DNA of 39,005 nucleotides, from positions 1-39,005 of the forward strand of contig JASHRN010000042.1 of assembly GCA_030037335.1 (NCBI GenBank), read 5' to 3'. The position numbers were made by a program, and so were the translations under genes. Origin of the DNA: Candidatus Acidiferrales bacterium (GTDB taxonomy: Bacteria > Acidobacteriota > Terriglobia > Acidiferrales > UBA7541). Shown piece by piece: positions 1-39,005 of the stretch. Numbering within the stretch: the first letter of the stretch is position 1; every line of letters begins with the position of its first letter. The notes beneath the pieces were generated by a model that saw only the letters and a list, made by a program, of their open reading frames with translations, was not told the DNA's origin and made no database searches.

Positions 1-207
1 GTTGCAGGCAAGACTGGCTTGGTCGTCCCTCACGAATCTGACGCCATTGCAGCAGCTCTGAAGATCGCGCTGGAAGACGAAGGGGCGGCACAGCGCTTTC
101 GCGACGGCTGCCCGGCAGTTCTGAAAGAACTGTCGTGGCACGAGCCAATAGCGGATATGAACCGTCTCTATACGGAAGCGATAGCGCACTCGCGGGAGTT
201 GGCATAG
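1..207 (+). CDS. Glycosyltransferase family 4, C-terminal fragment
   Basis: The reading frame is open from the window edge to a TAG at 205-207, so only about 68 C-terminal residues are visible. They begin VAGKTGLVVPHESDAIAAAL, which matches the GxTGLLVPPxDxxALAxAI motif that ends the sugar-nucleotide-binding Rossmann domain of GT-B (GT4) glycosyltransferases. A short helical tail with a conserved-looking SW pair follows. The protein would transfer a sugar in the glycan cluster that continues downstream. The next gene starts 2 bases after its stop, so the two are almost certainly co-transcribed. The specific donor and acceptor cannot be told from this fragment. Confidence 0.65.
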   Translation, partial: VAGKTGLVVPHESDAIAAALKIALEDEGAAQRFRDGCPAVLKELSWHEPIADMNRLYTEAIAHSRELA

Positions 208-209
208 TC

Positions 210-2180
210 ATGTGCGGGATCTGCGGCATAGTGGGAAGCGAAGACCGTCCAGAGACCGCCGAATGCGTGGCCCGCATGATGCGAGCTATGGTGCATCGAG
301 GTCCGGATGGCGAAGGAATTTTTGTCGCTTCGGGAGCGTGCATCGGCATGCGGCGGCTCAGCATTATCGACCTTCCCGGAGGCCAGCAGCCGATTTGGAA
401 TGAAGCGGAGACTCTAGCGATTGTTTTCAACGGCGAAATCTATAATTTCCGCGAATTACGCCACACCCTTCAGAGCGCCGGACATACTTTCCGCACCTCC
501 TCCGATACGGAAACTATAGTTCACGCTTACGAGCAGTGGGGTCGAGACTGTGTCCAGCAGCTTCATGGCATGTTCGCATTTGCTATCCTTGAGATGCCGC
601 GAGGCAAATCAAATCCGCCGAGCAGAATCTTTCTCGCGCGGGATCGCATGGGCATCAAGCCCTTATATTATGGTTTTTCGGAAGGCAAGTTTTTCTTCGC
701 GTCGGAAGTTCGAGCCTTGCTTTCCAGCGGCTGTTTCCCGCGCCGACTGTCCGCCTCGTCTGTTTCGGGATATCTCTCGTTCGGAGCAGTCGGGGAGCCA
801 GACACGTTGATCGAGGGAATTCATTCCGTGCCGCCGGGCTATTCGGGCTACGTATGCTGTGAAAGTGTTACCGCTAAATTCGAAGGAAAACCATACTGGA
901 CGGTTGCGGATGCGACGAAAAGCCTTCCAGCGGATTCAAGCGAATCTCCTCCGCTGCGAATTCGAGCCGCGCTGCAGGACTCCATCAGGAGACACTTGAT
1001 TGCAGACGTGCCCTTGGGTGTTTTCCTCAGCTCCGGCGTCGATTCAACCGCCGTCGCCGCCCTCGCGAGCAAGGAACAAGCATCGATCAAGACATTCACC
1101 GTAGCGTTTTCTGAGGAGTCGTTCAGCGAAGGAGCAGACGCCCGCGCGGCCGCTGAATACTTCGGTACAGACCACTCGGAGCTTCTTCTCACTGCAGATG
1201 AGATGCGCCTGCGTGTGGATGAAGCCGTTGCTGCTTTCGACCAGCCGAGCGCGGACGGAATTAACACCTACTTCGTTTCATGGGCAGCGCGTCAGGCCGG
1301 CTTGAAAGTTGCACTGTCCGGTTTGGGGAGCGATGAAATATTTGGAGGTTACTCCACGTTCTCCGATACTCCACGACTCGCATCGCTGATGGCTGCTTCC
1401 CGTTACGTACCACAGCCATTACGGTCCACTGTTTCAAAGTTCTTGTACTCAATAAGCAATCTCGTGGATCGTCCCGATGCTCTTCGCAAAGCCATTGCCG
1501 CGTTCCGGAATTCGTCTGATTTTTCACATCCATATTTCTACACGCGAATGCTCTTCGCTCCTAGGGATCTTGCGCGACTATTGCGAAATAAGCAGAACGG
1601 CGCCACCGAATTGGAATGGCGTCAATGGCTGCACCATGCTGCTGAAGAAACAGCGAACTTGGACGATTTCACCTCCGTTTCGTGGCTGGAAACTCGCTCT
1701 TATCTAGTTGACATGCTTCTTCGAGACACGGATACCATGAGCATGTGTCATTCGCTCGAAGTTAGAGTTCCTTTCCTGGACGACGAAGTGGTGCGAGCCG
1801 CTCTCAGTTGTCCCGAGACTGCGAAACACAAGAATGGCATGCGGAAGCCGCTCTTGATCGAGGCGCTTGGGGATCTGCTTCCGCCAGGTGCAGCACAGCA
1901 CGCCAAGCGCACGTTTACCTTACCTTGGAAATTCTGGCTACGTGGACCTTTGCGTGAGAAGGTGCAAAAGGGTTTGAGGAATTGTGACCCTTCCCTCGCG
2001 GAAGTCATCGATATAGAGGAAGTAAAACGAGTCTGGGAAGACTTCATCGCTGGGCGTACGAGCTGGTCGCGGCCTTGGAGTACCTTCGTTCTGAATGAAT
2101 GGGCGAAACGCAACCTGGCGGAAGCTCCAGCAGCAACTATGCCATCGAGTAATCGGACCGCGGCTTCGTCTGGCTCTTGA
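210..2180 (+). CDS. asnB: AsnB-like glutamine-dependent amidotransferase (asparagine synthase family)
   Basis: This 656-residue protein starts at the ATG at 210, so that after Met removal Cys2 (MCGICGIVG) becomes the N-terminal nucleophile of the class II glutaminase domain. The frame is open further upstream, but a longer start would bury this Cys. The glutaminase domain spans roughly residues 2-215 and the synthetase domain 240-640, with the PP-loop SSGVDS at 274-279 and LSGLGSDEIFGGY further on. Family members make asparagine from aspartate and ATP. In surface-polysaccharide clusters, homologues (WbpS type) instead amidate uronic-acid sugars. Its position between a glycosyltransferase and a carbamoyltransferase favours a glycan-amidating role, but that is inference. 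It starts 2 bases after the upstream stop, which indicates an operon. Confidence 0.9.
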   Translation: MCGICGIVGSEDRPETAECVARMMRAMVHRGPDGEGIFVASGACIGMRRLSIIDLPGGQQPIWNEAETLAIVFNGEIYNFRELRHTLQSAGHTFRTSSDTETIVHAYEQWGRDCVQQLHGMFAFAILEMPRGKSNPPSRIFLARDRMGIKPLYYGFSEGKFFFASEVRALLSSGCFPRRLSASSVSGYLSFGAVGEPDTLIEGIHSVPPGYSGYVCCESVTAKFEGKPYWTVADATKSLPADSSESPPLRIRAALQDSIRRHLIADVPLGVFLSSGVDSTAVAALASKEQASIKTFTVAFSEESFSEGADARAAAEYFGTDHSELLLTADEMRLRVDEAVAAFDQPSADGINTYFVSWAARQAGLKVALSGLGSDEIFGGYSTFSDTPRLASLMAASRYVPQPLRSTVSKFLYSISNLVDRPDALRKAIAAFRNSSDFSHPYFYTRMLFAPRDLARLLRNKQNGATELEWRQWLHHAAEETANLDDFTSVSWLETRSYLVDMLLRDTDTMSMCHSLEVRVPFLDDEVVRAALSCPETAKHKNGMRKPLLIEALGDLLPPGAAQHAKRTFTLPWKFWLRGPLREKVQKGLRNCDPSLAEVIDIEEVKRVWEDFIAGRTSWSRPWSTFVLNEWAKRNLAEAPAATMPSSNRTAASSGS

Positions 2181-2224
2181 AAATCATGCTATTTGCTCCA
2201 GCAAAAGGTGCAGCGAATTAGCCG

Positions 2225-4018
2225 ATGATCATTTTAGGAATCAATGCTTACCACGCGGATGCGTCGGCCGCCCTTGTTATCGATGGCCAGCTTGTCGCAG
2301 CCGTCGAAGAAGAGCGCCTCAACCGCGTTAAGTATGCTGCCGGCTTTCCTGCGCGAGCGATTCAATATTGCCTGGATTTCGCGGGAGTCAAGCCGTCGGA
2401 AATCGATCATATTGCCGTCCCTCGCAATCCCTACGCACGTTTAGTGACCAAGCTGCGTTTCGCAATGCGCATGCCGAGGTTTGCCATTGACCGCGCAAAG
2501 GTTGCAGCTCGCTTCGGCGGAATAAAGGAAGAGCTCGCATCCGCTTTTCAGATCGATCCCGCCACCATTCGGGCGCAGATCCATCGAATCGAACACCATC
2601 GTGCGCATATCGCCAGCGCGTTTTTTGTTTCTCCTTATGACAGAGCGGCCGTGCTCTCCGCTGACGGTTTGGGAGATTTCGCGAGCACAATGTGGGGCGT
2701 AGGCGAGGGTTCACAGTTGCATATCGAAGGCTCAGTCGCCTTTCCGCATTCCCTCGGTATGTTTTATACGGCCATGACTCAATACCTTGGATTTCAGAAG
2801 TTCGGCGAAGAATACAAAGTCATGGGTCTTGCTGCTTATGGCTCCCCGGCTTACTCGGAAGTTTTCTCCCGCATTGTTAAGGCTGGGAAAACGCTCGGCG
2901 TGCGCCTGAACCTCAAATATTTCACGCACCACAAGTCAGGCCCGGAAATGACTTGGAGCGCCTCCGGTCAGACTCCCGTTCTCGGAAGGCTTTTTTCTTC
3001 CGAGCTCGAGAAGCAATGCGCCCCATCGCGAACGCCGGAACAACCGATTGAGAGCCGTCACCGAGACTTTGCCGCCAGTATGCAGGCGCGATTAGAGGAA
3101 GTGCTGCTCGCGAATGTGAACTCTCTATATGAGAAAACAAAGCTGAAGACGCTTTGCCTCGCGGGAGGCGTCGCGTTCAACTGCGTTGCAAATGGAAAAA
3201 TTCTGGAGCAAACGCCGTTTGAGCAAGTTTACGTTCAACCCGCTGCTGGGGACGGAGGTCTTTCCGTTGGCGCGGCTTTTGCTGTCTATCACGAAAAGTT
3301 AGCGAAGCCCCGTTCTTTTCAGATGAACCACGCGTTTTGGGGGCCGGGGTTCAGCACATCGGAAATGCGAAATGCACTGACGAGCGAGCGCCAGCATCAA
3401 AACAGCCTTTCGGTTCGTGAGCTGGAGGAAGAGGCTCTGTTGCGCGCAACAGCAGCACACATTGCGCAGGGCAAAATTGTTGGCTGGTTTCAGGACCGGG
3501 CGGAATGGGGCCCGCGCGCGCTTGGCAACCGCAGCATCCTCGTGGATCCGCGTCGCGCCGAGATGAAAGAGACGCTGAACCGGCGCATCAAGCATCGTGA
3601 GATTTTCAGGCCATTCGCGCCTTCGGTTCTCGAGGAATGCGCGGGAGAGTATTTCGAGCAAACGCATCCCTCGCCTTTCATGACCTTCGCTTACAAAGTT
3701 CGCGCGGCGAAACGTGGCGTGATTCCGGCCCCCACGCACGTTGACGGCACCGGCCGTTTGCAGACGGTGAATTGTGATTCTCATCCTTTGTACTGGAAAT
3801 TGCTTCGCGCCTTTGGTGATTTGACCGGTGTTCCGGTTCTTCTGAACACTTCGTTCAATGATAACGAGCCGATCGTGTGCCATCCGCAAGAAGCTCTGGC
3901 GTGTTTTGAAAGGACCAAGATGGACGTTTTGGTTTTGGGAAATTTCATTCTGGAGAAAAAGTCAACCGAAAAATCGGATGATGAAGCTTCCGCTGAGGTG
4001 CTGGGAACGAGATCGTAG
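2225..4018 (+). CDS. O-carbamoyltransferase, NodU/CmcH family (copy 1)
   Basis: This 597-residue protein starts with MIILGINAYHADASAAL, the typical beginning of the Kae1-like domain of NodU/CmcH carbamoyltransferases. Visible hallmarks are the metal-binding cluster HHRAH at residues 124-128, KVMGLAAYG at 198-206, and LCLAGGVAFNC further on. The C-terminal YrdC-like domain carries GWFQDRAEWGPRALGNR at 420-436. The family uses carbamoyl phosphate and ATP to place a carbamoyl group on a hydroxyl, for example on Nod-factor sugars, tobramycin or cephamycin. Among glycosyltransferases the acceptor is probably a sugar of the polysaccharide or its lipid-linked precursor. It lies 44 bases after asnB on the same strand. 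All signature motifs look intact, so an active enzyme is expected. Confidence 0.92.
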   Translation: MIILGINAYHADASAALVIDGQLVAAVEEERLNRVKYAAGFPARAIQYCLDFAGVKPSEIDHIAVPRNPYARLVTKLRFAMRMPRFAIDRAKVAARFGGIKEELASAFQIDPATIRAQIHRIEHHRAHIASAFFVSPYDRAAVLSADGLGDFASTMWGVGEGSQLHIEGSVAFPHSLGMFYTAMTQYLGFQKFGEEYKVMGLAAYGSPAYSEVFSRIVKAGKTLGVRLNLKYFTHHKSGPEMTWSASGQTPVLGRLFSSELEKQCAPSRTPEQPIESRHRDFAASMQARLEEVLLANVNSLYEKTKLKTLCLAGGVAFNCVANGKILEQTPFEQVYVQPAAGDGGLSVGAAFAVYHEKLAKPRSFQMNHAFWGPGFSTSEMRNALTSERQHQNSLSVRELEEEALLRATAAHIAQGKIVGWFQDRAEWGPRALGNRSILVDPRRAEMKETLNRRIKHREIFRPFAPSVLEECAGEYFEQTHPSPFMTFAYKVRAAKRGVIPAPTHVDGTGRLQTVNCDSHPLYWKLLRAFGDLTGVPVLLNTSFNDNEPIVCHPQEALACFERTKMDVLVLGNFILEKKSTEKSDDEASAEVLGTRS

Positions 4019-4079
4019 CTTGGGTCGCTAGCAAAGTCTTAAAGGCACGACAGGCGTAGCGAGCAACTTGGAACTCGCA

Positions 4080-5297
4080 GTGCGAATACTACTTCTAAAC
4101 CAATATTACCCGCCGGACACTTCGGCGACGGCCAAGATGGCCGCAGCCGTCGCGAGCGCGTTGTCGCTGCAACACGAAGTAACAGCGCTTGCCGGACGTC
4201 CCTCTTATGATCCGGACGAACGCTATCCATTCTCATTTTTGCGCCGCGAGCGACGCAACGGGATCAACGTTGAGCGTGTGGGTTCCACTACATACTCTCG
4301 CCACCAGATGCGCCGGCGCGTTACCAACTATCTCTCTTACTCTTCGCTGGCGCTGGCTCGTGCGCTGACAATAAAAACAGATTTGGTCATGGCGATGACC
4401 GATCCTCCTTTCGCGGGAATCCTCGGCGCCAAAATTGCGCGAATGAAGCGGGTCCCTTTTGTGTACAACATTCGCGACCTCTATCCCGATATGGCAATCG
4501 GCGGCGACATCGTGCGGCCGGCTCGATGGGTCCGGAAGTGGGAGAGTTTGCACCGCAGCGCGCTTCGGCAAGCAGCGCGCGTGATTGTGCTCGGCGAGGA
4601 TATGCGCGAACGCGTCATCTCGAAAGGTGTTGATTCAGCCAAAGTCGTGGTGATTCGCGACGGAACTCCTTCTCCGGGACCAGTTCCTTCCTCGGACCAT
4701 CCTGCGGTCCGCGAAATTCGCGGCGAAGCGGAATTTGTAGCCCTTCATGCCGGAAACCTCGGTTTCTATGGTGCGTGGCCAACTCTGCTCAAAGCAGCTG
4801 CGATTCTCCCGCGAAATGGGATTCGATTGGTTTTCGTCGGTGACGGAGCAAATCGCCGGCAGCTACAGGAGTGGAACCGGGAATGCCCGCTCGTTCGTTT
4901 CCTTCCTTTTCGCCCAGCGAACGAAATTCCCTGCGTGATGGCCGCCGGCGACGTTCACATCGTTACGATTCGCAGGGGACTTGGCGGAGTAATTGTTCCG
5001 AGCAAAATGTACTCAATTCTTGCAGCCGGGCGGCCAGTCCTTGCCGTCGCGCCGGAAGACACGGATGTGGCTCGCATCGTGAAGCGCGAAAACTGCGGCC
5101 TCGTAGCGGATCCGGACAGCCCGGAGCAAGTCGCTGCCGCGATTCAGCGACTCAAAGCCGATCCGTCGGAACTCAATGCCATGGGTCAGCGCGCGCGCAA
5201 GGCGTCGGAGAAATTTATGCGGCAAAATGAACTCAACAAATTTGGGGCGGTACTCGAGGAAGCAGCACAATCTCACAGGGGACAGGGGCGCTCTTAA
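4080..5297 (+). CDS. Glycosyltransferase family 4 (WbuB-like)
   Basis: The start is taken as the GTG at 4080, giving MRILLLNQYYPPDTSATA and 405 residues. An in-frame TTG at 4068 would add four residues. The N-terminal beta strand followed by NQYYPPD is characteristic of WbuB/WbuB-like GT4 enzymes of O-antigen and capsule loci. The C-terminal donor-binding domain shows HAGNLGFYGAW, LVFVGDGANRRQL, and VPSKMYSILAAGRPVLAV near residue 320. The enzyme transfers a sugar, often an N-acetyl-fucosamine type residue in homologues, onto a lipid-linked acceptor at the cytoplasmic membrane. Its TAA stop overlaps the ATG of the next gene by one base (TAATG), implying translational coupling with the epimerase. 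Donor specificity is not visible. Confidence 0.9.
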   Translation: MRILLLNQYYPPDTSATAKMAAAVASALSLQHEVTALAGRPSYDPDERYPFSFLRRERRNGINVERVGSTTYSRHQMRRRVTNYLSYSSLALARALTIKTDLVMAMTDPPFAGILGAKIARMKRVPFVYNIRDLYPDMAIGGDIVRPARWVRKWESLHRSALRQAARVIVLGEDMRERVISKGVDSAKVVVIRDGTPSPGPVPSSDHPAVREIRGEAEFVALHAGNLGFYGAWPTLLKAAAILPRNGIRLVFVGDGANRRQLQEWNRECPLVRFLPFRPANEIPCVMAAGDVHIVTIRRGLGGVIVPSKMYSILAAGRPVLAVAPEDTDVARIVKRENCGLVADPDSPEQVAAAIQRLKADPSELNAMGQRARKASEKFMRQNELNKFGAVLEEAAQSHRGQGRS

Positions 5298-6310
5298 TGT
5301 GGAATGGCACGAAAGTTCTGGTTACCGGCGGTGCGTCGTTCATCGGCTCCAATTTGGTGGATGCACTGTTGCAGCGCGGCGCCGCGATTCGCGTTGTGGA
5401 TGATCTCTCCAGCGGCAGATTTGAAAATATTGAGACTCACGTAAAAAACGGCAAAGTCCGCTTCATCGAAGCAGATCTTCGCGAGCCTGGCGTCACCCGA
5501 GCCGTCATGAAAGACATTCAAGTTGTTTTCCATCTGGCGGCTGACCACGGCGGAAGAGGTTATGTTGATTTGCATCAGGCGGGGCCAGCCTCAAACCTGT
5601 TTCTCGATGGCATCGTTTTTTGGGAAGCGCTGAAGGCCGGTGTCGAGAGAGTCTGTTACGCATCTTCCGGATGCGTTTACCCGAATTTTATGCAGACCGA
5701 CACAACGAAAGAACTCTACCTGCGCGAGGGCGATGTAAAAGCTCCCTATGACGCCGACAATATGTACGGCTGGGCGAAATTGATGGCGGAAATGACTCTC
5801 CAGGCATATCACCGCGAGCACAAGCTCAGCACAGCGTCCTGTCGTTACTTCACCGTGTACGGACCCCGGGGCGTGGAAAATCATGCGGTGATCGCGATGA
5901 TTGCGCGCGCCTTTGTCGGTCAGAATCCGTTTGAAATTTGGGGTGATGGTCAGCAGATTCGCAATTGGACTTACGTGGACGATATTGTCAGCGGCACCAT
6001 TCTGGCCGCCGAGAAAATCAGCGATGGAACGGCGGTGAATTTGGGCACCATGGAGCGCGTTCGCGTGATCGATGCGGCGCAACTGGCGCTCGAATACGCA
6101 GGGAAGAAAGCCGATTTCAAATTCTTGCGGAACATGCCGACGGGTCCTGCGAATCGTGTTGCGGACAACGTGCTGGCCAGGAAGCTCCTTGGATGGGAGC
6201 CGCAAGTGATGTTCCGCGACGGCCTTCGCCGCACCATGGACTGGTATTTTGCGGATCGAAAGCCGGCGGAAGTGAAAGAACGATTGGAAAAAATGCTGAC
6301 GACGCGCTAA
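5297..6310 (+). CDS. NAD-dependent epimerase/dehydratase (extended SDR)
   Basis: This is a 337-residue extended short-chain dehydrogenase. The NAD-binding GGASFIG is at residues 11-17, with the acidic VVDDLSSG after strand 2. The catalytic YGWAK (Tyr157 and Lys161) is followed by RYFTVYGPRG and the substrate-binding IWGDGQQIRNWTYVDD. The stretches AADHGGRGYVD and ASSGCVYP resemble GDP-mannose 3,5-epimerase and GDP-sugar epimerases more than classical GalE. The product is therefore probably a nucleotide-sugar epimerase, with substrate undecided. It overlaps the upstream glycosyltransferase stop by one base and is followed 20 bases later by the phosphosugar transferase. It would supply a donor for the same glycan. 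Confidence 0.9.
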   Translation: MWNGTKVLVTGGASFIGSNLVDALLQRGAAIRVVDDLSSGRFENIETHVKNGKVRFIEADLREPGVTRAVMKDIQVVFHLAADHGGRGYVDLHQAGPASNLFLDGIVFWEALKAGVERVCYASSGCVYPNFMQTDTTKELYLREGDVKAPYDADNMYGWAKLMAEMTLQAYHREHKLSTASCRYFTVYGPRGVENHAVIAMIARAFVGQNPFEIWGDGQQIRNWTYVDDIVSGTILAAEKISDGTAVNLGTMERVRVIDAAQLALEYAGKKADFKFLRNMPTGPANRVADNVLARKLLGWEPQVMFRDGLRRTMDWYFADRKPAEVKERLEKMLTTR

Positions 6311-6330
6311 TTCACAGGGGAGAATCTCCA

Positions 6331-7413
6331 GTGGTACTGAGCGGTTTGACTGCTTTCGCTGTGGCATTGATGGCCTCTTTCGCATTGACTTGGCCTGTGC
6401 GCCAGTTTGCGCTCCACGCCGGCTTCGTGGACGTGCCAAACGCTCGCAAAGTTCATTTACGCCCAGTGCCGCTACTGGGCGGTCTGGCTATTTACGCGGG
6501 ATTCGTCATCGCTGTGGCCGTTACCGTGCCATCGGGGATGAGAATGCAGGTCGTCGGAATCCTTATCGCTGCCACGCTTCTCGCGATCACCGGTATTCTC
6601 GATGACAGCGGCAAACTTCATCATCAGGTAAAGCTATTCGTGAGCATGCCTGTGGCGGCGTTCATCTTGGTGTTTGCGGGCGTGCGCGCAGAAGTCTTTT
6701 CGCGGATTTTAGGCGGTGCAACAGGCGCTTGGCTCGATATTGTCCTGACGATTTTCTGGGTCGTCGGAATCACCGCGGCATTCAGCATTCTGGATCACAT
6801 GGACGGCTTGTGCGCCGGAGTCGCTGCGATAGCAGCGGCTTTTTTTACTATCTCAGCGGCTCTGGATGGTCAGCGGCTCGTTTGCACGCTGGCCGCCGCC
6901 GCGCTCGGTGCCTCGCTTGGCTTTCTCCGCTGGAATTTTGCCCCAGCCAAAATCTTCATGGGCGATGGTGGGGCGATGTTTCTCGGTTTTCTGATGGCCA
7001 CGCTCGGACTCAAGCTGCGTCCCACGGGATTGCATCCGCTCGCCGACTGGCTCACTCCGGTACTCATCTTGGCGGTTCCCATTTTCGATACCACGCTGAT
7101 TAGTATTTCGCGGGCTCGCCGGGGGATGCTGCCGTTCACCTCACCGGGCAAAGATCATACGGCGCACCGGTTATCAAACTGCGGCCTCGGGCACAAACGT
7201 GCTGTATTGGCAATGTACGCTTTGGGAATCGTTTGCGGCGGGCTGGCTCTCGCGGTATCGCATTTTTCTTACGTTCAGATAATCGTCGTTTGCTGCTTAC
7301 TGCTGCTTTTGGCAACGTTCGCGGTGATCTCCCTCGAGCGCTCGCCGTATGAAGACCAACGGAGTGTCCTCAAATCGTCTGCCCTGGAAAAGCAGCCCAC
7401 AGGAATGGACTGA
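6331..7413 (+). CDS. Polyprenyl-phosphate sugar-1-phosphate transferase (MraY/WecA family)
   Basis: The GTG at 6331 is chosen because AGGGGAGAA lies just upstream at about 6316-6323, although the frame stays open far upstream across the epimerase. The 360-residue product is almost entirely hydrophobic, with about ten membrane helices. It carries the family landmarks: KVHLRPVPLLGGLAIY near the N terminus, GILDDSGKLHHQ, the acidic FSILDHMDGLCAG, FMGDGGAMFLGF, and the cytosolic DHTAHRLSNCGLGHKRA. WecA-type enzymes load a sugar-1-phosphate from a UDP-sugar onto undecaprenyl phosphate, the first step of lipid-linked glycan assembly. This makes it the likely initiating enzyme of the cluster. The usual NxxDGxDG is here DHMDGLCAG, a modest deviation. 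Confidence 0.88.
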   Translation: MVLSGLTAFAVALMASFALTWPVRQFALHAGFVDVPNARKVHLRPVPLLGGLAIYAGFVIAVAVTVPSGMRMQVVGILIAATLLAITGILDDSGKLHHQVKLFVSMPVAAFILVFAGVRAEVFSRILGGATGAWLDIVLTIFWVVGITAAFSILDHMDGLCAGVAAIAAAFFTISAALDGQRLVCTLAAAALGASLGFLRWNFAPAKIFMGDGGAMFLGFLMATLGLKLRPTGLHPLADWLTPVLILAVPIFDTTLISISRARRGMLPFTSPGKDHTAHRLSNCGLGHKRAVLAMYALGIVCGGLALAVSHFSYVQIIVVCCLLLLLATFAVISLERSPYEDQRSVLKSSALEKQPTGMD

Positions 7414-7424
7414 CTGCCTGCCCT

Positions 7425-7452
7425 TTGCGGAACACAATCGCTACGGTATACT
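7425..7452 (+). promoter_or_regulatory. Candidate sigma-70 promoter for the flavoprotein gene
   Basis: TTGCGG at 7425-7430 and TATACT at 7447-7452 are separated by 16 bases. This would start transcription near 7459 and leave a leader of about 100 bases before the TTG start codon at 7558. It suggests that the flavoprotein/second-carbamoyltransferase pair can be transcribed separately from the upstream cluster. Confidence 0.5.
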
Positions 7453-7557
7453 GCATTTTTTGGAGCCAAGCGCCCTGAATGTCCTGGCAACCGGAGCCTT
7501 ACCACAAGCGATCATCACGAGATAGATAATCAAGTTCCCGTAGAAGAAGGATGTTCT

Positions 7558-8757
7558 TTGCCAGCTTCCTCAGATTCATCGAGCAATTTTGACACTCCGC
7601 TAGCCAGCCGCGAGCCGGTCGCCGTGGTCGGCGGTTCAGCGGCCGGATTCTTCACAGCCTACTTACTTGCGCGCGGGGGCGTTTCCGTACGAGTATTCGA
7701 GCAGTCTGAGCAACTGGATGCCGCCGAGCGCACCCTCATTGTCACACGCCGGATGAACGATCTCCTGGGATCCGCTGGCAAGGACAGCATCGTCAACGAA
7801 GTCCGGAGATTTGAGCTCTTCACCGATGGTCGGGCTGCGAGCATTGACCTTGCGCAGCCGGACCTCATTATCGAGCGTGCCAGGCTTATCCGTTCGCTTG
7901 CGAAACACGCGCAAGGAGCGGGAGTGCAAGTCCACCTCGGCTGCAGCTTCCGCAAGTTGATTCCGCGTAAGCAAAAAATTGCCCTCGAATTGCAGCACAC
8001 CGGCGGCGATACCTCGGAAGAATTTATCACCGACACAGTAGTCGCCAGCGATGGCGCTTCGAGCGCAGTTGCACACGCCGCAGGCTGGCCAAAGCCTCCG
8101 ACAGTTCCCTTGGTCCAAGCCATCGTTCCGCTGCCGAAAGATATGTCCGCGGACACAGTTCGCGTCTGGTTTGTGCCGGATGACACGCCTTATTTCTATT
8201 GGCTCATTCCCGAGTCGCCAGAAAGAGGAGCGCTCGGAATCATTGGCGAATCCGGCTCGGAGTCGCGCAAGGTTCTCGATGCGTTCCTGGTGAAACGCAA
8301 GCTTGAAGCGCTTGGCTATCAGGCAGCGCGCATTCCCGTTTACAAACGGTGGGTTCCGGTCGAGAAGAAAATCGGCAATGGGCGTGTTTTCGTCGTCGGT
8401 GACGCAGGGTCGCAGGTCAAAGTAAGTACCGTGGGAGGAATCGTCACCGGACTGCGCGGAGCGGCGGGAGTAGCGGAAGCGATTCTGAACCGGGGATCAA
8501 GTCGTGAATTGCGACGGCTGCGGCGGGAAATGTATATTCATCTGCTTATCCGAAGGGCGCTCCACGATTTTCAGCAGGAGGACTATTCTCGCTTGGTGGA
8601 TTCGCTCAATCTCCCGGCCAAACGTTCCCTTAGTGAATTCTCCCGTGACGAAGCCCTAAAATTGCTCTGGCGCGTTTGCGTTCGTCAGCCAAGGCTGATT
8701 CTGATGGGTCTCCGTGGCCTTCTCACTAGCCGCGGCTTCGCTCGGTCTAAGAATTAA
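7558..8757 (+). CDS. FAD-dependent oxidoreductase, geranylgeranyl-reductase-like
   Basis: The TTG at 7558 is supported by AGAAGGA six bases upstream; an ATG at 7551 is out of frame. The 399-residue protein opens its Rossmann fold with AVVGGSAAGFFTAYLLARGG at about residues 22-41. A second FAD motif, VFVVGDAGSQVKVSTVGGI, lies near residue 280. The GDAxGxVKxxTxGGI form is typical of the geranylgeranyl reductase branch of group A flavoprotein monooxygenases. Such enzymes reduce prenyl double bonds or hydroxylate aromatic or quinone-like substrates. Next to a polyprenyl-phosphate sugar transferase, prenyl-chain reduction is conceivable but unproven. It precedes the second carbamoyltransferase by 12 bases, so the two are co-transcribed. 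Confidence 0.82.
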   Translation: MPASSDSSSNFDTPLASREPVAVVGGSAAGFFTAYLLARGGVSVRVFEQSEQLDAAERTLIVTRRMNDLLGSAGKDSIVNEVRRFELFTDGRAASIDLAQPDLIIERARLIRSLAKHAQGAGVQVHLGCSFRKLIPRKQKIALELQHTGGDTSEEFITDTVVASDGASSAVAHAAGWPKPPTVPLVQAIVPLPKDMSADTVRVWFVPDDTPYFYWLIPESPERGALGIIGESGSESRKVLDAFLVKRKLEALGYQAARIPVYKRWVPVEKKIGNGRVFVVGDAGSQVKVSTVGGIVTGLRGAAGVAEAILNRGSSRELRRLRREMYIHLLIRRALHDFQQEDYSRLVDSLNLPAKRSLSEFSRDEALKLLWRVCVRQPRLILMGLRGLLTSRGFARSKN

Positions 8758-8769
8758 AAGTTCCCCACA

Positions 8770-10467
8770 ATGTATTTTCTTGGGCTATCGGCACTGGGCC
8801 ACGACACAGCCGCCGCTCTTTTGACGGAAAATGGCTTTGTGGCTGCCATCGAGGAATCAAAGCTTACCCGTTCGCGCTCGACCACAGGAATTCCTCGGCT
8901 GGCAACGGATTTTTGCCTCCGCCGAGCCGGGATCAGTTGGCGTGATGTAACTGCGGTCGCTGTGGCCAGTCGACCGAGACGATCATGGATGCGCCGGACG
9001 GCTTTCCGCACTCGTTCTCTTGCCACAGCTCCCATTTCCAGTGCTTATTACCTGAGCAAGGCCACCGGAGAACTTGCCGTCGACCTGAATAATTTACGGA
9101 TCATGCGGTCCTTATCCGAACATGCTTCTCTGCTAACCTTCGACCATCATCTCTGCCATGCAGCGAGTGCTTTCTATGCTTCAGGTTTCGATCGTTCATT
9201 GATACTCACATTTGACGAGCAAGGCGACGGCCTCGCCGGCGAGGTAACGCTGGGCGAGGCAGGCGATATCCGCGTCGTGCGCGAAACTCCGTTCCCGCAT
9301 TCCCTGGCATGGATCTATTCTCAAATCACAGAGCTATTGGGCTACCGTCCGCATGAGCAAGAACATAAGACTCAGTGGCTGAGCCTGACCTCAGAACCTA
9401 AATATCTGGATATCTTTCTCAGCATGATGCGCAGCTCGGGCGGAGTATATCCGAAACTGGACTCGCGATATTTCACCCGAGGATTTGCTGGCCGCCTTGC
9501 ATTTTCGAAGCACTTCTATGCGCGCCTAGGGATCTCGCAATCGACGGCCCAACTCAGTGATGAAGTTCGCGCGAATCTGGCGAGCAGCATTCAAAAAGCT
9601 TGTGAAATCGTTGTGACCGAAATCGCCCAATCTCTTCGCAAAAAATATGACATCGAGAACCTTTGCCTGGCGGGCGGGCTTTTTTTGAATACGCTCTTAG
9701 TTTCGGAAATCGAGAAAAGTGCCGGTTTCTCGAACGTATTTGTCCAACCCGCCTCTGGAAACGAAGGTGCCGCTCTTGGCGCTGCCTGGCTGGCAAGGCA
9801 AAAGATCAAGCCATCTTTGTCACGCTGCGCGCTCGAAAGCCTTTATCTGGGATCCGAATACACGAGCGAAGAAATCAAAAACGTTCTCGACAATTGCAAG
9901 GCCTCGTATCGATGGACGCCGTCCGGCCAGCACGCAATCGAGGAAACAGTCAAGCTTCTCAATAGCGGAAGAATTGTTGGCTGGTTTCAGGGTGCAGCCG
10001 AGTTCGGGCCTCGAGCATTGGGGAATCGCAGTCTGATCGCATCTCCATGGGCGCCATACGTCAAGGAAAACCTGAATGACTTTATTAAGCATCGTGAAGC
10101 TTTCCGTCCTTTCGCGCTCTCCGTTCCGGAGGAAGACGCTTCCACGTACTTCGAAACGCCAACAGCCGCCGCGCAATTCATGGCTACTCTGGGAACGCTG
10201 CGGCCGCAGCATCGTCAACTGCTGGGGATGCATGCAGTCTCGCAAGACAGAGTCCGCTTGCATGTCGTGAAGCGGCAGGCAAATCCATTTTTCTGGTCGC
10301 TGCTCAAAGTATTTGGTTCCCAGGCGCCGGCTCCTATTTTGCTGAACGCCTCGTTCAACTTATTCGGAGAACCGCTGGTCGTCTCGCCAAGGGATGCAGT
10401 GCGCAGCTATTTCTGCTCTGGCGTGGATGCGCTTGTCATTGGCAGTTTCTTGCTCGCAAAGACGTGA
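8770..10467 (+). CDS. O-carbamoyltransferase, NodU/CmcH family (copy 2, divergent)
   Basis: This 565-residue protein is a second NodU/CmcH member. It opens MYFLGLSALGHDTAAALL, with the metal-binding HHLCH at residues 126-130, LCLAGGLFLNT, and the YrdC-like signature GWFQGAAEFGPRALGNR at 404-420. Unlike copy 1, the segment normally reading KVMGLAxYG is EHKTQWLSLTSEP (198-210). The N-terminal domain is therefore altered while the carbamoyl-adenylate-forming C-terminal signature is kept. It is predicted to carbamoylate a different acceptor from copy 1, or to have changed activity. It lies 12 bases after the flavoprotein and ends five bases from the stop of the convergent S9 peptidase. Confidence 0.88.
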   Translation: MYFLGLSALGHDTAAALLTENGFVAAIEESKLTRSRSTTGIPRLATDFCLRRAGISWRDVTAVAVASRPRRSWMRRTAFRTRSLATAPISSAYYLSKATGELAVDLNNLRIMRSLSEHASLLTFDHHLCHAASAFYASGFDRSLILTFDEQGDGLAGEVTLGEAGDIRVVRETPFPHSLAWIYSQITELLGYRPHEQEHKTQWLSLTSEPKYLDIFLSMMRSSGGVYPKLDSRYFTRGFAGRLAFSKHFYARLGISQSTAQLSDEVRANLASSIQKACEIVVTEIAQSLRKKYDIENLCLAGGLFLNTLLVSEIEKSAGFSNVFVQPASGNEGAALGAAWLARQKIKPSLSRCALESLYLGSEYTSEEIKNVLDNCKASYRWTPSGQHAIEETVKLLNSGRIVGWFQGAAEFGPRALGNRSLIASPWAPYVKENLNDFIKHREAFRPFALSVPEEDASTYFETPTAAAQFMATLGTLRPQHRQLLGMHAVSQDRVRLHVVKRQANPFFWSLLKVFGSQAPAPILLNASFNLFGEPLVVSPRDAVRSYFCSGVDALVIGSFLLAKT

Positions 10468-10472
10468 GCCAT

Positions 10473-12599
10473 CTACGGCCGCCCGTAATGGTCGAGCCAT
10501 TTCAATTCTTCGCGAACTTTAATCTTTCCATGCCACGGATTGTTCGCCAGCGAATGTCCTTCTCCTGGAAAGATGAGAAGCGCGCATGGCACTCCCATGG
10601 TGTGGAGCGCCCGCTCGAGCAGATAATCTTCGCCTACGTATACGCGGATGTCGCTTCCGCCGGCGACCATATGAGTCGGCGTGCGCACTTTCCCAATCTG
10701 CCAGATCGCTGCCTCGGCGTTGTAATTTTGTTCTGTTTTCCAGGGAAGGCCGCCCAGAAAATAAGCGTCGTCCCACGTTGTGTCGTCGTTGCCCCAGTTC
10801 ACCACATGTTCCACAGCTCCCGCGCCGGTGACCGCTGCCTTGAATCGCGTGGTTTGCGTGATCAGCCAGTTGGTCATATAGCCGCCATAACTGTATCCGC
10901 CAATCGTCAAATGATTTGGATCAGCAACGCCGCTCTTCACCAGCGCGTCGACGCCTTCCAGAATGTCTTTTCCAGGCCTCGATACAATGTGCGGAATAAT
11001 TCCAAGGGCAAACGCGTCTCCGTACCCCACCGATCCTCGATAATTCGGTTCAAATACAAGCCATCCATCCGTTGCGGCCAAATCAGCCCATTGATGCCAG
11101 TCGGCTTCGAAATGGTTTCCGTCAGCATCTTCCGGACCGCCATGAATGAAAGTGAACATCGGGAGATTTTTCTGCTCAAACTTTCCGGGAGGATAAATCA
11201 GCATGCCCTCGACCGTCGTTCCATCATCTGCCGTCCACCGAAACGGTTTCCCTTGCGGCAGCTCATCCTGAGCCAAAGATTGATTAAACGATGTAATCGG
11301 CCGGGCATCTGCGATCTCTGACGGACTGTTGGCAAAATAAACTTCCGCGGGCGATTGCAGCGAAGAATATACGAACGCAATCGCGGAGCCGTGGCTCGCG
11401 GCGGAGAATGACTCGTATGTGCCGGAGCGCCCGGCCTGTCTTGTGAATTCCGCGGAAGGCGCGCTTTCTGTGTATGGTTGCACTTCCGTACCGAGCCTGC
11501 CGCCGGCGAGCAATCCGCCATCAGCCAGCGCCGCGAAGCCGCCAATCGAACCCGAAAACTTGCTGGTCCAGCGCTCGCATCCACGCTTTTCCGATGCAGC
11601 GCCACAACTCTCGTTGCCGTTTTCTCTGGCGCTGGCCCAATAGACGCGCTCCTGCGCGTCCTTATAAGCGCCGTCTACCGAGCCATTCTCAAACGAAAAG
11701 AAAACGTGACTGCTGTCTGCTGACCATTCAATTCGATCGAAGAACGCCTGTGGATTGTGCAACAACGGAACTGGCTCTGCCGTACTTGAGCCGCTGTTTA
11801 GGGATGCGTTCAGTGGGACCACGTAAATGCCGTCATCATCGAGCGACTCTTCTCGTTGCGAGCGTGATTCAGTGTCGTAAGCGAGGAACTTCCCATCCGG
11901 CGAGCTCGCCAGTTGCTGAATGCGGTATTCAATCGAGCAGAGTTTCCGAGTAGCCGGTTTTTTCGGCGCGCCTTCAGTTACATCGGCGCTTCCCTGTGCA
12001 GACGGGGAAAAGTCGGTCACTGAAATCACATCACCGCGCTCTGCTTCCCGGTACTGAATCGTATCTTTCCACTCCTCTTCGTATTTCTTCTCTTGTTCTT
12101 CGCTCCACTGCTCCTTGGTCGCAAAGAAAATCTGCTTCGAATCCGCAGACCACGCAAAAGCATGCACGTTTTCCGTCGCTTCTGTGACCGGGAAAGCTTC
12201 GCCACCATCCGGCGAGATCACATACACCTGCGTTTTCTCCGCTGCGCGAGAATCGCTCCCAGAAACATCGCCGCTTCGATGGGAAAGAAAGGCGATCCAC
12301 TTCCCGTCGGGTGACCACTGCGGATTGTTGTCGTCGCCAGAGGTCGTCAAAGGAATCAGCGAGGAATTGCCTGCGTGATAAAGCCAAAGATCTTCTCGAA
12401 ACCGGTTCGCTTTCCAGTCCGCGCGTTCCACTTGGATGACCACTTCGTTCCCATCCGGGGAGATGGCCAAGTCAGGAAATGCGACCGAATTTAAAAACGC
12501 ATCCAACGTGAGCGCAGGCTTCTTTTGCGCGGAGCTCGTTGTCGACGCAGAAAAAATGGCGCACGTCCCTAAAATAAGTACTACCCAGTTACGAAACAT
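10473..12599 (-). CDS. S9 family serine peptidase (acylaminoacyl-peptidase/DPP type), exported
   Basis: The start is the ATG at 12599 because GGAGGAGG lies directly upstream; the frame is open 29 codons further but without a comparable site. The 708-residue product begins with a signal peptide (MFRNWVVLILGTCAIFSAST). A WD-like beta-propeller with repeats such as SPDGNEVV, SPDGKWIAF and SADSKQIFF fills about residues 30-430. The C-terminal alpha/beta hydrolase has nucleophile Ser570 in GGYSYGGYM, Asp650 in GGSDIRV, and His682 in GEGHSL. The triad is complete. Family members cleave short peptides, often after proline or from acylated N termini, in the periplasm or outside. It is monocistronic by appearance and convergent with the carbamoyltransferase. 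Confidence 0.93.
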   Translation of the reverse strand: MFRNWVVLILGTCAIFSASTTSSAQKKPALTLDAFLNSVAFPDLAISPDGNEVVIQVERADWKANRFREDLWLYHAGNSSLIPLTTSGDDNNPQWSPDGKWIAFLSHRSGDVSGSDSRAAEKTQVYVISPDGGEAFPVTEATENVHAFAWSADSKQIFFATKEQWSEEQEKKYEEEWKDTIQYREAERGDVISVTDFSPSAQGSADVTEGAPKKPATRKLCSIEYRIQQLASSPDGKFLAYDTESRSQREESLDDDGIYVVPLNASLNSGSSTAEPVPLLHNPQAFFDRIEWSADSSHVFFSFENGSVDGAYKDAQERVYWASARENGNESCGAASEKRGCERWTSKFSGSIGGFAALADGGLLAGGRLGTEVQPYTESAPSAEFTRQAGRSGTYESFSAASHGSAIAFVYSSLQSPAEVYFANSPSEIADARPITSFNQSLAQDELPQGKPFRWTADDGTTVEGMLIYPPGKFEQKNLPMFTFIHGGPEDADGNHFEADWHQWADLAATDGWLVFEPNYRGSVGYGDAFALGIIPHIVSRPGKDILEGVDALVKSGVADPNHLTIGGYSYGGYMTNWLITQTTRFKAAVTGAGAVEHVVNWGNDDTTWDDAYFLGGLPWKTEQNYNAEAAIWQIGKVRTPTHMVAGGSDIRVYVGEDYLLERALHTMGVPCALLIFPGEGHSLANNPWHGKIKVREELKWLDHYGRP

Positions 12600-12619
12600 G
12601 CCTCCTCCAAAAAATGCGA

Positions 12620-12649
12620 GATATACAATTATCGAAACGCGCTGGTCAA
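12620..12649 (-). promoter_or_regulatory. Candidate promoter for the S9 peptidase gene
   Basis: Read on the minus strand, TTGACC (12649-12644) and TATATC (12625-12620) are 18 bases apart, just ahead of the GGAGGAGG ribosome site. The predicted start point near 12613 gives a very short leader. Confidence 0.42.
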
Positions 12650-12704
12650 GCGCACACGCCGTGCCAGTTTTTTTGGCAAATCTCATGATCGCGAATGGAA
12701 TGCT

Positions 12705-13532
12705 CTACGAAATGCGACGGACTTGCGTAGGCTCCATGAATCTCCATTTGTCAGAAATGCCGCCGTCGAGAGCGCGAATCGAGAGGTGCCAGCTAATTCC
12801 GGCATCTTCATCCTCATTAGAAAAACGGGCCACCATCCGATCTTTCGCCATCTCGCCTTCAGGAAATTCGCGCAAATCCGCATCGTCGACGCGGTAGTCT
12901 GCCAGATGTTCGGCATCGAGGGGAACGCGGAAAAATATCCTTTCGTCCGAACTTTTGCTGCCGTGCGCTTCAGTCAATGTTTGAGAGCGCGATATTGCCA
13001 GCTCAAGGACCTTATCGCGATAACGTAGCTCGAGGCATCGTCCGCCTCGCTCGGCTGAATTTCCATTTGGTCCGAGGCAAAGCTCCCAAAGCCGAGTGGC
13101 TGTCGCATGATCCGAACCATAAATCTCCAGAGTGCGACTCTGCCAGCCGCTTGATTTTGCCAGGGGCAAAAGCTCGGTCACCGTTATGGTTGTATGCCGC
13201 CGCCACACATCCAGCTTCACCGAACCCAGTAAAGCTGCGTTTTCCCGGATGTCACATACCTGCTTGTCCGTCATCTCCAGCGAACGGCGCCAAAACCGCT
13301 CACTGAAGCTCAGGTTGAAGATACACACCTCCTCTAATTGTGATGGCATTAATTCGCCGATCTTTCGGCGCAAGAATGGCGCCTCCATGGATTCCAGAGA
13401 CTCCAGCTTTTGATAAAGAGTATGAATGGCCCGTGAATGCCCTCGAAGCGTGCGTTGCCACGAAACGGCGAAAACATAAAACACGAAAGAAACGATCAGG
13501 CAGATCGCCAAAGCCGTCCAAAGAATATTCAT
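12705..13532 (-). CDS. Unknown membrane-anchored protein
   Basis: I do not recognise a family. The ATG at 13532 gives 275 residues starting MNILWTALAICLIVSFVFYVFAV, a single N-terminal membrane helix. A short basic, possibly coiled-coil segment with HTLYQKLESLESMEAP follows, then about 200 soluble residues rich in charged residues and Trp. A TTG nine codons upstream (13559) is an alternative start. No catalytic motif, cysteine pair or repeat is evident. It lies between the S9 peptidase and the sugar-nucleotide genes and has its own spacing on both sides (about 105 and 190 bases), so context gives little help. A signal-anchored cytosolic or periplasmic domain is the safest description. Confidence 0.7.
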   Translation of the reverse strand: MNILWTALAICLIVSFVFYVFAVSWQRTLRGHSRAIHTLYQKLESLESMEAPFLRRKIGELMPSQLEEVCIFNLSFSERFWRRSLEMTDKQVCDIRENAALLGSVKLDVWRRHTTITVTELLPLAKSSGWQSRTLEIYGSDHATATRLWELCLGPNGNSAERGGRCLELRYRDKVLELAISRSQTLTEAHGSKSSDERIFFRVPLDAEHLADYRVDDADLREFPEGEMAKDRMVARFSNEDEDAGISWHLSIRALDGGISDKWRFMEPTQVRRIS

Positions 13533-13605
13533 CAGAGTTCGCGCATCTGCTCCAGTCAAACGCCTTGGGATTTGCGGAATTCTACTACATCGCCGGTTCG
13601 TCAGA

Positions 13606-13611
13606 TATAAT
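13606..13611 (+). promoter_or_regulatory. Candidate -10 element for ugd
   Basis: A perfect TATAAT sits 115 bases before the ugd start in an AT-rich patch, between the start of the divergent unknown gene and ugd. No convincing -35 element is visible at 16-18 bases upstream, so it may rely on an activator or be fortuitous. Confidence 0.33.
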
Positions 13612-13725
13612 CAGTACACAATTTCACCTATTGTTTGGGGTTATGTTTGTAGGAGAATGGTTGATGTTTGTCGGCTCTACGAAGTTAATAAATAGACTGT
13701 GGGAAGGTAGATAAAGGAGCAGTTC

Positions 13726-15108
13726 GTGCGAATCTCTGTAATCGGTGCTGGATATGTCGGCTTGGTGACAGGTGCGTGTTTGGCGGAACTCGGCCACGTC
13801 GTTCATTGCACCGATAATGACTCGGCAAAAATCGCTGTGCTTGAAAGCGGAAAGCTTCCGATCTATGAGCCCGGCCTTGACGAGATTGTTGCAAAAAACC
13901 GCCGCAGTGGACGCCTCTCCTTTTCCGCTGATCCCGCAACCGCTGTCGCTCAGGGCGACGTCATTTTCATTTGCGTCGGAACTCCGCCTCTTCCCAATGG
14001 TGATGCTGATCTGAGCTCGATTGACCGCGTAGCGCAAATGATCGCCGCGGAGGCGAAATCCGACAAGCTCGTTGTGGAGAAAAGTACCGTTCCAGCACAG
14101 ACTGGCCAGCAGTTGAAGCGCGTTCTCGAAATTTATGGGCGCGGCCGTGGTATACGATTCCACGTCGCCTCCAATCCGGAATTCTTGCGCGAAGGCACCG
14201 CCGTCGGCGATTTTCTGCATCCCGACCGCATCGTGGTTGGTGTGGATGACGAAACAGCGGAAAAACAGTTGCGCGAGATTTACCGGCCTTTGCTGGACCA
14301 GAATTTCGCGTGCCCTTTGCACAATGGCTCATGTCCGCATAGCAACCAGCCAACTTGGTTGGTCACCACAATAAACAGCGCAGAACTGATCAAACACGCT
14401 TCCAATTCGTTTCTCGCGATCAAGATTTCCTACGCCAATATGGTCTCGGATTTAGCCGAAATGTTGGGAGCGGACATTGAGCAAGTGATGCATGGCGTCG
14501 GCTTGGATCCAAGAATTGGCCCTCACTTTTTCAAGCCGGGCCTTGGTTTCGGCGGCTTCTGCTTGCCGAAGGATCTGCAGGCTTTCGTCCGGCTTGCGGA
14601 GCGCCATGGCGTGGATTTCTCCATGTTGCGCGAGGCGGAGCGGATCAACCATCAGCGCATTGAGAGTTTCGTCGAGAAGCTCCGCCATTCTCTCTGGGTG
14701 CTCAAAGGCAAAAAGATCGGTCTCCTCGGATTAGCCTTTAAGGCGAATACAGATGATATTCGCTTTGCTCCTTCCATTGAATTGATCAAGAGGCTCCACA
14801 ACGAAGGAGTTCGCGTAAGCGCTTTCGACCCCCAGGCAAGTGAAAAAATCTCAGGGCAGTTTCCTGACCTCAATTGCACTGCGGATGCGTACGAATCTGC
14901 CAACGGCGCTGACGCCCTGCTGATCGTCACGGAATGGCCCGAATTTCGCGATCTCGATTGGAAGCGCATCCACCAGATCATGGCGCGTCCATTAGTGCTC
15001 GATGGCAGGAATTTGCTTTCCGCAGAAGAGATGAGAGCCTTGGGATTCGAATATCAGTCGGTGGGAAGACCAAGAGTGGCGCAGGCTATGCCGACCACTT
15101 CAGCCTGA
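13726..15108 (+). CDS. ugd: UDP-glucose 6-dehydrogenase
   Basis: The GTG at 13726 follows AAAGGAG with good spacing and gives 460 residues. [24 protein letters not shown] is the N-terminal NAD-binding fold, and [15 protein letters not shown] and STVPAQTG are family-typical. The catalytic cysteine is Cys279 in [10 protein letters not shown], and the C-terminal domain carries [17 protein letters not shown]. The enzyme oxidises UDP-glucose twice with NAD to UDP-glucuronate in the cytoplasm. The convergent neighbour is a UDP-glucuronate decarboxylase that uses this product, and the stop ends overlap by nine bases. The glucuronate can feed both polysaccharide synthesis and UDP-xylose formation. 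Confidence 0.96.
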
Positions 15109-16053
15109 GCCGGCTGATTTCTCCGCTAACTTCTTCTCAAAGTAGTCCAACGTGAGCTGAAGCCCTTCCTCGAGCGGTACCTTCGGCTCCCAATTCAGCA
15201 GCTTCTTCGCCTTGGTGATATCGGGTTGCCGCCTCTTGGGGTCATCTTGAGGGAGCGGCCGGTGTACGATTTCCACGCGGTCTCCTGTGATTGCACGAAT
15301 GCGCTTCGCGAATTCCATGACCGTGATCTCGTGAGGATTGCCAATATTGACAGGCAGGTGCTCGTTTGAATCGAGAAGCCTCAAAATGCCCTCAATCAGA
15401 TCCGAAACATAACAAAAGCTGCGTGTCTGCTTGCCGTCTCCATAGACCGTGATGGGCTGTCCGGAAAGAGCTTGATACAGAAAATTCGGCAGCGCTCTTC
15501 CGTCGTTCAGCCGCATCCGTGGCCCGTAGGTATTGAAAATGCGAACGATCCTTGTGTCCACGCCGTATTTCCGCTGATACCCCATAGTCACCGCTTCCGA
15601 GAACCGTTTTGCCTCGTCGTAAACGCTGCGTGGGCCGACCGAATTTACGTGACCCCAATACGATTCAGGCTGCGGGCTTACTTCAGGATCGCCGTAACAT
15701 TCTGAAGTAGACGCCATGAGAAAACGCGCGCGATTCTTCCGCGCGAGTTCGAGAGCATGAAACGTTCCGAGCGATCCTACTTTCAGGGTCTCGATCGGGA
15801 ACTTCAGATAATCGTCAGGGCTTGCCGGTGAGGCGAAGTGCAACACAGCATCAACAGCATGCTCAAAAGTGAGTGATTCCGAGACATCCTGCTGTACAAA
15901 TTGGAATTTTGTGTTTTTCTCCAGATGCTGGATGTTTTCAATAGCTCCTGTGAGCAGATTGTCCACGCAAACAATGTCCCATCCTTGTGAGATCATTGCA
16001 TCGCAAAGATGAGATCCAAGAAACCCCGCCCCGCCTGTGATGACGGCTCTCAT
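15100..16053 (-). CDS. uxs: UDP-glucuronate decarboxylase (UDP-xylose synthase)
   Basis: The ATG at 16053 overlaps the TGA of the upstream GT39 gene as ATGA, implying coupled translation; an ATG three codons earlier is possible. The 317-residue extended SDR has GGAGFLG at 7-13, [10 protein letters not shown] around 115-123 with the UXS-type glutamate, and Tyr145/Lys149 in [18 protein letters not shown] and [17 protein letters not shown] are further signatures of UXS. It decarboxylates UDP-glucuronate to UDP-xylose through a bound 4-keto intermediate. Its substrate is made by the convergent ugd product, so the two genes form a two-step pathway on opposite strands. It shares an operon with a lipid-linked-sugar glycosyltransferase. 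Confidence 0.95.
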
Positions 16054-17957
16054 TGCTTCCATTTCTCCGAAGGCGCCCTTTTAGATGTGCCACGAGCTGA
16101 TCTGTATTCGACAGGACTCACGAATTCGGTGCTACTCGCGTCAGCGCTCGTTCGCAGCTCTGCGAGAGTCGGCTCGCCGGGAAGCACTTGATGATTCACA
16201 TACACAGTTTTGTCGCCATATTGCGCAAACACAAACGTTTTCGCTGCCGGCATTCTTACCCGCACCGCATCCATTTCGCTTGCGGGTACAATCAGGAAGA
16301 CGCGCTCCGGCCCATTCCATAAGGGCCAAAACGTATGATCATTGAAAAAAATGTGTGGCGCGTCCGGATAATACGAGCCAAACTCCAGCCCATTGTAGCG
16401 CCCGTTGAAAATGAGAATCTGCTTCCTCGTGTAGAAACCTACCGTGGTTGCCGCGTCGTACTCGCCATAAAGCGCAATTTTATCTCCCGGACGGCAATAC
16501 TCGAGAATCTGCTTTGCCAGCGGCTCGGACGAAAGCCGCGGAGTAAAAACGCCCAGCGCCCAATTCGCGCACAGGAAAAAGGCGCCAAGCGTGCACGCCA
16601 TCGTAATATTCGCAGCAAGACCGTGCTTTCCCCTTCGTAAAATCCAGGCTCCAATAAATCCGACAAGCAGTATCACCAAAGCCGTGAACGCCTGGTGGCG
16701 CAAATCAGCAAACGATTGCGACGTCAGATCCATGAAGTCCGACATGGCCACTCGGTAGAAGTTTGTCGGATGACTTTGCATCAGAGAAGAAATGTCACTT
16801 GTAGATGCGATCCCTCGTGAAACCCACAGCATCGCTGCGAGAATCGCTGCGATCACCGCTCCAACCGACGCCAGCGCGCCTTGCATCCGAGGCAGCCATC
16901 GCGAAGCGCGCGCTCCCGCTCGTTCCAATCCGATTCCGAGAAGTATCGCGATGGCCGGCCAAGCGCTGAAGCTGTAATATTCCATCCGGCTCTTCGTCCA
17001 CGAGAAGAATAGAAAAATGAACAGCGCCCACACCGTCAGCAGCACCAGAGCCTGGCCGCGCTCGTCCAACTGTTCCCGCCCCCGCGAAATTCGCGGGATT
17101 TCACGAATCCCTGACGGAAGAAACGCGATCCAGGGAAAGAACCATACGATATTCTCCGCGAGCCACAGCCACAAAGGCACGGCTTCATAGTCCGTCGGAT
17201 ACCGCCATCCGAGTGCACGAAAAATCTGTTCATTGATGAAATAGAACCAGAAAAAGCCTCCGAAAATTCCTCTGCCGCTGAAAATTGCGGCGATATGCCA
17301 CGGCAGCGCAATCACCAGGAACACAATCGCGCTGGAGATCAGCGGCAACCGCCGCCATTTCTTCAAACCGCCTGTCGCCAGCAGAAAACAGAAAATAATT
17401 CCGACCGGGAACACGAACCCGATGAGCGACCGCGTCAAAACGGCCAGCGCGATGAGCGCAGCAGCTCCCCAGTAGCCCTTCTTCGGTGAAATTGTTCCCT
17501 GCCAGGCGCGAAGGAATAGGTAGAACGTAGCCGTGAAGAATAAAGCATAAATCGCTTCAGGAATCATGATGCGCGTGAATAGAAAAACTCCGGGCGACGC
17601 GCACATCACCAGCCCGGAATAAAATCCTGCGCGCTCGCCAAACCATCGCCGAGCAAAGAAATAGACCATCAACACCAAAGCGACAACTGCCAGCGCAAGA
17701 GGCAAGCGCGTCGCAAAGGTAGTAGCGCCGAATACGGCATAGCTCGCCGCCACCATCCAGAACTGCATCGGTGGCTTTTCAAGGTAGCGTATCCCATCAA
17801 TGTGTAAGATCACCCAGTTATGCGTCTGCAGCATCTCCCGCGCGGCTTCGGCGTGCCCGGCATCCGAGCTGTCGAGCAGCGGCGGCCAGCCAGCTGTGCC
17901 GACGTAAATGCCCAAAGACAGAACCAGCAGAATGAAAATGGAGATTCGGCGACTCAT
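16050..17957 (-). CDS. GT39/ArnT-like membrane glycosyltransferase
   Basis: This 635-residue integral membrane protein has about eleven or twelve hydrophobic helices followed by a soluble C-terminal domain from roughly residue 460. The N-terminal loop carries [17 protein letters not shown] with Asp32, and YLEKPP at 59-64. Both match ArnT/PMT-family enzymes (Pfam PMT_2), which use polyprenyl-phosphate sugars to glycosylate lipid A, proteins or glycans on the periplasmic side. The usual DE at the first catalytic loop reads DA here, so acceptor chemistry may differ. Coupling to uxs by a 4-base overlap suggests that a xylose-derived or related lipid-linked sugar is involved, but this is inference. 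Confidence 0.85.
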
Positions 17958-17969
17958 CCCAAGTACATG

Positions 17970-17975
17970 ATTATA
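17970..17975 (-). promoter_or_regulatory. Candidate -10 element for the GT39-uxs operon
   Basis: TATAAT reads on the minus strand at 17975-17970, only 12 bases before the ATG at 17957. If used, the transcript would have a leader of about six bases, and no clear ribosome site precedes the ATG. No convincing -35 box is seen. Confidence 0.3.
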
Positions 17976-18032
17976 TCGATTTGCCGTGGTTTGATGACAG
18001 CGGAGGGGAGATTCCGATCTTTGCGCCGGATC

Positions 18033-18512
18033 TCACTTTGCATTTTGAAAAGCTGTGGTGTGGTCATTGACGATTCGCCAGCCTTCCGGGAACTTCTTGA
18101 ATATCAGCGTAAACACGCCCCGCAGCGTGTCCTTCTGCCGGTCCAATCGGTACTCGCCCACGACGTAAGCTGAGTCCGGGCACAACAAATGAATCTCCAA
18201 ACCCGAAAACGTCAAATGGCCCATCGCTGCGCGATTCGGATAGGAATGCAGGTACCGCTGAAGCACCGCTTCCCACCCTTGGAAGATTCCTGAGCCGCCT
18301 ACAAATTCCGTATATTTTGAATGCCAGTAACCGTCCATAAACGCCCGAACATCACCTCGATTCCAATCGGAAACCTGCTTTTTGAGTAAGCTCGAGATTG
18401 CCTCGGTGTCCGACGTGGGATCAGCCGGTGCCGAGGATTGGCGAGCCGCAAAGCAGGTTGTTCCTGAAAAAAACACGCAAAACAGGATCACCAGGAGCCG
18501 TTGCTTCAACAT
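18033..18512 (-). CDS. Secreted NTF2-like (SnoaL/DUF4440-type) protein
   Basis: The ATG at 18512 is preceded by GGAGGACGGAA, a strong ribosome site. The 159-residue product has a signal peptide, MLKQRLLVILFCVFFSGTTCFA, and then a compact alpha+beta domain. That domain starts with a helix (AISSLLKKQVSDWNRGDVRAFMDGYW), followed by GWEAVLQRYLHSYP and strands ending in WRIVNDHTTAF. The pattern fits DUF4440/SnoaL-like members of the NTF2 fold, a cone that binds small molecules or acts as a polyketide-cyclase-like or ketosteroid-isomerase-like enzyme. No catalytic residue can be assigned. It has an AT-rich shared intergenic region with the divergent small gene. A periplasmic location is expected. 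Confidence 0.8.
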   Translation of the reverse strand: MLKQRLLVILFCVFFSGTTCFAARQSSAPADPTSDTEAISSLLKKQVSDWNRGDVRAFMDGYWHSKYTEFVGGSGIFQGWEAVLQRYLHSYPNRAAMGHLTFSGLEIHLLCPDSAYVVGEYRLDRQKDTLRGVFTLIFKKFPEGWRIVNDHTTAFQNAK

Positions 18513-18540
18513 TTCCGTCCTCCAAATCGCTAAGGATATT

Positions 18541-18560
18541 ATTTACAATAATTTACAACG
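18541..18560. repeat. Tandem 10-bp repeat in a divergent promoter region
   Basis: ATTTACAATA is followed immediately by ATTTACAACG, so the octamer ATTTACAA recurs exactly one helical turn apart. It lies in the 153-base gap between the divergent NTF2-like gene and the small membrane protein. The geometry is that of a possible operator bound by a dimer on one DNA face, but no regulator is identified. Confidence 0.35.
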
Positions 18561-18665
18561 AAGCAAACCGCCGGTACTCCGCCGCCCGGAGTCCTATTTT
18601 GGCAGTACCATCGCTCCATTGGAGCAGGACGCCGCCTTTGGCAGAATCTTCGCGAGAGAAGAACC

Positions 18666-19067
18666 ATGGTAGCAGCGCTCATTCTCGTGATTTCGGGTGC
18701 CATGCTGGCCCAGTTCCTCGTTTTCTTCTGGCGGGCTAACATGCTGGCGGTCGCCGCGCAGCCGCTTTCTGGAAGCTTGAACGCTGCTCAAACCGACGCT
18801 TTTCGTACTGTGGCCTGCGATGATTTCCGCTCCCTTGCCACTATCAGCAAGATTTGCCCAGGTGTCGCGTCGTCGTCCGTGAAACTCTGGCCTGTGCGAG
18901 CTTATTACCAGGCGATACGTGCACTTTCCCAAATCTCTGCAGCTATGCCGCAAGCCAATGCGTGGGCTGTTCAAGAAATGGCTTCCTGCAAGCGTTATCT
19001 GGAAGTTTCTATCGAGCGCTGTCTCGAATCCAATCAGGCCTACGTCGCCGCTCTTCGCTCGTACTAA
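18666..19067 (+). CDS. Small membrane-anchored protein of unknown function
   Basis: This 133-residue product starts with a hydrophobic helix (MVAALILVISGAMLAQFLVFFWRANML) and continues as a helical cytosolic or periplasmic domain with four cysteines (two are DDFRSLATISKICP and MASCKRYLEV). The ATG follows GAGAGAAGA. I do not recognise the family. It is divergent from the NTF2-like gene and convergent with fabH, ending 15 bases from the fabH stop. Reading through one membrane helix and a cysteine-containing domain, an anchored adaptor is possible but unsupported. The frame has normal codon use for the region, which supports a real gene. Confidence 0.62.
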   Translation: MVAALILVISGAMLAQFLVFFWRANMLAVAAQPLSGSLNAAQTDAFRTVACDDFRSLATISKICPGVASSSVKLWPVRAYYQAIRALSQISAAMPQANAWAVQEMASCKRYLEVSIERCLESNQAYVAALRSY

Positions 19068-19082
19068 GTTCCAATTAGCGTG

Positions 19083-20081
19083 TTAATAGGCCCAGCGCAT
19101 CAGGATTCCGCCCGTGGTGTACCCCGCTCCAACCGAGACGAGCAGCACCAAATCCCCTTTTTTTAGCCTTTTCTCTTTCACCGCGTCGCACAATCCCAGA
19201 GGAATCGTGGCCGCTGTCGTATTGCCATAGCGATCGATATTAATCATCACTTTAGCGTCATCGATGCCCAGCCGCTCCTGCATGGCTCGAATGATCCGCA
19301 AATTGGCCTGATGAGGCACCACCAGAGCCAGATCCTTGTGGGAGAAACCATTCCTCTCCAGCAATGCGCATGCGACTTCGCACATCCGTCGCACAGCATA
19401 CTTAAAGACCTGCTGGCCCTCCTGATGGACATAGTGCATGCGCTTGTCGACGGTCTCGTGTGACGGCGGATGCAGCGATCCCCCCGCGGGCATATAGAGG
19501 TGGCAGCCACCGGAACCATCAATGTCATGCATGAAATCGATGATGCCATTCTCGTTGTTTTCGGCGGGTTCCAGCAGCACGGCTCCCGCGCCATCACCGA
19601 AAAGTACGCAGGTGGCCCGGTCCTGAAAGTCCAGGATCGAAGTCATCACATCCGATCCGATGACCATCACTTTTTTGTGCGTTCCCGCGCCCACGAATTG
19701 CGCGCCGACCGTGAGCGCATAAACAAATCCCGAGCACGCACCGGATAGGTCAAACCCCCACGCATTCGCCGCTCCGATTCGATCCTGCACCAGGCATGCG
19801 GTCGCGGGGAATAGCATATCTGGCGTGACCGATGCCACGATAATCATCTCCAGTTCTTCCGCACGCACGTTGTTCTTTTTCAACAACTCGTTCGCGGCTG
19901 CTGTGGCCATATGCGAAGCGGCCATGCCCGGTTCCACATAGTGCCGCTCTCGAATTCCCGTCCGCGTGCGGATCCATTCATCGGAAGTCTCGACGACCTT
20001 CTCCAAATCGGCGTTCGTGGCGATTCGCGGCGGAAGGTAGCCTGCCACACCCGTAATTTTCGCCGCTATGTGTCTGCCCAT
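19083..20081 (-). CDS. fabH: 3-oxoacyl-ACP synthase III (KAS III)
   Basis: This 332-residue protein has the full FabH triad: Cys116 in SGACSGF, His257 in VPHQANLR, and Asn287 in [23 protein letters not shown] near the N terminus and [15 protein letters not shown] at the end are also family marks. It condenses an acyl-CoA primer with malonyl-ACP to start fatty-acid synthesis in the cytoplasm. GGGGGA ten bases before the ATG supports the start. No other fab gene is nearby, so it may be a housekeeping copy out of cluster or a specialised primer synthase. An OsmC-like gene lies upstream on the same strand after a 65-base gap. Confidence 0.95.
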
Positions 20082-20146
20082 ACGTTCATTGTCCCCCGAA
20101 GTGACAACCGAGATTGTACGATGAAAGAACCCCTATTCATCGAGAA

Positions 20147-20566
20147 TCAGTGAGGCGAAGTCCCCTCGTGAATCTCATACCGAAAGCTCAGCTCCGCGGT
20201 CTTCTTCAGCGTTGCCGCCGCTCCGCAATATTTATCCAAGCTCAATTGAATCGCATCTCGCACCGCTTTTTCGTCGAGACTTCCTGTGAGCCGGTATACC
20301 ATTTCCAGTTTTGTCCACACCGTCGGTGGCTCCTTGGCACGTTCGCCTTCAATCAGAATCTCCAAGGACTCGAGCTTTTGCCGCTTCTTCGCGAGGATTT
20401 GCACCACATCGGTTGCCGTACAGGAGCCGAGCGCAGCCAGCATAAGCTCCATTGGCCCCGGAGCCGAATTTTCTTCTCTGTTCGAATCAACCTTTACCGT
20501 ATGCCCCGACGGCAGTTTTGCCACAAACTGCTCGCGCGCAATCCATTTCACCGAAGCTTTTTGCAT
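20147..20566 (-). CDS. OsmC/YhfA-like thiol protein
   Basis: The ATG at 20566 gives MQKASVKWIAREQFVAKL and 139 residues, the usual start and length for YhfA-type OsmC proteins. An ATG ten codons earlier (20596) is possible. The two redox cysteines are present: Cys49 in GSCTATDVV on the central helix and Cys114 in LDKYCGAA. OsmC/Ohr proteins reduce organic or fatty-acid hydroperoxides. The YhfA branch is less well characterised and its substrates are uncertain. It precedes fabH on the same strand with a 65-base gap. A cytosolic dimer formed by domain swapping is the family norm. Confidence 0.88.
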   Translation of the reverse strand: MQKASVKWIAREQFVAKLPSGHTVKVDSNREENSAPGPMELMLAALGSCTATDVVQILAKKRQKLESLEILIEGERAKEPPTVWTKLEMVYRLTGSLDEKAVRDAIQLSLDKYCGAAATLKKTAELSFRYEIHEGTSPH

Positions 20567-20635
20567 GGAAGAGACTAGACCTCCGTTGGGAATCATACAT
20601 AAAAGCAGAGGGCAGGCATATTGCAGCCGTGCAGG

Positions 20636-23600
20636 CTAATTATCGTTGGTCAGATCGGGACCCGAGGCAACTTCAACTACCCGGGACGGCTGCTTCCGAA
20701 TGGCTTCCAGAAACAGGCTTACAAGATTCGGGTCAAACTGCGCGCCGGCGCAGCGCTCGACCTCCACTAGGGCTGCTTCCGCGCCGCGCGCTCGTTTGTA
20801 AACTCGCGGTGAAGTGATTGTGTCATACGCATCCGCGATTGCGATGATTCGGGCCCCAAGCGGTATGCGTTCGTGTTCCAGTTGGTCTGGATATCCCGAA
20901 CCGTCAAAGAACTCATGATGGTGCTTGATCATTTCGCGCACATTTCGCAGCGTGAGCAATGGCTCGAGCATCTGCCATCCGAGGATCGTGTGCGACTTCA
21001 TAGTGTCCCATTCTTCGGCATCCAGCGGTCCCGCTTTGTTCAGGATATCTTCAGGAATCCCAACCTTCCCCACGTCATGAAGCAGGCCTCCGAGCCTCAC
21101 CTCTTCAACCTCAATTGGCTTCAGGCCTGCCGCTTGGGCGATCAGTCCCGCATAGGTTGACACTTTCTTTGAGTGTCCCTGAGTGTATTGGTCCTTTGCG
21201 TCCACCGCGTACGCCAGCGACGCCATCGCATCCATCACCACGGCAGGCAACCGCTCAAAGCTGGGAGGCTGGCCGCGATCGTTCAGCGATTGCGAGAACT
21301 GTTGGACTTTTTGCCGGATTTCTTCAAACGCCGCGGGGCCTGTGGTGAATTGCCGGTGTAACATCACGCCGAGATACGCCTCAAGCACATCCCGCTTCCA
21401 ATCGGAACCATCCCCGGGCTCGCGCCGTTCCGCGGTGAAGACGGCGTTTCCTCCCTGATGTTTTGACAGATACATCGACGCATCCGCCACCTGGATCAAT
21501 TCTTGAGGCGTTGACCCGTGTATCGGGAAGCAAGCAATGCCGAAACTGGCTGTGATGTTCTTGTCGCGAAGCAATGGATCCGCCGCCACCCAGCTCCGCA
21601 GCTTGCCGGCGATTTGCCGCGCTTGCTCCACGTTCGTTTCCGGCATCAGAATGACGAACTCATCGCCGCCATACCGCGCAACGATATCGGAGCGCCGGCA
21701 ATTCTGCTCCAGAATCAAGCCCACCCGCTGCAATACGACGTCGCCCTCCAGGTGTCCGTAAAAGTCGTTCACGAATTTGAAGCGGTCCAGATCCATCAAT
21801 ACCAGCGAAAACGGCCGGCTGGACCGCGTCGAGCGCTTCCATTCGCTCGAAAGAGCTTCCATCAAGAAGCGATGTGTTTTTACTCCGGTCAAACCATCCG
21901 TGATGGCCTGCTCTTGCGCTTTCTGAAAATTCTTGGCGTTGTGCAATGCCCCCGCGAAAAGATCCGCCAGAGTGCGCAACAGCTGGATCTCCTCCTCGTT
22001 GAATTCCAGAGCTTCTGACGATTCCACGTACAGCACGCCCAGCAGATTTTCCGCGCAATTCACAGGCAAAGCGATTCCTGCCGCGGAATCCGGAAGCACA
22101 GGTCTCAGGCTTGTGGAATTTACTTGCCGTACAATCGCGATTTCGCCCGTACGTGCCACCTGTCCGATTAATCCTTCGCCGATCGGTATTCGCCGGCCGA
22201 CCGCGTCTCGCCTCTTTCCTGCCTCCACTTTCACCACCACTTCCTTATTCGCATAATCAACTTCGCCGATACCTATGTGGTCGTACTGCAAGCTCTGCTC
22301 AATTTCCTCTGCAACCTTCACGAGAATCTGTTCCGGATCGAGCGTTGCAATCGCGTGCTCCGATATTTTGTTGAGCAGCGTCAAATGACGCGATTTTTTC
22401 TGCTCTTCCGCGAAGAGCCGGGCATTTTCCAGGGCAATTCCCGCCTGGCTCGCGAGCACGCGCATCAACTCCACGTGGCCTTCGTCAAACGCTCCTTCAC
22501 GCTGGCTATGAATGGCCATGGCCCCGATCGCACGATCGTAGAGAATCAGTGGCACGCCGCAAAACGATCCCGCTCCCCGGCTCGATTCAATCCCGAGCCG
22601 TTGTATTTCTGCGTCGAAGTTTCCTCGAATCAGCAGCGGTTGCCGCTCTCGAATCATGTATTCCGTCAATCGCTTCCCCGCCGCGCGCGAACGCTTCGGG
22701 TTCCGGACCCCGTCTTCAACTTCCACTTCGTAGCGGACTTGCTGCTTGCCTCGGTCATAGAGGGCGATATAGAAGCTGTTTACATCGAACAGCCGCCGCA
22801 TTTCGGAATATATGGTCTCAAACAGAGTGTCGCTATCGAGCGTCGAGCTCAGCGCCTGTCCAATTTCATTGAGAATATGAAGTTCTTCGCTTCGCCGCGA
22901 AGTCTGCTGAACCAAGTAACTGTTCTCTACCGCCATTCCGATTTGGTACCCCAGCGCCAGCAGTAATCGCAATTCTGCGGGAGTGAACTGTCGGCTATCC
23001 GGCGTGCCAAGCAACAGCACGCCCAGCACCCGCTCCTTTGCTTGCAGGCTGATGCCCACCACGGTCCTCAAATCCTGTTCGAGCAGAAGTTCCCGGATTC
23101 GTTTGAAGGACGTCTCTTTCTCGAGCGCTTCCCACAGGACGGTTTTACCGAGGTCACGCAAAACAACCAGCCCGCCAAGCCGAGCAACAAGTCTTACAAT
23201 GTTGTCCTCAAGCTTCTCTTCCAAAATCTTTGTACTGAATTCATCGCGCAAGCCCGTTGTCACTACCGAAATTGGCCCATCGTTATCGTTGTAGCGCAGG
23301 CACAGCGCTCCGCATGGGATTCGCACCACATTCAAGACACGATCGAGCGCCTGCGCCAGCATTTTTTGAATCTCGCCCCCGATAAAGCTCGACGTCGCAA
23401 GATTCAAATTCGAGAGCGCCAGCATATTTCGCTCGATTCGATGCCGCTCTTCCTCGTAAACCGCCATCACCATCAGCACTCCGCAAAATAGCTGCGGCAC
23501 GAGTAAGCCAAGATGGAAGTCAGCGGATCGAAGCCGGACAAACTTGTCTTGCATTACGATGCCGATATTCAAAACGCCCCAGGCGATAAACGAGATTCCC

Positions 23601-24043
23601 AGCAGAAAATCCGAAGGTGACTCTCGCTTTCTTCCTTCCTGCCAGAAAACACGCGCCACCACGAACAATAGCAGCGCGCTCCCCAGATAAAGCGATACAG
23701 ACACCCAATTTTCGAAGTACGCGATCGCCCACGCTCCCGCAGCCACCGCGATTCCCAACACCACTGTCATCGGAATCTTGGACCGCGCATAGAGTCGCGC
23801 CGCCACCAGGAACAGCAGCGCCGCCATTGACACGAGCCAATCACCTATTGCGGAAATCGACGCAGCATGCGACGAGCGCGCTCCCACCACCAGGCTCAGC
23901 GACGTCAGCGCCACCAGCAGCCAGCCTCCCGCCCAAACCAGGAGATAAGTCTGCCGCTTCAATGCATACATGTAAGAGAAGAAGGCGGAAAGCAGCAGAG
24001 TACCGACTAGCAAGACGATGCCAACGATGCTCGTCTGATTCAC
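20636..24043 (-). CDS. Membrane-bound GAF-GGDEF-HD-GYP c-di-GMP regulator
   Basis: The GTG at 24043 gives 1135 residues and shares GTGA with the stop of an upstream 37-codon frame; a TTG at 24094 is less likely. About seven hydrophobic segments fill residues 5-205. Three GAF sensor domains follow (roughly 230-390, 410-560, 575-735). The diguanylate cyclase domain has an intact GGDEF at 792-796 in RYGGDEF, with an RxxD inhibitory site (RRSD) five residues earlier. The C-terminal HD-GYP phosphodiesterase has HD at 989-990 in LLHDVGKVGIP and GYP at 1050-1052 in HHEFFDGSGYP. Both catalytic sites look complete, so it can in principle make and break c-di-GMP. The neighbours are gltX (divergent) and osmC. 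A signal-dependent switch between outputs is likely. Confidence 0.93.
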   Translation of the reverse strand: MNQTSIVGIVLLVGTLLLSAFFSYMYALKRQTYLLVWAGGWLLVALTSLSLVVGARSSHAASISAIGDWLVSMAALLFLVAARLYARSKIPMTVVLGIAVAAGAWAIAYFENWVSVSLYLGSALLLFVVARVFWQEGRKRESPSDFLLGISFIAWGVLNIGIVMQDKFVRLRSADFHLGLLVPQLFCGVLMVMAVYEEERHRIERNMLALSNLNLATSSFIGGEIQKMLAQALDRVLNVVRIPCGALCLRYNDNDGPISVVTTGLRDEFSTKILEEKLEDNIVRLVARLGGLVVLRDLGKTVLWEALEKETSFKRIRELLLEQDLRTVVGISLQAKERVLGVLLLGTPDSRQFTPAELRLLLALGYQIGMAVENSYLVQQTSRRSEELHILNEIGQALSSTLDSDTLFETIYSEMRRLFDVNSFYIALYDRGKQQVRYEVEVEDGVRNPKRSRAAGKRLTEYMIRERQPLLIRGNFDAEIQRLGIESSRGAGSFCGVPLILYDRAIGAMAIHSQREGAFDEGHVELMRVLASQAGIALENARLFAEEQKKSRHLTLLNKISEHAIATLDPEQILVKVAEEIEQSLQYDHIGIGEVDYANKEVVVKVEAGKRRDAVGRRIPIGEGLIGQVARTGEIAIVRQVNSTSLRPVLPDSAAGIALPVNCAENLLGVLYVESSEALEFNEEEIQLLRTLADLFAGALHNAKNFQKAQEQAITDGLTGVKTHRFLMEALSSEWKRSTRSSRPFSLVLMDLDRFKFVNDFYGHLEGDVVLQRVGLILEQNCRRSDIVARYGGDEFVILMPETNVEQARQIAGKLRSWVAADPLLRDKNITASFGIACFPIHGSTPQELIQVADASMYLSKHQGGNAVFTAERREPGDGSDWKRDVLEAYLGVMLHRQFTTGPAAFEEIRQKVQQFSQSLNDRGQPPSFERLPAVVMDAMASLAYAVDAKDQYTQGHSKKVSTYAGLIAQAAGLKPIEVEEVRLGGLLHDVGKVGIPEDILNKAGPLDAEEWDTMKSHTILGWQMLEPLLTLRNVREMIKHHHEFFDGSGYPDQLEHERIPLGARIIAIADAYDTITSPRVYKRARGAEAALVEVERCAGAQFDPNLVSLFLEAIRKQPSRVVEVASGPDLTNDN

Positions 24044-24153
24044 CAACTCAAGGCTCCAATGGGAACTGGAAAGATCGCATTTGGAGAATAGCAAACTTCA
24101 CCTGCGCGGGCGATCTGGAGTGCGTCCACGTTGACGTTTTCTACAACGTTCAT
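24040..24153 (-). CDS. 37-residue leader or small protein coupled to the c-di-GMP regulator
   Basis: On the minus strand an ATG at 24153 lies seven bases after GAGGAGG (24167-24161), the best ribosome site in this region. The frame encodes 37 residues beginning MNVVENVNVDALQIARAGE, ending IGALSW, with one Cys and no membrane helix. Its TGA overlaps the GTG start of the large sensor gene as GTGA (24043-24040). This arrangement means ribosomes finishing the small frame are placed to start the sensor, which otherwise has a poorer site. Whether the peptide has its own function or is only a translational leader is unknown. Confidence 0.55.
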   Translation of the reverse strand: MNVVENVNVDALQIARAGEVCYSPNAIFPVPIGALSW

Positions 24154-24387
24154 ATCGATGCCTCCTCAGCGCAGTGATTTCTCACCGCTGCGCCCGGTTT
24201 TATCGCAACGCACCTAGAATCTCCACCATACGAATCCTACCGGAAACCTGCAACGGTACGCCTGTACCTCAAAAGAACAGGTTCTCCGCCTCTCAAGAGC
24301 GTCGAGCCGCAGACTGCAACTCGATTTTTAAACGCCCTTCCGCTAAGATGGACGTTTTTCGATGGGCTGTTACAGCCGATATTAGCC

Positions 24388-25848
24388 ATGTCTCCTGATT
24401 CCAAACCGCGCGTCCGATTTGCTCCTTCGCCCACGGGCTACCTGCACGTTGGTGGAGCGCGAACGGCTTTATTCAACTGGCTCTTTGCCCGCCGCGAAGG
24501 CGGCACCTTCATTCTGCGAATTGAAGACACCGACGTGGAGCGCAATCGTCCTGAACTGGTCGAAGGCATTCTTCAGGGGCTTCGGTGGCTCGGCGTTGAA
24601 TGGGACGAAGGGCCCTGTTTCCAATCTCAGCGCCTCGATTCCTATCGCGCCGCGGCGCAAAACTTGCTGAAAAGTGGTGCCGCTTTTCCCTGCTTTTGCG
24701 CTGCAGTTCAGTACGCCGGCGCGGATGCTGTCGATGCCAGCGACGCAGAATCGGCGAAAGATGCGCGAAACGCGCCATGTCCCTGCCGCCACTTGGACCC
24801 TCAGCAACGGGAGCAGAAGATTCGCGACGGCTCACCCTATGCCATCCGTTTTGCCGCTCCCCGGGAGGGCGTGACTCATTTTGAAGACGCCGTCTTCGGT
24901 CCGCGCGAAGTCCAGAATGCCGAAATCGAAGATTTCGTGATTCTGCGTTCTTCTGGCTTGCCCACCTATCAGCTCGGCGCCGTCGTAGACGATATGGCTA
25001 TGGGTATCACCCATGTGATCCGGGGTGCTGACCATCTCTCCAACACTCCAAAGCAAGTGCTCCTCTATCACGCGCTTGGCTCGGCCCCGCCAATTTTCGC
25101 GCACGTGCCGCTCATTCTCGGGCCGGATCGCACGCGCCTCTCCAAGCGCCACGGCGCCACCAGCGTCAGCTTGTACGCCGAGGAAGGATTTCTGCCCGAG
25201 GCCTTCCGCAATTTTCTCGCGCTTTTGGGTTGGTCGCCCGGGAGTGACGATGAATTCCTGCGTACCTCGGAGTTGATCTCACGCTTCGCGCTCTCCGGCG
25301 TCAGCCGCACCAACGGCGTCTTCGACCGCGCAAAGCTCGAATGGTTCAACTCGCAGTACTTGCAGCAGCTTCCCATCGAGGAATTGCTTCCCTTCGTCAA
25401 AGCCGAGTTGCAACGCTCTGGCCTCTGGCAGAATTCTTGTGACGGCCCCGACCGTGAATGGTTTGCGCGCACCGTCGATCTTCTTCGTCCGCGCACTCGG
25501 CTGTTGCCCGATTTTTCTCACTGGGCGCGTGCGTTTTTCTCAGATAATTTCGATTACGATTCAGAAGCTCGCGCCAAGTTCTGGAAGGATCCCAAGGTTC
25601 CCGATCTGTTGGCCAAACTTGCCGGCACTCTCGACGCGCTCCCAAGTTGGGATCACGACTCCTGCGACCATGCTCTTCGCGCACTCGCCGAATCCGCTGG
25701 CGTGAAAGCAGGCTTGCTCATCAATGCCACACGCGTTGCAATTGTGGGCCGCGCCGTCGCGCCGCCGCTCTTCGACACCATGGTTGTTCTTGGCAAGTCC
25801 CGCGTGATCGCCCGCTTGCGCCGCGCCGTTCCACTCGCCACTGCATAG
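24388..25848 (+). CDS. gltX: Glutamyl-tRNA synthetase
   Basis: This 486-residue class I synthetase has the HIGH-type HVGG at residues 20-23 in PTGYLHVGGARTAL and the KMSKS-type RLSKRHG at 250-256. FILRIEDTD follows the first motif. Cysteines in PCFCAA and PCPCRHLD could form the zinc site seen in some GluRS. The enzyme charges tRNA-Glu (and perhaps tRNA-Gln, if a transamidation route exists) in the cytoplasm. The ATG at 24388 is the first Met before the conserved PRVRFAPSPTG. No strong ribosome site is visible. The 234 bases upstream are shared with the divergent c-di-GMP regulator and its small leader frame. Confidence 0.96.
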   Translation: MSPDSKPRVRFAPSPTGYLHVGGARTALFNWLFARREGGTFILRIEDTDVERNRPELVEGILQGLRWLGVEWDEGPCFQSQRLDSYRAAAQNLLKSGAAFPCFCAAVQYAGADAVDASDAESAKDARNAPCPCRHLDPQQREQKIRDGSPYAIRFAAPREGVTHFEDAVFGPREVQNAEIEDFVILRSSGLPTYQLGAVVDDMAMGITHVIRGADHLSNTPKQVLLYHALGSAPPIFAHVPLILGPDRTRLSKRHGATSVSLYAEEGFLPEAFRNFLALLGWSPGSDDEFLRTSELISRFALSGVSRTNGVFDRAKLEWFNSQYLQQLPIEELLPFVKAELQRSGLWQNSCDGPDREWFARTVDLLRPRTRLLPDFSHWARAFFSDNFDYDSEARAKFWKDPKVPDLLAKLAGTLDALPSWDHDSCDHALRALAESAGVKAGLLINATRVAIVGRAVAPPLFDTMVVLGKSRVIARLRRAVPLATA

Positions 25849-25853
25849 TCTCG

Positions 25854-25869
25854 GCCGCACAGACGCGGC
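25854..25869 (+). terminator. Possible weak terminator hairpin after gltX
   Basis: GCCGC and GCGGC pair around a six-base loop, starting five bases after the gltX stop codon. Only TTCT follows, so intrinsic termination would be weak. It lies in the 54-base gap between convergent genes. Confidence 0.28.
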
Positions 25870-25902
25870 TTCTAATGCCAGCGCCGCGCACGTCGCAGGG
25901 TC

Positions 25903-26490
25903 TTATCGAGTCGAGCTGTGGCTGAAAATCTCTGGGGAAATTTGCTGCGTTTTTGTTCCGACTGAGGCAATGTCGATCGTAGTTGTCAACGGAATCCTCA
26001 CGGGCGGCAGGCATACGGAGTCGTTGCATGCCTGATATTGCAACGTGAATGGCAGTTTCACTTTTCCGAGCGGCGCGTTTGCCGCAGCGGAAATTTTCGT
26101 TCGAATCGTGAACTGGTTTGTGTACACCAGCAGAGGCTTGTCCGCAAAAGACAGTTTCTTCTCAATTCCTGCGGGGTAAATCGTTTCACCTTCCCGGAAT
26201 CCCATGGGCAGCTTCGCCGTCAGAACTGTCGGTATCAGGTACTCCTCCGATGGTTTGTGCGCATTCATGTGAAATCCAGGCATGATGCCCACCACTACGG
26301 CCACTTCAAACGTGCTGCTGCGCGGCACAGGGGCCACAGAAACGTAAATCTTCGGGCTTGCGACTTCCGACGCCGCGGGAACCCCTTGCGCACCCGTGAA
26401 TTGGGCGCAGATCAAAGCCGCTCCGCAAGCAAGCAGCGCCAGCGCAACACTTCTTCCCGTTTGCATACCCCGCGTTCTTCGCATCTTCAT
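25903..26490 (-). CDS. DsbD N-terminal (alpha) domain-like protein
   Basis: The ATG at 26490 overlaps the cyaY stop as ATGA, so it is chosen over the longer open frame. The 195-residue product has a signal peptide (about residues 10-35), then an immunoglobulin-like beta domain with GFHMNAHKPSEEYLIPT. The pair Cys155 and Cys160 in YQACNDSVCLPP matches the redox cysteines of DsbD-alpha. In DsbD this periplasmic domain receives electrons from the C-terminal thioredoxin domain and passes them to DsbC, CcmG or DsbG. Here the alpha domain is a separate gene, last in an operon with ccdA (beta domain) and a thioredoxin-like lipoprotein (gamma role). Confidence 0.85.
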   Translation of the reverse strand: MKMRRTRGMQTGRSVALALLACGAALICAQFTGAQGVPAASEVASPKIYVSVAPVPRSSTFEVAVVVGIMPGFHMNAHKPSEEYLIPTVLTAKLPMGFREGETIYPAGIEKKLSFADKPLLVYTNQFTIRTKISAAANAPLGKVKLPFTLQYQACNDSVCLPPVRIPLTTTIDIASVGTKTQQISPEIFSHSSTR

Positions 26491-26819
26491 ACGCTCACCG
26501 GAGTGCCAAGCTGTTCGCTCAAAATGCGCCCCATCACTTGGTCCAGAGTTTCGCCCGTTTTGTCCAGCACGAACGCGTTCGCACCATCCGACCACGCCAG
26601 TTTGAAGCTCGTCGTAAGCGCCGAAATCCAGATTTGCCTCACCGGAGAATTCGGGCTGATCACAAATCGCGTCTCATCTTCATCTTCAAACTGAATTTCC
26701 AGCTTCCCGCTTCCGCCCTCAACTTCAAAATCATGTTCATCGCCAAGACTGGTCAATTTCTTCTGAAGGCGCTCAAAAGCCTCGGTGTACCTCTTCTCGA
26801 ATTCCCTCTCGTCCATCAT
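26487..26819 (-). CDS. cyaY: Frataxin-like iron donor protein CyaY
   Basis: This 110-residue protein matches the frataxin fold in order. An acidic N-terminal helix (MMDEREFEKRYTEAFERLQKKL) is followed by strands GKLEIQF, TRFVISPNSPVRQIWISAL and FKLAWSDGANAFV, then a C-terminal helix starting DKTGETLDQVMG. The pattern NSPxxQIWxxxxxxxFxL...G is the frataxin signature. CyaY binds iron through the acidic helix and modulates IscS-dependent iron-sulfur cluster assembly in the cytoplasm. It sits inside the thiol-redox operon, overlapping the DsbD-alpha start by four bases and lying 30 bases after the thioredoxin-like gene. No isc genes are nearby. Confidence 0.85.
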   Translation of the reverse strand: MMDEREFEKRYTEAFERLQKKLTSLGDEHDFEVEGGSGKLEIQFEDEDETRFVISPNSPVRQIWISALTTSFKLAWSDGANAFVLDKTGETLDQVMGRILSEQLGTPVSV

Positions 26820-26849
26820 CTCGTTGGGATTCTCCGCGCCCGCAAAAAT

Positions 26850-27413
26850 CTACGATTGACCGCCGTCCACAGGAAATTTCGTCTCCTGCACGAATGGAGC
26901 GACCACCTTCTTTCCCCCGTCGTCCATGGCTACTCCCAAAATCGTAAATCCCTGGCTCGCGTACTTATTTTGAAACTCAATCAGCCACGGAATTTCCTCG
27001 CGGCACGGCTCGCACCACGTAGCCCAGAAGTTCACGAGCACTACTTTGCCTTTTAGACTGGCCAATGCCAGGTCCCCGCCCTGCAGCTCCGGAAACGTCA
27101 CGTCCGGCTCGGCGGGCTTTTCGGCATTCGGAGCGTTCGCCAGTTGCGTTTCGATGTCGCTTCGCAATTGGTTTTTCTCGACCTCGCCGATGTAACGCTT
27201 CACCACTTTTCCATCCCGCGAAATCAGTACGCTCGTTGGCAATCCGATCAGGCCGCCGAATTTCTCCGCCAGATCCTGATTTCCCAGCATGATGGGATAA
27301 TTCATCGTGTTTCCCGGGGTATGGGGCAAGGTCTTTTCCTTGCATCCGGGCAAGGCCATTCCCAGGGCAACCGCTATTCCAATAACAGCCCATTGGGGAA
27401 TCTTCATTTTCAC
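26850..27413 (-). CDS. Thioredoxin-like (TlpA/ResA) lipoprotein with swapped domain halves
   Basis: The GTG at 27413 lies seven bases after GGAG; an ATG two codons later is possible. The 187-residue product has a lipoprotein signal ending ALPGC (Cys24). In ordinary TlpA proteins the CxxC half comes first and the cis-Pro half second. Here residues 37-92 are the usual C-terminal half (MNYPIMLGNQDLAEKFGG, GLPTSVLISRDGKVV with cis-Pro59). Residues 103-187 are the usual N-terminal half (PDVTFPELQGGD, then NFWATWCEPC with Cys134/Cys137, ending FVQETKFPVDG). Both halves are complete and sum to one normal domain, as in a circular permutation. It would carry reducing power from CcdA to periplasmic partners. 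An assembly fault or a rearranged dead gene must be excluded. Confidence 0.82.
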   Translation of the reverse strand: MKMKIPQWAVIGIAVALGMALPGCKEKTLPHTPGNTMNYPIMLGNQDLAEKFGGLIGLPTSVLISRDGKVVKRYIGEVEKNQLRSDIETQLANAPNAEKPAEPDVTFPELQGGDLALASLKGKVVLVNFWATWCEPCREEIPWLIEFQNKYASQGFTILGVAMDDGGKKVVAPFVQETKFPVDGGQS

Positions 27414-27427
27414 TTGCAGGCTCCGTG

Positions 27428-28303
27428 TTACCGCGAAAAACGGTTCAGAAATCCCAGTTTACCTGAAAGCCATGTCAGCTGGTTCATGAAAATCAGCGCT
27501 CCCACGCCCAGCAACAGAACGCCGCTGAAGACTTCTACCAGATGAATGTGCCTGCGAAAACGCTGGTAAAACTTCAGAAACTGCCCAATGCCAATTGCCG
27601 TCAGCAGGAAGGGAATCGCCAATCCTGCTGAATATGCCGTGAGCAAGAGCACGCCTTTCATCACCGTCCCTTGCGTTGCTGCGAGCAGCAGCACCGCCGA
27701 CAGGATCGGCCCGATGCACGGCGTCCAGCCAAATGCGAACGCGAAGCCCATCAGAAATCCGCTCACTACTCCCGGCCGTCCCCCCATATTTCGAAAATGC
27801 ACGTCGCGATTCAGCCACCGCGTAAGCCCCGGCCCCAGCAGAAAAATCAACGACAGAGCGAACAGGTGGACAGGCCGAAAATCTCCAATTCCATCCGGAG
27901 CCGCGAACATCATGGCAATCGCGGCAGCCACTAGCAATCCGCCAATCACGAATCCAACTCGCAGCGAAACTTTCACCAGCCAGCCAAGCAGGTGCAGCCC
28001 AAAAACGACAATCAACGCTCCCGCCAGCGGCGCCAGCACGCTTCGGTGGCTTTGCAAGAATGTTCCCACCGCGCTCGCCGATGCGCCGAAGCAAATAAAT
28101 ACAATCGAAAACCCGATCACGAATGCCAGCGCTGATCTCAGCAGTTCTCCGCGCGGGCCCTGCCCTTGTTTCAATTGGTCGACGCCAACGCCCGAAAGCA
28201 TCGACACGTATCCCGGCACCAACGGCAACACGCACGGTGACAGGAACGAAATGATGCCTGCGCCCAGCGCCTCCAGTGCGTTCGCGTTTACGCCTGTGGT
28301 CAT
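27428..28303 (-). CDS. ccdA: CcdA-type membrane thiol-electron transporter
   Basis: The ATG at 28303 follows AGGTGA with seven-base spacing. The 291-residue protein has the two CcdA/DsbD-beta cysteines, Cys24 in SFLSPCVLPL and Cys196 in GWTPCIGPI, each at a membrane helix start, and a total of about seven helices. Between the two halves there is an extra stretch (about residues 105-175) compared with the usual length near 230. CcdA moves electrons from cytosolic thioredoxin across the membrane to periplasmic thioredoxin-like proteins for cytochrome c maturation or disulfide reduction. It is the first gene of the operon, with the thioredoxin-like lipoprotein 14 bases downstream. Confidence 0.93.
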   Translation of the reverse strand: MTTGVNANALEALGAGIISFLSPCVLPLVPGYVSMLSGVGVDQLKQGQGPRGELLRSALAFVIGFSIVFICFGASASAVGTFLQSHRSVLAPLAGALIVVFGLHLLGWLVKVSLRVGFVIGGLLVAAAIAMMFAAPDGIGDFRPVHLFALSLIFLLGPGLTRWLNRDVHFRNMGGRPGVVSGFLMGFAFAFGWTPCIGPILSAVLLLAATQGTVMKGVLLLTAYSAGLAIPFLLTAIGIGQFLKFYQRFRRHIHLVEVFSGVLLLGVGALIFMNQLTWLSGKLGFLNRFSR

Positions 28304-28356
28304 TCCTATTTCACCTACGCTTCCCGTCCCGCCATTGGATGTAAACCCATTTCCGG

Positions 28357-28385
28357 CGGTTCATTCCGGATGCCGCAAATGCCAC
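28357..28385. repeat. Remnant copy of the amidase gene 3' end
   Basis: These 29 bases match 28524-28552 except for one C/T difference. The second copy is the real end of the amidase gene (encoding WHLRHPE and stop on the minus strand). The first copy reads the same residues but has no gene attached, so it is a duplicated or left-behind fragment. The two copies bracket the palindromic element at 28404-28492. Confidence 0.75.
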
Positions 28386-28403
28386 TGAATTTCCGGTGTG
28401 GCC

Positions 28404-28492
28404 AGTTTGAATTTTCTTGCAAACGGGGCCCCCAGGTCCCCGGATAGGGGAGCCTGGGGGATCGTGACACAAGGAGTCAAAATTCAAACTGA
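28404..28492. repeat. Palindromic element with 13-bp terminal inverted repeats and a GC-rich core hairpin
   Basis: CAGTTTGAATTTT at 28404-28416 is mirrored exactly by AAAATTCAAACTG at 28480-28492. Inside, CCCCCAGG (28430-28437) and CCCC (28439-28442) pair with GGGG (28448-28451) and CCTGGGGG (28454-28461) around GGATA. The nested symmetry and 89-base length resemble a REP/MITE-like non-coding repeat. It may also terminate transcription from both flanking minus-strand genes. No coding frame of interest is inside. Confidence 0.7.
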
Positions 28493-28523
28493 CCCACTGC
28501 CAGCTCCCTGTTCATCTTCCTAG

Positions 28524-28552
28524 CGGTTCATTCTGGATGCCGCAAATGCCAT
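28524..28552. repeat. Genuine amidase 3' end, partner of the 29-bp repeat
   Basis: This is the matching copy of 28357-28385 and overlaps the last codons and stop of the amidase gene. It marks the right-hand edge of the 196-base segment that contains the palindromic element. Confidence 0.7.
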
Positions 28553-29934
28553 TCTGTCGCTTGTTCGTACGCGTATGCGATCCTGAGCAATTTCGCCTCG
28601 TCCCATTCTGGTCCATGCAAAGCCATTCCGATTGGCAGCCCATCTCGCGTAAAGCCGCACGGAACCGAAATCACAGGAAAGCCCGTGAAATTTGCAGGAC
28701 GATTCATTCGCACCAGCGCTCCGCGCACAGATTCTGTCTTGCTGCCGATATGCACTGTCTGCTCTCCCAAATGCGGCGCCGCAATCGGCGTCGTCGGCGC
28801 GATAATCCCATCCACTTGCCCAAACGCTGCGCGGAAATCTTCGCGCACGCGTTCCCGCACCTCTTGCGCCTTCAAATAATCAACCGCCCGAACCGCCCCG
28901 CCCATCTCCAGCCGTTTGCGAACATCTTCGCCGTAATCCTCTGCGCGCGCCGGAAAATAACCTTGGCTCTCGTGATACTCGCGGGCCTCCGCCAGCGCGA
29001 TCTGCGTGCTTGGTTCCGTTGCATCCTCCACGTGCGGCAGCGAGACCTCAATGAGTCGTGCGCCCATTTTCTCGAATTGCCCGGCCGCTCTTTCAATGGA
29101 GTGCTTCACTTCTTCATCAACACTCGCAAAAAAATAATCGCGCGGCCAGCCCAGCCGCAGCTTGGCGCAAGCTTTCTTTGTCTTGGCGCGTCTTCGCAAT
29201 GCGCGCTGAAAGTGTCCCTCCGGCTCGTCTGTTTGTTTGATGAAATCGAGCAGCATCGCAACGTCTGCAACGTTTCTCGCCAGCGGTCCCGCATGATCGA
29301 GTGTCGCCGCCAGCGGCACAATTCCGCCGCAACTCACTCTCCCGAATGTCGGTTTCAGTCCCGCGATTCCGCAAAACGCCGAGGGAATGCGAATCGAGCC
29401 GCCCGTATCCGTTCCCACGGAGCCAAATCCTATTCCCGCCGCCAGTGATGCTGCCGCACCGCCGCTCGATCCGCCCGGAATCCGTGAAGTGTCCCACGGA
29501 TTTCTCGTTGCTCCATAGTGCGGATTCTCTGTCGTGATTCCGTACGCGAACTCGTGCAGATTCGTTTTGCCAATCAGCACCGCGCCGGCCTTCCATAAAC
29601 GATTCGCTGCATCCGCATCCGCCGGAGGAATGAATTCCCTCAGTATTTTTGAACCGGCCGTAGTCCGCACCCCGCGTGTCCAAATGTTGTCTTTGAGCGA
29701 AATCGGAATTCCGTGCAGCGCTCCGCGATATCTTCCCTTCCTAATCTCGCGTTCGGCTATTTGGGCGTCGCGCAACGCCCGTTCAGCCGTCACCGTGATA
29801 AACGCATTCAGCTGTGGATTCAATTCCTCGATTCGCGCAAGAGCGTCTTGCGCCAGTTCCACGGGAGAAAGCTTCCGTTGCCGCAATCGCGCCGCGGCTT
29901 CCGCAATCGTCCAAAATGCCGGTTCGTCCCTCAT
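28528..29934 (-). CDS. Amidase signature family enzyme (GatA-like, stand-alone)
   Basis: This 468-residue protein has the Ser-cisSer-Lys triad of amidase signature enzymes: Lys81 in PISLKDNI, cis-Ser156 in GGSSGG, and nucleophile Ser180 in DTGGSIRIPS. GRVSCGGIVPLAATLDHAGP and NFTGFPVISVPCG are also typical. These enzymes hydrolyse amides or, as GatA, feed ammonia to tRNA-dependent transamidation. No gatB or gatC lies next to it, and the partner upstream is lptD. It could be GatA encoded apart or a dedicated amidohydrolase. It begins 11 bases after the lptD stop, with GAGGTGA before the ATG, so co-transcription is expected. Confidence 0.9.
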   Translation of the reverse strand: MRDEPAFWTIAEAAARLRQRKLSPVELAQDALARIEELNPQLNAFITVTAERALRDAQIAEREIRKGRYRGALHGIPISLKDNIWTRGVRTTAGSKILREFIPPADADAANRLWKAGAVLIGKTNLHEFAYGITTENPHYGATRNPWDTSRIPGGSSGGAAASLAAGIGFGSVGTDTGGSIRIPSAFCGIAGLKPTFGRVSCGGIVPLAATLDHAGPLARNVADVAMLLDFIKQTDEPEGHFQRALRRRAKTKKACAKLRLGWPRDYFFASVDEEVKHSIERAAGQFEKMGARLIEVSLPHVEDATEPSTQIALAEAREYHESQGYFPARAEDYGEDVRKRLEMGGAVRAVDYLKAQEVRERVREDFRAAFGQVDGIIAPTTPIAAPHLGEQTVHIGSKTESVRGALVRMNRPANFTGFPVISVPCGFTRDGLPIGMALHGPEWDEAKLLRIAYAYEQATEWHLRHPE

Positions 29935-29945
29935 TCATCCTCACC

Positions 29946-32267
29946 TCAGAAAATAGGCTGCTGTTTGCGCACGTTTCCAAATGAGCCGATATTCGCGATG
30001 CGAAACACAAATCCCCATTCATTTTCGTCGCGCACACTGCCCAGCGATAGCCGCTGGTATTCAAATCCAAAGCCACAGCACGACCCGTTGTAGGACACTT
30101 GCGCCACTTGGTTCTCAAACACCTGTTGGCTGATGTCGTAGCTGAAGCCGAAATCAGTATTCCATCCCCTCCGCGTCATGTCTCCGTAACCGACCTGCAC
30201 CCGCACTTGGTTCGAATACGGCTCGAACGTCGGCGGGATCGTCGGCGAAAGCGGCGGGATATTGATCGTCGAGAAATGCGCCAGCGTGAGAAACGACTCC
30301 TTATAAGGCTTGATCTTCAGCAGAGTGCCGATCGCTGTCATCTGCCCTCGTTTCGGGTCAAAGTCGACTCGCACTTCCGTGTCGAACCGCTCTGCGGGCT
30401 CGAAACGCAGATCGCTGATGATTGGCGAAAATCGGTGCAGGCTATCCTCAAATGCAAATGGCGTTATCGAATCGAGTGCCTGAAACACATTGCGCTGCCC
30501 CGGAACCAGTGCTCCCCCGAACGTTGGGTCGAAATAATATTTTTGCTGCAAGTCCCAGCTGATCAATTCCTCCGAATCGTCATTGTTCGTGCGCCGGAAC
30601 AACCGCTGCATAATTCCATATTGCACGTCGTTTGTGTCCGTCAGCGTATCATCTTCATCAAAAAGCGGAGTCTTTGCGAAATCATTCACGCCGTCCACGT
30701 ATTCATACGCAACTTCCGGCTCGATCGTGTGTCGCCACTGCGTGTCGCCATCGCTCCAGGTGCGCTCCAAACTCGGCGGCCTCACGTCTAGAGAAAACTC
30801 CTCTGTTGTGCGCACAAACGGCTCATCCACAAAATCGCTGTTTTCTAGTTGGCCTCCATATCGCGTTGAGCGCAACGTGAACGTGGGCGTCACGCTGAAC
30901 CATGGCCACCAGTGCAGTGGGGCTGTCACACTGGGCGCGAATTCCATTCGCGACACGAACGACGGTGTGCTGAAGCCCGGAGGAACATTCGTCTCGCGAT
31001 GCACGGCATCCGCAAACGCATCGAAACTGAAATAAATCGGCAAGTTTTGCCAGGGGGCGCGATCCAATGAGCCGACGCGAATCTCTGGCGCGGTACGAAT
31101 GTCAATATCCGTATCCGGCGAAGCGCTCAGGAAGTTTTTGTAGCTCAGCGCCGCAAGACTCACCGTCAGGCCATCAGTGTTTTTCGTCAGGAACGTTGTC
31201 GTTCGCACTTCGGAGTTCACCGCCTGTGCGAACGTTTCCGAAAACGCCAGTCGGAACGTAAGCGACGATAGTTGGTCCACGTCCGCTACGGCCCGCCAGC
31301 CGTCGGGCAGCATGGCGTCAAAAAAAAGCCGGTCCTCATGACCTCCTTGTTTCATTAATATCCCGCCCGGCTCCGGAAGTCCTCTGTCGATAACTCCGAA
31401 ATAGCTCGCTGTCAGCGTCGCATTTTCCCATGGCTTCATGCGAAGCTCGCCGTTTTGGCTGGACCCGCGCAAGCTCAAATATTGTGCTCCTACCGTCGCG
31501 TCCATCCAATCCGTGGGCGCCCAATAGAACGAATCCCCCAAAACGTATCCTCTGGTTGTCGAGTGCGTGGCGCTGGGAATCAGGAAGCCTGTCTGCCGCA
31601 GCTTTTCTCCCGCGGGCACGGAAGCGCGCGGCAGGTAAATCACCGGAATATAAAACAAATGGAATGTCGCATTGTACAGTGTCACCGATTTTTGCAAATG
31701 AATCACGGCGCGTGGCGCGTAGAACTTCCATTTCGGCCGGTCCGGTTTGCACACCGTCAGCCACGCATGCTTCACAATGAAAGTCTCCGCGTCAGTCCGC
31801 TCCACCTCCGCTGCCGCAAACGTTAATGGATTCGGGCTGACCAGCACGTTGGGATTCGCAAAGTGCTCCGCCTTTACTGTGCCGCGCACATTTTTGAACG
31901 TCCCCGTCTGCTCCTCCAGGTTATAAGTCCCGCTCTCAGCGTCGAGGTGCTCGTTTGCATGATCGAATTGTACGTGTCCTCGCGCGATCGCGACTTTGGT
32001 CTGCTCGTTGTATTCCATGTGGTCGGCCCGGAGCTTGACGTCCTGATACGAAATCTCTACGTGTCCCTCCGCCGTAAAAACATTCCCGGATTTTCTTTGC
32101 GTGTCTGCGCGGAGCGTCATCTCGCCCTTGCGCGTAGCCACGCGCGTAAGAGTCTGATCTTGTTGCGGTCCGCGCGCTTTGGCGCCTGTAAGCAGTGTAA
32201 GAAACAGCGCCAGCAGCAGGCCGCTGCGGCGCATTCCAGAGAACCGTCGCGAAGAGTTGGATTCCAT
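29946..32267 (-). CDS. lptD: LPS-assembly outer membrane protein LptD
   Basis: The start is uncertain. The ATG at 32267 gives 773 residues with MESNSSRRFSGMRRSGLLLALFLTLL as signal sequence; ATGs at 32234 and 32375 are alternatives. An OstA/LptA-like jellyroll follows, with repeats such as GNVFTAEGHVEISYQDVKLRADHMEYNEQT and VAIARGHVQFDHANEHLDAESGTYN. The LptD beta-barrel fills the rest, with FHLFYIPVIYLPRAS and GFLIPSATHSTTRGYVLGDSFYWAP, a family hallmark. A pair of adjacent cysteines (SCCGFGFEYQRL) lies near the C terminus. LptD inserts lipopolysaccharide into the outer leaflet of the outer membrane with LptE. It is direct evidence for an LPS-type outer membrane. An amidase gene follows after 11 bases. 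Confidence 0.9.
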   Translation of the reverse strand: MESNSSRRFSGMRRSGLLLALFLTLLTGAKARGPQQDQTLTRVATRKGEMTLRADTQRKSGNVFTAEGHVEISYQDVKLRADHMEYNEQTKVAIARGHVQFDHANEHLDAESGTYNLEEQTGTFKNVRGTVKAEHFANPNVLVSPNPLTFAAAEVERTDAETFIVKHAWLTVCKPDRPKWKFYAPRAVIHLQKSVTLYNATFHLFYIPVIYLPRASVPAGEKLRQTGFLIPSATHSTTRGYVLGDSFYWAPTDWMDATVGAQYLSLRGSSQNGELRMKPWENATLTASYFGVIDRGLPEPGGILMKQGGHEDRLFFDAMLPDGWRAVADVDQLSSLTFRLAFSETFAQAVNSEVRTTTFLTKNTDGLTVSLAALSYKNFLSASPDTDIDIRTAPEIRVGSLDRAPWQNLPIYFSFDAFADAVHRETNVPPGFSTPSFVSRMEFAPSVTAPLHWWPWFSVTPTFTLRSTRYGGQLENSDFVDEPFVRTTEEFSLDVRPPSLERTWSDGDTQWRHTIEPEVAYEYVDGVNDFAKTPLFDEDDTLTDTNDVQYGIMQRLFRRTNNDDSEELISWDLQQKYYFDPTFGGALVPGQRNVFQALDSITPFAFEDSLHRFSPIISDLRFEPAERFDTEVRVDFDPKRGQMTAIGTLLKIKPYKESFLTLAHFSTINIPPLSPTIPPTFEPYSNQVRVQVGYGDMTRRGWNTDFGFSYDISQQVFENQVAQVSYNGSCCGFGFEYQRLSLGSVRDENEWGFVFRIANIGSFGNVRKQQPIF

Positions 32268-32460
32268 CCGAAACGGCATCATTTTGAAAACAGCCACAAA
32301 GCCTAACATGCGGAGGAAAACCCGCAAAGAATTAGCGCCAAATTCACCGCCATCCGTTGCCTGTTTGGCGAACATCCATTAAATTCCTGGCTCCAACCTA
32401 TACAAAATTTGATAAGCTCCCGCAGTCCGCGAATTACGGTCCGCAGCGCAAAACGAACCG

Positions 32461-33264
32461 GTGATTCAGGTCTGCTCGCAATGTGGTGCGGTTAGCAATC
32501 AGGACCTGGAAGTCTGCCCATTTTGCGAGGTTTCTTTCCCCCAAACTCCTTCCTCTCGTCAGACTGACGCTCCCGAAGAGCCGGAATGGCGCCGCGAGGT
32601 CGCTCGCCGCCTGGAAGTTTACCGTTCACGCCGTCACGAAAACTCCCACCCTCAACCCGAGCCCGTCTTGCCGTTCGCGACAGAGCATTCTCCAGCAGTC
32701 ATCACTACGGCCGTTGCCCCCCGCACCATTGCTCGTCTCAGACCCACTCAGCACGTTGAAATTCACGTTTCTCAGCCGCAGCTTGATTTTTCCGTGGTCG
32801 AGGCTCACCGCGTCCATCCCGCCGCAGCTTCTTGTCCGCTGGCGGAGCCGAAGGCCCGCCGCGTCGCCGGCCTGATCGATGCGGTCGTGCTCGCGGGCGT
32901 ATTGGGCGGCTTTCTCTTGATGTTCCGTTCCCTGGGTGGACAGCTCGAATTCCTCAAAATCAATTTCGCGATCTATGGTGCCATTTTTTTTCTGATTTAT
33001 TTTCTCTACTTTGGCCTGTTCACGCTCTTCTCCGGCGCAACACTTGGGATGCAACTCAATGGCCTTTCGGTGGTTGCTATGGACGGCGGCTTTCCTGAGA
33101 CGCGCCAATTGGCGTGGCGCAGCTTCGGATATTTCCTCTCCGGTGCAACCCTATTCCTCGGCTTCCTTTGGGCGCTCTGGGACGAAGATCACCTCACCTG
33201 GCAAGATCGCATTTCCCACACCTACGTCACCTCCGCCGCTCCCAACGAACATTCAGAGCCATAA
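32461..33264 (+). CDS. Zinc-ribbon RDD-family membrane protein
   Basis: The GTG at 32461 gives 267 residues. The N terminus is a zinc ribbon with two CxxC knuckles (CSQCG and CPFCE, residues 5-22). A low-complexity, proline-rich charged linker runs to about residue 130. The C-terminal RDD domain starts at KARRVAGLIDAVVLAGVL, with the Arg and Asp that name the family. Three membrane helices follow, with GATLGMQLNGLSVVAMDGG and WQDRISHTYV. RDD proteins are poorly understood membrane proteins, some linked to ion transport. It is divergent from lptD across about 190 bases in which I see no convincing promoter. Confidence 0.85.
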   Translation: MIQVCSQCGAVSNQDLEVCPFCEVSFPQTPSSRQTDAPEEPEWRREVARRLEVYRSRRHENSHPQPEPVLPFATEHSPAVITTAVAPRTIARLRPTQHVEIHVSQPQLDFSVVEAHRVHPAAASCPLAEPKARRVAGLIDAVVLAGVLGGFLLMFRSLGGQLEFLKINFAIYGAIFFLIYFLYFGLFTLFSGATLGMQLNGLSVVAMDGGFPETRQLAWRSFGYFLSGATLFLGFLWALWDEDHLTWQDRISHTYVTSAAPNEHSEP

Positions 33265-33395
33265 GCAGCCCCTCGTTTCTCGAGGAGCGCATTCTTAAAA
33301 AAACCGGCATCCTTGGCCCCAGCATCCCCAGACTAAGTACCGTGCATCGAAAAGCTTGGGTATAGAAGATCACGCCCGGCCGCGGCCGCAACTAA

Positions 33396-33404
33396 TGGTA
33401 TAAT
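33396..33404 (+). promoter_or_regulatory. Extended -10 promoter for the S41-like gene
   Basis: TGGTATAAT combines a perfect TATAAT (33399-33404) with a TGn extension, which can substitute for a -35 box; none is seen in the GC-rich sequence upstream. The predicted start near 33411 leaves a leader of about 40 bases carrying the AGGGA ribosome site. Confidence 0.5.
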
Positions 33405-33450
33405 CGCCCGAGCGGCGGCGGTGCTTGGGCAAATCGCGCAGGGACATACA

Positions 33451-34668
33451 ATGAATTCCTTCTGGAAAAAAGCGGTTGTCGTTGTCTCAATTTTGATTTT
33501 CGCCTACGTAGCCGTGGGCTACGTCAAAGGCAAAAACACCGATACCTCGTACGCCTCGCTGACCGTCTATACTGAGGTTCTCCAGTACATTCAGGACTAT
33601 TACGTCGATAATCCCGACATCCACAAAGTCACCTCCGGTGCTTTGCATGGACTGCTCGACTCGCTTGACCCGCAATCTTCTTATCTGAGTCCCGCGGAAT
33701 ATGCGGACTATGAAAAGAAAATCGAAGATAAGACGCGCGGCCAGGTCGGCGCCTCAATTTCCAAGCGCTTCGGCTATGTGGTTGTCGTCTCCGTCCTTCC
33801 CGATAGTCCCGCGCAAAAAGCAGGCTTGATTGACGGTGACTTGCTCGAATCCATCGCCGGTATCTCCACCACGGAAATGTCCATCAACCAGGCGCAGGTG
33901 CTGCTCACGGGCGATGTCGGCCAGACCGTCCAAGCCGAAGTCATTCGCCGCAATCAGCAAGAGCCCTTTGACGTCACCATGACCTACGCCAAGCTCCAGC
34001 CGCCGCGCCTTCTCCAGGAGCAAATGCAAAATGGCATCGCCTATTTGCGCATCGCAGCTTTCGAGCCGGACACGGCCCGCCAGGTGCGCGACAAGCTCCG
34101 CGATTTTCAGCGCCAGGGCGCAAAGAAGTTGATCCTCGATTTGCGCGACTCGGCTACCGGCGTCGAAAGTGAAGGCATCCAAACCGCCCAGCTATTTCTT
34201 TCTTCCGGCACAATTACCACCCTCAAAGGCCAGACTGTCAGCAATCAGACGTTCTCCGCTGATCCCTCAAAGGTTGTTTGGAAAATGCCCATGACCGTCC
34301 TCATCTCCAACGGCACTGCCGGTCCGGCGGAAATCCTTGCCGCTGCCATCGGAGACAATCATCGCGGCGACACCGTCGGCGAAACCACCTTCGGCACTGC
34401 CTCGGAGCAGAAAGTCATTCCCCTCGCCGACGGAGGCGCGCTGATTCTCACTGTCGCCAACTACTTCACGCCCGATGGCAAATCGATTCCCAAGGAAGGC
34501 GTTACGCCTACCGTCGAAGTCAACCCGCAAGCCATCAGCGACGTCGCGCAGTTGAATCAAGACCAGCTTGCGCCGCCGGCTCCGGGTCAGCTTCCCTCGG
34601 CTGACGATCCTGTCGTGAAACGCGCCGTTGAAATCTTGCAAGGCGCGTCTGGCCAGAAGGCTGCCTGA
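33451..34668 (+). CDS. S41/CtpA-like protein lacking the catalytic dyad (pseudoprotease)
   Basis: The ATG at 33451 follows AGGGA at six bases and gives 405 residues with an N-terminal membrane anchor. A PDZ domain spans about 97-180 (VSVLPDSPAQKAGLIDGD), then the S41 core. In active C-terminal processing peptidases the nucleophile is the middle Ser of SASASE and the Lys lies 25 residues later in FGKG. Here the same places read TAGPAE (Gly291) and FGTA (Thr316). Both catalytic residues are therefore missing, and LDLRDNPGG has become LDLRDSATG. It is probably a non-proteolytic PDZ scaffold or regulator. A polysaccharide deacetylase follows directly, echoing the ctpA-yibQ pairing of proteobacteria. 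Confidence 0.88.
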   Translation: MNSFWKKAVVVVSILIFAYVAVGYVKGKNTDTSYASLTVYTEVLQYIQDYYVDNPDIHKVTSGALHGLLDSLDPQSSYLSPAEYADYEKKIEDKTRGQVGASISKRFGYVVVVSVLPDSPAQKAGLIDGDLLESIAGISTTEMSINQAQVLLTGDVGQTVQAEVIRRNQQEPFDVTMTYAKLQPPRLLQEQMQNGIAYLRIAAFEPDTARQVRDKLRDFQRQGAKKLILDLRDSATGVESEGIQTAQLFLSSGTITTLKGQTVSNQTFSADPSKVVWKMPMTVLISNGTAGPAEILAAAIGDNHRGDTVGETTFGTASEQKVIPLADGGALILTVANYFTPDGKSIPKEGVTPTVEVNPQAISDVAQLNQDQLAPPAPGQLPSADDPVVKRAVEILQGASGQKAA

Positions 34669-34675
34669 ATCGCAC

Positions 34676-35782
34676 GTGGTCTCAGGCCCGCCTAAGGAAA
34701 CAATCCGCTGGATCTGTTTCCCTCGCTGCGTGACTCTCATCCTTCTTTGCGTTGCTCTCACCACACTCTTTGGTTGCGGGACAAAGTCGCCTAGCCCAGC
34801 CCAAATAAATTCCATCGCGCAGGACCTTGCTGCCGCCGCTCAATCCGCCGCCGGAGGTCATGCTGAAATTTCGATTCGTCCCGAGATGGGCCGCTTTGGA
34901 AACCGTAAGCCGTCGCTGGTTGCCGACGACATCTTCATCGCGCTGCCAGACGCGAAGAACCTTTCTGCTGTAGAGCAGGTTATTGAACAAGCTGCCGCCC
35001 GTCACCATCTGAAGCGTACTTCCGCTCCTGCGGGGCGCAACATCATTCGATTTGATTACTCATTGAACGGCAGGCGCACTCATTCCATTGAAATTGCTGT
35101 CGCCTCGGCGGAACAGAACTCAGGTCGCCCGCGTCTTGCTATCATCATCGACGACATCGGCAGTGATAAATCTGCGGCGGAAACGCTTCTCAGGTTGCCT
35201 TATCCGCTTACTCTCTCGGTTCTTCCTGCCCAGGTGCATTCAACTGAAATTGCCGACGAGGCTTACCGTTGCGGCGATCAGGTAATGCTCCACCTTCCCA
35301 TGGAATTCGAAGGAAACAAGGCGAAAGCCGAGCCGGTTGAATTACGCGTTGGAATGTCTCCGGCCCAAGTCCAAAGTTTGTTGCAGGAAATGCTCAGCGA
35401 AGTTCCTCACGTCGTCGGCGTCAATAATCATGAGGGCTCGCTCGCCACGGCTCAGCCTCAACTCATGGCCGCGCTGATGTCCGACCTGCGCCAGCGAGGT
35501 CTTTTCTTCATTGATAGCCGCACCACCGCCAATACGGTAGCTTTCTCAACTGCCGAAAAAGCCGGAGTTCCCGCCGCTTCGCGCAAGGTTTTTCTCGACG
35601 ATGTCGAAACTCGCGCCGCCATTCTTCATCAACTCGATCTCGCCGCTCTCGATGCCGCGCAACACGGTTCCGCGATTGCCATCGGCCATCCTCATCCGGC
35701 GACCATCGCCGCCCTCAAGGAAGATTTGCCGCGCCTCAACTCTCGCGTGCAGCTCGTTTTCGCTTCCTCTCTCGTCCATTAG
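34676..35782 (+). CDS. Divergent polysaccharide deacetylase (YibQ family), lipoprotein
   Basis: The GTG at 34676, eight bases after the S41-like stop, gives 368 residues; an overlapping TTG at 34628 is the alternative. The signal sequence ends in a lipobox, TTLFGC. The catalytic-type domain begins LAIIIDDIGSDKSAAETLL, with metal-site style DD. HLPMEFEG, VVGVNNHEGSLATAQ and FFIDSRTTANTVA follow, the order seen in YibQ/DUF610 proteins of the NodB fold. The exact chemistry of this branch is not settled; it acts on cell-envelope polysaccharides or peptidoglycan in the periplasm. It is in one operon with the S41-like pseudoprotease. Confidence 0.88.
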   Translation: MVSGPPKETIRWICFPRCVTLILLCVALTTLFGCGTKSPSPAQINSIAQDLAAAAQSAAGGHAEISIRPEMGRFGNRKPSLVADDIFIALPDAKNLSAVEQVIEQAAARHHLKRTSAPAGRNIIRFDYSLNGRRTHSIEIAVASAEQNSGRPRLAIIIDDIGSDKSAAETLLRLPYPLTLSVLPAQVHSTEIADEAYRCGDQVMLHLPMEFEGNKAKAEPVELRVGMSPAQVQSLLQEMLSEVPHVVGVNNHEGSLATAQPQLMAALMSDLRQRGLFFIDSRTTANTVAFSTAEKAGVPAASRKVFLDDVETRAAILHQLDLAALDAAQHGSAIAIGHPHPATIAALKEDLPRLNSRVQLVFASSLVH

Positions 35783-35965
35783 ACAAAACTCCAACGCCGT
35801 TCCGAGCACAACCACGGTCACGGCGCGATGCATTCCGTCCTTGCCTCCCGGCAAGCTGCTGCGTTACATTCTCCGCTTCGCGCATCCGCCGTCGCGAATG
35901 CGCGTGGTTTATCAGCTCAAACTCGCGGCCACAATGCCAATGCCCCGAAGGGAAAATCCGCAGCC

Positions 35966-38239
35966 ATGGTAAAGCGTACGTTTTTTTTCCTTTTTATCGC
36001 AATATTCGCTTGCATCGCCCCGCGCGGCCTTGCGCAGACTAGCTCCGCCGGAACGAGCGGCTCAACTTCCCAGGACGTGCGCGACTTCGTCGAGACTCCC
36101 GCCATTCCCGGACACGAATCGGCTCTCGCTGCAAAAATCCGCGAACGCCTGAGATCTTCATTGAATGTAAAGTCCGACAATCTCGGCGACCTCATCGTCA
36201 CAATCGGCAGCGGCGGCCCGCTGCGCCTCATCGTTGCGCCCATGGACGAGCCCGGCTACGTCATCAGCAACATCACCTCTGACGGTTATCTTCAGGTGCA
36301 GCGGCTGCCGCAATTTGGCGTGCTTCCGCTTTTCAACGAGCTCTATTCCGCAGAGCCGGTGCAGATTCAAACTGCATCAGGCAAATGGATTCCCGGCGTC
36401 GTCGCCGGCCTTTCCGTGCACTTGCAGCCTGGCCGCCTGAACCCTCCCGATCCCGACTATATTGAAAATATGTTCGTCGACATCGGCGCAAATTCCGCCG
36501 CCGAAGCCAAGCGCCTCGGCGCCGATCTGCTCAGCCCCATGGTCATCGACCGAACTCTGTATGACCTCGGTCCGAATTTTGAAACCGGCACCGCCATCGG
36601 CGACCGTTTCGGCGACGTTGCCCTCGTCGAACTTCTGCGCCGCATCGACCCCTCGAAAATTACCGGCACGCTCGTCGTTGCTTTTGTCGCGCAGCAATGG
36701 GCCGGCGCTCGCGGCCTCGAGCGCGTTCTCGACGAATTCTCGAACAACGCTCATGTCGACGAACTCGTTTACGTCGGCCGCCTCACGCCGAGTCCGCCTA
36801 GTTTCACTGAGCCAACTTTGCACCGCGGCCCGCGCCAGCCGCTCGGCAGTGGCGTCCTCGTGGGCGACTCAAATCTCAGCAGCGATTTCACAGATTTCGC
36901 CGCAGAATTGAAGAGCCTGGCCGATGCGCATCAAATTCCCATCGTCAAAGATTATTCCGCGCCGCTGATGCCCCAGAGCTATCTCGCAAATCCGCAAACG
37001 CCAGAAAAAACCGTTCACCTCGGCATCGCCACGGCGTGGCCAGACACGCCCGCCGAAATGATCAGCACACGCGACCTTGCGAATCTTACAGATTTGCTCG
37101 AAGCCTACGCCCAAGGCACTGTCACACAATCTGCACAGAGCGCTACGGGCAATGAATCATCCAAAGCTGGTGCCACATTCAGCACACCGCCCACGAACGA
37201 ACAGCTCATTTCGCGTCTCGTCGAGACCTACGGCGTCAGCGACCATGAAGGGCCTGTTCGCGAAATGGTAAAAAGCCTTCTGCCCAAATGGGCGCATCCC
37301 GAAACCGACGACGCCGGCAATTTGATTCTTCACATCGGTACAGCGTCGCAGTCTGCTCACGTCCCCAGCATTCTTTTCGTCGCTCACATGGACGAAATCG
37401 GCTACGAAGTCGAAAAAATCATGCCCGACGGCAAGCTCGCCGTGGAAACAAAGGGCGGCGGCGATCTCGATTATTATCTCGGCCACGCCGCGCTGGTCCA
37501 CACCGCCAGCGGCAAAGATGTTCCCGGCATCATGGAGCTTCCCGAAGGCTGGGACGAGCCGGGATTCAAATGGCCCCGTGGCCGCGCCCTCATGTATCGC
37601 GTCGACATCGGCGCGCGCTCGCCCGACGAAGTCGCGCAAATGGGCGTTGCCGTCAACGACTACGTCACCATTCCCAAACAGTTTCGCCATCTCGCCAATG
37701 ACCGCGCGAATGCACGCAGCTTCGACGATCGTGTCGGCGACGCTTCGCTGATTTCCGCCGCTTGGGCTCTCGGCCCGAATCTCAAAGACCGCGACGTTAC
37801 TTTCATCTGGTCCACCGGCGAGGAACTTGGCCTCGTCGGCGCCGGAAAAGTTGCGGCGCGCTTGGCTGCTGAAGGTAAAGAGCCGCAGTACGTCTTCGCC
37901 ATCGACACGTTCGTCAGCTCCGATTCTCCCCTCGAATCACCGCGTTTCGGCGACGCTAAAATCGGCGACGGCTTCGTCGTGCGCGCCGTCGACAATTCCA
38001 ATATCGTTCCGCGCAAGCTCGTCGAAAAAGTCGTCGCCATCGCCCGCGCAAACAAAATCCCTGTGCAGTACGGAATCACCGGCGGCGGCAACGACGGCTC
38101 CGCGTTCCTGCGCTACGGCTCGATTGATGTCGCCCTTGGCTGGCCCCTGCGCTACTCGCATTCTCCCGGCGAAGTCATCGATTTGCGCGATCTGGACGGT
38201 CTGTCGCACATCGTCGCCGCCCTCTCGCGCAGCTGGTAG
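35966..38239 (+). CDS. Exported tandem M42 aminopeptidase with a degenerate first copy
   Basis: The ATG at 35966 begins a signal peptide (MVKRTFFFLFIAIFACIAPRGLAQ); the frame is open 46 codons upstream without a better site. The 757-residue protein contains two M42-type regions. The second (about 408-757) keeps all metal and catalytic residues: His474 in VAHMDEIG, Asp587/588 in FDDRVG, Glu619/620 in STGEELG, Asp647, and His732 in RYSHSPGE. In the first (about 35-385) the equivalents are Pro92, Asp213, Gln243/Gln244, Gly271 and Asp360, so only one ligand survives. The first copy is probably structural or regulatory. Most M42 enzymes are single-domain, cytosolic dodecamers, so an exported fusion is unusual. 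Confidence 0.88.
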   Translation: MVKRTFFFLFIAIFACIAPRGLAQTSSAGTSGSTSQDVRDFVETPAIPGHESALAAKIRERLRSSLNVKSDNLGDLIVTIGSGGPLRLIVAPMDEPGYVISNITSDGYLQVQRLPQFGVLPLFNELYSAEPVQIQTASGKWIPGVVAGLSVHLQPGRLNPPDPDYIENMFVDIGANSAAEAKRLGADLLSPMVIDRTLYDLGPNFETGTAIGDRFGDVALVELLRRIDPSKITGTLVVAFVAQQWAGARGLERVLDEFSNNAHVDELVYVGRLTPSPPSFTEPTLHRGPRQPLGSGVLVGDSNLSSDFTDFAAELKSLADAHQIPIVKDYSAPLMPQSYLANPQTPEKTVHLGIATAWPDTPAEMISTRDLANLTDLLEAYAQGTVTQSAQSATGNESSKAGATFSTPPTNEQLISRLVETYGVSDHEGPVREMVKSLLPKWAHPETDDAGNLILHIGTASQSAHVPSILFVAHMDEIGYEVEKIMPDGKLAVETKGGGDLDYYLGHAALVHTASGKDVPGIMELPEGWDEPGFKWPRGRALMYRVDIGARSPDEVAQMGVAVNDYVTIPKQFRHLANDRANARSFDDRVGDASLISAAWALGPNLKDRDVTFIWSTGEELGLVGAGKVAARLAAEGKEPQYVFAIDTFVSSDSPLESPRFGDAKIGDGFVVRAVDNSNIVPRKLVEKVVAIARANKIPVQYGITGGGNDGSAFLRYGSIDVALGWPLRYSHSPGEVIDLRDLDGLSHIVAALSRSW

Positions 38240-38251
38240 ATCTAAGGAGGA

Positions 38252-38872
38252 ATGATGCCAACTTCCGTGACCGCCGTTTTGATCCTGGTCCTTTTCGTCA
38301 TGCCAGGGTTTCTGACTAGTCGCGTCGTCGGCCTCGCCTACCTCCGAAAGGAATTGACTGAAGGGTACCTTGCCCTCGAAGCCATAGCGCTGAGTTGCCT
38401 GAATTATGGGTTGACGTCATGGTTGATCGTGACGTTCTGGTTGAAGCACTGGTACACGAATCCCCTGTATTTCGCAGAAGTGGCATTCCTGGTTCTGTTT
38501 ATTGTTCCTGTTGCCATTGGAGTCGTGACGATATGGATTTCAGACAGTGCCTTCCTGCAACAGATTCGTTCACGTTTCGGTTTGACAAATCCTGTGCCCA
38601 CAGGTTGGGACCACTTTTTCCGACATAGTGGATCTTGCTGGGTTGTAGCGACATTAAAGAGTGGAGAATTGATTGCTGGCTTGTACGGACCTAATTCAGC
38701 TGCGTCATCGTATCCCGCGGACGAAGACATATATATCGAAAAGCTTTGCAGACTGTCGCCCTCTGGCGAGATGGAAGAGTTAATTTCCACCAGTAAAGGT
38801 GCTATAATTAACATGGAAAACGTACAGGTCATTGAGTTTTACGATTTGGCGTCAGGAGTCGCGCATGTCTGA
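38252..38872 (+). CDS. DUF6338-like membrane protein
   Basis: AAGGAGGA directly precedes two consecutive ATGs (38252 and 38255). The 206-residue product has three hydrophobic segments in the first 95 residues (VTAVLILVLFVMPGFLTSRVV, then two more). A soluble domain with WDHFFRHSGSCWVVATLKSGELIAGLYG and SSYPADEDIYIEKLC follows. This pattern resembles the DUF6338 family, whose function is unknown. Members are often found near phage-defence or accessory genes, but nothing here shows this. Base composition seems more AT-rich than in the M42 gene. Its last eight bases overlap the start of the next gene. Confidence 0.75.
   Translation: MMPTSVTAVLILVLFVMPGFLTSRVVGLAYLRKELTEGYLALEAIALSCLNYGLTSWLIVTFWLKHWYTNPLYFAEVAFLVLFIVPVAIGVVTIWISDSAFLQQIRSRFGLTNPVPTGWDHFFRHSGSCWVVATLKSGELIAGLYGPNSAASSYPADEDIYIEKLCRLSPSGEMEELISTSKGAIINMENVQVIEFYDLASGVAHV
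38800..38808 (+). promoter_or_regulatory. Possible extended -10 promoter inside the DUF6338-like gene
   Basis: TGCTATAAT is a perfect -10 hexamer with a TGn extension, and TTAATT sits 17 bases upstream. It could start an internal transcript near 38815 for the truncated gene at 38865. Confidence 0.33.
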
Positions 38873-39005
38873 AAAAAACTCTTCTCGGTCGATGGCGCAG
38901 GACACCTACCAACCGGGCGCCGTTGAAAAGGTGTACCGACCGGCAGGGAAGCTTCCCTCGAATTTGCAACCTCCTCATGTAGGTACGGCTGCAGTTAAGC
39001 CCTCA
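38865..39005 (+). CDS. Unknown protein, truncated by the window end
   Basis: An ATG at 38865 preceded by AGGAG opens a frame that runs to the window edge, giving 47 residues so far. It begins MSEKNSSRSMAQDTYQPGAV and is rich in Ser, Pro and Gln, likely disordered. It overlaps the end of the DUF6338-like gene by eight bases, implying co-translation. Too little is visible to name a family. Confidence 0.55.
   Translation, partial: MSEKNSSRSMAQDTYQPGAVEKVYRPAGKLPSNLQPPHVGTAAVKPS

Follow-up and report, generated by a model that had tools for sequence, protein, structure and literature searches.

A natural circular permutation at the tlpA locus of a Candidatus Acidiferrales bacterium, with a probably independent counterpart in a second genus

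The TlpA/ResA-type oxidoreductases, such as Bradyrhizobium TlpA (1jfu), Bacillus ResA (1st9) and the Geobacter protein 3kcm, have a WCxPC active site, a cis-Pro loop, a Redoxin/AhpC-TSA profile and membrane anchoring, and the protein described here shares the first three, its signal and lipobox suggesting that it would be anchored as well. DsbD holds its alpha, transmembrane and gamma parts in one protein, whereas the gene cluster under study has a DsbD_N protein, a DsbD_TM/CcdA protein and a thioredoxin-like arm as separate products. Natural circular permutants have been reviewed for the saposins and swaposins, the DNA methyltransferases and the transhydrogenases, and duplication is an accepted route by which a permutation can arise (PMC3320104). 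Permuted thioredoxin-like folds have been mentioned (PMC3091736), and DsbB and VKOR are regarded as permuted relatives of each other (PMC4555120).

The window, meaning the whole 39,005-nucleotide stretch that was analysed (contig JASHRN010000042.1 of assembly GCA_030037335.1), carries on its minus strand, at 26850-27413, an open reading frame of 187 amino acids that starts with GTG and has an in-frame ATG two codons on. Along this frame lie a lipoprotein signal, then the C-half of a TlpA/Redoxin domain with the cis-Pro, and then the N-half with WCEPC (Table 1). This is the layout claimed in the initial annotation, whose coordinates and motifs were correct to one or two residues. The signal and the LPGC lipobox, a non-classical form, were read by eye. 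Both of the catalytic elements that had been named are present: the active site has Cys134 (27012-27014) and Cys137 (27003-27005) within NFWATWCEPC (residues 128-137), and the cis-Pro motif GLPTS, with Pro59 at 27237-27239, lines up with the corresponding loop of relatives.

Table 1. Features of the permuted gene and its neighbours in the window.
Feature	Coordinates	Strand	Basis or remark
Signal peptide and lipobox, residues 1-24	27342..27413	-	Sequence; LPGC, with Cys24 as the presumed lipidated residue; lipobox at the equivalent place in relatives
Native linker part 1 (L1), KEKTLPHTPGN, residues 25-35	27309..27341	-	L1+L2 compared with the single linker of G002, G003 and G004
C-half, placed first, residues 36-91 (TMNYPIML...GLPTS...SDIETQL)	27141..27308	-	Redoxin positions 88-148
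Native linker part 2 (L2), ANAPNAEKPAE, residues 92-102	27108..27140	-	Alignment with native linkers
N-half, placed last, residues 103-184 (PDVTFPEL...NFWATWCEPC...FPVDG)	26862..27107	-	Redoxin positions 3-76
Tail GQS and stop	26850..26861	-	Native C-terminus and stop probably retained (...HS* in relatives); native intergenic DNA next
ccdA / DsbD transmembrane-domain gene, directly upstream	27428..28303	-	PF02683; adjoins tlpA in 12/12 mapped loci
cyaY (frataxin), downstream	26487..26819	-	TIGR03421 over cut-off, PF01491
DsbD N-terminal (alpha) domain protein	25903..26595	-	PF11412

In its native order, the chain matched Pfam Redoxin in two separate stretches, the best being 98-168, and the ResA-like and StoA-like NCBIfam models split across the protein in the same way; Redoxin and AhpC-TSA were both above the cut-off. 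When the halves were searched separately, as had been proposed, they matched complementary parts of the 148-position Redoxin model: 88-148 in the case of the C-half (E = 2.7e-4), 3-76 in that of the N-half (E = 7e-15). Restoring them to normal order gave a single continuous match over 7-148/148 (77.3 bits), which bears out the earlier view that the two halves together make one complete domain, and the re-ordered chain matched PDB entries over residues 1-128, with 3kcm as the best (E = 3.4e-24). The halves are 79-88% identical to those of normal-order genes in the closest relative, G002, and the permuted layout is therefore not a matter of chance. The C-half reaches 88% identity with that of the normal-order gene G002b, and the N-half 84-85% with those of the normal-order genes G002b and G001.

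Each of the other four genomes in the genus (G001-G004) has a normal-order tlpA at the same syntenic spot, and the window locus was therefore rearranged in situ. These relatives, together with an independent second permutant, support the natural circular permutation that the initial annotation had proposed. Its statement that no leftover halves lie outside the gene also stands. One of the relatives, G002, has two diverged ccdA-tlpA-cyaY copies in its assembly (L150 and L151, on contigs C361 and C322), from either duplication or mixed strains.

A search for homologues sharing the swapped order, which had been suggested, found one. Locus L010 of G031, a genome from a different genus of the family, has a permuted tlpA at the orthologous position, in which the halves are ordered alike and the cut falls in the same hairpin; its protein ends in ...FDVTG* at the hairpin homologous to the window cut and is 51% identical to the window permutant. 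On both flanks the G031 DNA is collinear with that of its congener G022 (about 82-84% identity), the two differing just in how the blocks are ordered within the gene. The 3' ends of the two permutants are unlike each other, in that the window gene apparently retains the native C-terminal residues, stop and intergenic DNA, whereas in G031 the native stop is missing, along with some 100 bp of intergenic DNA, and a new TAG ends the frame. In G031 the C-half (L010 residues 40-95) has a branch of 0.24 versus 0.099 for the N-half, a lengthening that could reflect relaxation.

The window gene and that of G031 were the only permutants found among the 89 genomes of the family. A profile built in the permuted order (A1) was also run against larger samples, 399 genomes for the class and 396 for the phylum, where, among the matches listed, only these two were full-length. 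Longer partial matches in G643, G732 and G352 were considered as permutants and proved on reading to have the normal order. A scan of viral contigs gave one short match only. The contig scan for permuted genes, made with an ORF-order script, returned normal order only; its imperfect motif pattern flagged many normal genes as being without the C motif, and those were read by eye. Close relatives with named records are metagenome genomes of Candidatus Acidiferrales and other Acidobacteriota.

The linker gives an account of where the C-half came to lie. When the two linker parts of the window protein are joined (26 residues, counted from Cys24), they align from one end to the other with the undivided native linker (29 residues) of G002a, and none of 2000 shuffles aligned as well with the linkers of G002 (G002a and G002b), G003 or G004, which was not so for G001. 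A similar split of the linker was seen in G031, in a comparison made without shuffling. Since the joined parts match a single native linker, the C-half lies within what used to be one linker. The strand, cis-Pro loop, strand and last helix that make up the C-half are now found between the lipobox and the rest of the domain, and the permuted chain ends at a hairpin loop of the normal protein (V-D/N-G-x). The tail and stop region of the window gene look homologous to the native ones. In G031, the junctions GGCGCGATGG and GGCGCCATGG are alike by eye, a likeness that might reflect microhomology.

Two routes would lead to this arrangement, namely an in-frame duplication after which the first N-half and the second C-half were lost (route A), or relocation of the C-half straight into the linker (route B). 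The initial annotation had suggested tandem duplication with loss of the outer halves. That proposal fits what was found, the tandem tlpA pairs beside ccdA in G015 and G056 showing that duplication happens at this locus, and a direct move of the C-half fits equally; the linker evidence is as compatible with one route as with the other. The tandem normal-order pairs (L158 of G015, 2559-3765; L159 of G056, 2829-3879) may represent a stage toward permutation.

The order amidase-ccdA-tlpA-cyaY-dsbD_N-gltX is found in the window and in its relatives, with gltX downstream on the opposite strand and the amidase gene and lptD farther upstream of ccdA. As listed, the DsbD_N frame runs into cyaY, and its start is possibly set too far upstream. 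Window positions 25903-28303 thus hold a split DsbD cluster of CcdA/DsbD-TM, thioredoxin-like lipoprotein and DsbD_N, with cyaY in the middle, an arrangement also present at several loci of the family. Elsewhere in the window (20636-24094), a 1152-aa ORF has GAF-like, GGDEF and HD-GYP-type motifs by eye. By analogy with DsbD and TlpA, and from the gene neighbourhood, the lipid-anchored permutant would take electrons from CcdA/DsbD-TM, its likely donor, and pass them to periplasmic clients, of which the DsbD-alpha-like protein is a possible acceptor. Both permutants come from fragmented draft genomes, the window genome being 87% and G031 85% complete. Neither of these incomplete assemblies contains a normal-order copy of the locus, and for this reason the permutant most likely serves a split DsbD-type pathway as its thioredoxin-like arm.

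Structure prediction had been put forward as a way to see whether the permuted chain closes into one fold. AlphaFold2 models of the mature protein had a pTM of 0.71 with 25 alignment rows, and a pTM of 0.79 with a mean pLDDT of 81 with 41 rows; the row sets were picked by alignment position and not by model outcome, and the rows were half-domain fragments, so that the window protein alone crosses the junction. With Foldseek and VIA-align, only the N-half was matched to ResA/TlpA-like structures, with low scores (VIA Z ~5), as is to be expected when sequential aligners meet a permuted chain. The higher pTM is consistent with a single domain, and by that measure the models support closure of the chain as one TlpA-type thioredoxin domain, in which WCEPC would pack on the cis-Pro. 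In both halves, nonsynonymous changes relative to the sisters were far fewer than synonymous ones, with dN/dS well under 1, although these ratios are rough because synonymous sites are near saturation. The sisters used for this measure of selection diverged ahead of the permutation, and for that reason it does not prove function afterwards. The permuted protein is likely to work.

Because both draft assemblies are of the metagenome type, and the order is normal in all close relatives, it has to be considered that an assembler swapped the halves of a gene whose true order is normal. That is very unlikely. Given independent origins, an artefact would require the same in-frame error to have been made twice, the second time in a genus whose protein is 51% identical and has the same permutation and the same cut. 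Every junction is in frame, the C-half has no stop of its own and reads through into the linker, the 3' end was made differently in the two cases, as described above, and no long repeat was seen by eye at the junctions. The identical architecture and cut could instead point to one ancestral permutation, either spread by horizontal transfer or kept from the ancestor of the family, and this is likewise very unlikely. In a tree of 48 domains with the halves in normal order, the window domain grouped with G002 (97/90) and that of G031 with G022 and G010 (100/97), each permutant thus belonging with its own genus. A joint clade of both was rejected by the AU test on this tree (p = 1.7e-28) and for each half (N-half, p = 0.005; C-half, p = 1.6e-4), with the half-trees being poorly resolved, and a single origin by descent or transfer was rejected on these grounds. 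The gene neighbours are, moreover, collinear with those of congeners, and descent from an ancestral permutation would call for numerous reversions, as the listed matches of the searched genomes included no further permuted locus. The phylogenetic tests thus point firmly to two independent permutations at the same cut in two genera of one family.

What the product does is also subject to alternatives. The permuted gene could be a functionless, decaying remnant whose job is done by another thioredoxin-like protein, given that the window genome has other Redoxin-family proteins, that the C-half branch of G031 is long and that divergence alone cannot date the permutation. The idea is improbable, as both permutants have intact reading frames with CxxC and cis-Pro kept, the dN/dS ratios of both halves speak against decay, the predicted fold is confident and the gene cluster conserved, and the closest other homologue in the window genome is only 44-51% identical. 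Circular permutants can domain-swap, and the short linker between the halves would suit a dimer in which each domain is formed from the N-half of one chain and the C-half of another. Such a dimer is likewise improbable, in view of the single-chain AlphaFold2 model at the higher pTM and of the linker segment of about 11 residues that is retained between the halves. Taken as a whole, the evidence is explained best, and with good confidence, by a genuine natural TlpA/DsbD-gamma-like permutant that arose in situ, would fold as one domain and would take part in disulfide exchange.

As a rule, natural circular permutation is deduced by comparing distant proteins when the event is long past, and the present locus is a rare case in which one has been caught at the original chromosomal position of the gene. 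The normal gene, the flanks, the two linker parts and what looks like the native stop region can all be read, and there are two independent replicates that share the cut, so that the DNA steps, the need for functional intermediates and the reason why one cut is favoured become testable. It also carries a warning, in that profile searches score such permutants as half-domains. It seems probable that one orthologous gene was permuted twice independently, in the same loop and within one bacterial family, which would make the TlpA locus a natural system with recurring permutation. Such recurrence would be expected if the swap is tolerated owing to a permissive hairpin and a long linker, and the new topology may possibly have been favoured.

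The literature searched, outside which most subscription papers lie, yielded no account of natural circular permutation in a TlpA. Unlike 1jfu, 1st9 and 3kcm, the window chain has its halves in the opposite order, with its termini in the hairpin just before the strand leading to the cis-Pro loop. In Candidatus Acidiferrales-type genomes (e.g., G001, G002 and G022), the normal-order TlpA has the same locus, linker and neighbours, with up to 88% identity per half, and differs in order. Compared with DsbD, the thioredoxin-like arm of the window cluster is permuted. The saposin/swaposin, methyltransferase, transhydrogenase and DsbB/VKOR cases relate distant proteins, whereas the TlpA case concerns one orthologous locus, with the normal order in the same genus, and does so twice. 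The novelty lies in a permutation that is recent, that affects an orthologous locus whose normal-order form occurs in the same genus, and that was repeated independently at the same cut.
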